From the NCBI RefSeq assembly GCF_016863315.1, contig NZ_BOOQ01000031.1, forward strand, positions 1 to 64,000: 64,000 nt of DNA. The letters run 5' to 3'. The translations under genes were made by a program, and so were the position numbers. Shown one piece after another: positions 1-64,000 of this stretch. The notes beneath the pieces are model-generated. The model ran no database searches. It was not told where the DNA came from and was given only the letters and a program-made list of their open reading frames with translations. The DNA is from Planotetraspora silvatica (GTDB taxonomy: Bacteria; Actinomycetota; Actinomycetes; Streptosporangiales; Streptosporangiaceae). Numbering within the stretch: position 1 is the first letter of the stretch; each line of letters opens with the position of its first letter.

Positions 1-36
1 CCCCTGGACCTGATTGGTTGTCGGAGGGATGCTCAT
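1..36 (-). other. possible 5' end of a gene leaving the left edge
   Basis: An ATG on the minus strand opens a frame of twelve codons that runs off the window edge without a stop. There is no convincing Shine-Dalgarno sequence in front of it. The inverted repeat just upstream (55-69) would suit a regulated promoter for such a gene, but the coding assignment is weak. Confidence 0.2.
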
Positions 37-54
37 GACGGCCAGCATGAAGGG

Positions 55-69
55 TTGACGCAGCGTCAA
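55..69. promoter_or_regulatory. inverted repeat, MerR-type operator candidate
   Basis: TTGACGC and GCGTCAA form perfect 7-bp arms around one base. Such palindromes, in which a TTGAC-like -35 element is part of the dyad, are typical of promoters controlled by MerR-family activators in actinobacteria. The site lies between the end of the HTH regulator gene and a possible leftward gene at the edge. No MerR gene is visible on this side of the window. Confidence 0.4.
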
Positions 70-103
70 GGTCAAGTCCGCGGGGCAGATTCGATTCGTC
101 CAC

Positions 104-907
104 TCACTTGGCGAGGAGCTCGCGCAGCTTGGCCACAGAGTCGTCGAACGGGTCGTCCATCAGGGACTGGCAGACCAGGATGATCTGTCCGGGTGCGCTG
201 CTGATCGGCAGGGTCTCGTAGGTGAGCTTCAGGTCGCCCACTTCGGAGTGGCGGAGGAAGGCCAGCCCGCGACTGTTGGTCCGGACATCGTGGCGCGCCC
301 ACATGCGGCGGAATTCATCAATGCCGGAAAGCTCCTCGATCAACTCGAGGAGGAAGGGGTCGTCGCAGTGCGGTCCCGCGGTGGCGCGGAGGTGGGCGAC
401 CCACTCGCCGACCGCGCTGTCCCAGTTCTGGTAGAAATCAGGCTCGTAGAAGGCGTGCCGCAGCAGGTTGTCGGCGTATTCGGGATTGCCGTAGGCGCAG
501 ATGGTGGCGCCCAGCCGGTTCTTGAAGATCACGTCCAGCCGGCGGTTCAGCACCAACGCCGGGTAGCTCCAGCTCTGTACGAGCTCCACCACGGCCGGGT
601 TGATCTGGTCGGCGCGGTCGGCGGGTACGACCCTGCGCCTCCGCGGACGTACGAGATCGTGAAGGTGTTCGGTGGCCTCGGGGCCGAGCTGGAAGACCCG
701 CGCCAGCGCCTCCAGCACCTGCTCCGACGGATGGCGCTCTCTGCCCTGCTCGAGCCGCATGTAGTAGTCGATGCTGATGCCGGCCAGCTCCGCCACCTCA
801 CTGCGGCGCAGTCCCGGCGTCCGGCGGCCTCCGATATGGGGCAACCCGACCTGGTCCGGGGTGGTGGCTTGGCGCCGAGCGCGCAGAAATTCCCCCAGAG
901 CGCTCAT
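104..907 (-). CDS. XRE-type HTH regulator with MmyB-like ligand-binding domain
   Basis: A 267-residue DNA-binding protein. Residues about 5-70 form a helix-turn-helix of the HTH_31 type (RRTPGLRRSEVAELAGIS, then YYMRLEQGRERHPS). Residues about 100-265 match the MmyB-like ligand-binding domain (PALVLNRRLDVIFKN, a C-terminal LKLTYETL segment). Proteins of this type usually repress or activate an adjacent oxidoreductase gene in response to an unknown small molecule. The ATG at 907 is chosen over the in-frame TTG three bases upstream. The neighbour across the upstream gap is only a gene remnant, so the cognate target may lie off the left edge. Confidence 0.85.
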   Translation of the reverse strand: MSALGEFLRARRQATTPDQVGLPHIGGRRTPGLRRSEVAELAGISIDYYMRLEQGRERHPSEQVLEALARVFQLGPEATEHLHDLVRPRRRRVVPADRADQINPAVVELVQSWSYPALVLNRRLDVIFKNRLGATICAYGNPEYADNLLRHAFYEPDFYQNWDSAVGEWVAHLRATAGPHCDDPFLLELIEELSGIDEFRRMWARHDVRTNSRGLAFLRHSEVGDLKLTYETLPISSAPGQIILVCQSLMDDPFDDSVAKLRELLAK

Positions 908-959
908 CAAGACAGATTAAGTAGTAATAGGTCAAACCAACACAAAGCATTCCACAATT

Positions 960-1181
960 CGCCGCCTGGGCCCGGGACGAGACCGGCTGCGCTTTTCCGA
1001 CCAGGACTGGCAGCGGTTCCTCTGGCAGATCTCGCCGATGAACGCCGGGCTCACCATCCAGGCCACCACCCGTCTGTCCACCCTGCCCCTCGGCCCGTGG
1101 GCGGGCCTCGGCGTGCTCGGCGGGTGGGCGGCGGCGGCACTCCTGGGCGGCGGGCTGCTCCTGCGACGGCGCGACGCCTGA
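960..1181 (+). pseudogene. C-terminal remnant of an ABC-2 type permease
   Basis: An open frame of about 73 codons with no start codon ends in TGA at 1179-1181. Its translation begins RRLGPGRDRLRFSDQDWQ, continues with SPMNAGLTIQATTRL and ends with a hydrophobic helix (GPWAGLGVLGGWAAAALLGG) followed by LLLRRRDA. This is the characteristic end of actinobacterial ABC-2 export permeases: an extracellular segment, a last transmembrane helix and an Arg-rich tail. Everything upstream is missing, because the divergent HTH gene starts only about 50 bp away. I read it as the tail of a deleted transporter gene, left behind by the rearrangement that brought the HTH gene here. Confidence 0.6.
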
Positions 1182-1184
1182 ACG

Positions 1185-2333
1185 TCAGGAGCAGAAGTCC
1201 GAGATGGTGCGGGTGAGGACGTCGGTGACCTGGTGCAGCGAGGCGATGTAAGCCCATTCGGTCGCGGAGTGCGCTCCCCCGCCGTCGACGCCGAAGAGCA
1301 GGCAGGGGATTCCGGCGCGGTCCAGGAGGGCGCAGTCGGTCCAGAAGGGTTCGGCGCGGATCACGGGCGGACGCCCGAGGACCGCCTCGGCATGACGGGT
1401 CAGCGTGCGCACGATCGGCGCCTGGGGATCGGCTTCGAACGGCTCCCGGTGCAGATCACGGTGGAGCCGGTAGTGGAAGCCGGGGACGCCGGCGGTCAGG
1501 CCGCCGAGGATCGCGGTGAGCTCCGCCTCCACGGTGTCGGCGCTCTCCCCCGGCACCGTGCGGCGCTCGATGGTGATCCGGCACGACGCGGGATACGTGG
1601 AGGCCTCCTCGCCTCCGCGGATGACGGAGGCGTGCACGGTGCCCGCTCCGAGGAGCGGATGCGGTGTCTGTGCGAGACGACTGCCCCATTCCTCGAGCGC
1701 GACGAGGAAGTGACCCGCCTTGGCGATGGCGTCGACGCCGAGGTCGGGCCGGGAGCCGTGGGCGGCGCGGCCCTGGATCTCCACGTCGAACCAGGCGAAG
1801 CCCTTGTGCGCGAGAGTCACTTCGAGGTGGCTCGGCTCGGTGACGACGGCCGCGTCGGCGGTGAACGCCTCCAGCACCTCCTCGGTGCCGGAACTGGCGT
1901 GCTCCTCGTCGGCGACGCACGCGAGGATGACGTCTCCGCGCAGCCGGACCCGGTCGACGGCACGGGCGGCCGCGGTCATCATGGCCGCGATCCCGCCTTT
2001 CATGTCGAAGGCGCCCCGGCCGAACATCCTGCCGTCGCGGATCTCCGGCTCGAGCGGGTCGCCGTCGTAGGTGCTGAGGCCGACGGTGTCGAGATGACCG
2101 TTGAGCATCAGCGAACGGCCTCCTCCCGTGCCCCGGGCGACCGCGACCAGGGAAGGGCGTCCCGGCCGCTTCTCCAGCCGGTGCACCTCGAACCCGCGTG
2201 GTGCGAGCCATCCGGCGCAGAAGTCGGCGATGCGGGCCTCGCCCGCGCCTCCGGGCACCAGATCGGGGTTGACCGAATCGATGCCGATGAGGCGCGCGAG
2301 GAGCGGCACCGGGTCCGGGCTGTTCAGGGACAT
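1185..2333 (-). CDS. M20 family metallo-amidohydrolase (ArgE/YgeY-like)
   Basis: A 382-residue zinc-dependent deacylase or peptidase of the ArgE/DapE type. Metal-site motifs appear in order: NGHLDTV near residue 75, GAFDMKGG, the catalytic pair in DEEHASSGTEE, and a C-terminal GGAHSATEW with the last metal His. A dimerisation domain sits in the middle. It lies 18 bp downstream of the diaminopropionate ammonia-lyase gene in the same direction, the same pairing as ygeX-ygeY of E. coli. That suggests it feeds an amino acid derivative to the lyase or processes its product. The substrate cannot be read from sequence. ATG at 2333 is preferred to the in-frame GTG just before it. Confidence 0.85.
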   Translation of the reverse strand: MSLNSPDPVPLLARLIGIDSVNPDLVPGGAGEARIADFCAGWLAPRGFEVHRLEKRPGRPSLVAVARGTGGGRSLMLNGHLDTVGLSTYDGDPLEPEIRDGRMFGRGAFDMKGGIAAMMTAAARAVDRVRLRGDVILACVADEEHASSGTEEVLEAFTADAAVVTEPSHLEVTLAHKGFAWFDVEIQGRAAHGSRPDLGVDAIAKAGHFLVALEEWGSRLAQTPHPLLGAGTVHASVIRGGEEASTYPASCRITIERRTVPGESADTVEAELTAILGGLTAGVPGFHYRLHRDLHREPFEADPQAPIVRTLTRHAEAVLGRPPVIRAEPFWTDCALLDRAGIPCLLFGVDGGGAHSATEWAYIASLHQVTDVLTRTISDFCS

Positions 2334-2351
2334 CACCTTGGCTCCTTCAGA

Positions 2352-3446
2352 TCAGACGGTGTGCGGGTTGGCGGCTGCGCCTTCGGTGCTGAGCAGGACC
2401 ACGACCGTGTGCGGTCCCATGGCCAGAGCGGCACGGCGGTCGGCGCCCCCGGCACCGGTGAGCGCGGCTCGCACGCCGGCCAGCGACGCGGCGCCGCACG
2501 GGCCACAGGACAGGCCGAGGGCACTGAGGTCGCGGGCCGCGGCCGCACTGCCGGCGTCGGTGACCGCCACCGCGGCGTCCAGACCGTCACGGAGGTACGG
2601 CCAGGCGAGGCTGGAGACCGTGCCGCAGTTCAGGCCCGCCATGGTCGTCGTCCCCGTCTCCACGCTGACCGGCTCGCGCATGGTCAGGCTCGCCAGGACG
2701 CAGGCGGCGGTGCCGGGTTCCACCGTCAGCACGGCGGGAGCGGGGAGGGATGCCGGGCGGCTGCGGTAGTGGGTGACGGCGGCCTGGGCCAGCGACCCCA
2801 CTCCGGCGGGGACGGCCACCAGGCCCGGCGATCCCGTGCCGCTCAGCTGCGCGTCGATCTCGGCGAAGAGGGTGGAATAGCCCTCGACGATCCATCCGGG
2901 GATCTCCTCGTAGCCGGGCCAGGCCATGTCCTGGACGAGCACGGCGTCCGGCTCGTCCGCGGATCGGGCCGCCTGCCGTACGGCCTCGTCGTAGCTCCCC
3001 CGGATCCGCTCTATCACCGCGCCTTCGGCGCCGATTGCGGCCACCGCCGACTCGTGCACACCGTCGGGGACGAAGACATGCGCGCGGTGCCCCCGCATCC
3101 GGGCCGTCCGGGCCACCGCCCTGCCGTGATTGCCGTCGGTGGCGGTGACCAGCCAGACCCGGGCGCCGGGCGGCCGTTCCGACAACACCCGGTGGACCGC
3201 CCAGGAGGCGCCCAGCGCCTTGAACGCGGGCAGGCCCAGCCGCAGCGACTCGTCCTTGACGAACACCTTCCCGACACCGAACTCGGCGGCCAGGGACGGA
3301 AGCTCGGTGAGCGGGGTGGGCGCATACCCCGGCAGGGACGCGTGGAAGTCACGCACATCGGCCGGAGCCGGGGCGCAGGTCCACAGACGGGCCGCGGGCC
3401 GGGCGAACCACTGAAGGCCGTGCCGTACACCGGTGGAAGGGATCAC
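2352..3446 (-). CDS. dpaL: diaminopropionate ammonia-lyase family PLP enzyme
   Basis: A fold-type II PLP enzyme of about 364 residues. The protein begins with HGLQWFARPAARLW and reads PGYAPTPLTELPSLAAEFGV, then VFVKDESLRLGLPAFKALGA, in which the Lys of PAFKALG binds PLP. A glycine-rich phosphate loop TDGNHGRAVA follows. This pattern is typical of diaminopropionate ammonia-lyase (2,3-diaminopropionate to pyruvate plus ammonia) rather than threonine dehydratase. The GTG at 3446 is the preferred start because the homologous core begins right after it. An ATG at 3488 would add 14 residues and leave only 48 bp to the divergent LysR gene. It probably forms an operon with the M20 hydrolase gene. Confidence 0.75.
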   Translation of the reverse strand: MIPSTGVRHGLQWFARPAARLWTCAPAPADVRDFHASLPGYAPTPLTELPSLAAEFGVGKVFVKDESLRLGLPAFKALGASWAVHRVLSERPPGARVWLVTATDGNHGRAVARTARMRGHRAHVFVPDGVHESAVAAIGAEGAVIERIRGSYDEAVRQAARSADEPDAVLVQDMAWPGYEEIPGWIVEGYSTLFAEIDAQLSGTGSPGLVAVPAGVGSLAQAAVTHYRSRPASLPAPAVLTVEPGTAACVLASLTMREPVSVETGTTTMAGLNCGTVSSLAWPYLRDGLDAAVAVTDAGSAAAARDLSALGLSCGPCGAASLAGVRAALTGAGGADRRAALAMGPHTVVVLLSTEGAAANPHTV

Positions 3447-3536
3447 AGGTTCACGGTGCCCGCGCACCCTATCGTGGGTCCAGCGCACGTTTTCGACCGA
3501 TATTCAGAAGAAAATCCGATCGATCGAGGGGGGCTC

Positions 3537-4319
3537 GTGTTCGACCTGCACCGGCTGCGCCTCCTGCGCGAGCTCAAGCATCGCGGCACGCTCGCCGCGG
3601 TGGCCGCCGCGCTGTCCTACAGTCCCTCCTCGGTCTCCCAGCAACTCTCGCTGCTGGAATCGGAGGCCGGCGTCCCGCTCCTGGAGCCCGTGGGCCGGCG
3701 CGTGCGGCTCACCCCGCAGGCCGAGATCCTCGTCGCCCACACCGAAGCCGTCCTGGAACGGCTGGAGCGGGCCCAGGCCGACATCGCCACCTCACTGACC
3801 GAGTTGACCGGCACGCTGCGCGTCGCCTCGTTCCAGACCGCGGCCCTGGCACTGTTGCCCGCCCAGGTGGAGCAGGAAGACCTTTGCGACGACCCGCTGC
3901 GCCTGGCCCGGCCCGACCACGCCGCGCGGCGGGACGGCGGGGCCCCGGCCGACCCACGCGAGGTGTTGCGCGCGCTGGCCGACCACCCGTGGGTCATGGA
4001 GCCGGAAGGCACTGCCGCCCGTCATTGGGCGATGACCCTGTGCCGCGACGCGGGCTTCGAGCCCGATGTGCGGTTCGAGTCCACCGACCTGCTCTTCCAC
4101 GTGCGGCTCGTGGAGCAGGGCCACGCCGCCGCGCTGCTCCCCCACCTCGTGTGGTCCGGTCGCCGGCCGACCGTCGCGCTGAGCCCGCTCCCTCGCGACC
4201 CGCAGGCGCGTCGAATCCTCACCGCCGTGCGCCGCGGGCGCAGCGGGCACCCCGCCGTCCAGGCCTGCCGGGGCGCGCTCCGGCGGGCCTCCGGCGGGGA
4301 CACGCCGATCACGCCATGA
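3537..4319 (+). CDS. LysR-type regulator with internal deletion
   Basis: A 260-residue protein divergent from dpaL. Residues 1-60 form an intact LysR winged helix (LHRLRLLRELKHRGTLAAVA, then SYSPSSVSQQLSLLE), followed by the linker helix. The effector domain starts normally (LRVASFQTAALALLP), jumps directly to QVEQEDLCDDPLRLARP, then runs to the end with HPWVMEPEGTAARHWA and a normal second lobe. Full-length relatives are about 295-300 residues, so roughly 40-50 residues of the first effector lobe appear to be missing while the frame is kept. DNA binding may survive but ligand sensing is doubtful. Start GTG at 3537. The stop overlaps the converging SDR gene by 11 bp. Confidence 0.8.
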   Translation: MFDLHRLRLLRELKHRGTLAAVAAALSYSPSSVSQQLSLLESEAGVPLLEPVGRRVRLTPQAEILVAHTEAVLERLERAQADIATSLTELTGTLRVASFQTAALALLPAQVEQEDLCDDPLRLARPDHAARRDGGAPADPREVLRALADHPWVMEPEGTAARHWAMTLCRDAGFEPDVRFESTDLLFHVRLVEQGHAAALLPHLVWSGRRPTVALSPLPRDPQARRILTAVRRGRSGHPAVQACRGALRRASGGDTPITP

Positions 4320-5229
4320 GGGTCAGCGCGGTCTCCCACAACCGCTCGGCGTTGGCGGGGTCCAGGGCGAAGGGGGCGACACCACCACCGAACGACGGCG
4401 GACGCTCATGGACGACGCGCGACTCGGCGCAGTCCTCGAAATAGCGGCCCCCCACACCGGCCAGCAGGGGCGAGGCGGCCACGAGCACCGATGTCGCCGC
4501 ACCCTGCTCCACGCTCTTGCGGCGCTCGGGCGGCGTCTGCAGGCCGCCGGTGTGCCTCTGCAGGTTCGTGGCGATGGCTCCGGGGTGTACGGCATTGGCC
4601 ACGATCCCCTCGCCCGACCATCGCCGGGTGGCCTCGACCGCCAGCAGCACGACCGCCGTCTTCGACTCCGCGTACGCCCCGATGGGGTGGTAGAGCCGGA
4701 AGCGGTAGTCGAGATCGTCGAAGACCACCGGGGCGTACAGGTGGGCGTTGGAGCTGACCGAGACGACCCGGGCGCCCTCGGCTCGGGCGAGTGCGTCGTG
4801 CAGCCCGAGGGTGAGGGCGAAGTGCCCGAGGAAGTTGACCGCGAACTGCGTCTCCCGGCCCTGCGGCGTACGGGTGAGTTCCGGCAGTGCCATGATTCCG
4901 GCGTTGTTGACGAGCATGTGCAGCGGCCCGTCCCAGGCGCCGGCGAACGCGCGGACCGAGCCGAGGTCGGCGAGGTCGAGGTGGCCGACGCCGACGGCCG
5001 GGTTGCCCGTCGACTCCGAGATCCCTGCGGCGGTCCGCCTGCCCGCGTCGACGTTCCGTACGCCGAGGACGACGTCGGCTCCGGCGGCGGCCAGGGCGCG
5101 AGCGGTCTCGACGCCGACGCCCGAAGAGGCGCCGGTCACCAGGGCGCGGGTGCCGGACAGGTCCACGCCGGCCAGGACCTCGTCCGCGGTCGAGGAGAAT
5201 CCGAATGGTGTCTGCGAGCTTTCAGTCAT
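4309..5229 (-). CDS. short-chain dehydrogenase/reductase
   Basis: A 306-residue Rossmann oxidoreductase. The nucleotide-binding motif TGASSGVG lies near residue 32, NNAGIM near 105 and the catalytic pair in YAESK near 185, with a Ser in VSVSSNAHLY upstream. The layout resembles retinol-dehydrogenase-like or protochlorophyllide-reductase-like SDRs, which are common in actinobacteria and whose substrates are mostly unknown. The ATG at 5229 begins MTESSQTPFGFSS; a more distal frame extension has no domain support. The 3' end overlaps the LysR gene by 11 bp in convergent orientation. Confidence 0.85.
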   Translation of the reverse strand: MTESSQTPFGFSSTADEVLAGVDLSGTRALVTGASSGVGVETARALAAAGADVVLGVRNVDAGRRTAAGISESTGNPAVGVGHLDLADLGSVRAFAGAWDGPLHMLVNNAGIMALPELTRTPQGRETQFAVNFLGHFALTLGLHDALARAEGARVVSVSSNAHLYAPVVFDDLDYRFRLYHPIGAYAESKTAVVLLAVEATRRWSGEGIVANAVHPGAIATNLQRHTGGLQTPPERRKSVEQGAATSVLVAASPLLAGVGGRYFEDCAESRVVHERPPSFGGGVAPFALDPANAERLWETALTLMA

Positions 5230-5312
5230 GGTGGCGACGATGCCGCGGACCGTCACCGTGAGTAAGTCCCCGCCTGCACCGGTACCCGCAGGGACAGGAT
5301 GCGCCGCCGGCA

Positions 5313-5344
5313 GGCTCGCCTGATGGGCGACCATCAGGCGAGCC
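5313..5344. terminator. hairpin downstream of the APC permease-GNAT operon
   Basis: GGCTCGCCTGATG and its exact complement form a 13-bp stem around a 6-base loop. It lies 20 bp beyond the GNAT stop codon on the minus strand and upstream of the SDR gene. There is no U-tract, as is usual for actinobacterial terminators. Confidence 0.6.
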
Positions 5345-5364
5345 CGCCGGAGCGCGGGCGCCGA

Positions 5365-5949
5365 TCAGCCGTTCGGCGGGCGCCACATCGGGAACATCGG
5401 CGGGCCGTCGGGCAGGATCATCGGCGTCGTCTCGAGGTCGCGGTAACCGTGGCGCAGGTAGAGCTCACGGCTGCGGGCGTTGCTCGCCTCCAGGTACGCC
5501 GCGACGCCCGCCGCGTCGAGCTTGGCGTGGTGCTCGGCCAGCAGGCGGCTGCCCAGCCCCTGCCCCTGCCGCTCCGGCAGCACGGCGAGGAACGACAGAT
5601 AGTGATGCGGGTCGTGCGGATGGTGCTTGGCCATCTCCTCGTCCAGTTGCGCGAGGCGCGACGCGTGCCGGCCGGCGAAGGCCGCCACCCGCTCGGCCTC
5701 GTCCGGGATGTCGGGCGGCGCCGCGGCGTCGTTGTGGAACCACACGGCGACCGCCGCCATGTCGGCCGTCGCGTAGACCTCGCCGTAGGTGAGGGCGTGC
5801 TCGGTGAGCATCGTGAAGAAGGGCGGCAGGACGCGCCGGCGGTCGTCGTCCGGCGGGACGAGCCAGGCCGAGACCTCCAGGTCGTGGAACGAGGTGCCGA
5901 TGACGGCGCCCACCGCCTCGGCGTCCGTCATCCGGATGACGTCGGTCAT
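5365..5949 (-). CDS. GNAT family N-acetyltransferase
   Basis: A 194-residue acetyl-CoA-dependent acyltransferase. The acetyl-CoA-binding motif A is visible as LSFLAVLPERQGQGLGSRLL, followed by LEASNARSRELYLRHGY, the usual motif B region. The N-terminal half has VIRMTDAEAVGAVIGTSF and a WFHNDAAAPPD segment. The acceptor substrate is unknown. The start codon overlaps the stop of the APC permease gene (ATGA), so the two are translationally coupled. That could mean it modifies an amine or amino acid imported by the permease. Confidence 0.85.
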   Translation of the reverse strand: MTDVIRMTDAEAVGAVIGTSFHDLEVSAWLVPPDDDRRRVLPPFFTMLTEHALTYGEVYATADMAAVAVWFHNDAAAPPDIPDEAERVAAFAGRHASRLAQLDEEMAKHHPHDPHHYLSFLAVLPERQGQGLGSRLLAEHHAKLDAAGVAAYLEASNARSRELYLRHGYRDLETTPMILPDGPPMFPMWRPPNG

Positions 5950-7415
5950 CGCGCCTCCTCGGGGGTCGCCTCGGCGCCCATGCCGATGTTGGCGTAGACG
6001 CCGGGACGCCTGCCGCGCAGAGCCAGCCCCCACACGACGCCGAAGACGATGGCGACGAAGTACACGCCGGGCAGCACCCACCGGAGAAGGGAGTCCGGAG
6101 ACACGCCCAGCACGGTGTCGAAGTTGACCAGGGCGAGAGCGAGCACGACGACCAGCAGGACCGCCGAGATGGCCGGCGCGATCCTGCTCCGCCAGGCCGT
6201 CTCGGTGCCGGGGTTCCTGGAGAAGTAGACGAACACGGCGACCGAGGTGGCGGCGAGCAGCAACAGGATCCCCAGGCCGCCGAAGGCGCCGACGGTGAAG
6301 AAGAGCTGGACGAGCGGGTCCGACCCGGTCGCGGCGTACAGGACGATGACGATCAGCCCGATGAGGCTCTGAGTGATCGAGCCGATGGCCGGCGCGCCGG
6401 TCGGCAGGGAGGTGCGGGCGAAGGCGGCCGGCAGCACCCTCTCCCGGCCGAGGGCGAAGATGTAGCGGGAGGTCGTGTTGTGGAAGGCGATCAGCGCCGC
6501 GATGATGCTGGTGGCGAACAGGACCGAGCCGATCGTCGCGACGGTCGACCCCAGGTGCTCTCCGGCCAGGCCGAAGAGCAGGCCCGGGCCCTGCGCCGAG
6601 GCCGCAGCGATCTTGTCCGAGCCGACCGGGACGGTCAGCGCCCAGGAGGACACCGCGTAGAGCCCGGCGATGACGGCGAGCCCGACGAAGGTCGCGATCG
6701 GCACCGTACGCTTCGGGTCCTTGGTCTCCTCGGAGAACACGACTGACGACTCGAAGCCGGAGAAGGCAGCCACGCAGATCGCGATCACCGCCCCGACGCC
6801 GGGGCCGAAGAGGCTGGACGGGCTGAAGACGTCGAGGCTGTAGCCGGAGGCGGCCGGGTGGAACAGGTCGGCGATGTCGAAGACCACGATGACGGCGATC
6901 TCGGTCACCAACAGGACCGACAGCACCTTTCCGTTCACGTCTACCCGCATGAGGCCGAGGATCCCGGTCAGGGCCCAAGCGACCAGGGCGATCATCCACC
7001 AGTCCGGGGAGATCCCGAACCAGTCGGACAACAGGGGCTGGACCGCCGACCCGATCACGCCGTAGAGCCCGACCTGAAGGGCGTTGTAGGCGAGGAGCGC
7101 GACCCAGGCGGTGGCCACGCCGACCGGCCGCCCGAGCCCCTTCGTGGTGTAGGCGTAGAACGCCCCGGCGTTGACGACATGGCGGGCCATCGTCACGTAG
7201 CCGATGGCGAACACCGCGAGGATCGCGCCGAGCACGATGAAGGCGAGCGGCACGCCGGTGACGCCGGTGACGGTGTACGCGGTGGTCACCAGGCCTGCGA
7301 CGACGGTCAGCGGGGCCGCCGCGGAGATGACGAAGAACACGACGGACGGTATGCCGAGGCGGCCTCCGGCCAGTGCCGCCGAGACGGCGACCGGCCTTTG
7401 CTCTGTTTGGGACAT
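5946..7415 (-). CDS. APC superfamily amino acid/amine permease
   Basis: A 489-residue polytopic membrane protein with about 12 hydrophobic helices. The start SAALAGGRLGIPSVVFFVIS, then SAAAPLTVVAG and YAYTTKGLGRPVG, are typical of the amino acid-polyamine-organocation family. Cytoplasmic membrane uptake of an amino acid or amine is expected; specificity cannot be read. ATG at 7415 is preceded by GGGAG at good spacing, so I do not use the longer frame starting near 7523. It is cotranscribed with the overlapping GNAT gene and followed by a hairpin terminator after that gene. Confidence 0.85.
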   Translation of the reverse strand: MSQTEQRPVAVSAALAGGRLGIPSVVFFVISAAAPLTVVAGLVTTAYTVTGVTGVPLAFIVLGAILAVFAIGYVTMARHVVNAGAFYAYTTKGLGRPVGVATAWVALLAYNALQVGLYGVIGSAVQPLLSDWFGISPDWWMIALVAWALTGILGLMRVDVNGKVLSVLLVTEIAVIVVFDIADLFHPAASGYSLDVFSPSSLFGPGVGAVIAICVAAFSGFESSVVFSEETKDPKRTVPIATFVGLAVIAGLYAVSSWALTVPVGSDKIAAASAQGPGLLFGLAGEHLGSTVATIGSVLFATSIIAALIAFHNTTSRYIFALGRERVLPAAFARTSLPTGAPAIGSITQSLIGLIVIVLYAATGSDPLVQLFFTVGAFGGLGILLLLAATSVAVFVYFSRNPGTETAWRSRIAPAISAVLLVVVLALALVNFDTVLGVSPDSLLRWVLPGVYFVAIVFGVVWGLALRGRRPGVYANIGMGAEATPEEAR

Positions 7416-7902
7416 CAGGGAACTCCCGGAGGGGTGGGGGGTGGGTTCACCGGCGGATTCTGAGTGATCAATTCCTGGAGCGGAGCCGGAAGAACGGCGA
7501 TGGAGATCGACATATCGATCCACAGCCGATAGGCCGTGGATTTCGTCGTGATTGCCCCGTCATTTCGCCATGGATGAGGAAGAACGGATCATCGACCAAC
7601 CGACGCCCCGCAAGATCGGCCTCAGTCACGGATGGTGATCGTAAGGCGAATTCGTGCGCATGTCATCAGCGAATGCGGTTCCGCCCTAAAATCCCCACCC
7701 GCACAATCGAATGCCCTCTTCCCGACCGACCGCCACAAGTCGTCCCAGCACTGTGCGCGGTTCACGAGCCGCGGTCATGCGGGGCAAGCTCCCAGGGCGG
7801 ACGTCCGGAAGAACCCGGCGACCGTGCCGTAGCCTCGCGAGAGGAGGCGCATGACACCGGAACGACCGTCTGCGCCGGTCAGCACGGGGAATCGAGGAGC
7901 GG
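7416..7902. other. 487-bp divergent intergenic region
   Basis: It separates the permease operon and the carboxylesterase gene, so both promoters must lie here. It is less GC-rich than its surroundings. I see a 6-bp inverted repeat GATCGA/TCGATC with a 4-base spacer at 7505-7520 and an imperfect TCCACAGCC/GGCCGTGGA dyad nearby, either of which could be an operator. A 66-codon frame at 7632-7832 has no recognisable content and I do not call it a gene. Confidence 0.5.
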
Positions 7903-9324
7903 ATGGACGCGGTGGTCCGGACCTCTGCGGGGAGGGTGCGCGGCGTCGCCCGGGACGGCGTCGTCTCCTTCCGGGGAATCCCCTTCGCGGCAGCGCCGGA
8001 AGGGCCACTGCGCTTCGCGGCGCCCGCGCCCGCACCGGCCTGGGACGGTGTCAGGGACGCCGTCACGTTCGGCGCCGCGCCGCCCCAGCCGCCGGCCATG
8101 CCGGGGATGCCGGCGATCTGGCGGCCCGGCGACGGGCTCGACTGCCTCACGGTGAACGTCTGGACGCCCGCCCTCGGCGCCGCGGGCCTGCCGGTCATGG
8201 TCTGGATCTACGGCGGCGCGTGGTTCTCCGGCTCCGCGAGCCAGCCCGGATACGACGGCGCCCTGCTCGCCGGTGCCGGGGTCGTGATGGTCAGCTTCAA
8301 CTACCGCGTCGGCTTCGATGGCTTCGGGCTGCTGCCGGGGACCCCGGCCAACCGCGGGCTGCTCGACCAGGCCGCCGCCCTGGAGTGGGTACGGACGGAG
8401 ATCGCGGCCTTCGGCGGAGACCCCGGCAACGTCACCGTCTTCGGCGAGTCCGCGGGCGCGGGCTCGGTGACCGTGCTCGTCTCCTCGCCCGCCACGCGAG
8501 GCCTGCTCCGGCGGGCGATCGCGCAGAGCGTCCCCGTCGGGACGATCACGGCAGAGGAGGCCGAGCAGGTCACCGGGCTCATGGCGGCGGCGGCCGGGGC
8601 CGAGCCCACGAGGGAGGGCTTCGCCGGGCTCTCACCCGAGAGGATCCTGCGGGTCCAGGGCGTGCGGCTGCCCGGACGCGACGAGGGCATCACCCCCTTC
8701 GGTCCGGTCATCGACGGAGAACTGGTCACCGGCCAGCCGTGGGAGACGATCGGCGAGGGCCGCGACGTGGACCTGATCTGCGGGTTCACCCACGAGGAGT
8801 TCCAGCTGTTCGCCCCGGCCACCGACCCGGCCGTCATCGATCTCGCGGCTGCGGCCGCCTCCTTGAGGCTCGGGCCGGACGCCGCCGGGGCCTACCGCGC
8901 CGCCTACCCCGGCCTCGGCGAAACCGCCCTGTTCTCGGTGATGATGTCCGACGCGCTGTTCCGGATGCCGTCGACCTGGGTGGCCGAGGCGCACGCCCGG
9001 GCGGGCGGCCGCACCTGGCTGTACGACTTCGCCTGGCGGAGCCCCGCGTTCGGCGCCTGCCACGCTCTCGACGTGCCGTTCACCTTCGGCGACGGCGAGA
9101 CCCCGATGGCCGCCTGGCTCCTCGGCTCGCCGCCGCCCGCCGACTTCGCCGTCCTGTCGGAGCACATCAGGAGGGCCTGGACGGCCTTCGCCGCCACCGG
9201 CGACCCTGGGTGGCCGCGCTTCGACCTCGAACACCGTAGTACCAGGATCTGGGACGTCCCTCCCTCCGACCTCCCCTATCCCCTGGCCGCCTCGGCCGAG
9301 ATCTGGGGTCGCGACGGAAGATAG
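7903..9324 (+). CDS. type-B carboxylesterase
   Basis: A 473-residue alpha/beta-hydrolase of the carboxylesterase/lipase type B family. Seen in order: GRVRGVARDGVVSFRGIPFA, the oxyanion-hole segment WIYGGAWFSGSAS, the nucleophile elbow GESAGAGS near residue 186, an acidic residue region GFTHEEFQ and the His region CHALDVPFTFGD near residue 385. Substrates are carboxylic esters such as p-nitrobenzyl or aryl esters; the natural substrate is unknown. No signal peptide is visible, so it is probably cytoplasmic. GAGGAGCGG precedes the ATG. Monocistronic, converging on the methyltransferase gene. Confidence 0.9.
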   Translation: MDAVVRTSAGRVRGVARDGVVSFRGIPFAAAPEGPLRFAAPAPAPAWDGVRDAVTFGAAPPQPPAMPGMPAIWRPGDGLDCLTVNVWTPALGAAGLPVMVWIYGGAWFSGSASQPGYDGALLAGAGVVMVSFNYRVGFDGFGLLPGTPANRGLLDQAAALEWVRTEIAAFGGDPGNVTVFGESAGAGSVTVLVSSPATRGLLRRAIAQSVPVGTITAEEAEQVTGLMAAAAGAEPTREGFAGLSPERILRVQGVRLPGRDEGITPFGPVIDGELVTGQPWETIGEGRDVDLICGFTHEEFQLFAPATDPAVIDLAAAAASLRLGPDAAGAYRAAYPGLGETALFSVMMSDALFRMPSTWVAEAHARAGGRTWLYDFAWRSPAFGACHALDVPFTFGDGETPMAAWLLGSPPPADFAVLSEHIRRAWTAFAATGDPGWPRFDLEHRSTRIWDVPPSDLPYPLAASAEIWGRDGR

Positions 9325-9349
9325 CGCCCGCCCCGATCGCCCCCGTCAG

Positions 9350-10222
9350 TCATCGACGATCGCCGGGCCGGGCCGTACCTGAGACGCCTGACCGTCCGGG
9401 CCGTACCTGAGGCTCCTGACCGTCCGAGCCGTCGCGGAGCGCGGGCCTGGTGCCGATGACGGCGGTGGCGTCCAACTCGCTGGAAGCGGCCACCCGCGGC
9501 ACCAGCCCGCTGCTCGCGACCGCCTCCGCGGCACGCCGGGCCTGGCGCTCACTCGTCTCCACGAGCAGGTGCCCGCCCGGCGCCAGCCAGACCCGCGCCG
9601 CGGCGATCACCCGCCGTACGACGTCGAGCCCGTCCGCACCGCCGTCGAGAGCCATGTGCGGCTCGTGGACGCGGGCCTCGGGTGGCAGCGACCCGATCGC
9701 CCCGGTGGGCACGTAGGGCGGGCTGGCGACCAGGACGTCGACGCGACCGCGCAGAGTGGCGGGCAGCGGCTCGTAGAGGTCGCCCTCGTATACCTGGCCG
9801 CCGTAGGGGGCGAGGTTGCGGCGGGCGCACAGCACCGCGGCGGGGTCGATGTCGGCGGCGTGCACCTCGGGCCGGTCCAGGGTCGCCGCCAGTGCGGCGG
9901 CCATCGCGCCGGAGCCGCAGCACAGGTCGACGACGACGGCGCCCGCGGGGGCGAGGGCCGCGGCCTGGCGGATGAGGAACTCGGTGCGCGGACGGGGCAC
10001 GAAGACCCCGGGGTCCACGGCCACGCGCAGGCCGCAGAACTCCGCCCAGCCGAGGACGTGCTCGAGGGGCAGGCCCGCGACTCGCCGGTCCACCATGGCG
10101 ACGACGTCGTCCGGTGTCCGGGCCGTGGAGACGATCAGCTCCGCCTCGTCCTCGGCGAAGACGCAGCCGGCGGCTCGAAGCCTGGTGACGATGACGGAAA
10201 GCGGAAGGGAGGAAACCGACAT
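9350..10222 (-). CDS. PrmC/HemK-related N5-glutamine methyltransferase
   Basis: A 290-residue SAM-dependent methyltransferase of the PrmC-related group found in actinobacteria beside the genuine release-factor enzyme. The N-terminal helical domain contains LPLEHVLGWAEFCGLRVAVD and VFVPRPRTEFL. The SAM motif is VVDLCCGSGAMAAAL, and the active-site NPPY motif appears as ASPPYVPTG, with Ser instead of Asn. The real substrate of this subgroup is not established. The last 25 residues (GQEPQVRPG onward) are encoded by a tandem DNA repeat and look like a recent extension. ATG at 10222. Confidence 0.8.
   Translation of the reverse strand: MSVSSLPLSVIVTRLRAAGCVFAEDEAELIVSTARTPDDVVAMVDRRVAGLPLEHVLGWAEFCGLRVAVDPGVFVPRPRTEFLIRQAAALAPAGAVVVDLCCGSGAMAAALAATLDRPEVHAADIDPAAVLCARRNLAPYGGQVYEGDLYEPLPATLRGRVDVLVASPPYVPTGAIGSLPPEARVHEPHMALDGGADGLDVVRRVIAAARVWLAPGGHLLVETSERQARRAAEAVASSGLVPRVAASSELDATAVIGTRPALRDGSDGQEPQVRPGRSGVSGTARPGDRR
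9370..9425. repeat. 28-bp tandem repeat, two copies
   Basis: Two adjacent 28-bp units beginning GGGCCGTACCTGAG and ending CTGACCGTCC differ at only two positions. They lie inside the 3' end of the methyltransferase gene and encode its low-complexity tail. The pattern fits slippage duplication. Confidence 0.85.
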
Positions 10223-10585
10223 TGGGGAGCCTTTCGGGATGCCGACGGGGCTCCCTCGGTCACCTGTCCCAGGATGACCGTGTGTCCGTGTGAGGGAGCA
10301 CCCGACCTGATACAGCGGTAATGGGTCTCACCTCCTCGGAACGATCAACGGTGATCAGTGCGATCACGGCCACGCTACCAGAGCCCTCCGAAGTGCCGGA
10401 TTCCGCCCGGCCTCCGGACCGTCGCCATCGCGCATGCCTGGTCCGCCGGGGCGGATTGCGGGTCCGAATCCCGCCGCAACTGCTGGTCCGATGCCCGCCA
10501 GGGCCTGACCGCGACTTCGTCCTAGGTTTGGCGTCATGAAGATCCCATTCCGACCGGATGGGGTCTGACAAGGGAGAGGACCTCC
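10223..10585. other. 363-bp divergent intergenic region with tRNA T-arm-like element
   Basis: It lies between the methyltransferase gene (leftward) and an SDR gene (rightward). No protein gene is supported. At 10458-10474 a 5-bp stem GCGGG/CCCGC encloses the seven-base loop TCCGAAT, one base away from a canonical tRNA T-loop, but the rest of a tRNA cannot be folded around it. The SDR promoter must lie near its right end. Confidence 0.5.
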
Positions 10586-11392
10586 ATGGATCTGCAGCTT
10601 TCCGGCCGCGTCGCGGTCGTCACCGGCGCCTCCAAGGGCATCGGCCTGGCCGTCACCCGCACCCTGCTCGATGAGGGGGTCAGGGTCGTGGCCGCCTCGC
10701 GCAAGAGCACTCCGGAACTGGAGGCGCTCGGCGGCGACGCGCTGATCCACGTACCGGTGGACCTGATGAACCCCGAGGCGCCCGGCCAGGTCGTGTCACG
10801 CGCCGTCGAGGAGTGGGGCGGGCTCGACATCCTGGTCAACAACGCCGGTGGCCCGCCCCCGGGGGTGGCCCTGCCGCGCATGTCGTTCCTCGGCCCCGCC
10901 GACGACGACTGGCGGGTGATGTTCGAGTTCAACCTGTTCTCGGTCGTCCGTGCCGTCCGCGCCGCCATCCCGCCGATGCTCCGGCGTAGCGGGGGTTCGA
11001 TCGTCAACGTCTCGTCGGGGAGCGCCAGGCTGCCCGCCCCGATGAACGTCGACTACAACGCGGCCAAGGCGGCCCTGAACAACCTGACCAAGGCGTTGTC
11101 GGAGGAGTTCGCCCCGCAGGGCGTCCGGGTGAACGCCGTCTCCCCCGGGCCCGTCCGGACGGCCTGGTGGACCGAGGAGGGGGGCGCGGCCGACATCATC
11201 GCCGCCCAGGCGGGCACCGACCGCGACAACGTGATGGACAGCGTCGCACCGGAGATGATGAAACTGTCCACCGGGCGCCTCGTCGAGCCGCAGGAGGTCG
11301 CCGATGTGATCGCCCTGCTCGTCTCGCCGCGTTCGGCGAGCACGACCGGCGCGGACTTCGCCGTCGACGCCGGATTCCTCAAGGAGATCTGA
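10586..11392 (+). CDS. SDR family oxidoreductase
   Basis: A 268-residue classical short-chain dehydrogenase. Motifs: TGASKGIG at residue about 13, NNAGG near 86, a Ser in NVSSGSARL, and the catalytic YNAAK near 155. The end SASTTGADFAVDAGFLKEI is typical of the FabG-like group. It probably acts on a hydroxyl or keto group of a small metabolite with NAD(P)H. GGGAGAGGACCTCC precedes the ATG. It appears monocistronic and converges on the pentapeptide-repeat gene 30 bp away. Confidence 0.9.
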   Translation: MDLQLSGRVAVVTGASKGIGLAVTRTLLDEGVRVVAASRKSTPELEALGGDALIHVPVDLMNPEAPGQVVSRAVEEWGGLDILVNNAGGPPPGVALPRMSFLGPADDDWRVMFEFNLFSVVRAVRAAIPPMLRRSGGSIVNVSSGSARLPAPMNVDYNAAKAALNNLTKALSEEFAPQGVRVNAVSPGPVRTAWWTEEGGAADIIAAQAGTDRDNVMDSVAPEMMKLSTGRLVEPQEVADVIALLVSPRSASTTGADFAVDAGFLKEI

Positions 11393-11422
11393 CCTGGCGG
11401 CGTCACCTCCCGTGCGCCGTGA

Positions 11423-12244
11423 CTACCAGTGGGCGGGACGGGCCAGGGTCTGGGGCAGCTTCGTCGCGGCGTCGCCCCTGGCCGCGTTGAGCTGGGACTG
11501 GGTGAGGAAGATGCTGCCCGTCAGGTCGGCCCCGCCGAGGTCCGCGTCGCGGAAGTCGGCCCCGATCAGGTCGGCCGCCCTCAGGTCCGCGTTCGTGAGA
11601 TCGGCCGCGATGAGATAGGCGCCGCGGAGGTTCGCACCGCGCAGATCGGCGCCCGCGAGGTTCGCCCCGATGAGGTCCGCTCCCCTGCGGTTCTTCTTCC
11701 GTCCGGGGACGCCGGCCCGTACGAGTTCGCTCGTGCGCAGCAGCAGGGCGTTGACGCCGTCCCGGTGCGCGGCCACGTCCAGCTCCGTGAGCTCCTCCGG
11801 GGGACCGAGGGTGAGGCGCTCCGTCTCTTCGAACGCCTTCCGCAGGTCGTCGCGGACGGGCCGGGCGGGAGGGAGGGTCAGCGCCTCGGCCAGGTACCAG
11901 AGGAGCTCGTGAAGCTGCCGCATGACGGGGAAGACCGCGAACATCCGGCGGGCCGTGCCGGGCGCCCCACGCCAGTCCCGCCCCTCGAAGGTGATCTGGG
12001 AGACCTTCTGCCCGGCACCGAAGCAGTCGAAGACTGTGCAGCCGGAAAAACCCCTCTGCCGCAGCTCGGAGTGGACGCCGCAGCGGAAGTCGGCCTTCAG
12101 GTTGGGGCAGGGGTCTCCCGCCCTCTTGCCGATCGCGAAGTCCGCCGACGCCGCGAACGGCAGCGCGACGCAGCACAGCGCGAAACAGCTTCCGCAGTCG
12201 GCCTGCAGATCAGGGCGGACCGGAGCTCCGGGCTTGTCTGACAA
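11423..12244 (-). CDS. pentapeptide-repeat protein with Cys-rich N-terminal domain
   Basis: A protein of about 273 residues in two parts. Residues about 10-80 are Cys-rich: DCGSCFALCCVALPF, then GDPCPNLKADFRCGVH and FSGCTVFDCFGAG, eight cysteines in roughly 60 residues, which suggests a metal or Fe-S site. Residues about 185-255 are a run of about a dozen A(D/N)Lxx pentapeptides forming a right-handed quadrilateral helix. The start is chosen as TTG at 12244 because GGGGAG lies eight bases upstream and the recognisable family begins LSDKPGAPVRPDLQ. An upstream ATG at 12349 lacks support. Function is unknown; some pentapeptide proteins mimic DNA. Confidence 0.75.
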   Translation of the reverse strand: MSDKPGAPVRPDLQADCGSCFALCCVALPFAASADFAIGKRAGDPCPNLKADFRCGVHSELRQRGFSGCTVFDCFGAGQKVSQITFEGRDWRGAPGTARRMFAVFPVMRQLHELLWYLAEALTLPPARPVRDDLRKAFEETERLTLGPPEELTELDVAAHRDGVNALLLRTSELVRAGVPGRKKNRRGADLIGANLAGADLRGANLRGAYLIAADLTNADLRAADLIGADFRDADLGGADLTGSIFLTQSQLNAARGDAATKLPQTLARPAHW

Positions 12245-12325
12245 CGTGCGTGCTCCCCGTTCCGGACACGGTGCTCGAGATGGGACACCATTCTCCCAGC
12301 TCCGTGTTCTCCCATGAACGGGGGA

Positions 12326-12364
12326 CGGGCAGGGCCGCCGTGTCCACAACGGCGTCCCTGCCCG
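12326..12364. terminator. hairpin terminator of the arabinose operon
   Basis: CGGGCAGGG and GCCGT on the left pair with ACGGC and CCCTGCCCG on the right around a short loop and small internal bulges. It lies just beyond the araA stop on the minus strand, before the pentapeptide-repeat gene. Confidence 0.65.
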
Positions 12365-12367
12365 GCT

Positions 12368-12399
12368 GGGGCGCCGTCGCCGGCTTTGGCCGGCGCCCC
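12368..12399. terminator. second hairpin after araA
   Basis: GGGGCGCCG pairs with CGGCGCCCC, and the inner GCC/GGC pairs extend the stem. It is the hairpin closest to the araA stop codon, so leftward transcription meets it first. Tandem hairpins of this kind usually end a highly expressed operon. Confidence 0.6.
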
Positions 12400-12422
12400 G
12401 GGAGAAGGCGGATATCCGCCGG

Positions 12423-13904
12423 TCAGAAGCCTCGGGCGAGGCGGTAGTAGGCCTGGTTCCAGCGCAGCTCCTTGGCGAGCGAGCGCGAGGTGGTGTCGGC
12501 GTCGATGAGGACCAGCTCCACGCCGAGCATGTCGGACAGATCGGTGAGCTCCTCGGCGCCGACCGCCGCGGACAGCACGGTGTGGTGCGGGCCGCCCGCG
12601 GTCAGCCAGGACTCGGTCGAGGTGCGCAGGTCGGGCTGGGGACGCCAGACCGCACGGGCGACGGGCAGCCGAGGCAGCGGCTCCAGCGGCGCGACGACGT
12701 CGATCTCGTTGGCCACCAGGCGGAACCGCTCACCCATGTCGGCCAGGCCCACGACCACGGCGGGGCCGGGCGCGGCGTCGAAGACGAGCCGGACCGGGTC
12801 CTCCCTGCCGCCGATGCCCAGCGGATGGATCTCGCAGGACGCCGTGCCGCCGGCGATGGACGGGCAGACCTCCAGCATGTGCGCCCCGAGGATGAGCTCC
12901 TCCCCCGGCGTCAGGTGGTAGGTGTAGTCCTCCATGAAGGACGTGCCGCCGGGCAGCCCCTCCGCCATCTTCTTCAGCGTGCGCAGCAGCACCGAGGTCT
13001 TCCAGTCGCCCTCGCCGCCAAAGCCGTAGCCGTCGGCCATCAGGCGCTGTACGGCCAGGCCCGGAAGCTGCCGCAACCCGCCCAGGTCCTCGAAGTTGGT
13101 GGTGAACGCCTTGAACCCGCCGGCGTCCAGGAAGCCGCGCAGTCCCAGCTCGATGCGGGCGGCGTAGCGCAGGGAGTCGTGCCTGTCTCCGCCGGCGCGC
13201 AGCTCCGGCGCGACCTTGTAGAGCTCCTCGTACTCCTTGACCAGCGCCGCCACGTCCGCGTCCGCCGTGGCGTCGACGGCCTCGACGAGCTCGTTGACGC
13301 CGTAGGTGTTGACCGAGACGCCGAACGTGATCTGGGCTTCGACCTTGTCGCCTTCGGTCACGGCGACGTCGCGCATGTTGTCGCCGAACCTGGCCAGCTT
13401 CAGGGAGGCCACCTCGGCCCGGCCCGCCGCCGCCCGCGCCCAGGTGCCGATCCGCGCCGCCACCGACGGGTCGCTGACGTGCCCGGCGATGGTCTTGCGT
13501 GCCACGCCCAGCCTGGTCTGCATGTAACCGAACTCCCGGTCGCCGTGGGCGGCCTGGTTCAGGTTCATGAAGTCCATGTCGATGGAGCTCCACGGCAGCT
13601 CGCGGTTGGCCTGGGTGTGCAGGTGCACCAGGGGTTTGCGCAGCGCGTCGAGCCCGGCGATCCACATCTTGGCGGGCGAGAAGGTGTGCATCCAGGCGAC
13701 CAGGCCGATGACCTCGTCGTCGGAGTTGGCCTCGAGGCAGAGCCTGCGGATCGCGCCCGCGCTGGTGAGCACGGGCATCCAGACCACCTCGACGGGCAGC
13801 GCGTCGTTCAGCTCCTCGGCGATCCGCCGGGACTGCTCGGCGACCTGGCGAAGCGTGTCCTCACCGTACAAGCCCTGGCTGCCGGTCAGAAACCAGATCT
13901 TCAA
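12423..13904 (-). CDS. araA: L-arabinose isomerase
   Basis: A 493-residue enzyme converting L-arabinose to L-ribulose in the cytoplasm with Mn2+. The N-terminus [13 protein letters not shown] is diagnostic. The active-site regions [29 protein letters not shown] and [11 protein letters not shown] are all present and the length is normal. The start is TTG at 13904, preceded by AGAGGAG at seven bases. The TTG shares three bases with the araD stop codon (TTGA), so translation is coupled. Last gene of the lacI-araB-araD-araA operon, followed by two hairpins. Confidence 0.96.
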
Positions 13905-14560
13905 CGCGAGCTCCTCTGCCCGTAAACGTTCTGATAGCGGTCGTACAGACGATCGACGTCGTCCTGCCTGATCGGCAGAGGCTCACCGAGCTGCCGGGAC
14001 ACGTGCACGGTCCTGGCCACGTCCTCGCACATCACGGCGGCCTTGACCGCCGCCTTGGCCGAGGCGCCGATGGTGAAGACCCCGTGGTTCTGCATGAGCA
14101 CGGCGGGCGAGCGGTGGCCGGAGAGCACCTTCACGATCCCCTTTCCGATGTCGTCCCCGCCGATGAGCGCGAACGGCCCGATGGGGATCTCGCCGCCGAA
14201 CTCGTCGGCCATGGCGGTGAGCACGCAGGGGATCGACTCTCCCCGTGCGGCCCAGGCCGAGGCGTAGGTCGAGTGGGTGTGCACCACTCCGCCGACCTCC
14301 GGCATGTGGCGGTACACGTACGCGTGCGCGGCGGTGTCGCTTGACGGGGCGTGCGCGCCGTCCACGACGTTGCCCTCCAGGTCACAGACGACCATCGACG
14401 CCGGGGTGAGGTCGTCGTAGGAGACGCCGCTCGGCTTGATGACGAACAGGTCCTCACCCGGCACGCGGCCGGAGACGTTGCCCGCCGTCCAGGCGACGAG
14501 GTTGTAGCGCACCAGCTCGGCGTGCAGACCGCAGACGGCCTCCCGGAGCTGCTCGATCAT
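13901..14560 (-). CDS. araD: L-ribulose-5-phosphate 4-epimerase
   Basis: A 219-residue class II aldolase-fold enzyme that converts L-ribulose-5-phosphate to D-xylulose-5-phosphate. Visible: the substrate-binding [15 protein letters not shown], the phosphate-binding [10 protein letters not shown], the zinc-binding [11 protein letters not shown] and the downstream QNHGVFTIG. Length is a little short of E. coli AraD (231), as in other actinobacteria. Its start overlaps the araB stop (ATGA) and its stop overlaps the araA start, so the three genes are translationally coupled. Confidence 0.94.
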
Positions 14561-16206
14561 GCCGTGGCCTCGTTTCTGATCGCGCGGAGGCGGTGCAGCA
14601 GCCCGCCGTCCGCGAAGTGGTCGTGCAGCCGGCGGTACTCGGCGTACAGCCGGTCGTAGGCGTCGGCCCGGGTGGAGTCGGGGACGTAGGCGTTCTGCGT
14701 GCGCTTGCCCATCGCCGCGGCGGCCTCGGTGATGTCGGCGTACGCGCCCGCCGCGACCGCCGCGTGGATGGCCGAGCCCAGGGCGGGCCCCTGATCCGAC
14801 CCGATGGCCGACAGCGGACGGCGGAGCACGTCGCTGTAGACCTGCATGAGGAAGGCGTTCTTCAGCAGCCCTCCCGCGACGACGAACTCCCCGACCGGCA
14901 CTCCCGCCGCCTCGAAGGTCTCCACGATCACCCGGGCGCCGAACGCGGTCGCCTCGATCAGCGCGCGGTAGACGTCCTCCGGCCTGGTGGCGAGGGTCTG
15001 GCCGACGATGACGCCGGACAGGTTGTGGTCGACCAGCACCGAACGGTTCCCGCCCTGCCAGTCGAGCGCGACGAGCCCGTGCGCGCCGACCGCCTGCCGC
15101 TCGGCGAGCGAGGTCAGGTATTCGTGGACGGTCAGCCCCGCCTCGGCGGCGCGCTCGGCGTAGGAGCCGGGCACCGACGTCTCGACGAACCAGGCGAAGA
15201 TGTCGCCGACGGCCGACTGGCCGGCCTCGTAGCCCCACAGGCCGGGCACGATCCCGTCGCGCACCACGCCGCACATGCCCGGCACCTCGGCGAGTTCGTC
15301 CGAGGGCATGATGTGACAGGTCGAGGTGCCCATGATGGCGACCATCTGGCCCGGCCGTACGGCGTCCGCGGCCGCGGCGGTGACGTGCGCGTCGACGTTG
15401 CCGACGGAGACCGCGATGCCCTCGGGCAGCTTGGTCCACCGGGCCGCCTCCACGCTCAGCCGGCCGGCGAGTCCGCCGAGCGGGGCGAGGTCCTGCCCGA
15501 GCGTGGCGGGGAAGCCGGCGAAGCCGGGGTTCAGCGCGCTCAGGAAGTCGTCATCGGGGTAGCGGCCGTCCTGGTGGATGCCCTTGTATCCGGCGGTGCA
15601 GACGTTGCGGGACTCCACGCCGGTGAGCTGCCAGACGATCCAGTCGGCGGCCTCGATCCAGCGGGCCGCGGCGCGGTAGGTCTCCGGGTCCTCCTCGAGC
15701 ACCTGCAGCGCCTTGGCGAACTCCCATTCCGACGAGATCTTCCCGCCGTAGCGCGGCAACCACGTCTCGCCCCGCTCGGCGGCGACGGCGTTGATGCGGT
15801 CGGCCTGCGGCTGGGCGGCGTGGTGCTTCCAGAGCTTCGGCCACGCGTGGGGGCGGTCGGGGTGCAGCTCACTGAGAGGGACGCCGTCGGCGGTGGTCGG
15901 CAACATCGTGCAGGCGGTGAAGTCGGTGCCGATGCCGATCACGTCGGAGGCGGGGACCCCCGCGACGGCCAGCGCCTTCGGCACCGCCACACGAAGGACG
16001 TCGCGCCAGTCCTCCGGCGACTGGAGCGCCCAGTCGGGTCCGAGCCGGATCGCGGTCCCCGGCAGCCTGTCCTCGATCACTCCATGCGTGTATTCGTGGA
16101 CGGCGCTGCCCAGTTCGGCGCCGTCGCTCACCCGAACGACGACGGCACGTCCGGACAAGGTGCCGAAGTCGACACCGATCACGTATCGGTCGTTGTTATC
16201 GCTCAC
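14557..16206 (-). CDS. araB: ribulokinase
   Basis: A 549-residue FGGY kinase phosphorylating L-ribulose. The N-terminal ATPase motif IGVDFGTLSGRAVVV, the DAHVTAAAADAV segment near residue 280 and GGLLKNAFLMQVYSDVL near residue 445 define the family. Length fits the 540-570 range of AraB. Start GTG at 16206 with GGAG nine bases upstream. First metabolic gene of the operon, 82 bp downstream of the LacI-type regulator gene and coupled to araD by a 4-bp overlap. Confidence 0.95.
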   Translation of the reverse strand: MSDNNDRYVIGVDFGTLSGRAVVVRVSDGAELGSAVHEYTHGVIEDRLPGTAIRLGPDWALQSPEDWRDVLRVAVPKALAVAGVPASDVIGIGTDFTACTMLPTTADGVPLSELHPDRPHAWPKLWKHHAAQPQADRINAVAAERGETWLPRYGGKISSEWEFAKALQVLEEDPETYRAAARWIEAADWIVWQLTGVESRNVCTAGYKGIHQDGRYPDDDFLSALNPGFAGFPATLGQDLAPLGGLAGRLSVEAARWTKLPEGIAVSVGNVDAHVTAAAADAVRPGQMVAIMGTSTCHIMPSDELAEVPGMCGVVRDGIVPGLWGYEAGQSAVGDIFAWFVETSVPGSYAERAAEAGLTVHEYLTSLAERQAVGAHGLVALDWQGGNRSVLVDHNLSGVIVGQTLATRPEDVYRALIEATAFGARVIVETFEAAGVPVGEFVVAGGLLKNAFLMQVYSDVLRRPLSAIGSDQGPALGSAIHAAVAAGAYADITEAAAAMGKRTQNAYVPDSTRADAYDRLYAEYRRLHDHFADGGLLHRLRAIRNEATA

Positions 16207-16288
16207 TTCAACTCCAACGGGGGACGGGGGTACGGCCGGCGCTGCTTCCGATGCTCCGGGAGCGGCGCCAGGTAGCCGGACGAGGGGT

Positions 16289-17314
16289 CTATGCGCCCGG
16301 CGGAGCGCTGCTCCCCCGGACGACGAGGTCGGGCGGCACGACGAAACGTTCCAGCACCTCCGCCGCGCCCTCCTCGATCTGCCCGAGGAGCACGTCGATG
16401 CTGTGCCGGCCCACGGCCCCGAAGTCCTGCCTGACGGTGGTGAGCGGCGGTGAGAAGAACTCCGACTCCGGGATGTCGTCGAAGCCCACGATGCTGATCT
16501 GGTCGGGCACCCGCACGCCTTCCTCGGTGAAGGCGCGAAGGACGCCGAGCGCCATCTGGTCGTTGGCGACGAACACGGCGCTGATCTGATCGGCCATCCC
16601 GGCCAGGTGCCTGCCCGCCGTGTAACCCGAGCGCGGGCTCCAGTCGCCCGGAAGGACGTCGGGGATCTTCCTGCCGGCGGCGGTCAGGACGTCGCGCCAG
16701 CCCTCGATCCGTCCCTCGGCCTCCAGCCAGTCCTGCGGGCCTCCGATGTGCCAGACGGTCTCGTGCCCGAGTTCGAGCAGGTGAGCCGTGGCGAGCCTGG
16801 CGCCTTCCGCCTGGTCGACGCAGACGACCGGCACCTGGCCGGTATGCCCGCCCTCCACCGCGACGATCGGGATGCCCGGCGACAGGTCCTCGAGCGCGCT
16901 GGCCGCGGACCGCTGCGGCGCGACCACGACGATGCCGTCGACGCCCTGCTCGATCAGATAGTTGACGGCGTCGCGCATCCCGGCCCGGTCGATCGTGCGC
17001 AGGCTGACGATGCTGACGAAGTATCCCGCGTCTCTCGCGGCCTGCTCGATGCCGTAGACGGTGCTGGCCGGGCCGTACAGAATGGTGTCGAAACTCACGA
17101 CCCCCAGGGTTCGGGAGTGCCGGGTCACCAGGGCGCGGGCGACCATGTTGCGGCGGTAGCCGAGCCGGTCGATCGCCTCCAGGACACGGGAACGGGTCTC
17201 CGCCCGAACGTTCGGGTGGTCGTTGAGCACCCGAGAGACGGTCTGGTGCGACACGCCCGCCGCCTTGGCCACATCGGCCATCACCGGTGGGCGGCCCCCC
17301 GTGCTCGATCCCAC
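16289..17314 (-). CDS. LacI/GalR-type repressor of the arabinose locus
   Basis: A 341-residue regulator. Residues 11-60 form the LacI HTH and hinge (MADVAKAAGVSHQTVSRVLN), followed by a periplasmic-binding-protein-like effector domain (LGVVSFDTILYGPA, then GFDDIPESEFFSPPLTTV). It is first in the araBDA operon and divergent from the sugar transporter, so it most likely represses both and is released by an arabinose-pathway sugar. Two near-identical operator sequences occur in the upstream gap. GTG at 17314 is preferred because an AGGAG precedes it; a GTG six bases upstream is possible. It is not the GntR-LacI hybrid AraR of Bacillus. Confidence 0.88.
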   Translation of the reverse strand: MGSSTGGRPPVMADVAKAAGVSHQTVSRVLNDHPNVRAETRSRVLEAIDRLGYRRNMVARALVTRHSRTLGVVSFDTILYGPASTVYGIEQAARDAGYFVSIVSLRTIDRAGMRDAVNYLIEQGVDGIVVVAPQRSAASALEDLSPGIPIVAVEGGHTGQVPVVCVDQAEGARLATAHLLELGHETVWHIGGPQDWLEAEGRIEGWRDVLTAAGRKIPDVLPGDWSPRSGYTAGRHLAGMADQISAVFVANDQMALGVLRAFTEEGVRVPDQISIVGFDDIPESEFFSPPLTTVRQDFGAVGRHSIDVLLGQIEEGAAEVLERFVVPPDLVVRGSSAPPGA

Positions 17315-17346
17315 GCGCACTCCTCTCCTTCTTCTCAGAGAACGAC

Positions 17347-17360
17347 TGTGAGCGTTAACA
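17347..17360. promoter_or_regulatory. LacI-type operator copy 2, in front of the regulator gene
   Basis: TGTGAGCGTTAACA matches operator copy 1 at 12 of 14 positions. It lies 33 bp upstream of the regulator start codon, well placed for autoregulation of the lacI-araBDA operon. Confidence 0.6.
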
Positions 17361-17456
17361 ACCACCAGCGTCAAGAAGAGTTTTTATAACGTTCCGGTAA
17401 CGACGCCCCATAGACGGGCGATTACCCCCTTGTTACGGCGACGTTATCGGCGTCTA

Positions 17457-17484
17457 TTGACAGTGAGAATGTTAGCGATAACAC
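17457..17484 (+). promoter_or_regulatory. promoter of the sugar transporter operon with LacI-type operator copy 1
   Basis: TTGACA at 17457-17462 is followed after 16 bases by TAACAC. The perfect dyad TGTTA-GCGA-TAACA (17470-17483) overlaps the -10 element, so a bound LacI-family repressor would block RNA polymerase. The leader to the lipoprotein start is about 110 bases. Confidence 0.65.
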
Positions 17485-17600
17485 TACCGAACTCAGGGTC
17501 AGACGACTGACCGGGGCGGAGCTCTGCCTTCGCGGCCTCCTTCCGGGCCCGGCCGTCTCCTCGTGCCGCATCAGGCCACCCCCATGCGCAAGGAGAAAAA

Positions 17601-18734
17601 ATGAGATTTCGACGATTGGCGGCGGTGGTCCCCGCCGTGGCCCTTGCTGTGCTCGCCACGGCGTGTGGCTCGAGCGAGAAGACGGTGGACACCGAGGCCA
17701 CGTCCGGAAGCACCGCCGGCGCCCTCGTGGGCGTCACGATGCCGACCAAGTCCTCGGAGCGGTGGATCCACGACGGCGACAACGTCAAGGCGGGGCTGGA
17801 GAAGCTCGGCTACAAGGTCGACCTGCAGTACGCGGAGAACGACATCCCGACTCAGGTCAACCAGATCGAGAACCAGATCACCAAGGGCGCCAAGCTTCTG
17901 ATCATCGCCTCGATCGACGGCACCGCGATCACCACGCAGCTGCAGGAGGCCGCGGACAAGAAGATCCCGGTCATCGCCTATGACCGGTTGATCCGCAACA
18001 GCCCGAACGTCGACTACTACGCGACGTTCGACAACTTCAAGGTCGGCGTCCAGCAGGCCACCTCGCTGCTGGTCGGCCTGAAGCTGAAGAACGAGGACGG
18101 CACGGACGGCTCCGCGAAGGGGCCCTTCAACATCGAGCTGTTCGGCGGCTCCCCCGACGACAACAACGCGACGTTCTTCTTCAACGGCGCCATGTCGGTG
18201 CTCCAGCCGCTGATCGACAACAAGACGCTCGTCGTGAAGAGCGGCCAGACGGACTTCAAGACCGTCGCCATCCTCCGGTGGGACCCCGCCACGGCGCAAA
18301 AGCGCATGGAGGACCTGCTCACCAAGACCTACAGTGGCGGCGACGCCAAGGTCGACGGTGTCCTGTCCCCCTACGACGGCCTGTCGATCGGCATCCTGTC
18401 GGCGCTGAAGAGCAACGGCTACGGAACGGCCGACCAGCCGTACCCGATCGTCACCGGCCAGGACGCGGAACTCGCCTCGGTCAAGTCGATCATCGCAGGT
18501 GAGCAGTACTCCACCATTTACAAGGACACCCGCCAGCTGGCGGACGTTACGGTCAAGATGGCGGATAGCGTACTCAAGGGTGCCAAGCCCGAAGTCAACA
18601 ACACCAAGGACTACGACAACGGCAACAAGGTCGTCCCGTCGTACCTGCTGGAGCCGGTGATCGTTAACAAGACGAACTACCAGAAGGAAGTCGTCGACAC
18701 CGGTTACTACACCCAGGCCCAGCTCGGCGGCTGA
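17601..18734 (+). CDS. chvE: ChvE-type sugar ABC transporter substrate-binding lipoprotein
   Basis: A 377-residue extracellular sugar-binding lipoprotein. A signal peptide ([17 protein letters not shown]) ends in the lipobox LATAC, so mature Cys22 is lipidated. The mature domain reads [18 protein letters not shown], then [20 protein letters not shown] and [20 protein letters not shown], typical of ChvE/multiple-monosaccharide binding proteins that accept L-arabinose, xylose, glucose or galactose. AAGGAGA precedes the ATG. Next to araBDA, L-arabinose is the likely ligand. A hairpin between this gene and the ATPase gene probably gives it higher mRNA levels. Confidence 0.92.
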
Positions 18735-18743
18735 CCCCCGTAT

Positions 18744-18776
18744 GAGGTGCGGCCCTGAAGAACGGGGCCGCGCCTC
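18744..18776 (+). terminator. intercistronic hairpin (partial terminator or mRNA stabiliser)
   Basis: GAGGTGCGGCCC pairs with GGGCCGCGCCTC in a 12-bp stem containing one G-T pair, with a loop of about nine bases, 10 bp after the binding-protein stop. Such hairpins after the first gene of sugar ABC operons commonly protect or terminate part of the transcript so that more binding protein than membrane complex is made. Confidence 0.6.
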
Positions 18777-18808
18777 CTCCACAGCTCACCGAGAGGCCAT
18801 GAGCGAGA

Positions 18809-20338
18809 ATGACCGATGACATCCTGCGGATGCGCGGGATCACCAAGACGTTCCCCGGAGTCAAGGCGCTCCAGGACGTGAACCTGTCCGTGCGGCGGGG
18901 CGAGATCCACGCCATCTGCGGGGAGAACGGCGCCGGCAAGTCGACCCTCATGAAGGTCCTGTCCGGGGTCTACCCCCACGGGTCCTACGAGGGCGAGATC
19001 TCCTTCGACGGAGAGCCCTGCCGGTTCGCCGACATCCGGGACAGCGAGCACCGCGGGATCGTCATCATCCACCAGGAGCTGGCGCTGTGCCCGCAACTGT
19101 CGATCGCGGAGAACATCTTCCTGGGTAACGAGCAGGCCACGCGTGGTCTGATCGACTGGAACCGCACCAACGCCGAGGCCTCCGAGCTGCTGAGCCGGGT
19201 CGGCCTGCACGAGAACCCGGTGACCACGATCTCCGACATCGGAGTCGGCAAGCAGCAGCTCGTGGAGATCGCCAAGGCGCTGGCCAAGAAGGTGCGGCTG
19301 CTCATCCTGGACGAGCCCACGGCCGCGCTGAACGACGAGGACTCCGAGCACCTGCTCGACCTGCTGCGCGGGCTGCGTGACGAGGGGATCACCTGCGTGA
19401 TCATCTCGCACAAGCTCAACGAGGTCATGGCGATCGCCGACTCGATCACGATCCTGCGCGACGGACGGTCGATCGAGTCGCTCGACATGGCGACCGACGA
19501 GGTCACCGAGGACCGCATCATCTCCGGGATGGTCGGCCGCGCCCTCGAGAACCGCTTCCCTCCGCACGAGCCGCAGATCGGCGAGGAGGCGCTGCGGATC
19601 GAGAACTGGACGGTCCACAGCCCGACCCAGCGGGGCCGGGAGGTCGTCAGCGACGTCAACCTCACGCTGCGCAAGGGCGAGATCGTCGGCCTCGCCGGCC
19701 TCATGGGCGCCGGCCGCACCGAACTCGCGATGAGCGTCTTCGGCCGCACCTACGGCACCAACATCTCCGGCCGCCTCTTCAAGGAAGGGCGGCCGATCGA
19801 GGCGCGCACGGTGCGCGAGGCGATCAGCAACGGCATCGCGTACGCCACCGAGGACCGCAAGCGGTACGGCCTCAACCTGATCGAGGACATCAAGCGCAAC
19901 GTCTCCGCGGCGGCGTTGTCGAAGCTCGCCCGGCGGGGCTGGGTCAACGACAACGAGGAATACCGCGTCGCCGACGAGTACCGCGCCAGCATGAACATCA
20001 AGGCGCCCAGCGTCTCGAGCGTCACCGGCAAGCTGAGCGGCGGCAACCAGCAGAAGGTCGTCCTGGCCAAGTGGATCTTCACTGACGCGGACGTCCTCAT
20101 CCTGGACGAGCCGACCCGGGGCATCGACGTCGGCGCCAAGTACGAGATCTATACGATCATCAACCGCCTCGCCGACTCCGGCAAGGCCATCCTCGTCATT
20201 TCGTCTGAACTGCCGGAGCTGCTGGGTCTGTGCGACCGGATCTACGCGCTGTCGGCCGGCCGGATCACCGGTGAAGTCCAGCGCAGCGACGCGACGCAGG
20301 AACGGATCATGCAGTACATGACGAAGGGACTGGACTAG
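18809..20338 (+). CDS. mmsA: sugar ABC transporter ATP-binding protein (MmsA/GguA)
   Basis: A 509-residue duplicated ABC ATPase. Domain 1 has Walker [10 protein letters not shown] at about residue 40, a degenerate signature [13 protein letters not shown] and Walker [12 protein letters not shown]. Domain 2 has a degenerate Walker [11 protein letters not shown], the signature [14 protein letters not shown] and Walker [13 protein letters not shown]. This asymmetry is normal for the CUT2 carbohydrate class. It energises uptake together with ChvE and the permease from the adjacent genes; five bases separate its stop from the permease start. Confidence 0.95.
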
Positions 20339-20343
20339 ATCCG

Positions 20344-21603
20344 ATGAGCAGCACCTCCCCCTCTGACGCGGCCCTCGCGCCCGGCGCGAAGGACACGCCC
20401 GCACCGGGCACGCCCGGCAGGTCCTCCGGCTTGTCGATCAACGTACGGCAGAGCGGCATCTACATCGCCTTCGCGCTGATCGTGGTGCTGTTCACGATTC
20501 TCACCGACGGGGCGCTGCTCCAGCCGCAGAACATCTCGAACATCATCGTTCAGAACTCCTACATCCTGATCCTGTCGATCGGGATGATCCTGATCATCAT
20601 CGCCGGCCACATCGACCTGTCGGTCGGCTCGGTCGTCGCGGTCACCGGCGCCATCGCCGCCGTCCTGATGGTCAACTACGGAGTGCCCTGGCCGCTCGCC
20701 CTGCTGATCACGCTGATCGCGGGTGCGCTGATCGGCGCCTGGCAGGGCTACTGGATCGCCTACTTCGGCATCCCGGCCTTCATCGTCACGCTCGCCGGCA
20801 TGCTGCTGTTCCGCGCGCTCACCCTGACCGTGCTGGGCAACCAGGGCATCGGCCCGTTCCCCGACGCCGTCCGCACCCTGTCGAACGGCTTCACCGACGG
20901 TTACTTCGGCAACATCGGCCTCGGCCCCCTGGGCGGCGCCGACCTGTTCAGCATCCTGCTCGGCATCGTGGCGGTCGCGGGCATGGCGATCGCCCAGTGG
21001 CGCACCCGCGCGGCTCGGATGGGCTACCGCCAGGCCGTCGACTCGCTCCCGATGTTCCTGCTCAAGATCGTCCTGGCCGCCGCGGTCATCCTCTTCGTGA
21101 TCGTGCAGCTCGCCCGGTTCAAGAACCTGCCCTGGGTGCTCGTGCTGCTGGCGGCGCTCGTCCTGGGCTACTCGCTGGTGACCAACCGGGCCGTGTTCGG
21201 CCGGCGGATCTACGCCATCGGCGGCAACCTGCAGGCCGCGCTCCTGTCCGGCATCAAGGTCAAGTCGGTCATCTTCTGGATCTTCGTCAACATGGGGGTC
21301 CTGTCCGCGATCGCCGGCATCATCTTCGCCGGCCGTCTCAACCAGGCGGGCCCGACCGCGGGCAACTCCTTCGAGCTCGACGCGATCGCGGCGGCGTTCA
21401 TCGGCGGCGCGGCCGTCCAGGGCGGCGTCGGCAAGGTGGTCGGAGCGGTCACCGGCGGCCTGATCATGGGCGTCATCAACAACGGCATGTCCCTCATCGG
21501 CTCGCCGAGTGAGCGGGTCATGCTCGTGAAGGGCGCCGTCCTGCTGGCCGCGGTCGCCTTCGACGTGTGGACCAAGCGCCGGGCGGCGTCGGCCTCGCGC
21601 TGA
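20344..21603 (+). CDS. mmsB: sugar ABC transporter permease (MmsB/GguB)
   Basis: A 419-residue CUT2 permease with about ten or more hydrophobic helices. After a cytoplasmic Ser/Pro-rich tail of about 30 residues come IYIAFALIVVLFTILTDGAL and the diagnostic GHIDLSVGSVVAVTGAIAAV. The C-terminal region has RLNQAGPTAGNSFELDAIAA and GGAAVQGGVGKVVGAVTGGL, the conserved cytoplasmic coupling region. It forms the membrane channel for the sugar bound by ChvE. Last gene of the operon, followed by a strong hairpin. Confidence 0.94.
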   Translation: MSSTSPSDAALAPGAKDTPAPGTPGRSSGLSINVRQSGIYIAFALIVVLFTILTDGALLQPQNISNIIVQNSYILILSIGMILIIIAGHIDLSVGSVVAVTGAIAAVLMVNYGVPWPLALLITLIAGALIGAWQGYWIAYFGIPAFIVTLAGMLLFRALTLTVLGNQGIGPFPDAVRTLSNGFTDGYFGNIGLGPLGGADLFSILLGIVAVAGMAIAQWRTRAARMGYRQAVDSLPMFLLKIVLAAAVILFVIVQLARFKNLPWVLVLLAALVLGYSLVTNRAVFGRRIYAIGGNLQAALLSGIKVKSVIFWIFVNMGVLSAIAGIIFAGRLNQAGPTAGNSFELDAIAAAFIGGAAVQGGVGKVVGAVTGGLIMGVINNGMSLIGSPSERVMLVKGAVLLAAVAFDVWTKRRAASASR

Positions 21604-21617
21604 CCCCCGGATACGTC

Positions 21618-21671
21618 AGCGGCCGGGCCGCATCTGGAGGTGATCACGCCTCGACATGCGGCCCGGCCGCT
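21618..21671. terminator. bidirectional hairpin terminator
   Basis: AGCGGCCGGGCCGCAT and its exact complement form a perfect 16-bp stem, with an inner GAGG/CCTC pairing in the loop. It sits between the converging sugar permease and ClpX-like genes and can stop transcription from both sides. Confidence 0.8.
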
Positions 21672-21692
21672 TTCGCGCTACAGCCGGGTCCG

Positions 21693-22967
<1,275 letters not shown>

Positions 22968-22999
22968 TCGGGGAACGCCTCCTCAGCGATCGTGCGGGG

Positions 23000-24211
23000 T
23001 CAGAGGGTGGCGGGGAGCGACGTCAGCCGCCACGTCCCCGGGTCGAGGGCGCGCACGTCGTCGGCGGCGCCGACCGGTGCCAGAGCGGGGAAACGGCGCA
23101 GCAGCGACGTGAGCGCGACCTCGGTCTGCACCCGGGCCAGGGACGCCCCGAGGCAGAAGTGCGGGCCGTGCGAGAAGCCCAGATGGCCCGCCGATCCCGC
23201 CGTCCGGCCGACATCGAGCCGGTCGGGGTCGGTGAACGCGCGCGGATCGCGGTTGGCGGACGCGACCGCGGCGGTCACGGCGTCACCCTTCTGGATCCGG
23301 GTGCCGTGCAACTCGACGTCCTCCCGCGCGAAGCGCGGTATCGCCAGCAACGCGGGACCGCACCAGCGCATGAGCTCCTCGACGGCGCGCGGCATGAGCG
23401 CGGGATCCTCGCGCAGCGCGGCGAGCTGCCCGGGGTGGTGCAGCAGGGCGTGCACGGCGTTGGCGATGAGGTTGGCCGGGGTCTGACCGGCCAGGACCAG
23501 ATTCCAGACGAGCGTCACCAACTCGGTCTCGCTGAGGCGGTCCCCGTCCTCGGCCTGAGCACGGAGAAGGTCCGACAGCAGGTCGTCGGCGGGTTCTTCA
23601 CGCCGGCGTGCGATCGCCGCCTTGGCGCCCTCGATGATGCCAGGGACGGCCGAGGCGAAGCCCTGACCCGAGGCCGCCACGATCGTGGCGCCGTACTCGC
23701 GCCAGCGGGGACGGTCGGGCCCGGGTATGCCGACCAGTTCGCAGATGACGTCCATCGGCAACGACCGCGCGAAGTGCAGCAGCAGGTCCACCGCACCGTC
23801 CTCGGCGTGGCCGGGGAGGTCGTCGAGCAGGGCGTCGACGATCGGCTCGATCCGCGGCCGGAACTCCGTGGCGCGGCGTGCCGTGAACGCGGGGACGACC
23901 AGCCTGCGCAGCCGCAGATGCTCCTCCGCGTTCATCTCGGCCATCGACCGCATGTACGGCAGGCAGTCGCCGGGCACGTCGGGACGGATGAAACTACTCG
24001 AGTTCAGCTCGAACCGGGGGTCGGCCAGCAGCGCACGGGCGTCCTCGTGCCGCGTCACGGCCCACATCCCGCCGAATCCGGGGGCCGACAGACGCGCGAT
24101 CGGCGACCGCTCCCTGGCGTTCCCGTACGCGGTGAAGGGATCTCGCATCACCTCGATGTCCGACAGGTCGATCTCGGGGACACCGCTCACCGTCTGGCTG
24201 ACACCGGCCAT
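23000..24211 (-). CDS. cytochrome P450
   Basis: A 403-residue class I bacterial P450. The ExxR motif is in AVEELMRWCG, and the heme-thiolate loop is GFSHGPHFCLGASLARV with the axial Cys at about residue 351. The I-helix reads LVLAGQTPANLIANAV, so the usual acid-alcohol pair (AGxET or AGxDT) is replaced by Thr-Pro, which is unusual. A monooxygenase needing ferredoxin and reductase is expected; neither is adjacent. It is divergent from a TetR-type regulator and followed by the ClpX paralogue. ATG at 24211. Confidence 0.92.
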   Translation of the reverse strand: MAGVSQTVSGVPEIDLSDIEVMRDPFTAYGNARERSPIARLSAPGFGGMWAVTRHEDARALLADPRFELNSSSFIRPDVPGDCLPYMRSMAEMNAEEHLRLRRLVVPAFTARRATEFRPRIEPIVDALLDDLPGHAEDGAVDLLLHFARSLPMDVICELVGIPGPDRPRWREYGATIVAASGQGFASAVPGIIEGAKAAIARRREEPADDLLSDLLRAQAEDGDRLSETELVTLVWNLVLAGQTPANLIANAVHALLHHPGQLAALREDPALMPRAVEELMRWCGPALLAIPRFAREDVELHGTRIQKGDAVTAAVASANRDPRAFTDPDRLDVGRTAGSAGHLGFSHGPHFCLGASLARVQTEVALTSLLRRFPALAPVGAADDVRALDPGTWRLTSLPATL

Positions 24212-24222
24212 GGACGCTCCAT

Positions 24223-24262
24223 CATTCGAATGGTGTGATCAGATGATCTCATCATGTGAATG
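24223..24262. promoter_or_regulatory. operator region between P450 and TetR genes
   Basis: Three overlapping symmetry elements are packed here: the palindrome CATTCGAATG (24223-24232), the dyad GATGA-TC-TCATC (24242-24253) and a half-site GTGAATG at the right. This is the only gap between the divergent genes and is the expected binding place of the TetR regulator. Confidence 0.5.
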
Positions 24263-24313
24263 GTCACGGTATCTTGCTCCGGGACGAACGGCAACGCCGC
24301 GACAAGGGGGATC

Positions 24314-25384
24314 ATGAGCCGGCTCACCAGGGCGGAGACACAGGAGCGCAACCGCGCCAGGGTGCTGGACGCCGCGAGGGCCGAGTTCACCGAGCGGGGC
24401 TTCCGCGACGCCAAGATCGACCGCATCGCCGAACGGGCCGAGCTCACCCGCGGCGCGGTGTACTCCAACTTCCCCGGCAAGCGGGCCCTCTACTTCGCCG
24501 TGCTGGCCGACCTGGCCGAACGGACACCCGAACCGTCACATCCCGAGCCCGGCCGTACGGCCAGGGAGGCGCTCGGCGCGTTCGCCCGCGCCTGGGTGAC
24601 CCGGCTCCCCCTCGCCACGGACGCCGAGCACGGCATGGCCGGGCTCGGCAGGGACCTGATGCCCGAGGTGCTCGCCGACGAACGCATCCGGCGTCCGTTC
24701 GCGCAGCTCATGATGCTCGACGCGATCCTGCTCGGCCTCGCCCTCGAACGGCTGGGCCCGAGGACGCCCGGCGGCCGCCTGGTGCGCACCGCGGAGGTCG
24801 CGCTCACGACCCTGCACGGCGCGAGCCAGATGGCCGCCGCCGCGCCCGGTTTCGTGGAGCCCTTCAACGTCGTGAGCGCCTGCGAGCAACTCGCGGACCT
24901 CGACCTGGGCGACCGGTGGCCGCCCCCGGCCATGGTCCCGCCCATCCGCGCGACGGACGAGGCGTGGTCGCCGCCGCCGGCGTCCGACCTGGTCAGGGAC
25001 GAACCCGCCCGCCTCACCGGAGACGGCGTGGTGACGGTCCTCGGCCTGCACCGGCTCTCCGCCGTCGAGGACGCGGTCCGCGCCGCGCCGGCGGGGGCGG
25101 ACGTCACCGCCGTCCTCGTGACGAGCTCGCCCGGCGAGCTGGGGCAGCTGGCCCGGCTCGCCATCGCCGACTTCCGCGTGTGCCTGCACCAGGCCTTCCC
25201 GATGGCGGCGTGGCCACGCGTGCAGGTCGTGTGCGACGAGACGGGCGCCCTCGCCGAGGCGGCCGGCGTCCCCGCGATCAGCGACGGGACCGAGACCGCC
25301 GTCCGCGTCGAGGCGGGCCGGATCGTCGCCCGCGCCGAGGGCTTCGGCGCGGGTCACGCGGCGGCCTCGATCACACGCGGCTAG
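24314..25384 (+). CDS. oversized TetR-family regulator with extra C-terminal domain
   Basis: A 356-residue protein, about 150 longer than typical TetR proteins. Residues 8-55 form the TetR HTH (ARAEFTERGFRDAKIDRIAE, then LTRGAVYSNFPGK), followed by a helical ligand domain to about residue 210. Residues about 235-350 form an added alpha/beta segment: VVTVLGLHRL, ADVTAVLVTSSPGELGQLA, WPRVQVVCDETGALAEAAGV, TAVRVEAGRIVARAEG. The strand order and the DETGALAEAAGV phrase recall peroxiredoxin/thioredoxin-fold proteins, but no redox Cys pair is present. Divergent from the P450 and probably its regulator. ATG at 24314 follows AAGGGGG. Confidence 0.8.
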   Translation: MSRLTRAETQERNRARVLDAARAEFTERGFRDAKIDRIAERAELTRGAVYSNFPGKRALYFAVLADLAERTPEPSHPEPGRTAREALGAFARAWVTRLPLATDAEHGMAGLGRDLMPEVLADERIRRPFAQLMMLDAILLGLALERLGPRTPGGRLVRTAEVALTTLHGASQMAAAAPGFVEPFNVVSACEQLADLDLGDRWPPPAMVPPIRATDEAWSPPPASDLVRDEPARLTGDGVVTVLGLHRLSAVEDAVRAAPAGADVTAVLVTSSPGELGQLARLAIADFRVCLHQAFPMAAWPRVQVVCDETGALAEAAGVPAISDGTETAVRVEAGRIVARAEGFGAGHAAASITRG

Positions 25385-25392
25385 AACACCGG

Positions 25393-26142
25393 TTAGCCGG
25401 CCAGCTTCTTCATCGACGAGACCGACCAGGTCAGCGTCAGAGCGCCGAGGGCCAGCGTGAGGCCGAAGGCGAGCGGGATCGAGCCGTCGGTGAAGTCGCC
25501 GGCGAACAGTGAGCGGCCCGCCTCGACCGCGTGGTAGAGCGGGTTGAAGTGGGCGACCGTCTGCATCCAGTGCGGGGCCAGCGACATCGGCAACATGATG
25601 CCGGTGAGCAGGATCAGCGGCAGCGCGAAGAACTGCATGATCTGGCTCATCCCGTTCTCGTCCCGCAGCGCGAGCGCCAGGCCGTACGAGAGCCCGGAGG
25701 CGAGCAGGCCGGTGGCCGCCATGAGCACGAGCATGACGAGCACCCCGGGAGCGCTGGCCCGCATGCCCATCAGGAAGGCCAGGCCGATCACGAGAAGCGC
25801 CTGGACGACCAGCACGAGCATGTCGCGCATGGTGCGGCCCAGCACGATCGCCGGTCGCCAGGCGGGGCTGACCGCCAGCCGTTCGAGATAGCCGTTGCGA
25901 ATCTCATTGATCATGCCGAAGCCCACGAACAACGATCCGAACAGGGCGATCATCATCAGCACGCCCGGCGTGAAGAGCCGGAGCGTGTCGCCCATCGTGC
26001 CGCCGACGGTGGTGTTGGCCACGAGCGGCGCGAACAGCAACAGGTAGAGGATCGGCTGGAGGATGCCGAACAGCGGCCACACCGGATTGCGCAGGGTGAG
26101 CTTGAGCTCGTAGCCGAGGAACAACATCGTGTGTCGGAACAT
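25393..26142 (-). CDS. ABC-2 type export permease (DrrB-like)
   Basis: A 249-residue membrane protein with six hydrophobic helices. It begins MFRHTMLFLGYELKLTLRNP and continues with LFGILQPILYLLLFAPLVAN; the conserved loop INEIRNGYLERLAVSPAWR is typical of DrrB/ABC-2 permeases for drugs or lipids. It pairs with the ATPase gene 36 bp upstream. Expected role: efflux of a hydrophobic compound across the cytoplasmic membrane. The 3' end converges on the TetR gene only 8 bp away. Confidence 0.9.
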   Translation of the reverse strand: MFRHTMLFLGYELKLTLRNPVWPLFGILQPILYLLLFAPLVANTTVGGTMGDTLRLFTPGVLMMIALFGSLFVGFGMINEIRNGYLERLAVSPAWRPAIVLGRTMRDMLVLVVQALLVIGLAFLMGMRASAPGVLVMLVLMAATGLLASGLSYGLALALRDENGMSQIMQFFALPLILLTGIMLPMSLAPHWMQTVAHFNPLYHAVEAGRSLFAGDFTDGSIPLAFGLTLALGALTLTWSVSSMKKLAG

Positions 26143-26178
26143 GGGGGTCCTATCGGTTCTTGGCCGGGTCCTGAGGTC

Positions 26179-27144
26179 TCAGTCGGCGTCGCGGAGGGAT
26201 CGGCCGGTGTGACGGAGGAAGACGTCGTCGAGCGTCGCCCGGTCGAGGGAGATGGACTGGATGCCGAGCCCGCCGGCCTCCAGGGCGCGCAGCAGGTGCG
26301 GAAGGTTGTGCTCACCGTCGTCGACGTAGACGCGCAACGTCTCGTCCTCGGTGCGCACCTCCTTCACGTACGGCTCGGCGGACAGGAGCGCCTGGGCCGG
26401 CTCGTTCGCGGCGTCTCCCAGCCTGAGCGTGACGACGTCGCCCGCGATCTCCTTCTTCAGGTCGTCGGGCCTGCCCTCGGCGACGACCAGGCCGTGGTCG
26501 ATGATGACCAGCCGGTCGCAGAGCGCGTCGGCCTCCTCCAGGTAGTGGGTGGTCAACAACACGCTGGTCCCCTGCTTGCGCAGCGCGCGGACCTCGTCCC
26601 AGAGGTTGGCGCGGTTCTGCGGGTCGAGGCCGGTGGTCGGCTCGTCGAGGAAGAACAGCGGCGGCCGGTTCACGAGCCCGATGGCGAGGGCGAAACGGCG
26701 CTTCTGGCCACCGGAGAGCGTCTTGATCGGCCGGTCGGCGAACTCGGTCAGGCTGAAGGAGGTGAGCAGTTCCTCGCTGCGGGACTCCGCCTGCTTGCGG
26801 GACATGCCGCCGAGCCGCGCGGCGAGGACCAGTCCGTCCCGTCCCGGGGCGTTCTCGTCCACGCCGCCGGCCTGACCGACGTAGCCGATGTTCTCCCGCA
26901 CCTTGCCGGGCTCCTTGGCCACGTCGTGGCCCGCGACGGTGGCGGTCCCCGCGGTGGGCGGGATGAGAGTGGCGAGCATCCTGATCGTGGTGGTCTTGCC
27001 CGCGCCGTTCGGGCCGAGCACGGCGAAGATCTGCCCCGCCTCGACCTCCAGGTCGACGCCCCTGACCGCCTCGACCTGCTCGGTCTTGCCGCGTCCTCGT
27101 TTGGCGGTGAACGTCTTGCGCAACCCGTGCGCTTCGATGATCAC
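26179..27144 (-). CDS. ABC exporter ATP-binding protein (DrrA-like)
   Basis: A 321-residue ABC ATPase of the daunorubicin-resistance DrrA group. Walker A GPNGAGKTTT near residue 44, signature TLSGGQKRRFALAIGLV, Walker B PPLFFLDEPTTGLDP and the switch His in LLTTHYLEEADALCDRL. The C-terminal extension (DVVTLRLGD, then GIQSISLDRATLDDVFLRHT) is the regulatory domain typical of DrrA. The start is GTG at 27144 (begins IIEAHGLRKTF), preceded by GAGAGG. It energises the permease encoded downstream. Confidence 0.93.
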   Translation of the reverse strand: MIIEAHGLRKTFTAKRGRGKTEQVEAVRGVDLEVEAGQIFAVLGPNGAGKTTTIRMLATLIPPTAGTATVAGHDVAKEPGKVRENIGYVGQAGGVDENAPGRDGLVLAARLGGMSRKQAESRSEELLTSFSLTEFADRPIKTLSGGQKRRFALAIGLVNRPPLFFLDEPTTGLDPQNRANLWDEVRALRKQGTSVLLTTHYLEEADALCDRLVIIDHGLVVAEGRPDDLKKEIAGDVVTLRLGDAANEPAQALLSAEPYVKEVRTEDETLRVYVDDGEHNLPHLLRALEAGGLGIQSISLDRATLDDVFLRHTGRSLRDAD

Positions 27145-27363
27145 TGGTTCCTCTCCGTTCTGAGAGCCCTCATGCCGTCGGCCGTGCCGACGGGCGGAGG
27201 GGCGAAATGGGCGGTGGCCGGCACCTGAATGTGGGCCCGGGCCGGCCGGCCGAGCCAAGTCTGGAGCCTCCGGCAGAGGAAGAGTCAACCGAATTAAGGA
27301 TGATCCGTCATGGAATCGCGGGGCCCCGGCAGTGCCTCCGAGCATACGACGTACCCTAAACTT

Positions 27364-27406
27364 CCTTAAACTTCCCTCATGTGCAATCCTTTGAGGGAAG
27401 TTAAGG
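27364..27406. promoter_or_regulatory. inverted repeat operator of the HTH-hydrolase-DUF4180 operon
   Basis: CCTTAAACTTCCCTCA (27364-27379) and TGAGGGAAGTTAAGG (27392-27406) are complementary except for one extra base. Another partial copy, CCTAAACTTCC, directly precedes the left arm. The right arm ends 11 bp before the HTH start codon, so a bound protein would occlude ribosome or polymerase access; autoregulation is likely. Confidence 0.65.
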
Positions 27407-27417
27407 GATAAGGGGAT

Positions 27418-27858
27418 GTGACGGTGCCCGATCAGCTCTATTCGGTGGACCAGGTGGCCGATCTTCTGGGCCTCCACGTGAAGACCGTTCGCGGCTACGT
27501 CCGCGACGGGCGGTTGACGGCGGTCCGCATCGGCAGGCAGTACCGGATCGCCCGCGAGGACCTGGAGGCGTTCACCGGACATCCGGTGCCCAAGCCCGCC
27601 CGGGAGGACGCGCCTCGTCACCGGCGCACCGAGGTCACCAGCATCGTGCAGGTCGACGCCGTGGACAGGGCCACGATGGACCGTCTGAGCACCTTGATCA
27701 CGGCTTCCGTCTCCCATCCCCACGACGGCGGACGCCTGCACGCCGAGATCGTCTACGACGAGGAGAGGGCCGGCATGAAGATCATCCTGTTGGGAGACCC
27801 CGGCACCACCGCGGATCTGCTCAAAATCATCGATGTCATCGTGGGAGAGCGGCCATGA
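27418..27858 (+). CDS. excisionase/MerR-like HTH protein with unknown C-terminal domain
   Basis: A 146-residue protein. Residues 5-55 are a winged helix of the HTH_17/excisionase type (YSVDQVADLLGLHVKTVRGY, then LTAVRIGRQYRIAREDLEAF). Residues about 70-146 form a small alpha/beta domain (EVTSIVQVDAVDRATMDRLS, then GMKIILLGDPGTTADLLKII) that I do not recognise. It starts the operon with the alpha/beta hydrolase and DUF4180 genes, overlapping the former (ATGA). A repressor that senses something handled by the hydrolase is a reasonable guess. GTG start after AAGGGGAT. Confidence 0.8.
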   Translation: MTVPDQLYSVDQVADLLGLHVKTVRGYVRDGRLTAVRIGRQYRIAREDLEAFTGHPVPKPAREDAPRHRRTEVTSIVQVDAVDRATMDRLSTLITASVSHPHDGGRLHAEIVYDEERAGMKIILLGDPGTTADLLKIIDVIVGERP

Positions 27859-28742
27859 ACTCCCTGTACACCTCGGCCGAGGGCGCGCGGGCAGTCGAGC
27901 GGCGCTACCGCGAGTACCTGGAGGACTGGCCGGTGCCCAGCGAGCATCTGCACGTCCCGACCCGCGAGGGCGAGACGTTCGTGGTGTCCTGCGGACCCCG
28001 GGACGCCCCGCCTCTGGTGCTGCTGCACGGGTCGAAGGCGAACACCGCGATGTGGGCGGCCGATGCCGCCGCCTGGTCCGCGCGATTCCGCGTCCATGCG
28101 GTCGACATGATCGGCGAGCCGGGTCTCAGCGCGCCGTCGCGGCCCGCCCTCGCCTCCGACGTCTACGCGTCGTGGCTCGACGACGTGCTGGACGCACTCC
28201 ATGTCGAGCACGCGTCGGTCGCGGGAGTCTCGCTCGGCGGATGGCTGGCCGTCGACTACGCGACCCGGCGTCCGGGGCGCATCGACCGTTTGGTCCTGCT
28301 CTGCCCCGGCGGCATCGGCAGGCAGAAATACGGCGTGCTTCTCGCGGCACTGCTCCTGGCGCCGTTCGGGCGGCGCGGACGGCGGGCGCTGATGCGGTTC
28401 GCCCTGGGCACCCGGCCGCCCGCGGAGGCCCGCCAGGAGCCCGAGGGCGCACGGGCCTTCGCCGACTACGTCATGCTCATCGACAGGCACTTCCGGCCGA
28501 GGATGGACCGGCTCCCCGTGTTCGGTGACGACCTGCTGCGGCGGCTGACCATGCCCGTCCTGGTGATCGTCGGCGGCAGGGACACCATGCTCGACTCGTA
28601 CGGCACCCGCCGCCGTATGGCGCTGAACGTGCCGCAGGCGACGGTCGACCTGCTACCGGAGGCCGGGCATCTCCTGCGGGGACAGACCGCGCGGATCCTC
28701 GAGTTCCTGCGGGCGACCGAGGGGACCCGGCACCATGTCTGA
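27855..28742 (+). CDS. alpha/beta hydrolase
   Basis: A 295-residue alpha/beta-hydrolase. The oxyanion segment PPLVLLHGSKANTAMW, the nucleophile elbow AGVSLGGWLA (Ser near residue 122), the acid in VIVGGRDTMLDSYG and the His in LLPEAGHLLRG are in the usual order. Relatives include haloalkane dehalogenase-like and C-C bond hydrolases, so the substrate is open. Start overlaps the HTH gene and the stop overlaps the DUF4180 gene, giving a tight three-gene operon. Confidence 0.88.
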   Translation: MNSLYTSAEGARAVERRYREYLEDWPVPSEHLHVPTREGETFVVSCGPRDAPPLVLLHGSKANTAMWAADAAAWSARFRVHAVDMIGEPGLSAPSRPALASDVYASWLDDVLDALHVEHASVAGVSLGGWLAVDYATRRPGRIDRLVLLCPGGIGRQKYGVLLAALLLAPFGRRGRRALMRFALGTRPPAEARQEPEGARAFADYVMLIDRHFRPRMDRLPVFGDDLLRRLTMPVLVIVGGRDTMLDSYGTRRRMALNVPQATVDLLPEAGHLLRGQTARILEFLRATEGTRHHV

Positions 28743-29118
28743 CTCGCTCCGGCACATCAGCGGAGTCCCCGTCCTCGTCTGCGAACCTGACGGGCCGGTT
28801 CTGCGCGGCGAGCGTGACGCGCTGGACCTCATCGGCGAAGCCTTCGGCGCCGGCGCCGAGTGGGTCGCCGTGCCCGCGAGCCGTTTCTCCGAGGAGTTCT
28901 TCCGGCTTCGCACGCGCGTCGCCGGCGAGATCATCCAGAAGTTCGTCAACTACCGGCTGGGCCTGGCCGTACTCGGTGACGTGTCACGGCACACGACCGC
29001 GAGTCCAGCCCTCCGCGACTTCGTGTACGAGAGCAACAGGGGCGCGCAGACGTGGTTCGTCCCCGATGCCGAGTCCCTCGCCGACCGGCTGGCGGGCACC
29101 GGCTCCGCCGGCGGGTGA
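28735..29118 (+). CDS. DUF4180 domain protein
   Basis: A 127-residue soluble protein that consists of one DUF4180 domain: GVPVLVCEPDGPVLRGERDA, then DLIGEAFGAGAEWVAVPASR, FFRLRTRVAGEIIQKFVNYR and FVYESNRGAQTWFVPDAESL. The family resembles STAS/SpoIIAA-like small alpha/beta domains and its biochemical role is unknown. Its ATG overlaps the hydrolase stop by 8 bp, and a strong hairpin follows. Confidence 0.85.
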   Translation: MSDSLRHISGVPVLVCEPDGPVLRGERDALDLIGEAFGAGAEWVAVPASRFSEEFFRLRTRVAGEIIQKFVNYRLGLAVLGDVSRHTTASPALRDFVYESNRGAQTWFVPDAESLADRLAGTGSAGG

Positions 29119-29173
29119 GGCCCGCGGCGGCCGGGAAGGAACCGGCCCCCTGTGGCCCGGGCCGGGGCCGAAC

Positions 29174-29221
29174 GGTGAAGCCGTTCCCGCGACGTGTTTG
29201 ACCACGGGGAACGGCTTCACC
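29174..29221. terminator. hairpin terminator after the DUF4180 operon
   Basis: GGTGAAGCCGTTCCC and its perfect complement form a 15-bp stem with an 18-base loop. It lies between converging genes and can act in both directions. A 17-bp near-direct repeat (CCGCGGTACGGCGCGCC and CCGCGTTACGGCGCGCC) follows at 29229-29271. Confidence 0.75.
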
Positions 29222-29288
29222 AGGCGTCGCCGCGGTACGGCGCGCCCGACGGCGTCACCGCGTTACGGCGCGCCGTTGTCCGGGAATC

Positions 29289-29855
29289 TCAGACGGCCGG
29301 CGCGCGGAGCGGCTCCAGGGCGCGGCTCCAGGCGACCAGCTGGTCGAACAGGGTGGTGAGGTTGTCCTCGTGGTAGGCCGCCGGGGTGAAGATGTGGTAG
29401 TTCTCGAAGTCCGTGGCCAGCGACAGCGCCACCTGCGCGCGCACGTCCGCGATCTGCAGCTCGGCCATGATCAGGCGAAGGTGCTCCACTGCCCGGGTGC
29501 CGCCGACGGAGCCGTAGCTGACGAAGCCGGCCGCCTTGTTGTTCCACTCGCCGTACAGGAAGTCGATGGCGTTCTTCAGGGCGCCGGACGTGGAGTGGTT
29601 GTACTCCGGCGTCACGAAGATGTAACCGTCGTAGGACGCGATCTTCGCAGCCCACTCCTGGGTGTGGGCGTTGGCGTACTGGCCCATCGACGGGGGGATC
29701 GCCTCATCCAGGTGGGGCAGGTTGTAGTCCTTCAGGTCGACCAGCTCGAACTGGGCGTCGGTGCGCTTGCCGGCGTGCTCGTGGACCCACTTCGCCACGG
29801 CCTCGCCGTTGCGGCCGGGGCGGGTGCTGCCGATGATGATCGCGATCTTGGTCAC
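29289..29855 (-). CDS. NADPH-dependent FMN reductase
   Basis: A 188-residue flavodoxin-like enzyme. The FMN phosphate loop IIGSTRPGRNGEAVAKW near residue 8 and the loop FVTPEYNHSTSGALKNAID near residue 80 are diagnostic of the NADPH-dependent FMN reductase/azoreductase group. It probably reduces quinones, azo compounds or flavin. Start GTG at 29855. It is divergent from a MarR regulator with an operator dyad in between, the usual arrangement for a quinone- or phenol-inducible reductase. Confidence 0.9.
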   Translation of the reverse strand: MTKIAIIIGSTRPGRNGEAVAKWVHEHAGKRTDAQFELVDLKDYNLPHLDEAIPPSMGQYANAHTQEWAAKIASYDGYIFVTPEYNHSTSGALKNAIDFLYGEWNNKAAGFVSYGSVGGTRAVEHLRLIMAELQIADVRAQVALSLATDFENYHIFTPAAYHEDNLTTLFDQLVAWSRALEPLRAPAV

Positions 29856-29935
29856 GGAAGATGCACTCTCTTTCAGGTCAGGGCGCTCGCCCGTTCGGGG
29901 GGACGAATGGGCAGGTCAAGGCGGCGCGCCCCAAC

Positions 29936-29949
29936 TAGTTGCTGAACTA
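29936..29949. promoter_or_regulatory. MarR operator dyad
   Basis: TAGTT-GCTG-AACTA is a perfect 5-bp-arm inverted repeat, embedded in a wider AACTAGTT/AACTAACT context. It is midway between the divergent FMN reductase and MarR genes and is typical of MarR-type operators. Confidence 0.6.
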
Positions 29950-29998
29950 ACTAAAAGGTAGCACGGTCGTTGCTTAGTCAAAGAAGTAGACTGGGGCC

Positions 29999-30460
29999 AT
30001 GACAGCCACACACCCCCAGCCCCTGTCAGCACAGGAAGAGGCAGCCTGGCGGGCGCTGGCTCAAGCGATGGTCGTCCTTCCGCGCGCCCTGGACGCCGAC
30101 CTCATGGCCAGCCATGGCATGAGCGTGAGCGAGTACGGCGTACTGGTGCAATTGTCCGAGGCGCCCGACCGGCAGCTCCGGATGAGCGAGCTGGCGTCGG
30201 TACGCAGTTTCACCCCCGCCGGCATGACGCGCATCGTCGACCGGCTCGTCGCCCACGGCTTCGTCGAACGCCGCAAGTGCCCCGAGGACGGCAGAGGGTC
30301 GTTCGCGGTGCTCACCGAGGCCGGGTTCCGCCGTCTCGAGGACGCCTACCCGAGCCATCTCGCGAGCGTTCGCCGGCACGTCATGGACCACGTCGACCCG
30401 GCCGACCTCGACGCGTTCATCCGGGCCCTGAGTCACATCCGGGAGTCGACGGAGGGCTGA
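29999..30460 (+). CDS. MarR-family regulator
   Basis: A 153-residue winged-helix regulator. Core: GMSVSEYGVLVQLSEAPDRQ, then LRMSELASVRSFTPAGMTRI and VDRLVAHGFVERRKCPEDGR, with the DxR-like wing CPEDGRGSFAVLTEAG. It probably represses itself and the divergent FMN reductase and is released by a phenolic or oxidant. ATG at 29999. It converges on soxR with 12 bp between stop codons. Confidence 0.9.
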   Translation: MTATHPQPLSAQEEAAWRALAQAMVVLPRALDADLMASHGMSVSEYGVLVQLSEAPDRQLRMSELASVRSFTPAGMTRIVDRLVAHGFVERRKCPEDGRGSFAVLTEAGFRRLEDAYPSHLASVRRHVMDHVDPADLDAFIRALSHIRESTEG

Positions 30461-30472
30461 CCCGGTCCCCCG

Positions 30473-30916
30473 TCACAGTTCGTCGTCGACGGCCTGATCG
30501 GCCGCGCCCGCGCCCGGGTTCACCAGGGCGCACCGGTCGAACGCCAGACAGCCGCAGCTCGCACAACCGCCGAACATCTCGCGGGCGCGCTCCAACCGCG
30601 AGATGCGGTCGTCGAGATGCGCGCTCCAGCACTGGGCGGCCCTGATCCAGAACCCCTTGGTCGGAGCGGCGCCCTCGGGCAGGAACGCGAGGACCTCCCC
30701 GATCATCGCCAGCGGCACGCCGGCGGTCTGCGAGGCGCGGATGAACGCGATCTTCCCCAGTGCCGCCCGGCCGTACCTGCGCTGATTCCCGGGGGTGCGG
30801 CGGCTGTGGAGCAGTCCCTGCCGCTCATAGAACCGCAGCGTCGTCGCCGGCACACCGCTGCGTCCAGCCAGCTCGCCGATCGTCAGCTCGCCGGCCTCCC
30901 TCGGTAACGACGTCAC
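30473..30916 (-). CDS. soxR: SoxR, redox-sensing MerR-family activator
   Basis: A 147-residue MerR-type regulator. The HTH reads LTIGELAGRSGVPATTLRFY and ERQGLLHSRRTPGNQRRYGR. The C-terminal cluster CASCGCLAFDRC fits the SoxR [2Fe-2S] ligand pattern C-x2-C-x-C-x5-C exactly. In actinobacteria SoxR responds to redox-active metabolites and activates oxidoreductase and transporter genes. GTG start at 30916. The divergent NmrA-like gene with a shared dyad in the gap is the obvious target. Confidence 0.92.
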   Translation of the reverse strand: MTSLPREAGELTIGELAGRSGVPATTLRFYERQGLLHSRRTPGNQRRYGRAALGKIAFIRASQTAGVPLAMIGEVLAFLPEGAAPTKGFWIRAAQCWSAHLDDRISRLERAREMFGGCASCGCLAFDRCALVNPGAGAADQAVDDEL

Positions 30917-30930
30917 GCGATCACCCTAGC

Positions 30931-30954
30931 TTGACTTACACCATTGTTTAAGTC
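30931..30954. promoter_or_regulatory. SoxR-type promoter/operator
   Basis: TTGACT overlaps the dyad GACTTA-N10-TAAGTC between divergent soxR and the NmrA-like gene. MerR-family activators bind such dyads in stretched promoters and twist the DNA. The arms differ from the published Streptomyces SoxR box, so this is inferred mainly from position. Confidence 0.45.
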
Positions 30955-31035
30955 CGAGCCTTCTCCTGAGGTTCCCACGCGGGCTCCTCCCGCCGGCCGA
31001 TCCGGCCGGCGGTCTCGATCCATGAGGGGATTCCC

Positions 31036-31887
31036 ATGCCTGATTTCCTGGTGATCGGCGCCACCGGCAACGTGGGACGGCACGTCGTCTCCCATCTGCG
31101 GGACGCCGGAGCCGGCGTCCGGGCCCTCGCCCGCAGGGCGACGGCCGACGGTCTCCCCGCCGGGGTGCGCGCCGTCCAAGGCGACCTCACCGATCCGGGC
31201 ACGCTCGACGCCGCCCTGGACGGGGTGACGTCGGTCTTCCTGCTCTGGCCGTTCCTGACCGCCGAGGCGGCGCCCGCCGTGGTGGACGCGCTCGCCGGGC
31301 ACGCCCGCCACGTCGTCTACTTCTCCGCGATGTCGGTCCGCGACGACCTGGAACCCAAGGAGAACGGGATCTGGGGCGAGGTCGAGCACCTCATCGAGCG
31401 GTCGGCGCTCGACTGGACCTTCCTCCGCGTGGGCGGCCTCGCGGCCAACGCCCTCGGGTGGGCGGACCAGATCCGCGCCGAGGGCGTCGTGCGATGGCCG
31501 TACGGCGCGGCGGCCCGGTCGCTGATCCACGAGCGGGACATCGCGGCCGTGGCGGCGCGTGCCCTCCTCGAGGACGGCCACGCGGGCGCGAAATACGTCC
31601 TCACGGGACCGGAGGCGGTCAGTCAGGCCGATCAGGTGCGCATCATCGGCGAGGAGATCGGCCGGTCCGTGCGCTGGGAGGAGTTGTCTCCGGCGCGGGC
31701 GCGGGAGCAACTCCTGACATCGTGGGGCGACCCCGCCTTCGTCGACGGCGCGCTGCGGTACTGGGCCTCGCTCGTCGCAGAGCCGGAGCGGGTGACGCAC
31801 ACGGTGGAGGAGGTCACGGGCACCCCGGCGCGGACGTTCCGCGAATGGGCGCGCGAGCACGCCGGCGACTTCACCTCCGCGGTTTAG
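31036..31887 (+). CDS. NmrA/NAD(P)H-binding oxidoreductase
   Basis: A 283-residue atypical SDR. The Rossmann motif VIGATGNVGRHVVSHL opens the protein, followed by ALARRATADGLPAGVRAVQG, VFLLWPFLTAEAAP and YFSAMSVRD. Proteins of this type (QorB/azoreductase-like) reduce quinones or act as NADP sensors. Divergence from soxR supports a role in redox-cycling compound defence. The stop codon overlaps the stop of the nickel transporter gene by 4 bp. Confidence 0.88.
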   Translation: MPDFLVIGATGNVGRHVVSHLRDAGAGVRALARRATADGLPAGVRAVQGDLTDPGTLDAALDGVTSVFLLWPFLTAEAAPAVVDALAGHARHVVYFSAMSVRDDLEPKENGIWGEVEHLIERSALDWTFLRVGGLAANALGWADQIRAEGVVRWPYGAAARSLIHERDIAAVAARALLEDGHAGAKYVLTGPEAVSQADQVRIIGEEIGRSVRWEELSPARAREQLLTSWGDPAFVDGALRYWASLVAEPERVTHTVEEVTGTPARTFREWAREHAGDFTSAV

Positions 31888-32999
31888 GCGTCGGCGTCGG
31901 CCGGCCTCACCGAGGCCGACCAGCGCTGCTCGATCCGCCCGAAGCGCCAAACGGCCAGCGCGACGACCCAGGTGAGCACGAACAGCGCGACGATCCCGTA
32001 GCCCACGTAGTTCAGGTCGAGGCCGGCGATCGCCGCCAGCGGGCCGGTCTCGATCCCGAGCTTGTCCGCCAGCAGCCCCAGCAGTTCGACGGCTCCGATG
32101 ATGACCGCGACCGCGACCGACAGCGCCGTGATCGTGATGTTGTAGTAGACCTTGCGGACCGGCTTGGAGAAGGCCCAGCCGTACGCGAAGTTCATGAAGC
32201 AGCCGTCGATGGAGTCGAGCAGGCTCATCCCGGCGGCGAACAACACGGGCAGGGTGAGCACGGCGTACCAGGGCAGGTTGAACACGGCCGCGCCGCCGGC
32301 GAGGACCAGCAGGGACACTTCGGTGGCCGTGTCGAATCCCAGCCCGAACAGCAGGCCGATCGGATACATGTGCCAGGGCTTGCGTACCGCCTTGGTGGCG
32401 CCCGACAGGATCCTGTTCATGAACCCGCGCTTGTTGAGCTGCTCCTCCAGGGCGGCCTCGTCGAAGGCGCCCCTGCGCATCTGGCGGAACACCTTGAGGA
32501 TCCCCCACAGGACCACCATGTTGATCGCCGCGATGATCACGAGGAAGACGCCCGACACGAGCGTGCCGATGAGCCCGGTGACGTTCTGCAGGGTGGAGGA
32601 CTCGCTCTCGACCTGGCCGGCCAGGGTTCGCACGCCGAGGCTCAGGAGCAGGCACAGGCCGAACACGATCGAGGAGTGCCCGAGGGAGAACCAGAACCCC
32701 ACGGAGAGGGGGCGCTGCCCGTCGGCCATCAGCTTCCTGGTCGTGTTGTCGATGGCGGCGATGTGGTCGGCGTCGAAGGCGTGCCGCATGCCCAGCGTGT
32801 ACGCGGTGAGGCCCAGGCCGACGGTGAAGGCGCCGGACGCCCCGAGCTGGTAATGCCGCGGGACGACCAGCGCGAGGAGGGAGAACCAGCCGGCGATGTG
32901 CAGGGCGATGACGAAGGCCGCCATTCCCGCTATGCGAATCCACTCCTCGCGCGACATCCCCGACATTCGGCGCCTTATTGTGGCCGCCGTACTTCCCAT
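31884..32999 (-). CDS. NiCoT nickel/cobalt permease
   Basis: A 371-residue membrane permease of the HoxN/NixA family with about eight helices. The signature RHAFDADHIAAIDN (H-x4-DH) near residue 77 is the metal-binding motif of helix 2, and GHSSIVFGL and LGFDTATEVSLL are the other two conserved motifs. It imports Ni2+ (or Co2+) for urease, hydrogenase or NiSOD. The start is ATG at 32999 with GGAGGGG upstream. A perfect Nur box overlapping the -35 element shows nickel repression. Confidence 0.93.
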   Translation of the reverse strand: MGSTAATIRRRMSGMSREEWIRIAGMAAFVIALHIAGWFSLLALVVPRHYQLGASGAFTVGLGLTAYTLGMRHAFDADHIAAIDNTTRKLMADGQRPLSVGFWFSLGHSSIVFGLCLLLSLGVRTLAGQVESESSTLQNVTGLIGTLVSGVFLVIIAAINMVVLWGILKVFRQMRRGAFDEAALEEQLNKRGFMNRILSGATKAVRKPWHMYPIGLLFGLGFDTATEVSLLVLAGGAAVFNLPWYAVLTLPVLFAAGMSLLDSIDGCFMNFAYGWAFSKPVRKVYYNITITALSVAVAVIIGAVELLGLLADKLGIETGPLAAIAGLDLNYVGYGIVALFVLTWVVALAVWRFGRIEQRWSASVRPADADA

Positions 33000-33024
33000 G
33001 TGGGCCCCCCTCCGGACATTCCGG

Positions 33025-33054
33025 ATATTAGGGCTATTGCAAGTTCTTTGCAAT
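33025..33054 (-). promoter_or_regulatory. Nur box and promoter of the nickel permease
   Basis: ATTGCAA-N5-TTGCAAT (33036-33054) matches the TTGCAA-N5-TTGCAA box bound by the nickel-responsive Fur-family repressor Nur. On the minus strand one TTGCAA half acts as the -35 element, followed after 17 bases by TAATAT at 33030-33025. Bound Ni-Nur would block the promoter directly. Confidence 0.85.
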
Positions 33055-33160
33055 TGGGAACCGGCGGCGCGGCCAAGGCTCAGCCAGGAAGGACGCGCGA
33101 GAACCTCAGGCGCTGCCGGGCGCATCATGCTGCGCCGCACTGTGACCGCGTGAGCGCCCG

Positions 33161-34003
33161 TCATCGCGCGCCGAAGAAGTCGCGCAGCGCCCGGGCCACG
33201 ACGAGGGGGTCGTCGTCCGGCGCCGAGTGCCCGACGCCCGGCAGGGTGATGCTCCGCGCGTCCGGCAGCACTGTGGCGAGCCCCTTCAGCGCGACGCCGA
33301 AGTAGGCGGGACTCTTGGTCCCCCCGAGGAGCAGCACGCGCGCCCTGAGCGTCGCGTACTCCTCGATGGTCTCGGCCACTTCCCTGATGATGTGCATGTC
33401 GTAGTGCTCCGTGGGGACCAGTTCGGCGATGGGGACGTCGTCTTCCGGAAGGTCGCGTTGCAGGCGCGAGCCGATCGCGAGGAGCGGCACGAGCACGAAT
33501 CGCGGGACGCGCCCGAACACCGGTTCTGCGCCCAGGCCCTTCATCGCGGTGACCAGGGCGGATCCGATCTTGCCCGCGGCGACCTCGCGGTCGTAGCGCG
33601 GCACCCAGTCCATCGGCACCGAGCCCGCCAAGGACAGCGGGGGCTCATACAGGGCGAGCCGGTCGATCTCGGGCGTGACGAGGGCTGTCCGCAGCGCGAC
33701 GAGCGCACCTGAGCTCAGGCCGAAGACCCGCGTGGCCCCGGTCTCCGCGACCAGTGCCTGGAGGTCTTCGACCTCCCGCGTGACGCCGAAGTCGTCGCCG
33801 TGGGGTCCGCTGAGCCCACGTCCACGCCGGTCGGGCACATGGACGGTGAAATCGTCCGACAGGGCGCCGGCGAGCTTCATGAAGTGCTGCGCGGCCAGCA
33901 TCCCGCCGTGCATGAGGATCAGTCCGGAGCCGCGGCCGACCCGCCGATAGCCGATCGCCGTGCCGTCGGCGGAACGAATCCGACCTTTGGTGTATCCGTG
34001 CAC
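33161..34003 (-). CDS. alpha/beta hydrolase
   Basis: A 280-residue hydrolase. Oxyanion segment LILMHGGMLAAQHF, the PDRRGRGLSGPHG loop, the nucleophile elbow FGLSSGALVALRTA with Ser near residue 98, and a C-terminal His in LPGVGHSAPDDDP are seen; the elbow lacks the usual G-x-S-x-G first Gly pattern but keeps GLSSGA. Start GTG at 34003 (HGYTKGRIRSADGT) preceded by GGAGGG. Divergent from a TetR regulator across tandem operators, so it is probably induced by a ligand of that regulator. Confidence 0.88.
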   Translation of the reverse strand: MHGYTKGRIRSADGTAIGYRRVGRGSGLILMHGGMLAAQHFMKLAGALSDDFTVHVPDRRGRGLSGPHGDDFGVTREVEDLQALVAETGATRVFGLSSGALVALRTALVTPEIDRLALYEPPLSLAGSVPMDWVPRYDREVAAGKIGSALVTAMKGLGAEPVFGRVPRFVLVPLLAIGSRLQRDLPEDDVPIAELVPTEHYDMHIIREVAETIEEYATLRARVLLLGGTKSPAYFGVALKGLATVLPDARSITLPGVGHSAPDDDPLVVARALRDFFGAR

Positions 34004-34053
34004 CGCAAATCCCTCCGTCGATGCGCGGCGGCTGCAGGGGGCCGCCGCCAGCG

Positions 34054-34089
34054 CACGTGAACAACGTTCACGTGTACATTGTTCACGTA
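34054..34089. promoter_or_regulatory. two overlapping TetR operators
   Basis: CACGTGAAC and GTTCACGTG form perfect 9-bp arms around three bases (34054-34074). The right arm is reused as the left arm of a second dyad with GTTCACGT at 34081-34088, with one mismatch. The pair spans the divergent promoters of the hydrolase and TetR genes. Confidence 0.7.
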
Positions 34090-34127
34090 CGCGGAGCCGA
34101 ACTGTCAACCCGGCCAGGAGGATCCCA

Positions 34128-34676
34128 GTGGGAGAGCGGCGCGCCCAGGTGCTTCAGGCGGCGATCGAACTACTCGACGAGGTCGGCCTGGACGGGCTGA
34201 CCATGCGGCTTCTGGCGAGCCGGCTGGGGGTGCGGGCAGGCGCCCTGTACCGGCACTACGCCAGCAAACAGGCCCTGCTGGACGCCATGGTCGCGCACCT
34301 GGCCACCCCGCCGGCCGGCGCCGTCCCGTCCCCCGACCACCCCTGGGACGAGCGGCTGCGCGGGGTCGCGACCGGCCTGCGCGAGGTCATGCTGACCCAC
34401 CGCGACGGCGCGCGTCTCATGTCCACCTTTCACCATCCGGGCGGCGAGGCCGTCGCCACCTTCCACGGGCTCGTCGCCACCTTGGCCGCCGCGGGCGCCC
34501 CCGCGGACACGGCCGTCGTCGCCATGGACACCGTCCTGGCCTACGTCAACGGCTACACGATCGAGGAACAGGCCCGCGAAGCCGTCACCGGCGCCCGGAC
34601 CAGAGAACGTCGCGACCAGGCCTTCGCCGACGGCCTCGAATTGATCATCACCGGCATCAGGGAATCCCTCTCCTGA
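34128..34676 (+). CDS. TetR-family regulator
   Basis: A 182-residue repressor. HTH: AAIELLDEVGLDGLTMRLLA, then LGVRAGALYRHYASKQALLD. The C-terminal part (LREVMLTHRDGARLMSTFHH, then AYVNGYTIEEQA) resembles the TetR class tetracycline-repressor ligand domain. GTG at 34128 with AGGAGG six bases upstream fits best. Divergent from the alpha/beta hydrolase and sharing its operators. Confidence 0.88.
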   Translation: MGERRAQVLQAAIELLDEVGLDGLTMRLLASRLGVRAGALYRHYASKQALLDAMVAHLATPPAGAVPSPDHPWDERLRGVATGLREVMLTHRDGARLMSTFHHPGGEAVATFHGLVATLAAAGAPADTAVVAMDTVLAYVNGYTIEEQAREAVTGARTRERRDQAFADGLELIITGIRESLS

Positions 34677-34722
34677 GTTCTCAAGAGGCAGCGCGGCTGA
34701 GTTCTCTCAAGGGGCAGCGCGG
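34673..34722. repeat. tandem duplication at the TetR gene end
   Basis: CTGAGTTCTCAAGAGGCAGC plus CGCGG is followed at once by the same sequence with two extra bases (CT) and one substitution. The first copy contains the TetR stop codon. Confidence 0.8.
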
Positions 34723-34810
34723 CTCCTTCACCCGCGACGGCAACGGCGCGGTCGTGGGAGTCGCCCTCACCGGCCGGCTGTTCCACCGGGTTCCGGCGAC
34801 CTCCGCGTGA
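34711..34810 (+). pseudogene. possible C-terminal gene fragment
   Basis: An open frame with no start translates as KGQRGSFTRDGNGAVVGVAL then TGRLFHRVPATSA and stops. The D-G-N-G-A-V-V-G-V-A-L pattern resembles the C-terminal beta domain found after serine beta-lactamase-like hydrolases. It may be the tail of a lost gene. Confidence 0.3.
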
Positions 34811-34825
34811 GGCCCGGGCGCCCTG

Positions 34826-35857
34826 TCAGAGGCCGTGCCGGCGATCGCCGAGCACGGCCTCGCTGACTTCGCGTTCCATCGCCGCGGAGAACGGAGCCCG
34901 GCGGTCGGCGACCGCGCGGCGCGTCTCCTCGGCGATCAGGTCGGCGTTGATCGCCGCACCGGCGCGCACACCCGCGGCGGCGGCGCCGATGACCTGATCC
35001 ATCAGGTTGGCCACGTTGCCGGCCACCCACACACCGGGCACGCTTGTGGCTCCCGTCGGGTCGGCGGCGATGTAGCTGCCGATCACATGGCCGCCCATCT
35101 CCTGGACTGTCGTCTCGAGGCCGAGACCGGTGAGCAACTCCGCCCGTGCGGTGAACCGCGGAGTCGTCGCGAGAGCCCTGCGGGCGACCACCCGGCCGCC
35201 TGCCAGCCGTACGCCGGTGAGCCTGTCGTCCTCGGCCTCCAGTCCGGTCACCTGTCCTTCCACCACGGCGATGTCGCGGGCGGCCAGTCGTTCCCGCTCG
35301 TCATCGGTGAGTGCGGGCGCCGTGTGCAGGAAGAGAGTCACGTCCTTGCTCCACTGCCGCCACAGCAGCGCCTGGTGGACCGCCAGCGGGCCGGTGGCCA
35401 GGATGCCGATCGGCTCGTCGCGCACCTCCCAGCCGTGGCAGTACGGGCAGTGCAGCACGTCGCGTCCCCACCGCTCCGCCAGCCCGGGAATCTGAGGCAG
35501 CTCGTCGACCAGACCGGTGGTCACCAGTAACCGGTCCGCAGCCACCGTCGGCCCGCCGTCGAGCACGACCAGGAAGCCTCCGGCGTCCAGGCGCTCGGCC
35601 GCCGCGACGTGGCCCGTCATGATCTCCCCGCCGTAGTCGGCCACCTCGGCGCGGCCCGCGGCCAGCAACTCGGAGGGCTGCATCCCTTCGCTGGTCAGGT
35701 AGGTGTGCACGTGGGCGGCGGGGGCGTTGCGCGGCCGTCCGCCGTCGATCACCAGCACAGAACGACGTGCCCGTGCCAGGGTCAGCGCCCCGCTGAGGCC
35801 GGCCGCTCCCCCGCCGACGACAACCACGTCATAACGCTGTACTTCTTCTGCGGTCAT
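34826..35857 (-). CDS. thioredoxin-reductase-like FAD oxidoreductase
   Basis: A 343-residue flavoprotein. The FAD-binding motif YDVVVVGGGAAGLSGALTLA, the redox motif CPYCHGWEV near residue 135 and the second FAD site VPGVWVAGNVANLMDQVIGA are seen. The NADPH-binding GxGxxx motif is weak (GILATGPLAVHQALL), as in several actinobacterial TrxR-like proteins. Length is longer than TrxB by about 25 C-terminal residues. It may reduce a small disulfide rather than thioredoxin. ATG at 35857; divergent from the ArsR-SRPBCC gene. Confidence 0.88.
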   Translation of the reverse strand: MTAEEVQRYDVVVVGGGAAGLSGALTLARARRSVLVIDGGRPRNAPAAHVHTYLTSEGMQPSELLAAGRAEVADYGGEIMTGHVAAAERLDAGGFLVVLDGGPTVAADRLLVTTGLVDELPQIPGLAERWGRDVLHCPYCHGWEVRDEPIGILATGPLAVHQALLWRQWSKDVTLFLHTAPALTDDERERLAARDIAVVEGQVTGLEAEDDRLTGVRLAGGRVVARRALATTPRFTARAELLTGLGLETTVQEMGGHVIGSYIAADPTGATSVPGVWVAGNVANLMDQVIGAAAAGVRAGAAINADLIAEETRRAVADRRAPFSAAMEREVSEAVLGDRRHGL

Positions 35858-35961
35858 GGGTTGTACCTCCGTTCGGGGAAATGGTCGGCCCTCACGGCAG
35901 CGATTGGCAAAGTTAGTTGCCGGATCGGCAATTCGACGGGACGGCGGCGCGGTTCGGAACA

Positions 35962-35991
35962 TTGACAGGTGACCATTTGGTCACCTAACTT
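35962..35991 (+). promoter_or_regulatory. promoter/operator of a leaderless ArsR transcript
   Basis: TTGACA (35962-35967) is followed after 18 bases by TAACTT (35986-35991). The perfect dyad AGGTGACCA-TT-TGGTCACCT (35967-35986) fills the spacer. The GTG start codon begins six bases after the -10 element, so transcription should start at the GTG itself. An additional TTGCCG-N3-CGGCAA dyad lies at 35917-35931. Confidence 0.65.
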
Positions 35992-35997
35992 CGTCGC

Positions 35998-36795
35998 GTG
36001 ACCGACGACGACCGAGTGTTCAAGGCGCTGGCCGACCCGACTCGAAGGCGCCTGCTCGACCGGCTGTTCGCGCGGGACGGGCGAACGCTGTCCGACCTCG
36101 AGTCCGACGTGGACATGACGAGGTTCGGCGTGATGAAGCACCTCCGGCTGCTCGAGGACGCCGGTCTCGTCATCTCACGCAAGTCCGGCCGGGAGAAGCT
36201 GCACTTCCTGAACGCGGTGCCCATCCGGCTCATCCACGACCGCTGGATCGACAAGTACACCGAGCCCCAGGTGTCGGCGCTCGTCCATCTGAAGACCGAG
36301 TTGGAGAAGACCATGACCACCACCGAGACCGGCACGACCGTGCAGGTGCATCGCGTGTACATCAAGGCGACCCCGGAGGCGATCTGGACCGCGATCGTCG
36401 ACCCGGAATGGACGCGGCGCTACGGCTACCGGGGCGTGGTCGAGTTCGACCTGCGCCCGGGCGGCGGCTTCCGATCGCTCGCCGGCGACGAGATGCCCGG
36501 CATCGACCCGGCCGACTGCCTGGTGGAGGGCGAGGTCATCGAGGTCGACCCGCCGCGCCGGCTCGTGCAGACCTGGCGTCCGACCTGGCTCGACGAGCCC
36601 GTCACGCAGCTCACGTACGAGATCGAGGAGGGCCAGGACGGCGTGTGCTCGGTCACCATCACCCACGACGTGCGGGACGCGCCGCAGACGGCGGCACAGG
36701 TCGCGGGCCAGGTCCAGAACGCGGGAGGCGGCTGGACCGAGGTGCTGAGCGACCTGAAGTCGCTGCTGGAGACCGGGTCGAGCCTCTACCGCTGA
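35998..36795 (+). CDS. ArsR regulator fused to an SRPBCC (AHSA1) domain
   Basis: A 265-residue fusion. Residues 1-95 are an ArsR winged helix (DRVFKALADPTRRRLLDRLF, then MTRFGVMKHLRLLEDAGLVI). Residues about 110-260 are an activator-of-Hsp90-ATPase-like START/SRPBCC domain (VHRVYIKATPEAIWTAIVDP, then GYRGVVEFDLRPGG and GGGWTEVLSDLKSLLETG). Such proteins bind a hydrophobic ligand in the SRPBCC cavity to control DNA binding. Cotranscription with the DHA2 exporter 54 bp downstream suggests ligand-induced efflux. GTG start, probably leaderless. Confidence 0.88.
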   Translation: MTDDDRVFKALADPTRRRLLDRLFARDGRTLSDLESDVDMTRFGVMKHLRLLEDAGLVISRKSGREKLHFLNAVPIRLIHDRWIDKYTEPQVSALVHLKTELEKTMTTTETGTTVQVHRVYIKATPEAIWTAIVDPEWTRRYGYRGVVEFDLRPGGGFRSLAGDEMPGIDPADCLVEGEVIEVDPPRRLVQTWRPTWLDEPVTQLTYEIEEGQDGVCSVTITHDVRDAPQTAAQVAGQVQNAGGGWTEVLSDLKSLLETGSSLYR

Positions 36796-36849
36796 CCGGC
36801 CGGGCACCGGGGCCGGCCCGACACCCATCGATCCTCAAGGGAGACCGAC

Positions 36850-38343
36850 GTGACCGCAGTGAACCCCGGCGCGACCTCGGCGAGTGCCGAGGACCCCGAG
36901 GCGCATCCCCGGCGGTGGTGGGTGCTCGCCCTGCTCTCCGGCCTGGCGTTCATGATCCTGCTGGACATGACCGTCGTGAACGTGGCGCTGCCACTGATCC
37001 AGGACGGCCTCGGCTTCTCCGAATCCGGCCTGACCTGGGTCGTCAGCGGCTACGTGCTCGCGGCCGGCGGACTGCTGCTGCTCGGCGGAAGGTTGGCCGA
37101 CGTCTTCGGCCGGCGGCGCCTGCTGTTGACCGGCGTGGTCGTCTTCGCGGTGTCCTCGGCCGTCTGCGGGGCCGCCGTCTCTCCGGGGATGATGATCGCC
37201 GGCCGGTTCGCCCAGGGGATCGCCGAGGCGATCGCCGCCCCCGCCTCACTCGGCCTGATCGCGCTGCTGTTCACCGATCCGAAGGAGCGGGCGAAGGCGC
37301 TGGGGATCTGGGGCGGGCTCGTGGCGCTCGGCGGGACCCTCGGCTACGTCATCTCCGGCGTCCTGACCAATCTGACGACCTGGCGCTGGATCTTCTTCAT
37401 CAATCTCCCGGTCGCCGTGGTGGTCCTCCTGATCCTGCCGCGACTGGTCGCCGAGAGCCGGATGGTGCGCGAGAAGGACCACCGGCTCGACGTCGCCGGG
37501 GCGATCACCTCGACCGCGGGTCTCGTCGCCGTCGTCTACGGCCTGCTGCAGGCGGCCGAGCACCCCTGGGGGTCCGCGGCGGTGGTGCTTCCGCTCGCCG
37601 CCGGCGGCTGCCTGCTCGCCGCGACCGTCGTCGTCGAGCGCCGCGCGAAGAATCCGCTCGTCCCGCTGGACTTCTTCGCCAACCGCACCAGGTCGGTCAT
37701 CAACGTCGTCTCCCTGTTCTTCATGGCGGCGTTCATCTCCTACACCTTCATGCTGACCTTGTTCGAGCAGCGGGTGCTGGGCTACTCCTCGCTGGTGAGC
37801 GGGCTGGCCTGGCTGCCCCTCGGGATCGCCATCGGAACCGGCATCGGCCTGGGCAGCACGCTGACTCCGCGCATCGGCGTCAGAGCGGTGACCTCCGCCG
37901 GCTTCGTCGGCGCCGGGGTCGGGCTCCTCCTGACGAGCATGATCGACATCGACGCGTCGTACCCCGGCGGGATCCTGCCGGGGATGATCGTGTTCGGGGT
38001 GTTCGCCGGCGCCACCATGCCGGCCGCGACCACCGCCGCGTTGCACGGGGTCACCGTCCAGGACTCCGGCCTGGCCTCGGGGGTGCAGAACACCATGCAG
38101 CAGGTCGGCGGTGCCCTCGGTCTCGCCGTCCTGGTGACCCTCGCGCTCCGTCACGCCGGGGACGCGATGCGGCACGGCGTGCCCCCGGAGATCGCGATGA
38201 CGGCGGGCTACGTCATGGCCTTCCGCGTCGGAGCAGCCCTGCTGGTGCTCGGCGGAGTGCTCATCCTGGCGCTCTTCGAGCGCGTGAACCCAGAACTCCG
38301 AGACCCCACATCCGAGATCACCCAAACCACCCCCCGGGCGTGA
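36850..38343 (+). CDS. DHA2-family MFS drug exporter
   Basis: A 497-residue transporter with about 14 helices. Motif C-like segments and the DHA2 signature LDMTVVNVALPLIQDGLGFS, then GLTWVVSGYVLAAGGLLLLG and GGRLADVFGRRRLLL (motif A) place it in the EmrB/QacA group. It exports drugs or metabolites with proton antiport. It is downstream of the ArsR-SRPBCC regulator. Its TGA stop codon lies inside the first unit of the 53-bp repeat array. Confidence 0.92.
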   Translation: MTAVNPGATSASAEDPEAHPRRWWVLALLSGLAFMILLDMTVVNVALPLIQDGLGFSESGLTWVVSGYVLAAGGLLLLGGRLADVFGRRRLLLTGVVVFAVSSAVCGAAVSPGMMIAGRFAQGIAEAIAAPASLGLIALLFTDPKERAKALGIWGGLVALGGTLGYVISGVLTNLTTWRWIFFINLPVAVVVLLILPRLVAESRMVREKDHRLDVAGAITSTAGLVAVVYGLLQAAEHPWGSAAVVLPLAAGGCLLAATVVVERRAKNPLVPLDFFANRTRSVINVVSLFFMAAFISYTFMLTLFEQRVLGYSSLVSGLAWLPLGIAIGTGIGLGSTLTPRIGVRAVTSAGFVGAGVGLLLTSMIDIDASYPGGILPGMIVFGVFAGATMPAATTAALHGVTVQDSGLASGVQNTMQQVGGALGLAVLVTLALRHAGDAMRHGVPPEIAMTAGYVMAFRVGAALLVLGGVLILALFERVNPELRDPTSEITQTTPRA

Positions 38344-38813
38344 TCATGCACAAGTTCGCGATCACGGCCACCGACCTGCCCACCCTTGGTTGGTGATCAT
38401 GCACAGGCTCGGCGAAACCCCCACCGACCCGCACCTTCCTCCCGCGTGATCATGCACGGGTTCGCGGAAAGCCTCATTGAGCTGGGCGTTCTCAGTTCGT
38501 GATCATGCACAGATTCGCATTCACCCCTGCCGACCTGCGCTTAAGGGCTACGCGATCATGCATTCACCCATCATCACCCGCCCACTGAACGCCCCTTCCA
38601 AGGCCGGTACTCCGTTCAAGGAACGCGCCCCTCAACGACCACTCGCATGATCACGCAGGGTGTTTTCCCTGATCCGCCCACCTCTCCGCGAATCTGCGCA
38701 TGATCACGAATCGGGTACGCCCAGGCCGGCAGGCCTTTCACCGAATCCCTGCATGATCACTCCGGGGGAAGGCGCAGGTGGGAGCACTTGATCACGAACC
38801 TGTGCATGATCAC
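38340..38813. repeat. mirror-image array of 53-bp units
   Basis: The core GTGATCATGCAC occurs at 38340, 38393, 38446 and 38499, with a decayed copy at 38552. The reverse complement occurs at 38643, 38696, 38749 and 38802. Spacing is exactly 53 bp within each arm, and the first four left cores mirror the four right cores exactly about 38576.5. About 20 bp of each unit (through GGTTCGC) is well conserved and the remaining 33 bp only weakly. The array fills the whole space between the MFS and glycerate kinase genes and supplies the stop codons of both. No protein gene is present inside. Confidence 0.92.
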
Positions 38814-40042
38814 GGCAGGTGGGTGGCGGCGATGGTGTGGGCGATGCGTTCGAGCAGTGGTCCCGCCTCGGCGATGCAACGCCGGACGTCGGGCTCGATG
38901 TCGGTCAGGGCGTAGACCGCCTCGATCCCCGCCGCCTGTAGCTCGGCGTCGCCGATGGACCGCCGCCCGCACACGGCCACGACCGGCACCCCATGCTTGG
39001 CGGCCGCCGCCGCGACGCCCACGGGGGCCTTGCCTCGCAGCGACTGTTCGTCGATCGATCCCTCGCCCGTGACGACCAGGCGTGCGCCTTCGACCTGGCG
39101 GTCGAAGTCCAGCAACTCGAGCAGGTACCCGATCCCGGGCCGGACCTCCGCCCGCAGGAAGGCCAGCGCGGCGAAACCCACGCCCCCGGCCGCGCCCGCG
39201 CCCGGGCGGCCCGCGACCCCCATGCTCCGCACCACGCCGTCGTGCTCGATCGACCCCGTCAGGCCGTGCGTGTGAACCGCGACGGCGGCGAGCCTGGCCA
39301 GGCCCTTCTCCAGCACGGCCACGTCCTCCGGTGACGCGCCCTTCTGCGGCCCGTAGACCGCGGCGGCGCCGTACGGCCCGAGCAGGGGATTGTCCACATC
39401 GCTCGCGACGACGAACTCCACTCCGCCGACCCCGGTTCCGCCCGCTGCCGGGTCACCCGGAGCCGGCTGTACGAGCGCCGACGCGTCGATCCGGTCGAGC
39501 CGCCGCAACGCGGCGCCGCCGAAGGGCAACTCCTCGCCGTCCTCGTCCAGCAGCCGCGCGCCCAGCGCCTGCACCATGCCCGCTCCCCCGTCGGTGCAGG
39601 CGCTGCCGCCCAGCCCGAGGACGATCCTCGTCGCGCCGTGCCGTACGGCATGGGCGATGAGCTCCCCGGTCCCGTAGCTGGTCGCGGTGAGCGGGGCGGG
39701 CGCACCGGGCAGCCTCCGCAGCCCTGACGCCTCGGCGAGCTCGATCACCGCCACCCTGCCACCGACCCGGGGGGACGCCGCACCTTCTCCGGGCACGTCA
39801 TGGGCCTCGTCGCGCACGGCGTACGACGCGAGGATCGGCTCCCCCGTGGGGCCGGTCACCTCGACCTCGACCCGGGTGTAGCCGGAGGCCACCACGGCGT
39901 CCACCGTTCCTTCGCCGCCGTCGGCGACCGGCAGCCCGACCACCGGCACGGGCCCCAGCCCCGCCGCCACATGGGCGACCACCTGGGGCGAGGTCAGCGA
40001 CCCCCTGAACTTGTCCGGCGCGATGACGACGTGGCCCTTCAT
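38810..40042 (-). CDS. glxK: glycerate kinase
   Basis: A 410-residue class II-type glycerate kinase (GlxK/GarK family). It begins HVVIAPDKFRGSLTSPQVVA; GVDLAVADGGEGTVDAV-like motifs appear as PVADGGEGTVDAVV, then RIVLGLGGSACTDGGAGM near residue 140 and RLVVTGEGSIDEQSLRGKAP near 330. It phosphorylates D-glycerate, the last step from glyoxylate to phosphoglycerate. Last gene of the leftward glyoxylate-assimilation operon. Its stop codon is formed by the outermost right repeat unit of the array. Confidence 0.94.
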   Translation of the reverse strand: MKGHVVIAPDKFRGSLTSPQVVAHVAAGLGPVPVVGLPVADGGEGTVDAVVASGYTRVEVEVTGPTGEPILASYAVRDEAHDVPGEGAASPRVGGRVAVIELAEASGLRRLPGAPAPLTATSYGTGELIAHAVRHGATRIVLGLGGSACTDGGAGMVQALGARLLDEDGEELPFGGAALRRLDRIDASALVQPAPGDPAAGGTGVGGVEFVVASDVDNPLLGPYGAAAVYGPQKGASPEDVAVLEKGLARLAAVAVHTHGLTGSIEHDGVVRSMGVAGRPGAGAAGGVGFAALAFLRAEVRPGIGYLLELLDFDRQVEGARLVVTGEGSIDEQSLRGKAPVGVAAAAAKHGVPVVAVCGRRSIGDAELQAAGIEAVYALTDIEPDVRRCIAEAGPLLERIAHTIAATHLP

Positions 40043-40158
40043 GGTCCCCTTCTTGCGGCTCGGTGATGACGACGCCGTCCATCATCCCGCCGGGGTCCCG
40101 GTTCGTGCGCACCAGGACCCCGGCCCCGGAACATCCCTCGACGCGAGGCGTGCGCTCC

Positions 40159-41697
40159 CTAGTGGGGCAGACCGGTGTAACCGGGGAAGTTGCCGGGCAG
40201 GCGTTCGCCCTCCGGCCCGAGTGTGACGGCCCTGACCAGCAACTCCCCTCCGACGAACGCTCCGCGCCACGAGGCGCCGAGCCCGCCGAACAACTCCTCC
40301 CGGTCTCCTCGCGAGCGAGGCGCGTTGACCCCCACCTTGAAGGCCCGCACCTCGGAGGCCAGCCGCATGGCGGTCTCCTCCTCGTCGCAGGAGATGGTCG
40401 CCACCAGCGCGCCGTTGCTGGCGTTCATCGCGGCCAGCAACTCCGCCTCGGTGTCGACCACCACGATGGTGTCGACCGGCCCGAACGGCTCCGCGTGACG
40501 CAGGGGCGACGAGCCGGGCGGGGCCAGGATCGCCACAGGCGCCAGGTACGCGGAGGTGTCCTGGCCGGGAAGGAACCGGCCGTCGGCCAGCGAACCCCGG
40601 TAGAGCGGCACCCCACCCATCGTGATCGCCTCATCGACCTGATCGGCCAGATCCTTCACCTTGGTGTTGTTGATGAGCGGGCCGAAGTCGAGCTCCGGCA
40701 GCGGGTCGTCCGCCGACTCCACCGCGAGCGGATGCCCGAACCGGACCGATCGGACGGCCGGGAGGTAGGCCGCCAGGAAGTCGTGGAACAACGCGCGCTG
40801 GACGATGAACCGCGGGTAGGCGGTGCACCGCTGCTTGCCGTAGTCGAAGGTCTTGCGGATCTGGCCCGCCAGCCGGTCCCAGTCGCTGTACTCCCAGACC
40901 CCCCAGCAGTTGAGGCCCTCCTGTTCCAGGATGTGCCTCCTGCCGAGGTCGGCGAGAGACGTCGCGACCTTGGCCCCCGCGTCGCGCCCCCCGACGAACG
41001 AGACGCACCCGAGTTCCCGGCTGCGGACCAGCGCCGGGGACAGCTCGGCGCCTCCGCCGCTCACCAGGGTGATCGGCAACCCTTCGCCCACGGCCAGTGC
41101 GCACGCGAGGGTGAGGCACGCGAGCCCGCCGTCCGTGGGCGTCTTCGCGATCGCGGCGTTGCCGGCGAGGGTCTGCACCAGCATCGCGTGCATCAGCACG
41201 CTCAGCGGATAGTTCCAGCTCGCGATGTTGCTGACCGGCCCCTGCAGCGGGGCGCGCCCCTCCACCATGGAGTCGGCCTCTGCGACGTACCAGCGCACCC
41301 CTTCGATGCACCGGTCGACGTCGGCGAGGGCGAGCTTCCAGGGCTTGCCGATCTCCCACACCAGCAGCAGGGCCAGAAGCTCCCGATGCGCGGTCATCGC
41401 GTCCAGCGTGGCCGCCACACGAGCTTTGCGCTCGGCGAGCGGCACGTGCCGCCACTGCTGGTGTTCGTCGAGGCTCGCCCGCACCGCCCTCGACGCGGTG
41501 GACCGGTCGAGGCGCGGGGGGCCGGCGATGGTGGTCCCGTCGACGGGCGACGCCGCCGGCGCCGGGCGGCCGTCACGCTGCCACATCCCGGCCCAGTGGT
41601 TGAGCACCCTGTCGTCATGGAAGGCTTCCGGCGCCGCCGAACGGCATCGGCTGTAGGCGTCGGTCCAGGTGGTGCCGGGCTTGAGCAGGAGTGGCAT
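40159..41697 (-). CDS. aldehyde dehydrogenase family protein
   Basis: A 512-residue NAD(P)-dependent dehydrogenase. The general-base region reads RRHILEQEGLNCWG instead of the common ELGGK form, and the nucleophile Cys lies in FDYGKQRCTAYPRFIV near residue 305. Also visible: PVSNIASWNYPLSVLMHAML near 155 and EPFGPVDTIVVVD near 405. Substrate unknown; within the glyoxylate operon, oxidation of a C2-C3 aldehyde such as glycolaldehyde or tartronate semialdehyde is possible. It lies 11 bp after gcl. ATG at 41697. Confidence 0.8.
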   Translation of the reverse strand: MPLLLKPGTTWTDAYSRCRSAAPEAFHDDRVLNHWAGMWQRDGRPAPAASPVDGTTIAGPPRLDRSTASRAVRASLDEHQQWRHVPLAERKARVAATLDAMTAHRELLALLLVWEIGKPWKLALADVDRCIEGVRWYVAEADSMVEGRAPLQGPVSNIASWNYPLSVLMHAMLVQTLAGNAAIAKTPTDGGLACLTLACALAVGEGLPITLVSGGGAELSPALVRSRELGCVSFVGGRDAGAKVATSLADLGRRHILEQEGLNCWGVWEYSDWDRLAGQIRKTFDYGKQRCTAYPRFIVQRALFHDFLAAYLPAVRSVRFGHPLAVESADDPLPELDFGPLINNTKVKDLADQVDEAITMGGVPLYRGSLADGRFLPGQDTSAYLAPVAILAPPGSSPLRHAEPFGPVDTIVVVDTEAELLAAMNASNGALVATISCDEEETAMRLASEVRAFKVGVNAPRSRGDREELFGGLGASWRGAFVGGELLVRAVTLGPEGERLPGNFPGYTGLPH

Positions 41698-41708
41698 GCG
41701 CGTTCTCC

Positions 41709-43433
41709 TCAGTCGGACCAGTCGATGGCGAGGGCGAGTTCCGGAAGCGGTTCGAACTCCTTGATCGCGTCGAGGGACGGCCCCATCGCGGCGTTGGCCT
41801 CGCGTTCGACCATCACCTCGACCAGCACGGGCAGTTGTGCGCGCTCCGCCTCGGCGGTGGCCCAGGCGAGGGCGTCGCGGATGTCGCCGGGCACCTCGAC
41901 CCTGCGCGCGGGACAGCCGAAGGCCTCCATGACCTTCACATGGTCGATCCCGCCTTCGCCGTAGTGGAGGTCCACGGCGTAGTTCATGTCGTACGGCAGT
42001 TCGGCCTGCCGGATCAGCCCGAGGTACTCGTTGTTGATCATCACGATGACAAACGGGATGCGGTACTGCGCGGCGACCGCGACCTCCTCCATCAGGAACT
42101 GGAAGGAGTAGTCGCCGACGACGGCCACGACCTGCCGGTTCGGATGGGCGCACTTGACGCCAATCGCGGCCGGCACCTCCCAGCCCAGCGGGCCCGCCTG
42201 CCCGCACACGAGGTAGCGCCGGGGAAGGTAGGTCTTCTGGAACTGCCCCGACCAGATCTGGTAGAGGCCGATCGCGGTGACGAAGGTCGTGTCCTGGCCG
42301 AAGAACTCGTTGATCTCCTTGAAGACGCGGGGCGGCTTGATCGGCACGTCGTCGAAGTCGTCCCGCCGTGGCAGCGCGGTGCGCAGCTTCTCGACCTGCT
42401 TCACCCAGCGTCCCGGCTTCTTCGGCGAGGTGTGGCGCCGGGCCTCCTCGCCGAGGGCGGCCAGCGTCGGCCGCGCGTGGCCGACCAGCCCCAGGTGGGG
42501 CTCGAAGACCTTCCCGATCTGGGTGGGCTCGATGTCGGCGTGGATGAAGGTACGGCCCTTCCGGTAGACGTCCAGGTCTCCGGTGTGCCGGTCGCCGAAG
42601 CGCGCGCCGACCGCCAGGACCAGGTCGCTCTCCAGGAACGCCGCGTTCCCCCACCGCGTCTGGGTCTGGATTCCGGCCATGCCCGCGAAGAGGGGATGGT
42701 CCTCGGGGAAGGCTCCCTTGCCCATGAGCGTGACCTGAACCGGCACCTGCAGGTGTTCGGCGAGGGCGCGCAACTCGGCCGACGCGTCCCCGATGACGAC
42801 GCCGCCGCCGGCGAGGATCAGCGGCCGCTGCGCCTCCATCAGCAGGTCGACGGCCGCTCGGACGGCCTCCGCCCGCGGCTCCGGCACGTCGACGGGGAAC
42901 GGGCCGTCGAGCTCGGGGTCGTAAAGGCAGGTGCCGCGCTGCACGTCGATCGGCAGGTCGATGAGGACGGGCCCCGGACGCCCGGAGCGGGCGATGCGGA
43001 AGGCCTCGCGGAACACCCACGGCGCCTGCGCGGGCTCCTTGAGCTGCACCGCCCACTTGGTCACCGGTTTGGCGATCTCCACGATGTCGACGGCCTGGAA
43101 GGACTCCTGGTGCAGCTTGCCGCGCATCGCCTGACCGGTGATGCAGATCATGGGGATGGAGTCCGCCAGCGCGGTGTACAGGCCGGTGATCATGTTCGTG
43201 CCGGCCGGTCCCGACGTGCCGATGCAGACGCCCACGTTGCCGGTCACGCGGGACCAGCCGTCGGCCGCGTGGGTGCCGCCCTCCTCGTGCCGGACCGTGA
43301 TGTGCCGGATGGAGCTGTGCTGCAGCGCGGCGTAGAGCGGTAGGATGGCCGCACCGGGGATGCCGAAGACGGTGTCGACGCCCTCGGACTCCATGACGGC
43401 GACCGCCGCCTCCATGCAGGGGATCCGCTTCAC
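41709..43433 (-). CDS. gcl: glyoxylate carboligase-like ThDP enzyme
   Basis: A 574-residue ThDP enzyme condensing two glyoxylates to tartronate semialdehyde plus CO2. Regions typical of Gcl are DTVFGIPGAAILPLYAAL, GTSGPAGTNMITGLYTALAD, NCGQAGPLGW-like CGQAGPLGWEVPAAIGV and QFLMEEVAVAAQY with NNEYLGLIRQ. The ThDP motif is GDYSFQFL to NN. Unusually, the RHVEG site of E. coli Gcl (Val51) is RHEEG here, so the canonical catalytic Glu is present. It is in an operon with hyi, the reductase and glycerate kinase, which supports the assignment. ATG at 43433. Confidence 0.85.
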   Translation of the reverse strand: MKRIPCMEAAVAVMESEGVDTVFGIPGAAILPLYAALQHSSIRHITVRHEEGGTHAADGWSRVTGNVGVCIGTSGPAGTNMITGLYTALADSIPMICITGQAMRGKLHQESFQAVDIVEIAKPVTKWAVQLKEPAQAPWVFREAFRIARSGRPGPVLIDLPIDVQRGTCLYDPELDGPFPVDVPEPRAEAVRAAVDLLMEAQRPLILAGGGVVIGDASAELRALAEHLQVPVQVTLMGKGAFPEDHPLFAGMAGIQTQTRWGNAAFLESDLVLAVGARFGDRHTGDLDVYRKGRTFIHADIEPTQIGKVFEPHLGLVGHARPTLAALGEEARRHTSPKKPGRWVKQVEKLRTALPRRDDFDDVPIKPPRVFKEINEFFGQDTTFVTAIGLYQIWSGQFQKTYLPRRYLVCGQAGPLGWEVPAAIGVKCAHPNRQVVAVVGDYSFQFLMEEVAVAAQYRIPFVIVMINNEYLGLIRQAELPYDMNYAVDLHYGEGGIDHVKVMEAFGCPARRVEVPGDIRDALAWATAEAERAQLPVLVEVMVEREANAAMGPSLDAIKEFEPLPELALAIDWSD

Positions 43434-43497
43434 CTGGCCTCCTCGGGGAGCGTGCGCGAAGTCGTGCGGCGCGTGTCGGTTGTCGCGCTTCGCTCGT

Positions 43498-44367
43498 TCA
43501 CGAGTTGATCCTTTCGATCACCTTGAGCAGTGCGGAATGGTCGAGCGACCCGTGGCCCTGGGCCTTCGCCGCGGCGACGAGCTGGGCGACCAGGCCGGTG
43601 AGCGGCAGGGACACCCCCGCCTCGCGGGCGGCCGCGACCGCGATGCCCATGTCCTTGTGGTGGAGGTCGATGCGGAAGCCGGGCGCGAACTCGCGCTTGA
43701 TCATGGATTGGCGCTTGAGATCGAGGATGCGGGAGCCGGCCAGGCCTCCGGCGAGCACGTCCATGCCGGGGCCGGGATCGACTCCCGAGGCCTCCAGCAG
43801 CACGATCGCCTCCGCCACCAGGCCGTAGATCCCGCCGACCACGAGCTGGTTGGCGGCCTTGACCGTCTGCCCGGCGCCGTGCGGCCCGACGTGCACGATG
43901 GTCGTGCCGAGGTGACCGAGGATCTCGCGGGCCGCCTGGAAGTCCTCGGCCCGGCCGCCCACCATGATCGACAATGTGCCGTCCACGGCTCCGCGCTCCC
44001 CGCCGCTCACGGGCGCGTCGAGCACGCCGACGTCCCTGGCCGCGGCCTCCTGCGCGACCTTGCGGGAGGTCTCCGGCTTGATGGTGCTCGCGTCGATGTA
44101 CAACAACCCGGGCTTGGCATGCGCGAGCAGGCCGTCCTCGCCGAAGGCGACCTCCTCCACCTGGGGGGAGTCGGGCAGCATGGTGATCGCCACATCGGCG
44201 CCCGCCACCGCCTCGGCGACGCCGGAGGCGGTCTTGCCGCCGATCGCGGCCAGGGCGGCGAGCCGTTCTGCGCTGACGTCGTAGCCGACGACCGTAAAGC
44301 CGGCCCGCACCAGATGGGCCGCCATCGGGCTGCCCATGATCCCGAGCCCGACGAATGCGATGTTCAT
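43498..44367 (-). CDS. glxR: 2-hydroxy-3-oxopropionate (tartronate semialdehyde) reductase
   Basis: A 289-residue beta-hydroxyacid dehydrogenase. The Rossmann motif IAFVGLGIMGSPMAAHLVRA opens the protein, the substrate loop DAPVSGGERGAVDGTLSIMV lies near residue 118, and the catalytic Lys is in GAGQTVKAANQLVV near 170. It reduces tartronate semialdehyde to D-glycerate with NAD(P)H. The start overlaps the hyi stop (ATGA). The operon order hyi-glxR-gcl is a conserved glyoxylate assimilation set. Confidence 0.93.
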   Translation of the reverse strand: MNIAFVGLGIMGSPMAAHLVRAGFTVVGYDVSAERLAALAAIGGKTASGVAEAVAGADVAITMLPDSPQVEEVAFGEDGLLAHAKPGLLYIDASTIKPETSRKVAQEAAARDVGVLDAPVSGGERGAVDGTLSIMVGGRAEDFQAAREILGHLGTTIVHVGPHGAGQTVKAANQLVVGGIYGLVAEAIVLLEASGVDPGPGMDVLAGGLAGSRILDLKRQSMIKREFAPGFRIDLHHKDMGIAVAAAREAGVSLPLTGLVAQLVAAAKAQGHGSLDHSALLKVIERINS

Positions 44368-45149
44368 CCGTTCCTCCATGCGAAGCTCTCGGCGCTCGCG
44401 CCGACGGGCCGGTACTCGAGACCGACGTGGCCGCGGTATCCCACGGCCTCCAGGCGCTCGAAGATCTGCTTGTACGGCATGGCCCCGGTCCCCGGCTGGC
44501 CCCGCCCGGGGTCGTCGGCGATCTGGACGTGACCGAACCTGGCGGAGTGCGTGTCGATGAGGGCGATCACGTCCTCGCCCATCCGGTGCAGGTGGTAGAG
44601 GTCGGCCAGGAAGGCGAGGTTGGGGGCGCCCGCCTCGTCGATCACCTCGAAGGCTGCGGCGGACGACCAGATCGGATAGTGCGGGTTCTCGTGGGAGTTG
44701 ATCGCTTCGACGACCACCGTGGCGCCGATCCCCGCCGCGGCCCGCGCCGCGAGGGAGAGGTTGGACAGGGCCAGCTCGCGTTGCGCCTGCGCGGGTTCGC
44801 CGGGTACGCGGTTCCCGTAGAGCGCGTTGAGCACCCGGCAGCCCAGTGCGCCGGCCAGGCCGACCGCGACGTCGATGTTCGCGCGGAACCGCGCCGACCC
44901 GTCCGGCCGGGACAGCAGGCCCCGGTCCCCCGCGGCCATGTCGCCGGCGTCGAAGTTCAGCCCGGCGAGGCGGACCCCGGCGTCCTCGATCGCCCGCTGG
45001 AGCCGGTCGAGTTCACGCTGCTCGGGAACCGGGCCGTCGAAGGGCCACCACAGCTCCACCGCGTCGAACCCCGCCTTGGCCGCCGCGGCCGGACGTTCCA
45101 GGAGCGGCAGCTCGGTGAAGAGGATGGAGAGGTTGACGTCGAACTTCAC
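44364..45149 (-). CDS. hyi: hydroxypyruvate isomerase
   Basis: A 261-residue TIM-barrel sugar-phosphate-isomerase-like enzyme. It begins KFDVNLSILFTELPLLERPA; DAVELWWPFDGPVP, VVVEAINSHENPHYPIW (catalytic Glu) and ADDPGRGQPGTGAMPYKQIF are diagnostic of Hyi. It interconverts hydroxypyruvate and tartronate semialdehyde. GTG start at 45149 preceded by GGAGG. The same ribosome-binding site and GTG are duplicated 21 bp upstream, creating a seven-codon leader ORF whose stop overlaps this start. Confidence 0.93.
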   Translation of the reverse strand: MKFDVNLSILFTELPLLERPAAAAKAGFDAVELWWPFDGPVPEQRELDRLQRAIEDAGVRLAGLNFDAGDMAAGDRGLLSRPDGSARFRANIDVAVGLAGALGCRVLNALYGNRVPGEPAQAQRELALSNLSLAARAAAGIGATVVVEAINSHENPHYPIWSSAAAFEVIDEAGAPNLAFLADLYHLHRMGEDVIALIDTHSARFGHVQIADDPGRGQPGTGAMPYKQIFERLEAVGYRGHVGLEYRPVGASAESFAWRNG

Positions 45150-45179
45150 GATGCCTCCAGGAACGTCACGATGCCTCCG
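45147..45179 (-). promoter_or_regulatory. duplicated ribosome-binding site and start with 7-codon leader ORF
   Basis: On the minus strand GGAGGCATCGTGA occurs twice, 21 bp apart. The upstream GTG opens a frame reading V-T-F-L-E-A-S and then TGA, and that stop shares two bases with the hyi GTG. Ribosomes finishing the leader could restart at hyi. Confidence 0.6.
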
Positions 45180-45181
45180 AC

Positions 45182-45233
45182 GGTGGTCGCCGTCGGGTGG
45201 TCGCCGTCGGGTGGTCGCCGTCGGGTGGTCGGG
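45182..45233. repeat. 14-bp tandem repeat, 3.7 copies
   Basis: GGTGGTCGCCGTCG is repeated three times head to tail with a partial fourth copy GGTGGTCGGG. It lies between sucD and the hyi leader in an otherwise featureless 118-bp gap. A multiple of 14 bp can vary by slippage. Confidence 0.9.
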
Positions 45234-45267
45234 AGCCCGGCGCGTCACGGCGGGCGGATCCGGGCTT

Positions 45268-46152
45268 TCAGCGGGTCTGGACGGTGTCTCGCATCAGGCG
45301 GGCGGTCTCGCTGGGGGTCTTGCCGACGCGGACGCCGACCTTCTCCAGCGCTTCCTTCTTGGCCTGGGCCGTACCGGCCGAACCGGACACGATCGCGCCC
45401 GCGTGACCCATGGTCTTGCCCTCGGGCGCGGTGAACCCCGCCACGTAGGCCACGACCGGCTTGGTCACGTGCTGCTCGATGTAGGCCGCCGCCCGCTCCT
45501 CGGCGTCGCCGCCGATCTCACCGATCATCACGATCGCGTCGGTGCCCGGGTCGTCCTGGAACGCCTGCAGCGCATCGATGTGCGTCGTCCCGATGACCGG
45601 GTCGCCGCCGATGCCCACCGCCGTCGAGAAACCGATGTCCCGCAGCTCGTACATGAGCTGGTAGGTCAGCGTGCCCGACTTCGACACCAGGCCGATACGG
45701 CCGGCGGAGGTGATGTCGGCCGGGATGATGCCGGCGCTGGACTGCCCGGGGCTGATCAGGCCGGGGCAGTTGGGCCCGATGATCCTGGTCTTCCCCGTCG
45801 CCCGGGCACGTGCCCAAAAGCGCAGCGTGTCGTGGACGGGGACGCCCTCGGTGATCACCACGCAAAGCGGGATCTCCGCGTCGACGGCCTCCTCGACCGC
45901 GCCTCTGGCGAACCTCGGGGGCACGAAGACCACCGACACGTCGGCGCCGGTCTCGGCCATCGCCTCGGCCACCGAGCCGAAGACGGGCACCCGGCGCTCT
46001 GCGAAGTCCACCGCCTGCCCGCCCTTGCCGGGAGTCACCCCGGCCACGATGTCGGTCCCCGCCGCGAGCATCCGGGCGGTGTGGCGGGTGCCCTCCGCGC
46101 CGGTCATGCCCTGGATGAGCACCTTGCTGTCCTTGGTCAAGAAGATCGCCAT
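45268..46152 (-). CDS. sucD: succinate-CoA ligase alpha subunit paralogue
   Basis: A 294-residue CoA-binding subunit. CoA-binding region [37 protein letters not shown] and the phosphohistidine loop [20 protein letters not shown] with active-site His near residue 246 are intact. With SucC it makes an acyl-CoA from a dicarboxylate, CoA and NTP. Its place at the head of the glyoxylate operon suggests a dedicated copy, perhaps for supplying succinyl-CoA or directly activating a C2-C4 acid. ATG at 46152. Confidence 0.92.
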
Positions 46153-46231
46153 CGTCGCTGCTCCTCTCCGCGGCGCACGTCGGTCGTACGGGCGTCGCTG
46201 CCGGCGTTCACTTCGGCGCTCCTGGCGGTGC

Positions 46232-47392
46232 TCACGCGGCGGCCAGCTCCGCGACGAGCTCGGCGGCGCCGTCCATGGTGGTGACCACGCGGACCATCGG
46301 GTGTCCCGCGTCACCGAGGATCTCGCGGCCGAGCTCGGCGTTGTTGCCGTCCAGCCGGACCACGATCGGGCACCGCGCGCCCTCTCCGAGGACCTCGAGA
46401 GCGGTGACGATGCCGTTGGCGACCGCGTCGCAGGCCGTGATCCCGCCGAAGACGTTGACCAGCACCGCCCGGACGTCGGGGTCGGACAGGATGATCTCCA
46501 GCCCGTCGGCCATCACCTGGGCCGAGGCCCCGCCTCCGATGTCGAGGAAGTTGGCCGGCCGTACGCCGTCGAACCGCTCGCCCGCGTAGGCCACGACGTC
46601 GAGCGTGCTCATGACCAGCCCGGCCCCGTTGCCGATGACGCCGACCTGGCCGTCGAGCTTCACGTAGTTGAGGTGCTTGGCCCGCGCCCTCGCCTCGAGG
46701 CCGCCGTCGTCGGAGCCGTCGGCGAAGGCCGCGTGGTCGTGCCGGAACGCGGCGTTGGCGTCGAGGGTGATCTTCCCGTCGAGCGCGAGGACTCTGCGGT
46801 CCGAGGTGCAGGCGAGCGGGTTCACCTCGACCAGCAGCGCGTCCTCCTCGACCAGGACCTCCCACAGGCGGACGAGCGTGGCGGCCACCGCGTCCTGGAC
46901 GTCCTCGGGCAGGCCGGCGCGGGAGGCCAGCAGGCGGGCGGTCTCGAGGTCGAGGCCGGACGCGGCGTCGATCGGCATCCGGGCCAGCGCCTCGGGCTTG
47001 GTCGCCGCCACCTCTTCGATGTCCATCCCGCCCTCGCTGGACACCATGGCCAGCAGCGTGCGGTCGGCCCGGTCGACGAGATAAGCCGCGTAGTACTCCT
47101 CGAAGCCGCCCGTGGCCTTCTCGACGAGCACGGTGTGGGCGGTGTGTCCCTTGATGTCCATCCCGAGGATCCGCCGCGCCTCATCTTCGGCGGCCGAGGG
47201 ACCGGGCGCGAGCCGCACTCCTCCCGCCTTCCCCCGGCCGCCCGTCTTCACCTGGGCCTTGATGACCACCGGGGCCCTCAGCTCCGCCGCGATCGAGCGC
47301 GCCTCCTGGGGGGTGGCCGCGACCTGGCCCGGCGGAACCGATATCCCGTGCCGGGCGAACAGCTCCTTGGCCTGGTACTCGTACAGGTCCAT
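46232..47392 (-). CDS. sucC: succinate-CoA ligase beta subunit paralogue
   Basis: A 386-residue ATP-grasp subunit. It begins [40 protein letters not shown] is the nucleotide-binding loop and [19 protein letters not shown] the Mg site. The C-terminal CoA-ligase half includes [15 protein letters not shown] and [17 protein letters not shown]. Normal SucC length. First gene of the long leftward operon sucC-sucD-hyi-glxR-gcl-ALDH-glxK. The putative GntR operator lies 25 bp upstream of its ATG. Confidence 0.93.
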
Positions 47393-47416
47393 GGGGGTCT
47401 CCTTTAAGGGGGCTCG

Positions 47417-47438
47417 TAGACTGTATACCGTATGGAAT
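47417..47438. promoter_or_regulatory. GntR regulon operator S1 (sucC operon)
   Basis: AGACTGTATACCGTATGGAA matches the consensus CATAC-N8-GTATG found at five other promoters of the island. It lies just upstream of sucC, where it can control the whole glyoxylate-assimilation operon. Confidence 0.7.
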
Positions 47439-47478
47439 CGACTTGGTCCAGGGTCTCGACAGCCGCCCCGGTCTCGGG

Positions 47479-47500
47479 ATATTCCATACAGTATGGAGAA
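47479..47500. promoter_or_regulatory. GntR regulon operator S2 (OFA carrier start)
   Basis: CCATA-CAG-TATGG is a perfect dyad at 47484-47496 and contains the ATG (47493-47495) of the OFA-family carrier. It is a shorter version of the shared motif, lacking the internal ACC. Binding here would block both promoter clearance and possibly translation. Confidence 0.6.
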
Positions 47501-48794
47501 ACCAAACGTCGTCCGGGACTGGCAGGGCCGCGCCTATCTCGTCGGCGAGTCGCCCCGCGACCTGATCAATCGACCGAGGTCATGGATGCTCTGGTTGCCG
47601 TGGGCCGCCATGATCGCGATCGCCCCCCTGCAGTACGGCTACGCGGCGGCCGTGCCGGGACTGCTCGGTCCCGGAGACCGGTCCGTCGCCGGAGTCCTCG
47701 CGCCGCTGGCCGTGTGGATCGTCTGCCAGGCCGTCGTCGCCTTCCCCACGGCGTACCTGGTGCGCGGCGGCAGGCTCGGTGTGCGCGCCGCCCTCGGCGC
47801 GGGCGCCGTACTGACCGGCACGGCCCTGCTCACCCTGGCCCTCGCCGACGGCGCCGCGATGATCCTGGCCGGGTACGCCCTGCTCGGCGGGGCGGGCGCC
47901 GGGCTGGTCTACGGCGTGTGCACGGAGGTCGTCTCCCGGTGGTTCCCGGAGCGCCCGGGCACTCAGGTGGCCTTCGCGACCGGCGCGTTCGCCTACGGCG
48001 CCGCGCCCCTCGCCGTGGTCGCCGGCGCCGGTCCCGATCATCTGGGTGCCGCGTTCGGCGTCTCGGCCGTCGTGGCGGTCGCCGCCATCGGGCTCGCCGC
48101 CCGGTTCGTACGGCTCCCGCCTCCGCGCTGGTGGCCCTCCCACGTCGATCCGCGCGATCACGCACTCGACAGCCTGGTGCTGCGCAGGACTCCCCCGGCG
48201 CTGCGGGAGTTCTCCACGGGCCAGGCGCTGCGGACGGGGGCCCTGTCCGGTCTGGTGGCGATCCTCGTCCTGGCCGGCGCGGTCTCCATCTTCGACGTCG
48301 TCGTCCTGGCCACGCTGGAGGCGCCGGCCTCGTGGCTCGCCCTCACCCTTCTCATCGCCCTGAACGGGGCCGGCCGGGCCTGCGCGATGGTCGCCTCGGA
48401 GCGGTTCGGCCGCAGGCGCGTGCTCAGCGCGGTGCTGGCCCTGCTGGCCGTGGGACAACCGCTGTTCGCCGCGGGGGCGACGCCGGGCTCCACCGGCCTG
48501 ATCTTCGTGGCGGCGGTCTTCGCGGGGCTCGGCGGCGGCGCCTTCTACCCGCTCATCGCGAGCCTCGTCCGGGAGTTCTTCGGTCAGGAGCGAACGGCCG
48601 AGATCCATGGGGTGGTCTACAGCACCAAGGCCGTGGCGGGGGTCCTCGGCGTCGGCCTCGCCTATGCGGCGCTCACGTCCGGGAGCCAGGCGACGGTCTT
48701 CGTGGGAATGGCGATGGCCGCCGTGCTTTCGCTGGTGGTGAGTCATCGGCTGCGCCGTCCTGGATGTCCGGCGACACTGCCGGCGGGCATGTGA
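47493..48794 (+). CDS. OFA-family MFS carrier (oxalate/formate antiporter type)
   Basis: A 433-residue MFS protein with 12 helices. The N-terminal [20 protein letters not shown] and [14 protein letters not shown] are hallmarks of actinobacterial OFA-family carriers. Further regions are [20 protein letters not shown] and [20 protein letters not shown]. It likely exchanges oxalate for formate or imports oxalate. Position between the sucC operon and the GntR gene, with the shared operator at its start, supports this. ATG at 47493; no good Shine-Dalgarno sequence is visible, so translation may be leaderless or weak. Confidence 0.85.
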
Positions 48795-48820
48795 TTGGCT
48801 TCACAGACGGCGGGCAAGCG

Positions 48821-48850
48821 TTCAACTGTATGCTGTAGGCGGTCTACGAG
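48821..48850. promoter_or_regulatory. GntR regulon operator S3 (regulator gene)
   Basis: CTGTATGCTGTAGGCGGTCT (48826-48845) reads, on the other strand, as CGTAGACCGCCTACAGCATA and matches S1 and S6 closely over CGTAGAC and TACAG. It is upstream of the GntR gene and is probably an autoregulatory site. Confidence 0.5.
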
Positions 48851-48913
48851 AAACAGTGACGGGATATATGCGGCATTCGGCCGCTCCTGTCGCGTCATTC
48901 TGGAGTGATGGAC

Positions 48914-49651
48914 ATGTTGCGGACGGAATTGGCGAACCAGGGAGCCGCTCCCAAGATCGCGCGGCCCGTACCGCTGCGGGAGAGCGTATTCGAGGCGCTC
49001 CTCGAACTCATCCTCACCGGGCATCTCAAGCCCGGGCAACACCTCGCGGAAAGCGAACTCGCGGGCCTTCTCGGTGTTTCCCGGCAGCCGATCAGAGAGG
49101 CTCTGCAGCTGCTGAGCGGAGAGGGCTGGGTCGATCTCCACCCCGGTCACGGCGCGTTCGTCCACGCGCCGACCGTGGAGGAGGCGGATCAGCTCCTCGC
49201 CGTGCGCACGCTGCTGGAGACCGAGTCGGCCAAGCTGGCCGCCCGCCATTCGACCCCCGACGGCGTCCAGCGGCTTCGCGCGCTGTGCGCCCGCGGCCTC
49301 GCCGCGGTGGACGCCGACGACGTCGACATGTCGGTCGCGATCAACTCCGAGTTGCACGCCGCGATCACCGAGCTCTCCGGCAACAAGGTGCTAGCCGAGC
49401 TGGCCTCCCTGGTGTCCCGGCGGGTCCGGTGGTACCACACGCCGGTGGCGCGCAAGCGGGGCCGGGACTCCTGGAGCGAGCACACCGAGCTGGTCGACGC
49501 CATCGCCGCGGCCGACGAGGACCGCGCTGCCGACATCATGCGCAAGCACACCGAGCACACCCGCGACTCCTACCTGGAGCAGCGCCAGGCCGAGCCGGTC
49601 GAGTCGGCGCCGGAGCCCACGCGACGCCGCAGGCCGCGTTCTCCCAAGTGA
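48914..49651 (+). CDS. GntR-family regulator, FadR subfamily
   Basis: A 245-residue regulator. HTH: LRESVFEALLELILTGHLKP, then ESELAGLLGVSRQPIREALQ. The FCD effector domain (residues about 95-220) has ADQLLAVRTLLETESAKLAA and the metal-ligand His in SELHAAITELSG, then WSEHTELVDAIAAADEDRAA. FadR-type proteins bind carboxylates through a metal in this domain, which fits oxalate or glyoxylate sensing. Likely repressor or activator of the island. ATG at 48914 has GGAG eight bases upstream; earlier GTG/ATG codons are possible. A Lys/Arg-rich tail ends the protein. Confidence 0.88.
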   Translation: MLRTELANQGAAPKIARPVPLRESVFEALLELILTGHLKPGQHLAESELAGLLGVSRQPIREALQLLSGEGWVDLHPGHGAFVHAPTVEEADQLLAVRTLLETESAKLAARHSTPDGVQRLRALCARGLAAVDADDVDMSVAINSELHAAITELSGNKVLAELASLVSRRVRWYHTPVARKRGRDSWSEHTELVDAIAAADEDRAADIMRKHTEHTRDSYLEQRQAEPVESAPEPTRRRRPRSPK

Positions 49652-50064
49652 AGGACCAGAGAAAGGCATACTGAAAGACATTCACGCCTGGCGCGTTTCC
49701 TGGAAACGCGCCAGGCGAGCCATTGATGCGCACGGCGGGCGATCAGCCGAATAAGTCCCCCGCTTTCGTGCCGAGATCCGCCCGGCGGACGACGCGGGCG
49801 CACCTGCGGAATTGGCGTGCCAGATTCGCCGGCCTCCTGAGACGGCGTCCCGGATTCTCGGAATTGACATGGAATTCACGAAGGCTCCGTTTGGTTGAAA
49901 CACCTCGGGTAGAGAATTTCAATGGCACCGAAATAGTGGCCCGCCGAAGCCCGGGGGGCGCCGGCCGTTCGGCGTTCGCGCAGGCCGGAGGCGCAGGGAC
50001 CGAGGGCGGGAGCACGTCTCGGACATCAGACCGGGCACGGAGAGATCGAGGAAGGAAGAATTCG
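49652..50064. other. 413-bp intergenic region after the GntR gene
   Basis: Apart from the terminator hairpin at its left end, the region holds no gene I can support. It is less GC-rich than its surroundings. A TTGACA at about 49864 has no matching -10 element at normal distance. The promoter of the small downstream gene should lie here. Confidence 0.5.
49685..49717 (+). terminator. hairpin terminator of the GntR gene
   Basis: CGCCTGGCGCGTTTCC and its exact complement form up to 16 bp of stem around a single base, with a realistic loop of five to seven bases. It lies 34 bp after the stop codon. Confidence 0.75.
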
Positions 50065-50244
50065 ATGAAAACGCTCATGGACAGATTCCGGGCACTCCTC
50101 CAGGAGCCGGCGGGACATCCGGCGGACGGCCGGATGATCGGCGTCGGACTGGCGGCCGCGATGCGCAAGCACGGCTCGGCCGACGGCGTGGAGCGCTACC
50201 TCGCGGACTGGGCCGGCGACCACAGGATCGACGTCTCCCCATGA
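50065..50244 (+). CDS. small hypothetical protein
   Basis: A 59-residue protein: KTLMDRFRALLQEPAGHPAD, then GRMIGVGLAAAMRKHGSADG and VERYLADWAGDHRIDVSP. It is amphipathic and soluble, with no known domain. GGAAGGAA precedes the ATG at usable distance and codon third positions are G/C-rich, which supports coding. It stands alone between two hairpins, so it has its own transcript. Function unknown. Confidence 0.55.
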   Translation: MKTLMDRFRALLQEPAGHPADGRMIGVGLAAAMRKHGSADGVERYLADWAGDHRIDVSP

Positions 50245-50247
50245 CCA

Positions 50248-50285
50248 ATGGGCAGGAGGCTCCGGAGTGGAGGCCTCCCGCCCAT
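50248..50285. terminator. bidirectional hairpin between the small gene and terC
   Basis: ATGGGCAGGAGGC pairs with GCCTCCCGCCCAT with one mismatch in a 13-bp stem. It lies between two converging genes, 3 bp after the small gene and 17 bp beyond the TerC stop. Confidence 0.65.
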
Positions 50286-50302
50286 GGCCGCGATGCCGTC
50301 GA

Positions 50303-51289
50303 TCAGGTGTCCACGGACACCTGATCCCGTTCCACTTCGACGTCCTTCCTGCGATCGCGGCGCGACTTCAGCAGGCTGGCGACCGTGGTGAGGGCCAGCG
50401 TGCCGATGATGACGCCGAGGGACGCCACGATGGGCACCTCGGGCGCCCAGGAGACGCCGTCATGGTGGAGGGCCTCCATCACGAGCTTCACTCCGATGAA
50501 GGCGAGGACCACCGCCAGGCCCTTGTTGAGGTAGACCAGCCGCTCCAGCAGCCCTCCCACGAGGAAGAAGAGCTGGCGCAGGCCCATCAGGGCGAAGACG
50601 TTGGCCGTGAACACGATGTAGGGCTCCTTCGTCAGGCCGAAGATGGCCGGGATGGAGTCCAGGGCGAACAGGAGATCGGAGGTCCCGATCGCCACCATCA
50701 CGATCAGCATCGGGGTGACGAGCCTGCGCCCGTCGATCCGCGTCGTCATCGCGGCACCGTGGTAGGCGTCGGTGGACGGCACGAGCCGCTTGACCGTGCG
50801 GAGGGCGAGGTTCTCCGAAAAGTCGGCCTCCTCTTCCTTCTCGGTGATCAGCTTGTACGCGGTGTACGCGAGGAAGGCTCCGAAGATGTAGAAGAGCCAG
50901 TCGAACCGTGTGATCGCCTCCGCGCCCACCGCGATGAAGGCGCCCCTCATGCCGAGTGCCAGCACGATTCCCGTCATGAGCACCTTCTGCCGATACCTGT
51001 GGGGCACGGAGAAGCGGCTCATGATGATCAGGAAGACGAACAGGTTGTCGACGCTGAGGGAGTACTCCGTGATCCAGCCGGCGAAGAACTCGCCGCCGTG
51101 TGTCGGGCCGGCGACGAACACCATGCCCAGGCCGAAGATCACCGCGAGCAGGACGTAGAAGGACACCCACCAGACACATTCACGGAAGGACGGCTGCCGC
51201 GGATTGCGGGAGATGAGGTAGAAGTCGATGGCGAACATGGACAGGAAGCCGCCGACCGTGACCAGCCATACCCACACGGGCAGGTTCAT
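50303..51289 (-). CDS. TerC-family membrane protein
   Basis: A 328-residue protein with about nine helices. TerC motifs: GGEFFAGWITEYSLSVDNLF, then TGIVLALGMRGAFIAVGAEA and AIGTSDLLFALDSIPAIFGL. The acidic residues in EYSLSVDN and FALDSIP are the putative metal sites. TerC proteins have been linked to tellurite resistance and manganese efflux, and to metalation of exported enzymes. It overlaps the upstream small membrane-protein gene by 4 bp and belongs to a three-gene unit with the Nramp-like gene. Confidence 0.9.
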   Translation of the reverse strand: MNLPVWVWLVTVGGFLSMFAIDFYLISRNPRQPSFRECVWWVSFYVLLAVIFGLGMVFVAGPTHGGEFFAGWITEYSLSVDNLFVFLIIMSRFSVPHRYRQKVLMTGIVLALGMRGAFIAVGAEAITRFDWLFYIFGAFLAYTAYKLITEKEEEADFSENLALRTVKRLVPSTDAYHGAAMTTRIDGRRLVTPMLIVMVAIGTSDLLFALDSIPAIFGLTKEPYIVFTANVFALMGLRQLFFLVGGLLERLVYLNKGLAVVLAFIGVKLVMEALHHDGVSWAPEVPIVASLGVIIGTLALTTVASLLKSRRDRRKDVEVERDQVSVDT

Positions 51290-51825
51290 CGTGCTCCTTT
51301 CTCACGGCGCCTGAATGCCCGCCTCTGCTCTCGCGCCCGCCAGAGGGTCTCAGCGTGCGCGACATAGCGGCCGAGCAGCTCGTGTGCCATCGGATTGCGA
51401 TCCGCGACGCGCATGAGCCAGTACGGCGCCAGGCGCTCGTGCAGCCAGACGAAGCCGATCGCGAAGCCGAGGCTGACGACGGCCTGGAAGGCGAGGAAGG
51501 CCGGCAGGTCGTCCGACAGCGCGACCCGGCCGAAGACGACCTGGCTCGTGAACGTCTCCTGGACGAGCCGGCCGAGTGGGAAGCCGACCAGCCAGTAGAC
51601 GCCGGCCGGAGCGAACACGCCGGGCTGGAACAGGTTCCGGCCGAGCAGCATGCCGTACCCCGCCCCGAGCAGGCCGAGAGGAACGGCCAGTGACAGCGCG
51701 GAGACCAGCGCCCAGGTCGCGGAGTGTCCCGCGACGAGAGTCAGTCCGCCGGCCATGGCGCCCGCGACGAGCCCGATCAGCAGTCCGGGCAGGGCGACCT
51801 CAACCCGGGAGCGGACATCGGTCAT
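51286..51825 (-). CDS. hypothetical membrane protein
   Basis: A 179-residue protein with about four hydrophobic helices: VALPGLLIGLVAGAMAGGLT, ATWALVSALSLAVPLGLLGA, GVYWLVGFPLGRLVQ and LAFQAVVSLGFAIGFVWLH. The C-terminus is basic and cytoplasmic (AREQRRAFRRREKGAR). I do not recognise a family. It is coupled on both sides: its ATG shares a base with the Nramp-like stop, and its stop overlaps the TerC start. It is probably an accessory subunit of that membrane module. Confidence 0.8.
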   Translation of the reverse strand: MTDVRSRVEVALPGLLIGLVAGAMAGGLTLVAGHSATWALVSALSLAVPLGLLGAGYGMLLGRNLFQPGVFAPAGVYWLVGFPLGRLVQETFTSQVVFGRVALSDDLPAFLAFQAVVSLGFAIGFVWLHERLAPYWLMRVADRNPMAHELLGRYVAHAETLWRAREQRRAFRRREKGAR

Positions 51826-53327
51826 CACAGCACCACGCCGTACTTGAAGACGCTGTAGAACAACATCCCGAGGTAGAACACCGCACCGAACCCGATGATC
51901 AGGTTCGTGTACAGCTTGGGCCGGATCGGTTTGGGCAACATCCGGTTGTTCACCAGCAGGAGGGTGACGCAGTAGGCGCCCATGGCGAACGTCGACAGGA
52001 ACGCGAGCGTGTCGAGGATCGCTCCGGGGCCGTCCGCGGGCCCGAACAGCAGGATGAGGATGCCGAAGACGATCACGCCCCACAGGAAGCCGGCGTAGAG
52101 CTTGGAGATGCCGAACTTCTTGGCGCCGGGCACGAAGTGGTAGCTCATGTCCGCCTGCCCCCGGGAGAAGGAGTCGAACAGGCCCAGCGTGGCGTTGAGG
52201 CCGATCAGCGCGATGAAGCCGAGGAAGACCGCACCGAGCACCGAGCTGCCGGCGGAGGCGAAGGAGTCGGACATCGCGTTGAGCGACGCCTCCCTGTCAC
52301 CGGCGAGGATCAGTTCCTTGACGTTCGAGTTCTGCCGTGACGCCGCCTGGGCGAGCACCGTGAACGAGACGGTCACCAGCATGGTGATGCCCCAGAAGAG
52401 CAGGAAGGCGTCGAAGGTGACCCAGCGCCGCCAGCCCTTCCACTTGCGCATCTCCTCGGGGTTGTCGGTGTCGAACATGAAGCCACGCGCGGGCATGGCC
52501 TCCTCTTCACCGGCGTGCCGCAACCCGCGGATCTTCGGGATGTGCGAGCCCATGCCGGCCCCGGAGTCGCGCAGATGCAGGGTGTACCACATCTGCTGCA
52601 TCCCCGAGGGACCGGCGAAGGCGATCGAGCCGACGATGACGGGGAACCACGTGGGAGACAGTGCCCCGTCCGGGATGTAGCCGAAGGCGAACATGCCGGT
52701 GATCGTGCTGGACAGGTCCGACCAGCTGCCCACCATCGCCGCGATGATCGCGGTTCCGATGACCAGCACGCCGATGAGGATCGACAACACGTTCTCGAGC
52801 AGGTTGTAGATCACCTTGGCCAGGCTGAACACGATGCCGACCAGGATGAGCCCGACGCAGGCCGTGACCACCCAGGGTATTCCGGTGATCTTCTCGAAGG
52901 CCGCGGCGCCCGCTGACAGGTGCCCCGGCCAGATGTAGACCAGGATCGCGACCGTGAAGAAGAACCACATGAGCGGCTTGAAGACGCGGGCCGCGCCGAA
53001 GAAGATGCTCTCCCCCGTGGCCATCGCGTATCGGGCCATCTCCAGCATGACCACGGCCTGGAGGGTGACGCCGATGAGGAAGAGCCAGCGGATCTCGGGC
53101 CCGAAGAGCAGAACCAGCCGGGGCCACATGTAGGACTCGCCCATGCCCACGCCCAGCGCGACCAGGAACACGGTCGGGCCGAGGATGTGCACCGAGGGAG
53201 GCGCGTCGGGTAATGACCGGATGGGCATCGGCTCGAGCCGGCCCGCTTTCCATACTCGTTCGTCCTGCACCGGCGAGACGCCGGTCTGGCCGGCTCCCGA
53301 CGTCGCCGGTGTTTTGGATGTCTCCAC
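51825..53327 (-). CDS. Nramp-like transporter lacking the canonical metal motifs
   Basis: A 500-residue protein with about eleven helices related to Nramp metal transporters. In helix 1 the DPGN motif is replaced by GVGMGESYMWPRL, and in helix 6 the MPH motif is replaced by GPSGMQQMWYT. Other regions fit the fold (PGHLSAGAAAFEKITGIPWV, then LLENVLSILIGVLVIGTAII). Its substrate may therefore not be Mn2+ or Fe2+. It follows the acyl-CoA synthetase gene by 75 bp in the same direction. GTG start with AGGAGG eight bases upstream. Confidence 0.8.
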   Translation of the reverse strand: METSKTPATSGAGQTGVSPVQDERVWKAGRLEPMPIRSLPDAPPSVHILGPTVFLVALGVGMGESYMWPRLVLLFGPEIRWLFLIGVTLQAVVMLEMARYAMATGESIFFGAARVFKPLMWFFFTVAILVYIWPGHLSAGAAAFEKITGIPWVVTACVGLILVGIVFSLAKVIYNLLENVLSILIGVLVIGTAIIAAMVGSWSDLSSTITGMFAFGYIPDGALSPTWFPVIVGSIAFAGPSGMQQMWYTLHLRDSGAGMGSHIPKIRGLRHAGEEEAMPARGFMFDTDNPEEMRKWKGWRRWVTFDAFLLFWGITMLVTVSFTVLAQAASRQNSNVKELILAGDREASLNAMSDSFASAGSSVLGAVFLGFIALIGLNATLGLFDSFSRGQADMSYHFVPGAKKFGISKLYAGFLWGVIVFGILILLFGPADGPGAILDTLAFLSTFAMGAYCVTLLLVNNRMLPKPIRPKLYTNLIIGFGAVFYLGMLFYSVFKYGVVL

Positions 53328-53402
53328 CTAAATCCTCCTGGGGAGTTGATCACTTCTAAGGCAGCCTTGAACGCCCCCTCACTCGCCCCGAAAGCGGCCG
53401 GC

Positions 53403-55547
53403 TCAGCCGCTCAGCAGTCCCGCGGCCCTGGCCCAGCGATATTTCGCGCCGAGCACGGCCACGGGCTTCTCGGTCGTGTATGGATAAGCCACCACGCCGT
53501 GGTCGAACAGGTACTCGCATGCCTCCTCTACTTCCGTGTCGCCCGCGAGCGACGCGACCACCGGCTTCGTGTTGCCCTTCGCGCGCTCGTCCGCCACCAC
53601 GCGGGCGATGAGCTCGGCGAAGACCATTGGGGGGGTCACGATGGTGTGCCAGTAGCCGAGGACCAGTGCGTGGATCCGCGGATCGGACAGGCCGAGTCTC
53701 ACGGTGTTCTCGTAGGTGCTTGGTGGCTCACCTCCGGTGATGTCGATCGGGTTGCCCGCCGCCCCGAAGGGGGGGATGTAGGCGCGGAAGGCCTCGTCGA
53801 GATCCGGGGGGATCTCCATGAGCGTGAGGCCGTTGTCCACGCAGGCGTCGGAGAGCAGCACGCCCGAGCCGCCGGCTCCGGTGATGATGACGACGTTCTC
53901 GCCCTGCGGAGTGGGCATCAGCGGCAACGAGCGGGCGTACTCGAGCATGTCGTTGAGCCCGGCCGCCCGGACGACGCCGGCCTGGCGGAGGATGTCGTCG
54001 TAGACCTTGTCGTCGCCGGCCAGCGCGCCGGTGTGCGACCCGGCTGCCCTGGCGCCCATGGCGGTGCGGCCGGCCTTCAGGACGATCACCGGCTTGGTCT
54101 TCACCACTCGCCGGACGGCGTCGACGAAGCCGCGCCCGTCCTTGAGGTCCTCCAGGTGCATGGCGACGCAGCGGGTGTTGTCGTCCTGCTCGAAGAAGGT
54201 GAGCAGGTCGTCCTCGTCGACGTCCGCCTTGTTGCCGACGCCGACGATCGCGGAGACACCCATCTTGGTGGTACGGCTGAAGCCGAGGATGGCCATGCCG
54301 ATGCCGCCGCTCTGCGAGGTCAGGGCGACGCTGCCCTTCACGTCGTACGGCGTGCAGAACGTCGCGCAGAGGTTCTCCGGCGTGTAGTAGTAGCCGTAGA
54401 TGTTGGGCCCGAGCATGCGGACCCCGTGCCTGCGGGCGATCTCGACGATCTCCTGCTGGCCCTCGACGTTGCCGGTCTCGGCGAAGCCCGACGGGATCAT
54501 GATCGCCCCGGCGACGCCCTTGCGGCCGGCCTCCTCCAGGGCGGCGGCCACGAACTTCGCCGGGATGGCGAACACCGCGACGTCGACGTCGCCGGGGACG
54601 TCGGCGATGCCGGGATAGGCGGGCAGGCCGAGGATCTCCGGCGCCTTCGGGTTGATCGGGTAGATGTGGCCCCGGTAGCCGCCGTTGATGAGGTTCCGCA
54701 TGACCGAGTTGCCGATCTTCCCGGTCTCCCCCGACGCGCCGATCACTGCCACCGACCGGGGCTTGAAGATCCGGTTCATGGAGGCGAGGATCTGGTCGCG
54801 CGGAAGCCGTACGGGCTCGACGACCGGCCCGGCGGCCAGCAGGATGCGCACGTCGGCGGCGATGGCGCCCTCGGCGGTCGCGAAGACGGGGTTGAGGTCC
54901 ACCTCGGTGATCTCGGGGAAGTCGCTGACGAGGGCGCCGACCCGCTCGATCATCGCCGCGAGCGCGGCCCGGTCGGCGGGAGCGGCTCCGCGGGCGCCCT
55001 TCAGGACCTCGGCCGCCTTGATGTCGTCGAGCATCCCGGTGGCCTCGTCCCCGGAGAGCGGGGCGAGACGGAAGGTCACGTCCTTGATGACCTCGACGAG
55101 CACGCCGCCGAGGCCGAAGGCGACGACCTTGCCGAAGGTGGGGTCGGTGACCGCACCGATGATCACCTCGTGGCCGCCGCCGATCATCTGCTGCACCTGG
55201 ACGCCGTCGATCGCCGCGTCGGCGTTGTAGGCCCCGGCGGCGGCCATGATCTGCGCGTAGCCCTCGCGTACCGCCTCGGGCGTGGCGAGCCCGACGAGCA
55301 CGCCGCCGGCCTCGGTCTTGTGCAGGATGTCCGGGGAGACGATCTTGAGCACGACGGGGAGGCCGATCTCGGCGGCGAGCGCCGCCGCCTCCTCCGCGGA
55401 GGTCGCGAGGCCCTCGCCGGGGGTGGCGATGCCGTACGCGTCGCAGATCCTCTTGCCCTCCGGGGCGGTCAGGCCGGTACGGCCCTCGGCCCTCGCCTTG
55501 TCCAGAACCTCGCGCACCGCCTGGGGGTCGGGGGTGACGTTCGGCAT
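53403..55547 (-). CDS. ADP-forming acyl-CoA synthetase (acetate-CoA ligase family)
   Basis: A 714-residue fusion. Residues about 10-230 are an ATP-grasp domain (GLPVVLKIVSPDILHKTEAG, then FGLGGVLVEVIKDVTFRLAP). Residues about 260-714 are the CoA-binding and ligase domains (RSVAVIGASGETGKIGNSVM, ALTSQSGGIGMAILGFSRTT, and the phosphohistidine region AGSHTGALAGDDKVYDDILR). The ATP-grasp part comes first, the reverse of some relatives. It may activate oxalate or formate to prime the Frc cycle. It follows frc with a one-base overlap. Confidence 0.85.
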   Translation of the reverse strand: MPNVTPDPQAVREVLDKARAEGRTGLTAPEGKRICDAYGIATPGEGLATSAEEAAALAAEIGLPVVLKIVSPDILHKTEAGGVLVGLATPEAVREGYAQIMAAAGAYNADAAIDGVQVQQMIGGGHEVIIGAVTDPTFGKVVAFGLGGVLVEVIKDVTFRLAPLSGDEATGMLDDIKAAEVLKGARGAAPADRAALAAMIERVGALVSDFPEITEVDLNPVFATAEGAIAADVRILLAAGPVVEPVRLPRDQILASMNRIFKPRSVAVIGASGETGKIGNSVMRNLINGGYRGHIYPINPKAPEILGLPAYPGIADVPGDVDVAVFAIPAKFVAAALEEAGRKGVAGAIMIPSGFAETGNVEGQQEIVEIARRHGVRMLGPNIYGYYYTPENLCATFCTPYDVKGSVALTSQSGGIGMAILGFSRTTKMGVSAIVGVGNKADVDEDDLLTFFEQDDNTRCVAMHLEDLKDGRGFVDAVRRVVKTKPVIVLKAGRTAMGARAAGSHTGALAGDDKVYDDILRQAGVVRAAGLNDMLEYARSLPLMPTPQGENVVIITGAGGSGVLLSDACVDNGLTLMEIPPDLDEAFRAYIPPFGAAGNPIDITGGEPPSTYENTVRLGLSDPRIHALVLGYWHTIVTPPMVFAELIARVVADERAKGNTKPVVASLAGDTEVEEACEYLFDHGVVAYPYTTEKPVAVLGAKYRWARAAGLLSG

Positions 55548-56773
55548 CAGATGACTCCGTTCGACTTCAGCTCGGCGAGCTCCTCGGCGGTGACGCCGAG
55601 GTTCGCGTAGATCTCCTGGTTGTGCTCGCCGAGAAGCGGCGGGGTGGTCACGTTGACCGGGGAGTCCGACAGGTGCAGGGGGCTGCCCACCGTCGCGAAT
55701 ACGCCGCGCTCGGGGTGGTCGACGTCGACGATGATGCCCTCGGCCCTCAGCGAGTCGTCCTCGATGAGCTCCTTGGTCGACAGGATCGGGCCGCAGGGGA
55801 TGTTCTCCGCGTTCAGCGCGTCGAGGACCGCCCACTTGCCGTGCAGGCTCGTCCACTCCTCGATCAGCTGGAACATCTTGTCCAGCTTGGGCAGCCGGGC
55901 CGCGGGCGTGGACCACTCGGGGTCGTCGGCGAGTTCGGGGCGGCCGATGATCCGGGCCAGGGGGGCCCAGCCGGGAGGCTGCACGATCACGTAGATGTAG
56001 TCGTTGGGCCCGCCGGGGGCGCACTTGACCGCCCATCCCGGCTGACCGCCTCCCGAGGCGTTGCCCGAGCGGGGGACGTCGTCGCCGAAGGTCCGGTTGG
56101 GGTACTCGGCGAGCCCCCCGTGGGCGAGGCGCTGCTGGTCGCGCAGCTTGACCCGGCACAGGTTCAGCACGGCGTGCTGCATCGCGACCTGGACCCGCTG
56201 GCCGCGGCCCGTCTGGGTCCGCTGGTAGAGGGCGGCGAGGATGCCGGCCACCGTGTGGATCCCGGTGCCCGAGTCGCCGATCTGCGCGCCCGTCGCGAGC
56301 GGCGGGCCGTCCTCGAAGCCGGTGGTGCTCATCGAGCCGCCCATCGCCTGGGCGACCACCTCGTAGGCCTTGAAGTCGGCGTACCGCCCGGGGCCGAAGC
56401 CCTTGATGGAGGCGTAGATCAGCCGCGGATTGAGCTCCTGGAGCCGCTCCCAGGTGAAGCCCATGCGGTCGACGGCTCCCGGACCGAAGTTCTCCACGAG
56501 GATGTCCGCGTCGCGCACGAGCTCCGTGAAGATCTCTTTCCCCCGCTCGCTCTTCATGTTGAGCGTGATGCTCTTCTTGTTGCAGTTGAGCATGGTGAAG
56601 TAGAGGCTGTCCACGCCCGGAACGTCCCGCAGTTGCTGCCGGGTGATGTCGCCCGTGGGCGACTCGAGCTTGACGACGTCGGCCCCGAGCCAGCCGAGGA
56701 GCTGGGTGCAGGAGGGGCCGGACTGGACGTGGGTCATGTCGAGGACGCGGACACCTTCGAGTGCGCTGCTCAT
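55547..56773 (-). CDS. frc: formyl-CoA:oxalate CoA-transferase
   Basis: A 408-residue class III CoA-transferase. Similarity to Oxalobacter Frc is visible throughout: [20 protein letters not shown] (with the Frc Gln), [40 protein letters not shown], the catalytic Asp in [20 protein letters not shown] near residue 166, [16 protein letters not shown], and the glycine loop [13 protein letters not shown]. It transfers CoA from formyl-CoA to oxalate, releasing formate. It is 9 bp downstream of the ThDP enzyme gene. Confidence 0.93.
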
Positions 56774-56782
56774 CGAGGCCCC

Positions 56783-58468
56783 CTACTTGTACATGGTCTG
56801 GTTCATGGTCCCGGGGGCGTAGACCTCCGGGTCGACCCATACGTTGATCAGCGAGGGCTTGCCCGACTCGCGGGCCCGCTCCAGCGCCGGGCGGATGCCG
56901 GCCGGGTCGCGGACCTCCTCGCCGTACCCGCCGAGCATCCGGGCGAACTCGTCGTATCTGACGTCGCCCAGGGTGTTGCCGACGCGCCCCCGGTCCTCGC
57001 CGTACTTGGCGGCCTGGCCGTAGCGGATCTGGTTCATCGAGGAGTTGTTGCCGATGACCCCGATGAACGGCAGGTCGAAGCGGATCATCGTCTCGAAGTC
57101 CCACCCGGTGAGGCTGAAGGCGCCGTCGCCGAACAGGCACAGCACCTCCTTGTCCCGCTGGGCGAACTTCGCCGCCATCGCGAAGGCGACGCCGACGCCG
57201 AGGGTGCCGAGCGGGCCCGGGTCCATCCAGTGGCCCGGCGACTTGGGCTGGACGACCTGGCCGGAGAAGGTGACGATGTCGCCGCCGTCGCCGATGTAGA
57301 TCGTGTCCTCGGTGAGGAACTCGTTGATCTCGTGGACGAGCCGGTAGGGGTCGATCGGCTGCGAGCCGGACAGCTGCCGGGGCAGCCGCTTCTCGAACGC
57401 CTTGGTCTCGACCTCGCGCAGTTCCTCGATCCACTTCTTCCTGCGGGCGCTGCCGTTGTCCTCACGGCCGGTGGCCGCGGCGGCGGCCGCCGACAACACG
57501 AGCCCGGCGTCGCCGACGATGCCGAGGTCGATGTCGCGGTTCTTGCCGACGGTGCGGTAGTCGAGATCGATCTGGACCACCTTCGCGCTCGGGGACAGGC
57601 GCTTGCCGTACCCCATGCGGAAGTCGAACGGCGTGCCGACGATGATGATGAGGTCGGCCTCGCTGAAGGCGTAGCGCCGGGACAGCTGGAAGTGGTGCGG
57701 GTCGCCGGGCGCCAGCGTGCCGCGGCCCGAGCCGTTCATGTACGCCGGGACGTTGAGCGCGCGGACGAAGTCGACGGCGTCGGCGGTCGCCCGGCAGGTC
57801 CAGACCTGGCTGCCCAGCAGGATCGCCGGCTTCTCCGAGTGGACGATCAGGTCGGCGAGGCGCTCGATCGCCGCCGGGTCGCCGGCCTGGCGGGTGGAGG
57901 CGCGGTATCGTCCCGCCTCCGGGATGCGCGCCTTGTCCAGCGGGACCTTGGCGTCGAGCACGTCGCGCGGGATCTCCAGGAACGACGGCCCGGGGGCGCC
58001 GTTGTAGCACTCCCTGAAGGCCATCGACACGATGTCGGCCACCCGCTCCGTCGACGGCACCGTCGCGGCGAACTTGGTGATCGGCGTCATCATGTCCACA
58101 TGCGGGAGGTCCTGCAGCGAGCCCATCTTGTGCTGGCTGAGCGCCCCCTGACCGCCGATGAGCAACATCGGGCTCTCGGCCCTGAAGGCGTTGGCCACGC
58201 CGGTCACGGCGTCGGTGGTGCCGGGGCCCGCGGTCACGACGGCGCAGCCGGGTTTCCCGGTGATGCGCGCGTAGCCGTCGGCGGCATGCGCGGCCACCTG
58301 CTCGTGCCGGACGTCGACGACCTCGATGCCCTCGTCAATGCAACCGTCGTAGATGTCGATGATGTGGCCGCCGCACAGCGTGAAGATCACATCGATCCCC
58401 TCCGCCTTGAGCGCCTTGGCCACCAGGTGACCGCCGGAGATCGTTTCCGGTACGGCATCCGCTGTCAT
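56783..58468 (-). CDS. ThDP-dependent decarboxylase/lyase in the oxalyl-CoA decarboxylase position
   Basis: A 561-residue ThDP enzyme. The Glu of VDVRHEQVAAHAADGYARIT activates the cofactor, and the ThDP motif is LFGDGAFSLTGWDFETMIRF to NN. Oxalobacter-type Oxc has YGVVGIPITNLARM and GTWGVMGIGMGY where this protein has FTLCGGHIIDIYDG and GPLGTLGVGVAFAM, so it belongs to a different branch, closer to acetolactate-synthase- or 2-hydroxyacyl-CoA-lyase-like proteins. Position before frc, and the operator in front, argue for decarboxylation of oxalyl-CoA to formyl-CoA. ATG at 58468. Confidence 0.8.
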   Translation of the reverse strand: MTADAVPETISGGHLVAKALKAEGIDVIFTLCGGHIIDIYDGCIDEGIEVVDVRHEQVAAHAADGYARITGKPGCAVVTAGPGTTDAVTGVANAFRAESPMLLIGGQGALSQHKMGSLQDLPHVDMMTPITKFAATVPSTERVADIVSMAFRECYNGAPGPSFLEIPRDVLDAKVPLDKARIPEAGRYRASTRQAGDPAAIERLADLIVHSEKPAILLGSQVWTCRATADAVDFVRALNVPAYMNGSGRGTLAPGDPHHFQLSRRYAFSEADLIIIVGTPFDFRMGYGKRLSPSAKVVQIDLDYRTVGKNRDIDLGIVGDAGLVLSAAAAAATGREDNGSARRKKWIEELREVETKAFEKRLPRQLSGSQPIDPYRLVHEINEFLTEDTIYIGDGGDIVTFSGQVVQPKSPGHWMDPGPLGTLGVGVAFAMAAKFAQRDKEVLCLFGDGAFSLTGWDFETMIRFDLPFIGVIGNNSSMNQIRYGQAAKYGEDRGRVGNTLGDVRYDEFARMLGGYGEEVRDPAGIRPALERARESGKPSLINVWVDPEVYAPGTMNQTMYK

Positions 58469-58504
58469 CTGTGTTCGTCCTCTCGCTGTCGCGATTCGCG
58501 TTAA

Positions 58505-58528
58505 CTCCATACTGCATACCGTATGTTG
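58505..58528. promoter_or_regulatory. GntR regulon operator S4 (ThDP enzyme-frc operon)
   Basis: CATAC-TGCATACC-GTATG (58509-58526) is the most symmetrical copy of the shared motif, 40 bp upstream of the ThDP enzyme start. It controls the leftward operon that includes frc, the acyl-CoA synthetase gene and perhaps the Nramp-TerC module. Confidence 0.75.
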
Positions 58529-58590
58529 CAGGTGTACTCCGGTGTCCGGGCGATGTCCAGACCCTTTCGCCCCGGGGGCCGGAGGACGTC

Positions 58591-59832
58591 TCAGTGGGGA
58601 AGGGCGAGCAGCTCGACCTGACCGCCCTCCCACCTGGGCGGAACCACGGCAAGCCCGTCGGCCAGCGCCGCGCCCCACAACGACCCGGGACGGTCGTGCC
58701 CGACGGGGATCGCCCCCCGGGCCGAGCGGCGGACCGCCACCAGGCGGGTGTCCGACGGGTGCGCCGGCACCGGCACGGCCAGCGAGGTGCGCTCGCCGCG
58801 GGCCTCCGGCAGGCCGAGCAGTCCGCGGACCGCCGGGACCAGCAGGGTGAGCGCCGCCGACAGGGCGGCGTAGGGGTTGCCGGGCAGCCCCACGACGAGC
58901 CGGCCTCCCGGAAGGCGCGCGAGCAACTGCGGATGGCCCGGCCGTACGGCCACGCCGTCCACGAGGATGTCGGCGCCGAGCCGCGCCAGCACGGGACGCA
59001 GATGATCCGCCCGGCCTTTGGAGGACGCCCCGCAGACGGCCGTCACGTGCTCGAACCCGCCGTGTGCGGCGAGGGCCGCGGTCAGCGCGGCCTCGCCGTC
59101 CGGCACCCACCGCGGCTCCCCCGTCGTCCCGCCCGCCCAGCCGACCAGACCCGGCAGGAAGGGCCCGACCGCGTCGCGGACCCTCCCCTCGGCGGGCAGG
59201 CCGGAGCCCACCACCTCGTCCCCCGTGACCAGCACGGTGACGAGGGGCCGCGGGCGGACCCGCAGGGTGTCGTGGCCGAGCCCGGCGGCGAGCCCGAGGA
59301 CCACCGGCGTCACCGGCGCCCCGGCGGCCAGGACGGCGGTGCCCTCGGTGCACTCCTCGCCGCGGCGGCGGATGTGGCGGCCGGGCGGGGACTCCCCCGA
59401 CACCTCGATCGTGGTCAGGTCGCGCCGCACGGCCGCCCCTTCGTACGGCAGCACCGAGTCCGCGCCCTCGGGGACGGGGGCGCCCGTGGCGATCTCGACG
59501 GCCGTGCCCGGCGGCAGGGCGCCGTCATGCCGGGCCCCTCCCGCCAGCACCCGGCCGACGACCCGCCACGGCGCGGGACCCGCCACCGCGTAGCCGTCCA
59601 TCGCGGACACGTCGTCACGGGGCAGGTCGACCAGGGCGCGCAACGGCTCCGCCAGGCGGCACCCGGCGGCCTGCGGAAGGGGCAGGCCGGAAGGGGGAAG
59701 CGGGCGCACCGCCTGGGCCGCGATCCTGCGCGCGGTGTCCCACGGGACCGCGGCCTCGGGCCGGTCCCGTCTCGGCGGATCCGCCACGACCGCGGTCGAT
59801 CCCCTTAACCGAACCCTGTCGGTGACGGTCAT
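58591..59832 (-). CDS. moeA: molybdopterin molybdenumtransferase
   Basis: A 413-residue MoeA. Domains: PRDDVSAMDGYAVAGPAPWR near residue 75, the MPT-binding region RPLVTVLVTGDEVVGSGLPA, CGASSKGRADHLRPVLARLG, and GRLVVGLPGNPYAALSAALT in the C-terminal third. It inserts molybdate into adenylated molybdopterin. The usual GGVSxGxxD motif is replaced by GASSKGRADH, a change seen in one actinobacterial branch. Clustering with fdhF suggests a dedicated cofactor supply for formate dehydrogenase. It is divergent from the ketopantoate-reductase-like gene across operator S5. Confidence 0.9.
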   Translation of the reverse strand: MTVTDRVRLRGSTAVVADPPRRDRPEAAVPWDTARRIAAQAVRPLPPSGLPLPQAAGCRLAEPLRALVDLPRDDVSAMDGYAVAGPAPWRVVGRVLAGGARHDGALPPGTAVEIATGAPVPEGADSVLPYEGAAVRRDLTTIEVSGESPPGRHIRRRGEECTEGTAVLAAGAPVTPVVLGLAAGLGHDTLRVRPRPLVTVLVTGDEVVGSGLPAEGRVRDAVGPFLPGLVGWAGGTTGEPRWVPDGEAALTAALAAHGGFEHVTAVCGASSKGRADHLRPVLARLGADILVDGVAVRPGHPQLLARLPGGRLVVGLPGNPYAALSAALTLLVPAVRGLLGLPEARGERTSLAVPVPAHPSDTRLVAVRRSARGAIPVGHDRPGSLWGAALADGLAVVPPRWEGGQVELLALPH

Positions 59833-59855
59833 CAGCGGCTCCTTGACCTCATTTT

Positions 59856-59881
59856 TGCCATACTGTATACCGAATGCACAG
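59856..59881. promoter_or_regulatory. GntR regulon operator S5 (moeA and reductase genes)
   Basis: CATAC-TGTATACC-GAATG (59859-59876) lies in the 71-bp gap between two divergent genes, close to both start codons, and can control both. Confidence 0.7.
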
Positions 59882-59903
59882 TCGACGCGAGAACGGAGCT
59901 ACT

Positions 59904-60893
59904 GTGAAGGTCGCTGTTCTTGGCGCCGGCGCCATCGGCGCGTATGTGGGCGCAGCCCTGCATACCGCCGGCGTCGAGGTGCATCTCATCGCCCGCGGGG
60001 CCCACCTTGCGGCCATGCGGGAGTCAGGCGTCCGCGTGTTGAGTCCCCGGGGGGACTTCACCGCCCACCCGCACACGACCGACGATCCGAGTGAGGTCGG
60101 CCCGGTCGACTTCGTCTTCCTCGGCCTCAAGGCCAACTCCTACGCCGCGGCCGACGGCATGATCCGCCCGCTGCTCCACGAGGACACGGGAATCGTCGCG
60201 GCACAGAACGGCATCCCCTGGTGGTACTTCCACCGGCTTCCCGGCCCCTACGAGGGCTACCGCATCGAGAGCGTGGACCCTGGCGGCAGCGTGACGGCCG
60301 CGCTCCCCCTGGAGCGGGCCATCGGGTGCGTCGTCTACGCCGCCACCGAGATCGAGGAGCCGGGCGTGATCCGGCACCTGGAGGGCACCCGCTTCTCCAT
60401 CGGAGAGCCGAGCGGGGAGCTGTCCGCCCGGTGCCTGTCGCTCAGCGAGGCCATGGTCGCCGGCGGGCTCAAGTGCCCCGTCGAGTCCGACCTGCGGCGC
60501 GACATCTGGGTGAAGCTGATGGGCAACATCGCCTTCAACCCGATCAGCGCCCTGACCAGGGCCACCATGGCCGGGATCTGCCGGCACCAGGGGACGCGCG
60601 AGCTCGTCGTCGCGATGATGCGCGAGACCGTCGACGTGGCCAGGCGGGTCGGCTGCGACCCGCACATCTCGATCGAGCGCCGTCTCGCCGGCGCGGAGAA
60701 GGCGGGCGAGCACAAGACCTCCACACTCCAGGACCTGGAGAAGGGGAAGCCCCTGGAGCTGGACGTGATCCTCGCCGCCGTCGTGGAACTGGCCGATCTC
60801 ACCGGCACGCCGGTCCCCACCCTGCGCGCCATCCACTCGGTGACCGACCTGCTGGACGAGCAGGTGAGGCAGAGCCTTGTTCCGGTCGCGTGA
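59904..60893 (+). CDS. ketopantoate-reductase family protein, candidate oxalyl-CoA reductase
   Basis: A 329-residue PanE/ApbA-type reductase. NADP-binding motif VKVAVLGAGAIGAYVGAALH, VDFVFLGLKANSYAAADGMI, the AQNGIPWWYFHRLPGPYEGY region, and the catalytic Lys in SDLRRDIWVKLMGNIAFNPI near residue 200. In Methylobacterium extorquens a PanE paralogue (PanE2) reduces oxalyl-CoA to glyoxylate. Here the gene lies between moeA and fdhF under the same operator as frc, so the same role is proposed: feeding glyoxylate to Gcl. GTG start with GGAG upstream. Confidence 0.85.
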   Translation: MKVAVLGAGAIGAYVGAALHTAGVEVHLIARGAHLAAMRESGVRVLSPRGDFTAHPHTTDDPSEVGPVDFVFLGLKANSYAAADGMIRPLLHEDTGIVAAQNGIPWWYFHRLPGPYEGYRIESVDPGGSVTAALPLERAIGCVVYAATEIEEPGVIRHLEGTRFSIGEPSGELSARCLSLSEAMVAGGLKCPVESDLRRDIWVKLMGNIAFNPISALTRATMAGICRHQGTRELVVAMMRETVDVARRVGCDPHISIERRLAGAEKAGEHKTSTLQDLEKGKPLELDVILAAVVELADLTGTPVPTLRAIHSVTDLLDEQVRQSLVPVA

Positions 60894-60896
60894 TCC

Positions 60897-60922
60897 GGAA
60901 TACTGTAGACCGCATACAGAAT
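60897..60922. promoter_or_regulatory. GntR regulon operator S6 (formate dehydrogenase)
   Basis: AATAC-TGTAGACC-GCATA (60899-60916) matches S4 and S5 at most positions and lies 17 bp upstream of the fdhF start, in the 45-bp gap after the reductase gene. Confidence 0.7.
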
Positions 60923-60938
60923 CGGGAAAGGACGGCGC

Positions 60939-62864
60939 ATGAAGAGGAAACGTGCCGAGCACTACGACCGGCTGACCCATCCCCTCGTGCGTGAGAACGG
61001 CGAGCTCCGCAGGGCCACCTGGGAAGAGGCCCTCGGCCGCGCCGCGGAGGGGTTCCGCCGCAACATCCAGGCACACGGGCCCGACGCGTTCGCGATGCTC
61101 TCGTGCGCCCGGTCGACCAACGAGATGAACTACGTGGGCCAGAAGTTCACCCGCGTGGTCATCGGGACCAACAACGTCGACTCCTGCAACCGCACCTGCC
61201 ACGCACCGAGCGTGGCGGGACTGTCGGCCGCGTTCGGCAGCGGCGGCGGCACGTCCTCCTACCAGGAGGTCGAGGAGGCCGACGTCATCGTGATGTGGGG
61301 CTCCGCCGCGCGCAACGCCCACCCGATCTTCTTCCAGCACGTGCTGAAGGGGATTCGCAAGGGCGCCCGCATGTTCGCCGTCGACCCCCGGCGCACCGGG
61401 ACGGCCGAATGGGCCGACCGCTGGCTCGGGCTCAACGTCGGCACCGACATCCCCCTCGCCCACGCGGTCGCGCGGGAGATCATCCACTCCGGCCTGCACA
61501 ACCAGGTGTTCATCGAGCGGGCGACGGAGGGCTTCGAGGAGTACGCCGCGTCCGTCGAGCCGTGGACCCTCACCGTGGCCGAGCAGGTGACCGGAGTCCC
61601 GGCGGAGGCGATCCGCGAGCTCGCCCACGCCTACGCCCGGGCCGACCGCGCCCAGCTCTGCTGGACGCTCGGCATCACCGAGCACCACAACGCCACCGAC
61701 AACGTGCGCGCGCTGATCAACCTGTCGCTGCTCACCGGCCACGTCGGCCGGTACGGCTCGGGCCTGTCGCCGCTGCGCGGTCAGAACAACGTGCAGGGCG
61801 GCGGCGACATGGGCGCCATCCCCAATCGGCTCCCCGGGTTCCAGGACATCCTCGACCCCGAGATCCGCGCGCGCTTCGAGCAGGCGTGGGACGTGCCCAT
61901 CCAGCCCCGGTACGGGCTCAACCTGACCGAGATGCTCGAGGCGATGGCCGAGGGCGAGGTCACCACCTGCTACCTCATCGGGGAGAACCCGGTGCAGTCC
62001 GAGGCCGACTCACTCAACTGCGTCAAGCGGCTGAGCATGCTCGACCACCTCGTCGTGCAGGACATCTTCCTCACCAAGACGGCGCAGATGGCCGACGTGG
62101 TGTTGCCGGCGGCCGCGGCCTGGTGCGAGAGCGACGGCACCTTCACCAACAGCGAGCGGAGGGTGCAGCGGGTCCGCAAGGCGCTGGAGGCGCCCGGCGA
62201 GGCCCGCGACGACATCTGGATCCTCTGCGAGCTCGCCCGCCGCCTCGGCCACGACTGGGACTACGACGGCTCCGAGCAGGTGTGGGACGAGCTGCGTGCC
62301 GTGTCCCCCGCCCACAAGGGCATGACCTACCAGCGGCTGACCGACCTGCAGGGCATCCAATGGCCGTGCCCGTCGGAGGACGCCCTCGAACCGCCCTTCC
62401 TGCACGGGCGGCTGTGGGACCCCGACCCCGCCAAGCGCGGCAGGCTCGCGCCGTTCGCCGTGTTGCGGCACTCTCCCCCGGTCGACCTGCTCGACGAGGA
62501 GTACCCGCTGCGGCTCACCACGGGCCGCCGGCTCGACTCCTACAACACCGGCGTGCAGTCGTCGGGCTTCGCCTCGCCGCTGCGGCGGGGGGAGAACATC
62601 GAGCTGTCCCCCGAGGACGCGGCGCGGCTCGGCGTCACCGCGGGTGAGGAGGTCAGGATCAGCTCCCGGCGGGGCTCGGTGGTCGCCCCCGTCCACATCG
62701 ACCCGGCGCTGCGGCCCGGCCTGGTCTTCATGACCATGCACTTCCCCGACGAGGTCGACACCAACGCCCTCACGATCGAGGCCACCTGCCCCATCGCGGG
62801 CACGGCCGAGTTCAAGGCGGCGGCCGTGCGCGTCGACAGGCTCGTGCCCGCGAAGGCCGGGTGA
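60939..62864 (+). CDS. fdhF: formate dehydrogenase catalytic subunit lacking the N-terminal Fe-S domain
   Basis: A 641-residue Mo/W-bis-MGD oxidoreductase very similar to E. coli FDH-H from its residue about 55 on: VIGTNNVDSCNRTCHAPSVA, where Cys87 replaces selenocysteine followed by the catalytic His, LRGQNNVQGGGDMGAIPN, FLTKTAQMADVVLPAAAAW and the MGD-binding C-terminal beta domain. The [4Fe-4S] domain with its C-x2-C-x3-C ligands at the normal N-terminus is absent. It oxidises formate to CO2 and should pass electrons to the adjacent NuoEF-like protein, so another Fe-S subunit is required. AAAGGA precedes the ATG. Confidence 0.9.
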   Translation: MKRKRAEHYDRLTHPLVRENGELRRATWEEALGRAAEGFRRNIQAHGPDAFAMLSCARSTNEMNYVGQKFTRVVIGTNNVDSCNRTCHAPSVAGLSAAFGSGGGTSSYQEVEEADVIVMWGSAARNAHPIFFQHVLKGIRKGARMFAVDPRRTGTAEWADRWLGLNVGTDIPLAHAVAREIIHSGLHNQVFIERATEGFEEYAASVEPWTLTVAEQVTGVPAEAIRELAHAYARADRAQLCWTLGITEHHNATDNVRALINLSLLTGHVGRYGSGLSPLRGQNNVQGGGDMGAIPNRLPGFQDILDPEIRARFEQAWDVPIQPRYGLNLTEMLEAMAEGEVTTCYLIGENPVQSEADSLNCVKRLSMLDHLVVQDIFLTKTAQMADVVLPAAAAWCESDGTFTNSERRVQRVRKALEAPGEARDDIWILCELARRLGHDWDYDGSEQVWDELRAVSPAHKGMTYQRLTDLQGIQWPCPSEDALEPPFLHGRLWDPDPAKRGRLAPFAVLRHSPPVDLLDEEYPLRLTTGRRLDSYNTGVQSSGFASPLRRGENIELSPEDAARLGVTAGEEVRISSRRGSVVAPVHIDPALRPGLVFMTMHFPDEVDTNALTIEATCPIAGTAEFKAAAVRVDRLVPAKAG

Positions 62865-62871
62865 CGGGCGC

Positions 62872-64000
62872 ATGGATCTGCGGTTCCGCGACGTCGAACC
62901 CACCCCCGAGGAACGCGCCGCGATCGACGCCGTGCTCGGCCCTCCCCCATCGGCGTGGGAGGGCGGAGCACGCACCGAGGCGGACCTCCGGTTCGCCTCC
63001 GGCGGTCACGCCGCCCGCGAGCGGCGTGACCAGCTCCTCCCCGCGCTCCACGCGGTCAACGACCGGATCGGCTGGATCAGCGAGGGGGCGCTCGACCACA
63101 TCTGCCGCCGGCTGACCGTCCCCCCGGCCGAGGCGTACGGCGTGGCCACGTTCTACTCGCTCTTCTCGGTGAAACCGCGCCCCAAGCGCGTCCTGCACGT
63201 CTGCACCGACCTCGCCTGCCAGGCGCGGGGGGCCGACGCCGTACGGCGCAGCGTCGAGGAGCAGTACGGCCCGCCGGGGGTGTCGTGGACGCCGAGCCCA
63301 TGCCTGGGGTTGTGCGAGCGCGCTCCGGCGGCGCTCGCGCTCGAGGCCGGCGAGACCCCGAAGGCGGCGGTCTACGGCGACCTCCCCCACGACGAGCCCG
63401 TCGACCTGACCGAGCGCGACGAGCCCGCGGCGGAGGCGGCGGTCCCCCAGGCCGGCGACCCGTCCCTGGTGCTGCTGCGCCGCATCGGCAGGGCCGATCC
63501 CGCGAGCCTCGACGACTACCGCGCCAACGGCGGCTACGCCGCGCTGCGCCGCGCCTTCGACCTCGGGCCCGCCGGGGTCATCAGGGAGGTGCTCGAATCC
63601 GGGCTCGTCGGCCGCGGCGGCGCGGCGTTCCCGACCGGGCGCAAGTGGGAGGCGACGGCCCGTCAGCCCGACCACCCCCACTACCTCGTCTGCAACGCCG
63701 ACGAGAGCGAGCCCGGCACCTTCAAGGATCGCGTGATCATGGAGGGCGACCCGTACGCGCTGGTGGAGGCCATGACGGTCGCGGCGTACGCCGTCGGCTG
63801 CCCGAAGGGTTTCATCTATCTGCGCGGCGAGTACCCCAGGGCGCTGCGGCGGCTGGAGCTCGCCATCGCCACCGCACGCTCGCGCGGCTTCCTCGGCGAC
63901 GACATCCTCGGCCACGGCTTCTCCTTCGACATCGAGATCCGCCGGGGCGCGGGCGCCTACATCTGCGGCGAGGAGACCGCCATCTTCAACTCGATCGAGG
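62872..64000 (+). CDS. fused NuoE-NuoF-like NADH module of formate dehydrogenase (partial)
   Basis: At least 376 residues, cut by the window edge. Residues about 50-175 are NuoE-like with the [2Fe-2S] ligands in HVCTDLACQARG and PSPCLGLCERAP. Residues from about 200 are NuoF-like: GRGGAAFPTGRKWEA (FMN site), YLVCNADESEPGTFKDRVIM (NADH site) and IRRGAGAYICGEETA. It passes electrons from formate to NAD+. The ATG at 62872 is eight bases after the fdhF stop, so they are cotranscribed. The missing Fe-S module may be encoded further downstream. Confidence 0.92.
   Translation, partial: MDLRFRDVEPTPEERAAIDAVLGPPPSAWEGGARTEADLRFASGGHAARERRDQLLPALHAVNDRIGWISEGALDHICRRLTVPPAEAYGVATFYSLFSVKPRPKRVLHVCTDLACQARGADAVRRSVEEQYGPPGVSWTPSPCLGLCERAPAALALEAGETPKAAVYGDLPHDEPVDLTERDEPAAEAAVPQAGDPSLVLLRRIGRADPASLDDYRANGGYAALRRAFDLGPAGVIREVLESGLVGRGGAAFPTGRKWEATARQPDHPHYLVCNADESEPGTFKDRVIMEGDPYALVEAMTVAAYAVGCPKGFIYLRGEYPRALRRLELAIATARSRGFLGDDILGHGFSFDIEIRRGAGAYICGEETAIFNSIE

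What the first reader, a model, noticed from the sequence alone, without database searches (positions are those of the whole stretch)
38340..38813. Stop-to-stop mirror array with exact 53-bp phasing
Nine copies of GTGATCATGCAC (four exact on the left plus one decayed copy, and four on the right in reverse complement) are spaced exactly 53 bp apart in each arm. The eight outer cores mirror each other exactly about position 38576.5. At about 10.5-10.6 bp per turn, 53 bp is five helical turns, so all cores face the same side of the DNA. The outermost cores provide the TGA stop codons of both converging genes. About 20 bp per unit is conserved and 33 bp varies. It could be a multi-site protein-binding platform (nucleoid, segregation or domain boundary), a giant cruciform, or an unusual bidirectional terminator. 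I know of no described element with this geometry.
Basis: seen in the sequence. Interest (0 to 1): 0.85.

Follow-up and report, generated by a model that had tools for sequence, protein, structure and literature searches.

The report
Genome-wide phased DNA-site arrays
A short DNA word is repeated in strictly 53-base steps at what extrapolates to a few hundred gaps between genes in one soil bacterium's genome, probably as a landing platform for a protein that has not been identified.

Summary
The array is real: nine cores (five exact) at a 53-bp pitch in two inward-facing arms. It is not unique. The exact 12-mer occurs 698 times in this genome (reversed control 0, 0.37 expected), 536 times with a second core exactly 53 bp on. 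The genus is probably Planotetraspora. All four congeneric genomes searched and one of another genus carry such arrays; isolated pairs in a further genus lie 52-55 bp apart, 25 of 25. Inverted pairs with the same first ten bases occur in four other families.

The pitch is under selection: 46 of 48 orthologous intervals are unchanged although linkers differ by 18%. RNA pairing is not supported. One species carries different bases after the foot, also at an orthologous array.

Best reading: arrays of sites for a sequence-specific DNA-binding protein, not identified. ArgR is a candidate for the foot only. Ten of 41 arms supply a stop codon; mirroring follows from equal pitch. No binding or function is shown.

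The parts
38340..38351 (+). left arm, core 1 (GTGATCATGCAC exact); its TGA is the stop codon of the MFS gene
38393..38404 (+). left arm, core 2 (exact)
38446..38457 (+). left arm, core 3 (exact)
38499..38510 (+). left arm, core 4 (exact)
38552..38563 (+). left arm, terminal core (2 mismatches; lacks the TTCG extension)
38372..38379 (+). second conserved block (B, CGACCTGC) of left unit 1
38425..38432 (+). block B of left unit 2 (CGACCCGC)
38478..38485 (+). block B of left unit 3 (TGAGCTGG)
38531..38538 (+). block B of left unit 4 (CGACCTGC)
38564..38642 (.). centre between the arms (79 bp); best perfect stem 5 bp
38643..38654 (-). right arm, terminal core (2 mismatches)
38696..38707 (-). right arm, core 3 from the outside (1 mismatch)
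38749..38760 (-). right arm, core 2 (1 mismatch)
38802..38813 (-). right arm, core 1 (exact); its TGA is the stop of the glycerate kinase gene
38774..38781 (-). block B of right unit 1 (CCACCTGC)
38721..38728 (-). block B of right unit 2 (CGGCCTGG)
38668..38675 (-). block B of right unit 3 (GGATCAGG)
36850..38343 (+). flanking gene: MFS transporter (context, not part of the element)
38810..40042 (-). flanking gene: glycerate kinase (context)

Best explanation
The array is one member of a genome-wide family of mostly intergenic arrays of binding sites for a sequence-specific DNA-binding protein that is not identified. Each 53-bp unit carries a foot (GTGATCATGCA), an extension that differs between species (here CAGGTTCG) and, about three helical turns on, a second block (GACCTGC). 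A pitch of five turns puts every site on the same face of the DNA, so I infer that the protein assembles cooperatively along an arm, and that two arms, which face inward in 38 of 38 two-arm loci, are bridged into one nucleoprotein structure. The arrays lie mostly in convergent and co-directional gaps, seldom in divergent ones; I infer a job in chromosome architecture or in separating neighbouring transcription units. Shown from sequence: the site family, the fixed pitch and selection on it, lack of a replicated RNA pairing signal, the different extension in one species. Inferred: the protein, cooperativity, bridging, and the boundary function (about 0.35 on its own).
For: Copy number: 698 exact cores against 0 reversed; 536 pairs at exactly 53 bp. 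Successive same-orientation distances of GTGATCATG under 160 bp, no spacing imposed: 53 in 119 of 128 (own genome, 852 kb), 52 of 59 (G203), 105 of 126 (G205), 7 of 7 (G204), 40 of 76 (G058, another genus, with 18 more at 52). In genus g30, with distances of 38-68 allowed, 25 of 25 pairs (in 4 of 15 genomes) lie at 52-55: 16 at 53, 7 at 54, one each at 52 and 55 (recounted); in the 20 fetched as loci each pair is a single interval of exact feet. Selection on pitch: 46 of 48 orthologous intervals unchanged between G000 and G203, 13 of 15 arms with equal core number; 2 length changes against about 42 expected from the gap/substitution ratio of array-free intergenic DNA. Feet (positions 0-9): 4 changes in 450 base comparisons; linkers 107 in 585. 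In G000 units of one arm are nearly as different (identity 0.504-0.538) as units of different loci (0.487-0.505; column expectation 0.497), so the pitch is not a trace of fresh duplication there. DNA, not RNA: in G000 the 22 strongest covarying pairs lie within 5 bp of each other; the best helix of G000 is not seen in G058 or G205; in G432 the halves of 43 palindromes match no more than when shuffled (231 of 301 against 225, p 0.15). Trans factor: G205 has CAGAAGTTCG (113 units) where G000, G202, G203 and G204 have CACAGGTTCG; in the whole G205 genome 745 phased GTGATCATG pairs but 11 with the CAC form; the same at an orthologous array beside a ThiI-family gene. Inward order in 38 of 38 two-arm loci.
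Against: No reader was shown; the ten neighbouring proteins scanned are ordinary, and comparison of 212 flanking proteins gave no telling shared family. Nothing here measures binding. In distant relatives the pitch is not fixed: same-direction spacings 32-57 in G432 and 37-45 in G373, apart from longer gaps. Divergent gaps do occur: 3 of 26 loci in G000, 1 of 32 in G058, with one more G058 locus inside a called gene. In G058 units of one arm are clearly alike (0.626 adjacent, 0.650 non-adjacent, against 0.467-0.470), so duplication is recent there, and one unit type recurs at several loci. One helix (positions 46-50 with 68-72) exceeds shuffles in G000 (319 against 292, p 0.0005, chosen as best of 1953) and weakly in G203 (p 0.05, orthologous sites); one column of the G432 palindromes also does (40 of 43 against 36.5, p 0.008). 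Linkers change faster (18%) than four-fold sites (6.7%), which simple binding does not explain. The length-change test uses arms found with steps of 51-55 bp only, so larger changes would be missed, and control alignments with over 35% mismatch or over 150 bp length difference were dropped uncounted.
Confidence: 0.66

Rival explanations
1. A REP/BIME-like spreading repeat: the feet are the recognition ends of a small mobile or gene-converting element that settles in harmless gaps downstream of genes; pitch and protein binding would be secondary.
For: Placement as for REPs (mostly convergent and co-directional; compare PMC3733652, passages seen). Foot with lineage-specific inner sequence and sporadic distribution. 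A repeated unit type at several G058 loci. Feet give stop codons, as PMC3733652 reports for GTAG repeats.
Against: No Y1_Tnp match in 6 of 8 genomes searched (G000, G202, G203, G204, G058, G075). The monomer is not palindromic over its length and shows no GTAG or CGTC tag by eye. Arrays are inherited (11 of 11 testable loci shared with G203) with strong selection on feet and pitch.
Confidence: 0.2
2. A protein-roadblock, bidirectional terminator: bound sites stop RNA polymerase coming from either gene, perhaps helped by Rho on the C-rich RNA made just before the first foot.
For: Convergent enrichment 11 of 26 (background 14-17%); first core from -35 to 43 bp after the stop in G000; C-rich outer flank, 55% C in 60 arms against 41% after 178 stops of array-free convergent genes; inward orientation.
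Against: In co-directional gaps single arms do not clearly follow the gene: 18 of 30 match, 12 do not (tallied; some are orthologous pairs). 15 of 26 G000 loci are not convergent. At the ThiI-family locus a hairpin stands between the arms. Arms stand without the gene they would serve.
Confidence: 0.15
3. A form of the best explanation with a named reader: the foot is an ARG-box-like site of the arginine repressor ArgR, here recruited as an array-forming architectural protein.
For: Table 1 of PMC5839063 (passage seen) lists CTCTCCGTGATCATGCACCC, which holds the exact core, among ARG boxes in fragments of Streptomyces coelicolor shifted by ArgR. ArgR is hexameric in E. coli (same paper). The stretch -3 to 10 matches the palindrome TGCATGATCATGCA, which I wrote by eye from the core, at 11-13 of 14 bases in 158 of 177 G000 cores. 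ArgR is found once in 28 of 30 genomes searched, so a class-wide foot would be natural.
Against: ArgR is as present in genomes without feet (for instance G388, G361, G347), single-copy everywhere found, and absent by this search from G017 and G018, which have feet. The putative recognition segment VTQATLSRD is the same in the 26 ArgR sequences read, G205 included, so ArgR does not explain the different extension. No box within 2 mismatches lies in the 28 argR loci. The one listed box showed no change of transcription (footnote).
Confidence: 0.1
4. An RNA element or intrinsic hairpin terminator made by pairing of left and right arms.
For: Arms are 76-81% complementary in the window; a G204 locus is a 54-bp near-palindrome; weak helix excess in G000.
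Against: Complementarity largely follows from the shared consensus; the helix is not replicated in G058 or G205; halves independent in G432; 39 of 80 loci have one arm and no exact inverted foot within 400 bp; no Rfam match.
Confidence: 0.04
5. A local tandem-slippage product without function.
For: Units are in tandem; some arms hold near-identical units (max 0.90 in G000, 1.00 in G058); unit number differs between species.
Against: Diverged units with fixed pitch, feet conserved between species, same pitch in isolated pairs of another genus.
Confidence: 0.02

Closest known systems
REP / BIME elements (GTAG- and CGTC-tagged palindromes; PMC3733652, abstract and passages seen)
   Same: Many copies, mostly between convergent and co-directional genes, close to stop codons or supplying them, often as inverted pairs, lineage-specific stems.
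   Different: Here the unit is not palindromic over its length, the constant part is about 11 bp, arrays keep a 53-bp pitch, halves do not covary in G432, and no Y1_Tnp match is found in six of eight genomes.
ARG boxes of the arginine repressor (PMC5839063, passages seen)
   Same: One listed ARG box from a shifted fragment holds the exact 12-bp core.
   Different: ARG boxes there are single or two contiguous 20-bp boxes, listed with their distance to start codons; here phased arrays at 53 bp with a second block and a species-specific extension, mostly away from promoters.
Dispersed sites of chromosome-organising proteins (SlmA, Noc, MatP, ParB; recalled, no call)
   Same: Short sequence-specific sites spread over a chromosome and read by one protein.
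   Different: As recalled, those are single sites or small groups; here 4-5 phased sites per arm, often two arms, at what extrapolates to about 260 loci per genome (26 loci in 852 kb).
Protein-bound terminator arrays such as the Sal boxes of rDNA (recalled, no call)
   Same: Directional repeats just after a transcription unit.
   Different: No clear orientation rule in co-directional gaps; scattered over ordinary genes.
MIRU repeats of mycobacteria (recalled; the search listed no paper on them)
   Same: As recalled, intergenic tandem units of similar length touching stop codons.
   Different: Not compared by sequence.

Membership tests
REP/BIME | unit is itself an imperfect palindrome with an unpaired GTAG or CGTC tag | tested here: not met
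   unit consensus GTGATCATGCACAGgTTCGg...GACCTGC shows no such tag, judged by eye; no covarying stem replicated
REP/BIME | cognate RAYT (Y1_Tnp) transposase in the genome | tested here: not met
   0 matches in G000, G202, G203, G204, G058, G075; present in G205 (4) and G065 (10). Not needed in every REP genome, so this lowers but does not exclude
REP/BIME | stem pairing kept by covariation, sign of RNA function | tested here: not met
   halves of 43 palindromes in G432 independent in total, one column of ten excepted; best G000 helix not seen in G058 or G205
REP/BIME | placed mostly between convergent or co-directional genes | tested here: met
   23 of 26 loci in G000, 31 of 32 intergenic loci in G058
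ArgR / ARG box | core resembles a box bound by ArgR | tested here: met
   exact core inside one box of Table 1 of PMC5839063; near-palindrome around the foot
ArgR / ARG box | ArgR changes with the extension or with presence of feet | tested here: not met
   ArgR in 28 of 30 genomes whatever their feet; recognition segment the same in G205
multi-site protein-binding platform | site spacing fixed near whole helical turns and selected | tested here: met
   for Planotetraspora and g30, looser in G058; not in G432, G373
multi-site protein-binding platform | a protein that binds the sites | not testable with these tools
   no binding assay; no candidate from neighbours; ArgR only by resemblance
intrinsic terminator | RNA hairpin formed by the element | tested here: not met
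   39 of 80 loci one-armed with no exact inverted foot within 400 bp; no replicated covariation
CRISPR array | near-identical repeats with unique spacers at few loci beside cas genes | tested here: not met
   many short arrays, repeats diverged, inverted arms; cas genes were not searched for

The most novel reading that the evidence does not exclude
A chromosome-wide address system of actinomycetes: a constant foot read across the class by one protein family, next to an extension read by a fast-changing part of it or of a partner, so that a genome's sites can change the second word together; in one clade it has become a positioned, nucleosome-like array with a five-turn repeat that marks gaps between transcription units.
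Probability: 0.32. Interest if true: 0.92.

Novelty: categorically new. Interest (0 to 1): 0.8.

Why it matters
If the reading holds, an actinomycete genus builds phased nucleoprotein arrays at what extrapolates to about 260 loci per genome with a protein not yet named for this role, and the sites of one species carry another recognition word. That gives a natural system for asking how a DNA-binding protein and its hundreds of sites change specificity together, and what ordered protein arrays between genes do in bacteria. The listings of the searches run here show no paper describing the arrays in the open-access library; subscription journals are mostly not covered.

Tried and rejected
Rfam search of the array: no match up to E 1. 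tRNA scan: none. RNA stem inside the unit (AGGTTCGG with CCGACCT): suggested by eye, no covariation (tested directly for positions 12-16/33-37 and 13-17/32-36 in four genomes). Best helix of G000 (46-50 with 68-72): not replicated outside orthologous sites. Arm-to-arm pairing or cruciform. Polar, gene-oriented terminator: single arms in co-directional gaps 18 with, 12 against the gene direction (tallied). Terminator hairpin at array centres: stems of 8 bp or more in 6 of 46 tested. RAYT-driven REP. Phage origin: 4 and 3 stretches of viral contigs matched the inverted and direct patterns; by eye unrelated, three of them tandem repeats. Exchange between units as cause of the fast linkers: small excess only (0.415 against 0.358 for mirror units). 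Cognate gene beside the elements: 10 proteins; 212 flanking proteins. ArgR as the whole answer. Papers holding the core letters: of 2, one (PMC5839063) proved relevant when read; of 23, 15 were listed and none looked relevant by title. Attempts to find G205 arrays orthologous to fetched G000 stretches gave nothing or one match of 1223 bp, so one orthologous locus was sought by protein.

Limits: gene calls are from a simple codon-usage caller written here, so context counts are approximate. Array finders differ. Genomes with G numbers are unnamed. Only part of each was read: G000 852 kb of 8.66 Mb, G203 382 kb, G058 400 kb, G204 400 kb, G205 379 kb. In one search, 9 of 20 G000 loci had no counterpart in the G203 stretch and 7 of 20 none in the G204 stretch. 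The class and phylum scans fix the first ten bases of the foot by pattern.
Full report
WHAT WAS CHECKED. The window holds nine cores in two arms at 38340-38813, all seven within-arm intervals being 53 bp. Five of the nine cores are exact, two differ by one base and two by two. The mirror centre follows from equal pitch. Both outermost cores hold the TGA stop of their gene: an MFS transporter on the left, a glycerate kinase on the right.

A GENOME-WIDE FAMILY. The exact 12-mer occurs 698 times in the genome (360 forward, 338 reverse), its reversed control 0 times, with 0.37 expected from base composition; 536 places have a second GTGATCATG exactly 53 bp on. In 852 kb read I found 26 loci with 41 arms, mostly of 4-5 cores. 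The genus is probably Planotetraspora, judged by glycerate kinase identity of 94, 91 and 89% to three species of that genus and 66-70% to the next six loci. In the family scan of 341 genomes the 12-mer is abundant in the five genomes of the genus (698, 652, 623, 231, 165) and in G058 of another genus (552), and at most 37 elsewhere. The order scan (345 genomes, mostly the same ones) found phased pairs in these six, G070 and G075.

ANATOMY. Aligned units give: c GTGATCATGCAC aggTTCGg, about 12 variable bases, then tGACCTGCgc, then a C-rich stretch. The last core of an arm usually lacks the TTCG part. Two-arm loci are inward-facing in 38 of 38 cases (G000 15, G203 6, G058 16, G204 1); 42 of 80 loci have no second arm of two or more cores, and 39 of these 42 have no exact inverted foot within 400 bp. 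Outward neighbouring feet do exist: one each in the G000, G058, G205 and G491 sets and five in the G432 set, two of whose loci overlap. Context in G000: 11 convergent, 12 co-directional, 3 divergent of 26; convergent pairs make up 17% of gene pairs and 14% of those with gaps of 100 bp or more (p 0.0026 and 0.00034). In G058: 9, 22, 1 of 32, and one more locus inside a called gene.

THE PITCH IS SELECTED. Successive same-orientation distances under 160 bp are 53 in 119 of 128 (G000), 52 of 59 (G203), 105 of 126 (G205), 7 of 7 (G204) and 40 of 76 (G058, 18 more at 52). Yet in G000 units have diverged to about the level expected from column composition; in G058 units of one arm are more alike (0.626). 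Between G000 and G203, 11 of 11 testable loci carry arrays of like orientation. In 15 orthologous arms 46 of 48 intervals are identical in length; feet (positions 0-9) differ at 4 of 450 base comparisons, linkers at 107 of 585. Array-free intergenic DNA has 0.152 gap openings per substitution, which would predict about 42 length changes where 2 are seen; arms were found with steps of 51-55 bp, so larger changes would escape, but 13 of 15 arms have equal core numbers. In genus g30, 25 of 25 same-direction pairs lie 52-55 bp apart when 38-68 was allowed (16 at 53), without an evident common extension. The pitch is thus a property of the element, not only of recent duplication. In G204, of 13 testable loci, 8 have chained arms of 2-3 cores (7 in the orientation of G000, 6 of these 7 with fewer cores), 2 a short inverted pair, 1 a single foot, 2 none.

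DNA RATHER THAN RNA. In G000 the strongest covarying positions lie within 5 bp of each other; in G058, with 60 units, some lie further apart. The best helix of G000 (46-50 with 68-72; 319 paired cells of 650 against 292, p 0.0005, picked from 1953) reaches p 0.05 in the orthologous G203 sites and is absent in G058 (p 0.58) and G205 (p 0.76). In G432 the two halves of 43 palindromes agree in 231 of 301 comparisons where 225 are expected after shuffling (p 0.15), though one column alone has p 0.008. Their total lengths fall at 40-46 (35), 49-53 (7) and 58 (1), a hint of helical spacing only.

A WIDER FAMILY WITH DIFFERENT SECOND WORDS. In 394 genomes of the class, inverted pairs GTGATCATGC...GCATGATCAC occur in 8: G000 29, G432 43, G491 12, G579 12, G373 6, and one each in G066, G226, G414. 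The phylum scan (396 genomes, partly the same) added none. The first ten bases are fixed by the pattern, so their constancy there is by construction; what differs is the inner part: GTTCGCCCC in G491, GCCAGCGCA in G579 of the same genus, ATCCCGCCACC in G373, rTCCTGGG in G432. Within Planotetraspora, G205 has CAGAAGTTCG (113 units); genome-wide it has 745 phased GTGATCATG pairs but 11 with the CAC form. At the gap beside a ThiI-family gene, G000, G203, G202 and G204 carry CACAGG-type sites and G205 carries CAGAAG-type sites; a central hairpin is shared by G000, G203, G202 and G205, while the G204 copy is short and lacks it. G058 and the seven other genomes looked at there have no array. This is one orthologous locus. 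Because linkers are diverged, gene conversion alone does not explain the uniform difference, and I infer a trans-acting reader.

INDEPENDENCE FROM THE GENES. In P. mira both arms of the window's array are present (identities 0.96, 0.77, 0.89 and 0.51 along one arm; 0.85, 0.83, 0.72, 0.92 along the other), but the MFS gene is absent from the fetched 9.2-kb locus and the flavoprotein gene follows. The loci of two other named species show no array there. Ten of 41 arms in G000 supply the stop codon of a called gene.

WHO READS IT. Neighbouring genes gave no candidate. ArgR occurs once in 28 of 30 genomes searched, with and without feet, and not in G017 and G018 by this search. Its recognition segment is the same in the 26 sequences I could read, G205 included. 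ArgR could at most read the constant foot; it does not explain the extension.

MECHANISM. Commitment: binding platform for an unidentified protein, cooperative along one DNA face, arms probably bridged; a job in chromosome architecture or separation of transcription units seems more likely to me than termination. The protein and the function are inference.

COMPARISON. REPs are nearest by placement (PMC3733652, abstract and passages), but tag, transposase and stem tests are not met. The listings of the paper searches showed no description of the arrays; apart from passages of PMC3733652 and PMC5839063 only listings were seen.

Noticed in passing
orthologous arms of L009-L028 and L029-L048: Array linkers differ 18% between G000 and G203, against 4.6% in array-free intergenic DNA and 6.7% at four-fold sites: fast substitution at fixed length. 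Exchange between units explains little.
   Followed up: partly
window 38784-38799 and first units of many arms: An extra GATCA about 18 bp after the core start, mostly in units 1 and 2: 10 of 60, 9 of 60, then 3 of 60, 1 of 55, 0 of 24.
   Followed up: partly
L255-L257, L260: A hairpin of about 11-13 bp stem between the two arms beside a ThiI-family gene, in G000, G203, G202 and G205, with paired changes in G205.
   Followed up: partly
L224-L226 (G017, G018): Outward pairs of feet 28 bp apart with extension CTTRTTCG, some clustered; no ArgR match in these two genomes.
   Followed up: no
G058:C1, listing: One unit type (ATGTTCCCGCACGCACCGTCC or near) recurs at several loci, and five nearly identical units stand in tandem from 450296, suggesting recent spread or amplification.
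   Followed up: no
L109 5230-5960 against window 34826-38343: P. mira lacks the MFS gene beside the array; gene gain or loss at the array edge.
   Followed up: partly
G205 and G065: Y1_Tnp-family matches (4 and 10) although absent from the other six genomes tested.
   Followed up: no
L254, IMG/VR contig IMGVR_UViG_2899449502_000002: AT-richer contig (37% GC) with a short tandem repeat around CATGATCAC; looks unrelated.
   Followed up: no
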